The position numbers and the translations under genes are program-made. Below the pieces are notes generated by a model. The model had not been told where the DNA came from and did no database searches. It saw only the letters and a program-made list of their open reading frames with translations. From contig JAJDAX010000147.1 in the NCBI GenBank assembly GCA_029261615.1, forward strand, positions 1 to 5,677: a DNA stretch of 5,677 nt, given 5' to 3'. How positions within the stretch are numbered: the first letter of the stretch is position 1; the number at the start of each line of letters is the position of its first letter. Below, piece by piece: positions 1 through 5,677 of the stretch. This stretch comes from Nitrospinaceae bacterium (GTDB lineage Bacteria > Nitrospinota > Nitrospinia > Nitrospinales > Nitrospinaceae).

Positions 1-147
1 CAAACAAACTATGAAAGGTCTAGTTATCGCCTGAATACAACAGTTTCAGGCCTTAAACTAGGTGCTGTGACCAAAGTTGCATCCCCTGCATTGGAATCAG
101 AGCAAAACTGTCGCCAGGATAGACTCATTTCTGGCCTTAAGTTTTGA
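1..147 (+). CDS. C-terminal end of an unrecognised protein (5' partial)
   Basis: Frame 1 is open from the first base to a TGA at 145-147 and gives 48 residues ending in LISGLKF. I do not recognise the family. The peptide contains two similar pieces, VSGLKL and ISGLKF, which come from a DNA direct repeat (44-59 and 128-143, about 13 of 16 bases equal). T-rich DNA (153-190) begins six bases after the stop, as expected for archaeal transcription termination. A 48-codon open frame at a contig edge can occur by chance, so this is a tentative call. Composition is polar with no visible domain, membrane segment or zinc motif. The tail of a transposase or another accessory gene is possible, but nothing here demonstrates it. 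Confidence 0.35.
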   Translation, partial: QTNYERSSYRLNTTVSGLKLGAVTKVASPALESEQNCRQDRLISGLKF

Positions 148-152
148 AAACC

Positions 153-190
153 TTTTTTAATTTTTTATTATCTTTGATGATATTTTTTTT
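153..190 (+). terminator. T-rich terminator after the leftmost reading frame
   Basis: Three T runs follow the stop codon at 147: six T at 153-158, six T at 161-166 and eight T at 183-190. No stable hairpin precedes them. Archaeal RNA polymerase terminates at T-rich stretches without needing a hairpin, so this fits the end of a plus-strand transcript. It is weak evidence that the frame at 1-147 is a real gene. Confidence 0.4.
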
Positions 191-195
191 GAACC

Positions 196-224
196 AAAAA
201 AACCTACCCAGATCTGCCGGGTAG
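196..224 (-). terminator. Hairpin plus T-run terminator of the minus-strand gene pair
   Basis: Read on the minus strand, CTACCC (224-219), a 9-nt loop and GGGTAG (209-204) form a 6-bp stem. It is followed by GG and a run of seven T (202-196). It lies about 107 bases beyond the stop of the 141-aa gene, with no other gene between, so it probably ends the chimera/141-aa transcript. On the plus strand the stem is followed only by AATTTTCT, a much weaker terminator. The stretch from 225 to 330 holds nothing else I can identify. Confidence 0.5.
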
Positions 225-330
225 AATTTTCTAAGGCTTTCACATTCGAGAGGAATGCTAGTCTAAGTTGTCTTTCATTTTATAAAAAAACCTCTCAACA
301 ATTTTCACGGGTTAGCACAGGGTCCCCGAT

Positions 331-756
331 CTAGTTTTTCATTTGTCTTTGTTGCAACCACTTTACTATTCCAATTCCTCCTGCAACAGCCACTAACCCA
401 ATCAGGATCCATACCATTGTGTTATTCCAGTTAAAGTTGCCTCCAATGTCAACTCCTCTCTTTGCCAGTATGTACTGTCTAACTTCCTCGTGAGATTTGT
501 CTCTGAACTGCGGCAAATTTTTTAGTGTTTGCAGTGGAAAGTCTCGCGGCTTCTTGTCCGGCCCTCTCTGGCCCCTGTACCGTGAAGTTTCTGATTCTTC
601 TACTGTTTCGGAAGTTTCTCCGGAAAAATCCTCCGAGAAGTGTATTTTTCCGGTGTCTTGGTTTATTTTTCCGGTAACATCAATTATTTTTCCGGTGATT
701 TTTCCGGCATCATTTTCGATTTTTCCGGTAGCATCTGCTATTTTTCCGATAACCAT
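331..756 (-). CDS. Small tail-anchored membrane protein with N-terminal GKI heptad repeats
   Basis: This is a 141-residue protein of unknown function. Residues 1-40 are a repeat: GKI at positions 4, 11, 18, 22, 29 and 36, mostly as the heptad GKIxxxT. An acidic stretch with SETSE-type sequence (about 42-57) and a basic linker (RGQRGPDKKPRD) follow, then a short helical segment (FRDKSHEEVRQYILAKRG). A single hydrophobic segment at about 114-131 (VWILIGLVAVAGGIGIV) has lysine and arginine after it, so the protein is probably anchored by its C-terminus. The ATG at 756-754 is chosen because GAGGAGGTGA (775-766) lies nine bases upstream. The gene follows the chimera with a 4-bp gap and is probably cotranscribed and translationally coupled. 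The heptads are encoded by the same 21-bp DNA motif that forms a noncoding array at 2735-3145, so the repeat may exist at DNA rather than protein level. The SHEEVRQYILAKRG-plus-helix tail faintly recalls CcmH-like proteins, but there is no CxxC, so I do not name it. Confidence 0.7.
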   Translation of the reverse strand: MVIGKIADATGKIENDAGKITGKIIDVTGKINQDTGKIHFSEDFSGETSETVEESETSRYRGQRGPDKKPRDFPLQTLKNLPQFRDKSHEEVRQYILAKRGVDIGGNFNWNNTMVWILIGLVAVAGGIGIVKWLQQRQMKN

Positions 757-815
757 TTCATTAATTCACCTCCTCTGCAATCATAATTTCGGCATTTTTC
801 CGGTGATTTTTCCGA
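601..815 (+). repeat. 21-bp phased TTTTTCCGG repeats lying in coding DNA
   Basis: The motif TATTTTTCCGG or close variants recurs with the C of CGG/CGA at 609, 621, 634, 651, 672, 693, 705, 726, 747, 790, 801 and 813. Many steps are 21 bp (651-672-693 and 705-726-747) and others are 11-13 bp. All copies point the same way. On the minus strand they encode the GKI heptads of the 141-aa protein (601-756) and the last codons of the upstream chimera (780-815). The same motif forms the array upstream of the chimera. Units such as TATTTTTCCGGTAACATCA (664 onward) closely match TATCTTTCCGGTAACATTT at 2878-2896. Confidence 0.75.
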
Positions 816-2653
816 GAATTTTCTGGAAAATTACCTGAAAATACCTGCTTTAGTTTTTCAATTGTTTTACTTTGGAGTTTGGGTGATGGTGCATCTTTAC
901 TCCTGATTTTCTTTTGGATTGCCATCAAGTTACTTCTGGATATTCCAAACTTGCAGGAATCTCTTGGCCTAATTTCCAGTATCTTCTTCTCCAGATTGTC
1001 ATAGACTGTACAACTCTCATCTGAAGTGACACCTAGAATGTTGGAGGCATCAAGGTTTGCCACCTCCTTTCCGACATATTTTATCTGATTTTTGTCCATT
1101 TTCGTGCGTAATCTAGGCAACAAACCAACATCGCCACCAGATTTTGTCTCCCTGTGGTCGGCATAGTCATCCAATGTTTCACTCAACGGCTTCCAGTAGG
1201 GAGTAGTATCTGCAGAGTCTTGGAATTTTTCTCCAGTTGTATAGTTTGTAAACGGCATGTACTGTATACATTCTCTATTCTTTGCATCAAGGTATGGCAA
1301 GGTGGGAATTATCACATTTCCATTCTCATCTAGTTTGTATCCCGCACCGACAAGTATCTTGTTGAACGGTCTAAGATTGGGGAATCTTTTCAATACGTTT
1401 GGTGTCGTGATGCTCATCTTTGATACGGCATACTTGGAATTATACTTGTCAAGTATCTCTTGTTTATTCCCTGGGGAATAATGCATTGCAAGTATGTCCT
1501 GCCACCATCTCTCTGTATCAACGTCCAATAGGTGAGCCAAGCCATGAGATGTAAATTTGTGAATGTTGAATTTGTTTTTTGTATTATCATATTCAAACAA
1601 GACGTATCTCTTGGACGATACACCAAAGAACAAGACATTCTCCAATAGTTTCCCGTCATCAGACTTTTCAATCTTCATAATCTGTACATCATTACTGTTG
1701 TATGGATTTAGTTTCTGGAAAAATTTCTGAATCTCTTGTGCATGTTTTGGTGAAACCATGATACTGTCAGTATCCATGTAAGCTACGTATCCGTCTCTGT
1801 ATGATGTAACAATACTTTCAGCTGCTGCCAAAACCAATCTGGCTGCTGCAGGCAAGAACACACCAAGTATCGGATTAAAATGCTTTGCAGGAATTTCCTT
1901 TCTTACTAGAGAGTTTTGATCAACTGAAAATGATTCATCAATTCCATAGACTGTTACTGAATTGTCCTTGTCTGTCCAAAACAGTTTCTCGCTTGTGTTT
2001 CTTGGATTAAACTCTGAGGACCATTTTCCCTTGAAATAAACTGCATTTGTGATGACCATCCGCGTCGAATCATCCGTTGACCCTGGCGCCAATATGCTCT
2101 CTATCTTGTCATTTGTCTTTTCTTTCACCCAACTGTTTATCTTGTTGATGCCGTCATCTGTTACAAAGTCCACATTGTCTGCAGTGCTGGAATAGTGAGT
2201 TTTTGCAGTGTCTATGTAATTCTGTTTTATCTCATATCCGTCTTTTATCCACAACGCATTTGCAACCTGCAGATTGTACCAGTCATCCTTATGGTTGAAC
2301 CGTGATAGTAGTTCCGAAATTGCCTTTTGACGTTTTGCATCGTCGGATTCAAAACCAAATACCTGCTGCATCTCTGATGCTGTATTTTCTTTTGCACCCT
2401 CATATGCCATCGAAAAAGCAGTTGAGATGCTAAGAGGCGAGAAGAATATGTTTGACTTTTCATCTTTCTCTGTAATCTCCGAGTAAAACGCAAAGACAAA
2501 GTCCTTCTGCTCAGATGGGTTTATCGCAGAATCATCATTATTTACAAGAACATCTGAAGAGCCGTCTTCAGAAATATACAAAACACCAACGCCCAAAACT
2601 ATGAAAATTATTGCCAAAACAGATGCCGTGATAATTTTACCGGTCTTCAACAT
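761..2653 (-). CDS. In-frame chimera: serpin N-terminal half joined to family B DNA polymerase C-terminal part
   Basis: The 630-codon reading frame carries two unrelated families. Residues 1-235 are a serpin with an N-terminal membrane anchor (about 7-26). They show the serpin signatures SNIFFSPLSISTAFSMAYEGAK (about 67-88), LQVANALWIKDGY, INSWVKEKTNDKIESIL (about 172-188) and ITNAVYFKGKW (about 201-211). The serpin ends at about VTV 233-235, so the C-terminal half, including the reactive-centre loop, is missing and protease inhibition is not expected. From YGIDES (236 onward) the sequence is family B polymerase: the helix HFNPILGVFLPAAARLVLAAAE, motif C YMDTDS (292-297) and the KKRY-type motif SKRY (347-350), then a thumb-like tail. 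The exonuclease, motif A and nearly all of motif B are absent, so it cannot polymerise. The anchor would also place the polymerase part outside the cell. The ATG at 2653 begins a good membrane anchor. No stop or frameshift occurs at the join. The last 25 codons run into the repeat motif. It may be a recombinant pseudogene or a mis-assembly. Confidence 0.85.
   Translation of the reverse strand: MLKTGKIITASVLAIIFIVLGVGVLYISEDGSSDVLVNNDDSAINPSEQKDFVFAFYSEITEKDEKSNIFFSPLSISTAFSMAYEGAKENTASEMQQVFGFESDDAKRQKAISELLSRFNHKDDWYNLQVANALWIKDGYEIKQNYIDTAKTHYSSTADNVDFVTDDGINKINSWVKEKTNDKIESILAPGSTDDSTRMVITNAVYFKGKWSSEFNPRNTSEKLFWTDKDNSVTVYGIDESFSVDQNSLVRKEIPAKHFNPILGVFLPAAARLVLAAAESIVTSYRDGYVAYMDTDSIMVSPKHAQEIQKFFQKLNPYNSNDVQIMKIEKSDDGKLLENVLFFGVSSKRYVLFEYDNTKNKFNIHKFTSHGLAHLLDVDTERWWQDILAMHYSPGNKQEILDKYNSKYAVSKMSITTPNVLKRFPNLRPFNKILVGAGYKLDENGNVIIPTLPYLDAKNRECIQYMPFTNYTTGEKFQDSADTTPYWKPLSETLDDYADHRETKSGGDVGLLPRLRTKMDKNQIKYVGKEVANLDASNILGVTSDESCTVYDNLEKKILEIRPRDSCKFGISRSNLMAIQKKIRSKDAPSPKLQSKTIEKLKQVFSGNFPENSRKNHRKNAEIMIAEEVN
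766..775 (-). promoter_or_regulatory. Strong Shine-Dalgarno site inside the 3' end of the chimera
   Basis: The minus strand reads GAGGAGGTGA (775-766), an extended complement to the 16S rRNA 3' end. It is formed by the codons for EEV at the end of the chimera and sits nine bases before the ATG of the 141-aa protein. It decides that start over an out-of-frame ATG at 762-760, and it suggests the two genes were selected as an operon, with the downstream gene still efficiently translated. Confidence 0.7.
1930..1965 (-). other. Serpin/polymerase junction
   Basis: Family similarity changes between the codons for NSVTV (231-235, serpin-like FWTDKDNSVTV) and YGIDES (236-241, polymerase-like). The YG codons lie at 1948-1943. 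In family B polymerases motif B normally reads KxxxNSxYG. The chimera reads NSVTVYG here, so the serpin sequence NS followed by the polymerase YG imitates motif B. That could reflect a short shared sequence at the crossover point, of a few bases such as AAYTCAGT. This is inferred from general family knowledge, without an alignment. Confidence 0.55.
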
Positions 2654-2673
2654 ATCTCGTTGATTTTGACAAG

Positions 2674-2681
2674 TTCATAAG
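2674..2681 (-). promoter_or_regulatory. Possible TATA-like box of the chimera gene
   Basis: The minus strand reads CTTATGAA at 21-28 bases before the ATG at 2653, the spacing expected for a leaderless archaeal promoter. The match to a TATA consensus is weak and no clear BRE is seen. The phased array begins about 55 bases further upstream. Confidence 0.25.
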
Positions 2682-2734
2682 GAATTCGATTGATTTGGAG
2701 CCTCTTTGATAGTTTGTCGTGATTTTTAGTTGTC

Positions 2735-3145
2735 TTTTCGGTATCAATTCGGAGTACTGAGTTATCAATTCGGCAATTCAGATTACCTTTTCGGCATCTT
2801 TTCGGTAAACAAAATTATCAATTCGGAGAGGAAGTTTATCAATTCGGCGGAACGATTATCTTTCCGGTAACAGAATTTATCTTTCCGGTAACATTTTCCA
2901 TCTTTTCGGGAAAATCTTCCGATAACACCGGACTGATAGCTATCTTTTCGGGGAACAAAAATGATTTTTTCGGAATGATATTGCATTTATCCGGATTGAT
3001 AATTCCGAGACTCTCGAGAGTTTGTCGAGATTTTCCGAAACTTTTGATCGCCAATCTATCTTTCCGGTGATTTATTCGAATATTTTGTCGAAACTTTTCC
3101 GAAAATCTCCGAGAGTTTTCCGAAACTATCGGATTGATACCGAAA
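2735..3145 (+). repeat. Helically phased TCGG/CCGG array upstream of the chimera
   Basis: About 25 short motifs, all in the same orientation, fill some 410 bp. The C of CGG falls at 2739, 2750, 2771, 2792, 2803, 2824, 2845, 2865, 2886, 2907, 2929, 2949, 2971 and 2992. The steps are 20-22 bp or 11 bp, i.e. one or two DNA helical turns. From about 3006 to 3141 the units are CCGA/TCGA types at mostly 9-14 bp. There are sub-families: TATCAATTCGG four times (2742, 2763, 2816, 2837), ATCTTTCCGGTAACA twice exactly 21 bp apart (2858, 2879) and ATCTTTTCGG three times. There are no unique constant-length spacers as in CRISPR. Two minus-strand open frames within it (ending at 2839 and 2783) are probably by-products, since the array extends beyond them in other phases. 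Possible roles are an operator or iteron-like protein-binding array, or an expanded low-complexity repeat. Confidence 0.8.
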
Positions 3146-3236
3146 AAATCACCTGATCGCAACAGAATCAAATATTGCCATTCTGAGAAAACTTAACGTT
3201 TGAATCCGTCACAGGGGTAGTTTTGTGTAGCAATGC

Positions 3237-3248
3237 TTAATAGATAAA
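3237..3248 (+). promoter_or_regulatory. TATA-like box of the small secreted protein gene
   Basis: TTAATAGATAAA is centred about 26 bases before the ATG at 3269. This is the position expected for a leaderless archaeal transcript starting at or just before the start codon. No Shine-Dalgarno site is seen before that ATG, which agrees with leaderless translation. Confidence 0.55.
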
Positions 3249-3268
3249 TTCCGATTTTTTTGATTATC

Positions 3269-3610
3269 ATGGTTAAGACACTGCTCATGCTACCTGCACT
3301 GTTACTTGTATTTGGAATGGGATTTGCATATGCTGAACCCCTTGATGATGCAAGTGTAACAGTGCTGAATTATGACGGAATCTCTGCCACTCTTAAGATG
3401 GAATGGAGCCCTGATGAGACAGTGACAAAGTATGAGATTGGATGTGTAAGCTGCATGCCAAACACTTTGGAAATGACATCTGAGAGCAGTATCATACTGG
3501 GTAATGTCACTTCGTTCCCAAATACATCAAACGCAATGCTTTACATTATTACGTATGACTTAGATGATGAAATTATTAATGCAAAACAGATTCTTGCAAC
3601 TCTCAAATAA
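3269..3610 (+). CDS. Small secreted beta-rich protein, possibly Ig/FN3-like
   Basis: The 113-residue product begins with a clear Sec signal peptide: a lysine at position 3, a hydrophobic core LLMLPALLLVFGMGF and a likely signal peptidase cleavage after AYA (residue 22). The mature ~91 residues alternate hydrophobic and polar residues (SVTVLNYDGISATLKMEW, MLYIITYDL) in the manner of an Ig- or fibronectin III-like beta sandwich. Two cysteines (59 and 62, GCVSCMP) could form a disulfide or bind a metal. NVT and NTS are potential archaeal N-glycosylation sites. The ATG at 3269 is preferred over an upstream in-frame TTG at 3260 because the TATA-like box fits leaderless initiation there. The gene stands alone between two phased arrays. 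No specific family or function is recognised; the fold is an inference from sequence pattern only. Confidence 0.8.
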   Translation: MVKTLLMLPALLLVFGMGFAYAEPLDDASVTVLNYDGISATLKMEWSPDETVTKYEIGCVSCMPNTLEMTSESSIILGNVTSFPNTSNAMLYIITYDLDDEIINAKQILATLK

Positions 3611-3627
3611 TTGATGAATCAGGCAAC

Positions 3628-3790
3628 ATCCAATTCACTCCACGTAGATATTTCTGGACAATGTCCGATTATGTCAAGCAATGTCAGATGATTTTTGTCC
3701 AATTCTGTCCAATAATATCCAAACATGTCAAGCATTGTACAAGATTGTCCAAGATTGTCCAGTCTAGTCCACAAATGTCAAACAATGTCC
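3628..3790 (+). repeat. 10-bp phased TGTCC decamer array
   Basis: From 3691 to 3790 every decamer block ends in TGTCC or a close variant: TGTCC, TGTCC, TATCC, TGTCA, TGTAC, TGTCC, TGTCC, AGTCC, TGTCA, TGTCC. The preceding five bases are mostly AAnAT, giving a consensus near AAGATTGTCC. The period is exactly 10 bp over ten units. Three more units (ATGTC at 3661, 3671 and 3681) have the same 10-bp period, shifted by 4 bp. ATCC at 3628 and CTCC at 3638 may be decayed members. A 10-bp period cannot stay in one codon frame, so the array is noncoding. It ends three bases before a TATA-like element, directly upstream of the zinc-finger operon, which suggests an operator on one face of the DNA helix. 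Confidence 0.85.
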
Positions 3791-3792
3791 AG

Positions 3793-3802
3793 AATTTTAA
3801 TT
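3793..3802 (+). promoter_or_regulatory. TATA-like box of the zinc-finger/cupredoxin operon
   Basis: ATTTTAATTC lies immediately after the last decamer of the phased array and about 25-30 bases before the ATG at 3828. That places a predicted transcript start around 3822-3828. A factor bound to the adjacent array would directly affect TBP/TFB recruitment. Confidence 0.45.
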
Positions 3803-3827
3803 CACGGGTAAAACATCAGGAGAACTT

Positions 3828-3866
3828 ATGAGCATTGAATTGAACATACAACAGCATGCAAGATAG
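3828..3866 (+). CDS. 12-codon upstream ORF, or displaced N-terminus of the zinc-finger gene
   Basis: ATG at 3828 starts MSIELNIQQHAR and stops at TAG 3864-3866, overlapping the start of the next gene in another frame. AGGAG (3818-3822) lies five bases upstream, and the TATA-like box is about 28 bases upstream, so this ATG has better initiation signals than the one at 3856. Removing a single base around the TAG would join the peptide to RISNILMKTKLKK of the zinc-finger protein. It could be a leader peptide with translational coupling, a true N-terminus broken by a one-base indel or sequencing error, or, less likely, a +1 frameshift site. Confidence 0.4.
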   Translation: MSIELNIQQHAR

Positions 3867-4251
3867 AATAAGCAACATCCTGATGAAGACAAAGCTGAAA
3901 AAAATTGCGGGGGTTTTGCCCCATTTCTCGCTGGATAATTCCGCTGCCGAACCCGAGGCATTCTGCGCAATGGGTCTGTTGTATTACAATACTGGGAAGA
4001 TGAGTGACAAGGACAAGTGGGAGGACCTTGATGTTCGCGGAGATTTTGAAATACTACACAAGAATTACGGGATTACACGAGAGCAGTTCAGGAAACTATA
4101 TCGTTGCCCTGCATGCGACAAATCGGAATTCGGACTAAACGAATTTCTGATACACCTTAATGACTACCATGATCCGAAGAACAGGCTAGCAGGAGTAATT
4201 CCTTTTACGTTCAAAGAGATCGGACAGATTCTTGAGAGGGAGGGACTGTAG
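3856..4251 (+). CDS. Small C2H2 zinc-finger protein
   Basis: The 131-residue product has a classical zinc-finger spacing near its C-terminal end: C84-x2-C87-x12-H100-x4-H105 (CPAC ... HLNDYH), with aromatic and leucine residues in the finger core. Before it lie a basic N-terminal helix (KTKLKKIAGVLPHF), an acidic middle and a helical stretch (GITREQFRKLYR) leading into the finger. A nucleic-acid- or protein-binding role is plausible from the finger alone; no specific family is named. In-frame stop codons upstream (TGA 3841-3843) leave ATG 3856 as the only ATG start in this frame, but it lacks its own Shine-Dalgarno site (see the upstream ORF). It is the first gene of a probable four-gene operon, 36 bp before the next gene. 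Being next to the decamer array, it is a candidate regulator of its own promoter, but this is speculation. Confidence 0.75.
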   Translation: MQDRISNILMKTKLKKIAGVLPHFSLDNSAAEPEAFCAMGLLYYNTGKMSDKDKWEDLDVRGDFEILHKNYGITREQFRKLYRCPACDKSEFGLNEFLIHLNDYHDPKNRLAGVIPFTFKEIGQILEREGL

Positions 4252-4287
4252 TGACAAACCAGACCATGATGTGACGGGCTGAAAACA

Positions 4288-4545
4288 ATGGATGTAAAAT
4301 TTCAAAACAAGACAATCAATTACGAGCTTGCAACGTTTGATGAGTTCCAGCTGGATGAGGACCTTGAATTTTGCTGCTACAGACTTCGCATAATGGATTC
4401 AAAATCCCCTTTATGGAACAAGAAGTCCGCAAAATTATGTTGGGTCGATGCAGTGTCGCAAGACGATGTGGTGTATTACCCGATAGACTTTTGCCCCTTC
4501 TGCGGGGAGAAATTTGAATACATCGAGGTAAATGATGAGAACTAG
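4288..4545 (+). CDS. Small CPFCG zinc-ribbon-like protein
   Basis: This 85-residue acidic protein of unknown function has a C-terminal CPFCGEKF motif (C69, C72), typical of one knuckle of a zinc ribbon. Other cysteines at 29, 30 and 51 could complete a metal site. There is no signal peptide or membrane segment, so it is probably cytoplasmic. It starts at ATG 4288, 36 bases after the zinc-finger gene, with no obvious Shine-Dalgarno site. Its 3' end overlaps the cupredoxin-like gene by 11-14 bases, which argues for cotranscription and translational coupling. Residues up to 65 resemble no family I recognise. Confidence 0.75.
   Translation: MDVKFQNKTINYELATFDEFQLDEDLEFCCYRLRIMDSKSPLWNKKSAKLCWVDAVSQDDVVYYPIDFCPFCGEKFEYIEVNDEN
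4525..4528 (+). promoter_or_regulatory. Shine-Dalgarno site deciding the cupredoxin-like start
   Basis: GAGG lies within the end of the CPFCG gene. Two adjacent ATG codons follow, at 4532 and 4535. The spacer is three bases to the first and six to the second, so 4535 is favoured. Confidence 0.45.
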
Positions 4546-5290
4546 ACTGTTGATAATGGTTGTAATTATTGCAATTGTTGCATCCAGTGCAGTAACATAC
4601 GTGCTTGTACCTGTAAAGTACACCGCATCATTTTATCCAGAATGGCTTTTAGACAACATGGATGCTGCTGAAAAACTCCGTGATTCATCCATCCCGATTA
4701 TTGGGATGGAGATAGATAGAAAGCTGGCTGTTTTGACAATATACATGACTGATGAGAATTCGGAAAAATACGTGCAAGAAATAGACGATTTGCTTGATGT
4801 CCCATTTGACATTCTGTCTGGAACACAATCACGGGAATTGCAATGCCTAAGAACATACAAAGACATTAGAGAAATTTCAAGAACTCATGATGCTGCGACT
4901 TCTGAAGGGCACGTAATAAGACATCAGAAAGACGCTGTCAACGAATATGTGGAATTGAAATGCCCTAAATTTTCAGATCTTGAGATTATGAGGAATAATT
5001 TGGAAAAGTTCTCTTTTGTCATAATTCCGCAAGGTGCAGTTATTGAGGGACGCGCATCATTGAATCCTCAAGAAATCACAGTGATGCCAGGGATAAACAA
5101 TACAATAATTTGGATTAATGAGGATGATACGGGACATGGATTTGTTAGTGATGACGGGGCTTGGGCAATTCCAAGGATTCTGAAACCGGGAGAATCATAT
5201 TCTCTTACATTTAATGAGCCAGGTATTTTCCCATACCATGGGAATCCGCATCCCTGGATAACGGGCAAAGTAATCGTATTGGAGGAATGA
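4535..5290 (+). CDS. Membrane-anchored cupredoxin-like protein lacking the copper-ligand Cys and Met
   Basis: From ATG 4535 the product has 251 residues (252 from 4532). An N-terminal hydrophobic segment (about 5-25, LLIMVVIIAIVASSAVTYVLV) is an uncleaved anchor or signal, placing the rest outside the membrane. A middle region of about 30-160 residues, with two cysteines (QCLRT, KCPKF), matches no family I know. The last ~85 residues are a cupredoxin fold of the plastocyanin/amicyanin type: beta strands NPQEITVMPGINNTIIWIN, a histidine in TGHGF (H201) and the C-terminal ligand loop FPYHGNPHPWITGKVIV. In copper-binding relatives this loop reads about YHCxxHPWM. Here Cys is replaced by Gly236 and Met by Ile242, while His201 and His239 remain. 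A blue type 1 site is therefore not expected. Thaumarchaea have many cupredoxins used in electron transfer; this one may be structural or bind copper differently. Confidence 0.8.
   Translation: MRTRLLIMVVIIAIVASSAVTYVLVPVKYTASFYPEWLLDNMDAAEKLRDSSIPIIGMEIDRKLAVLTIYMTDENSEKYVQEIDDLLDVPFDILSGTQSRELQCLRTYKDIREISRTHDAATSEGHVIRHQKDAVNEYVELKCPKFSDLEIMRNNLEKFSFVIIPQGAVIEGRASLNPQEITVMPGINNTIIWINEDDTGHGFVSDDGAWAIPRILKPGESYSLTFNEPGIFPYHGNPHPWITGKVIVLEE
5281..5285 (+). promoter_or_regulatory. Shine-Dalgarno site of the last gene
   Basis: GGAGG, made from the final codons of the cupredoxin-like gene, lies five bases before ATG 5291. It selects this start over the out-of-frame ATG at 5287, which meets a stop after four codons. 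Confidence 0.6.
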
Positions 5291-5677
5291 ATGAAGACTA
5301 GGCTTTTAGGACTTGTATCCGTCATTTTACTTTCAAGTGTCTTCGTCGGGGTTGCATACGGCGCAGTCTCCCTTGACAAGGGCACGTATACCTGGACTGA
5401 CAAGGTACACATCAGGGTAACGGAACACGGCCTGGATTTGGACGGAACGTCTGTCAGAATTTCCACGTCTGATCACCAGCTGAACAATTACAAGCTGTCA
5501 AAGGCAGGAAACGGACTGTATGTCGGAGAGATAACGCTCACGGGATTTTTGCACGATGTAGATGGTGACGGAAAACCAGACACCAATCCTCGCACAACGG
5601 GAACCGGCTCGAACAACGGTTTTCTGGAATCCCGAAGTGATGATGAGTTGAAAATATCCATAAGATTTGGAGACGGC
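5291..5677 (+). CDS. Secreted Ig-like protein with a calcium-loop motif (3' partial)
   Basis: The frame is open from ATG 5291 to the window end (129 codons) and continues beyond it. Residues 1-25 are a signal peptide (KTRLLGLVSVILLSSVFVGVAYGA), probably cleaved near the AYGA/VSLD boundary. The mature part begins VSLDKGTYTWTDKVHIRVTE, the opening strand pattern common in thaumarchaeal surface Ig-like domains. DVDGDGKPD (89-97) fits the DxDxDGxxD calcium loop, followed by TNPRTTGTGSNNGFLES, similar in style to repeats I recall from large thaumarchaeal surface proteins. It directly follows the cupredoxin-like gene with no gap. Codons here use more G and C at third positions (ACG, GTC, GGC) than in the genes before it. 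It is probably an S-layer-associated or other cell-surface protein. Full length and C-terminal sorting signal cannot be seen. Confidence 0.75.
   Translation, partial: MKTRLLGLVSVILLSSVFVGVAYGAVSLDKGTYTWTDKVHIRVTEHGLDLDGTSVRISTSDHQLNNYKLSKAGNGLYVGEITLTGFLHDVDGDGKPDTNPRTTGTGSNNGFLESRSDDELKISIRFGDG

Follow-up and report, generated by a model that had tools for sequence, protein, structure and literature searches.

An in-frame serpin/DNA polymerase chimera that looks like a by-product of casposon decay

The stretch of DNA analysed here (5,677 nt, contig JAJDAX010000147.1, hereafter the window) contains one reading frame that begins as a membrane-anchored serpin and ends as a family B DNA polymerase. 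Such a frame may be a new protein architecture, the product of a recombination between two genes, or a chimera made during library preparation or assembly, and the question is which of these the locus represents. The features on which the answer depends are the following, with the evidence for each in brackets.

1..166, no strand assigned: sequence to the left of the arm with the polymerase (found at 78-89% identity in five further genomes of the genus)
331..756, minus strand: 141-aa open reading frame encoding GKI repeats and, at its C-terminus, a hydrophobic segment (homologous to the post-polB gene of several related loci)
761..2653, minus strand: chimeric open reading frame, 630 aa (open reading frame listing; profile match of the serpin half; protein search with the polymerase half)
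761..1948, minus strand: 3' part of a casposon-type DNA polymerase gene, residues 236-630 (protein search; intact copies adjoin Cas1)
1950..1959, minus strand: crossover stretch CAGTAACAGT (junction alignment; 10-nt overlap of the best matches)
1949..2653, minus strand: 5' part of a membrane-anchored serpin gene, residues 1-235 (PF00079; identity to P0121)
2730..3162, plus strand: conserved terminal region of casposon-type elements, its last letters being ...CTGATCGCA (six similar copies with the same stop)
3163..5677, plus strand: flanking DNA beyond the element end, including a cupredoxin-domain gene at 4532-5290 (open reading frames, profile matches, comparison with other loci)

No full reading frame was recognised in stretch 1-166 in the two copies checked. 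The chimeric frame is flanked by dense short TTTTCCG-type repeats at 605-842 and 2690-3162, some of which have a 21-base step and encode the GKI repeats; tracts of this type also occur at element ends of other genomes. The tRNA and Rfam scans of the window at the gathering threshold gave no match, and two sub-gathering Rfam matches in 1-400, obtained with a permissive scan, were taken as chance.

Two partial genes in one reading frame

An earlier note on this DNA had described one frame at 761-2653 in which the N-terminal half of a serpin is joined to the C-terminal part of a family B polymerase, both proteins having lost essential parts. This description is borne out by the profile and protein searches. 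The frame starts with ATG and contains no stop. The Pfam search of the 630-aa protein yielded a single match, PF00079, covering residues 48-236 (profile positions 2-191 of 370, E = 2.9e-58), and solved serpins, e.g., serpin B3, align to about the same residues. The closest intact serpin among the matches listed (the best 120 of 422) is P0121, a protein of 413 aa with a full PF00079 domain, which is 98% identical to the chimera over 96% of its residues 1-245. Judged by sequence only, the first half of the serpin fold is present. The likeness to the serpin family ends at residue 235, and both the hinge and the reactive-centre loop are missing, a hinge-like KGTEAAAITA being found near the C-terminus of P0121. 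A working serpin requires the hinge and the reactive loop.

Residues 237-630 presented no Pfam match and a weak PHROG match to the DNA polymerase family phrog_1907 (E = 0.0022). A match to a single family over the whole protein was not found. The protein search with residues 237-630 listed 120 matches, the window protein among them. Many proteins 920-950 aa long align to these residues, with identities of up to 86%; P0002 (945 aa) is 83% identical across the whole polymerase half. This half corresponds to the last ~400 residues of a family B polymerase of ~945 aa. Full-length relatives contain, in order, LDCTSTYP (near residue 340), NTASYG (near 523-528) and YMDTDS, which we take to be motifs A, B and C. 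The chimera enters the polymerase near residue 546 of these relatives, after LDCTSTYP and NTASYG, and the exonuclease domain, motif A and motif B are all missing. Motif C (YxDTD) is kept as YMDTDSIM, which is found in every alignment row. A working polymerase requires motifs A to C. Some others of the 120 listed proteins (P0106, P0060 and P0080) also begin or end in unrelated sequence, into which part of the same polymerase reads in frame.

The polymerase is named casposon PolB mainly from its gene neighbourhood and from published papers: of thirteen polymerase relatives, one has a Pfam DNA_pol_B match and two match phrog_1907, and none of the relatives searched matched a solved structure. A phage or plasmid origin of the window was rejected, since the phages searched with the polymerase half and the plasmids searched with the whole window gave no match, and IMG/VR contained no relative of the polymerase.

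The junction

The window was compared by blastn with 96 loci. In twelve polymerase loci (L001-L012) the match ends at window positions 1957-1960, while five distinct serpin places begin at 1934 (L050), 1950 (L054 and L068), 1954 (L070) and 1959 (L057) and run rightward. None of the 96 loci matches at length on both sides of the junction. Polymerase loci L021, L047, L058, L060 and L066 stop earlier, being truncated or at a contig end, and more distant polymerase and serpin loci match in inner pieces only or not at all.

The coding strand at the join reads GACAATTCAGTAACAGTCTATGG, in comparison with CCAGTAACAGTCTATGG in the polymerase relatives L002 and L003, and with TCAGTAACAGTTAGG and TCAGTAACGGTTTCC in the serpin relatives L050 and L068, respectively. 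The piece common to both genes is VTV in the protein and CAGTAACAGT in the DNA, at window positions 1950-1959. All 10 nt are present in L002, L003 and L050; L068, the closest serpin DNA, has an exact run of only 7 nt in common with the crossover stretch. Among randomly drawn pairs of serpin and polB positions, at least 10 nt are shared in 4.5e-5 to 8.8e-5 of draws, and at least 7 nt in about 1e-3.

A 191-nt query across the junction, in which the shared stretch occupies positions 92-101, was searched against 250 genomes and yielded 17 matches in 12 of them, none of which spans the join. Six are on the serpin side, with ends at 30-117, and ten on the polymerase side, with starts at 77-95, in addition to one 23-nt match at 73-95. 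The best two matches, at 94% each, cover 1-101 and 92-191 and overlap by 10 nt. The window protein alone matches both families among the 239 listed proteins (for the serpins, the best 120 of 422). Intact serpin and intact polB genes were both found in related genomes, as the earlier note had proposed to look for; the same junction was not, there being no second copy in any of the 250 genomes or in viral contigs.

These results place the break at 1950-1959, in agreement with the switch within a few codons of 1948 that had been proposed, and the 7-10 nt of CAGTAACAGT that relatives of both genes have in common support the suggested crossover at a short shared sequence. The accompanying idea, that NS...YG imitates polymerase motif B, does not hold: the chimera's VYG is the polymerase's own and lies ~20 residues downstream of the true motif B (NTASYG). 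Mimicry was rejected as the cause of the join, given that intact polymerases have the true motif ~20 residues upstream of that point. An intein or intron was considered too and not supported, given that what precedes the polymerase part is a serpin that brings a start and leader of its own.

On the left, window positions 7-999 are similar to G002:C91 at 70%; on the right, the serpin locus L057 remains similar as far as 3162. Given that both arms continue into their usual neighbours, the window has one abnormal join.

Casposon-type elements around the two genes

The earlier note missed that both genes belong to casposon-type elements. By their titles, L001-L012 comprise ten Nitrosopumilus loci, one from Nitrosarchaeum (L010) and one from Phycisphaerae (L006). 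The last (JAJDDX010000210.1) is a Nitrosopumilus-type casposon contig in a Phycisphaerae-labelled MAG, where it is probably mis-binned. The gene order in L002 is Cas1, a 277-aa gene, then oppositely directed genes of 170 and 163 aa, polB and the post-polB gene; the Cas1 adjoining this intact polB matches PF01867 (E = 4.2e-60). The gene after polB occurs in related loci with or without GKI/GMI repeats, and the window frame at 331-756 is a homologue of it as found in L004, L006, L160 and L166. The boundary near 331 marks the end of the GKI gene, and evidence of an element end was not found there. According to the parts of the casposon literature covered here, Family 1 casposons contain Cas1, a protein-primed-type PolB and three to four small genes just upstream of PolB (Krupovic et al. 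2019, PMC6563490; Krupovic et al. 2014, PMC4046053), and tandem casposons are reported in Nitrosopumilus (PMC6563490). No Cas1 family was found among the scanned window proteins. Both halves of the chimera look casposon-derived, and the window is a casposon remnant at most.

The region at 2730-3162 (~430 bases) has six copies elsewhere that end at the same point, with ...CTGATCGCA or nearly so. In L007, a polB element, positions 13324-13352 resemble this end, the likeness consisting of a motif with four differences and of ~100 bases at 72%. No inverted partner of the window's end was found on its opposite side, nor was a duplication established. Among 95 genomes of the genus, the two intact serpins closest to that of the chimera lie between the conserved element end and Cas1. 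This arrangement is found in three loci with intact Cas1, in which other genes intervene and the serpin is 2.2-3.1 kb from Cas1: L181 (serpin 16831-18072, Cas1 12811-14043), L165 (8479-9726 and 12695-14020) and L180 (7516-8586 and 10821-12050), the L180 serpin presenting just 45% identity to P0121. The interval from the element end to Cas1 yielded no polB in the serpin-carrying loci, and L181, L165 and L180 possibly form a PolB-less casposon class with serpin cargo. The serpin-Cas1 link is not general, since the serpins of L183 and L184 have no Cas1 within the 40 kb examined. Among the 95 genomes, 15 have a serpin match (E 1e-3) and 22 a Cas1 match (E 1e-20), the latter perhaps being CRISPR Cas1 in some of the 22, where identity is 32-40%. 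In a Methanolobus contig (L030), a serpin (3600-4694, 38% identity to P0121) follows a polB 3' part (3-1631) on the same strand; this serpin, ~2 kb from a casposon-like polB, may represent a second lineage with a serpin near a casposon.

The 5' part of polB is missing from ten copies in the loci analysed (L172, L062, L114, L151, L047, L176, L045, L160, L108 and L060), in a count of matches at 48% identity or more. In all ten, the truncated gene is preceded by 400 bases or more of other DNA, and L114 and L151 lack the very end of the gene too. None of nine N-terminal matches at 60% identity or more is a polB that keeps its 5' part only, away from a contig end; some of the listed polymerase proteins are 3'-truncated.

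Fusions similar to the one in the window occur in two other genomes. Locus L166 (genome G003, chromosome record OX638319) presents an element end, a serpin with 45% identity to P0121, a Cas1-polB fusion and a GKI-type gene. In the fusion, Cas1 codons 1-43 are in frame with polB from residue 667 onward, the stretch common to the Cas1 of L169 and the polB of L003 at the join is ATGATGGAAT, a 10-nt match, and the frame is broken soon after the join. In L047, a 108-aa gene, which is intact in L184 and has a similar copy in L078, is in frame with polB near residue 664. Both partner genes encode an FEY...KN.F stretch at the join, and the polymerase part of the fusion contains stop codons. Considering the window together with the ten truncated copies, three of eleven 5' breaks continue the frame of a gene that could be recognised upstream, and for most of the others no such gene was recognised. 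This is about the one in three expected by chance, and selection for in-frame fusions was rejected as an explanation; the open frame across the join requires only such chance.

Origin of the chimera and related systems

The chimera probably arose by a microhomology deletion, over up to 10 nt, that joined two casposon-type elements of a Nitrosopumilus-like, marine ammonia-oxidising archaeon, an event that we infer to have happened in the cell. In the first element, an inward-directed serpin gene would have lain between the terminal region and Cas1; in the second, polB would have preceded the GKI-repeat gene. If these elements were tandem neighbours, the serpin end facing out at one side and the polB end at the other, a single deletion from mid-serpin to mid-polB would yield the window, with loss of the second half of the serpin, the Cas1 gene of each element and 58% of polB, counted from its start. 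The tandem model is prompted by orientation: with the same kind of element end as reference, the serpin and the Cas1 that accompanies it are directed inward and polB, in its own element, outward, so a deletion inside a single element of the kinds seen is not favoured. An intact tandem donor was not found, and in G003 successive polB and Cas1 elements have other orientations.

In comparison with six intact relatives, the polymerase half presents a dN/dS of 0.147-0.196, values among those relatives being 0.101-0.193; for the serpin half the values are 0.154-0.190 vs 0.199-0.246. Relaxed selection is not clearly visible in the polymerase half, in keeping with a recent event and not with an old pseudogene. 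Selection has acted on both halves for the greater part of their history, which does not imply selection on the fusion itself.

Of the readings offered in the earlier note, recent recombination is the one that fits best. A chimeric assembly had been held at least as likely as a real fusion, and we rate it weaker than recombination: that two real genes were joined in the test tube, by PCR or whole-genome amplification, or by the assembler, is possible though rather unlikely. The junction is known from one contig only, serpin and polB genes of this kind occur separately, even within one genome in G002 and G003, and template switching also uses short matches. However, usual assembler k-mers are longer than the ~10 nt shared at most, so an artefact would need a chimeric molecule; similar fusions exist in other genomes, one of them in a chromosome-level record; and each arm continues into its usual neighbours.

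A striking new architecture is weaker as a reading, given that the two similar fusions are decayed, and a functional fusion gene, in which the membrane-anchored serpin fragment and the polymerase part are together under selection, is highly improbable. Its 630 open codons and the low dN/dS of both halves (0.15-0.20) speak for it, although the latter perhaps reflects a history older than the fusion. Against it, the serpin ends ahead of the hinge and reactive loop, the polymerase lacks the exonuclease, motif A and motif B and is predicted, from the N-terminal segment, to be extracellular behind a membrane anchor, the two similar fusions contain a frameshift or stops, and the architecture is absent from all listed homologues. 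The product of the deletion, if made, is probably a non-functional membrane-anchored protein, and the chimera looks like a by-product of transposon decay, not a new kind of protein.

Casposon decay can hence yield long in-frame hybrid frames that mimic new architectures. A broader proposal, speculative and unlikely at present, is that Nitrosopumilus has a class of PolB-less, Cas1-bearing elements whose cargo, serpins for example, is secreted or membrane-bound, that short matches repeatedly allow these to recombine with PolB casposons, and that a casposase may still act in trans to move the hybrids, which keep both outer arms as the window does. Joins at short matches recur among the casposon genes of this genus and could be counted across genomes. 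Serpin genes beside a casposase would also provide a possible route for serpin movement between these archaea, where serpins have been proposed as sponge-symbiosis factors in the portions of PMC6790972 and PMC7848895 considered.

In comparison with inhibitory serpins (PF00079), the chimera has the first half of the fold but neither hinge nor reactive-centre loop; with its 413-aa archaeal relatives it shares the N-terminal hydrophobic segment. The covered portions of the same two papers report serpins in sponge-associated ammonia-oxidising archaea as proposed adaptations to sponge life. These secreted serpins come from the same archaeal group as the chimera's serpin, and casposons have no occurrence in either paper. 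Here, in contrast, the serpin is truncated, and in close relatives it adjoins a casposase. As far as the available text of PMC4046053 and PMC6563490 goes, Nitrosopumilus Family 1 casposons resemble the surroundings of the intact relatives in their ~920-950-aa polB with Cas1, small conserved genes upstream of polB and element-specific cargo genes, and a serpin is not named; the window differs in having no Cas1 and the 3' part of polB only. Within the literature covered, no paper naming both casposon and serpin was found, and serpin cargo of casposons may be unreported.

Casposons and their fragmentation are already known, as are transposon derivatives formed by deletion. Ds and KP elements arise by short-repeat deletions that leave the outer parts, to which the window's arms are alike. 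Unlike internal-deletion derivatives of DNA transposons, the two arms kept here appear to derive from different elements.
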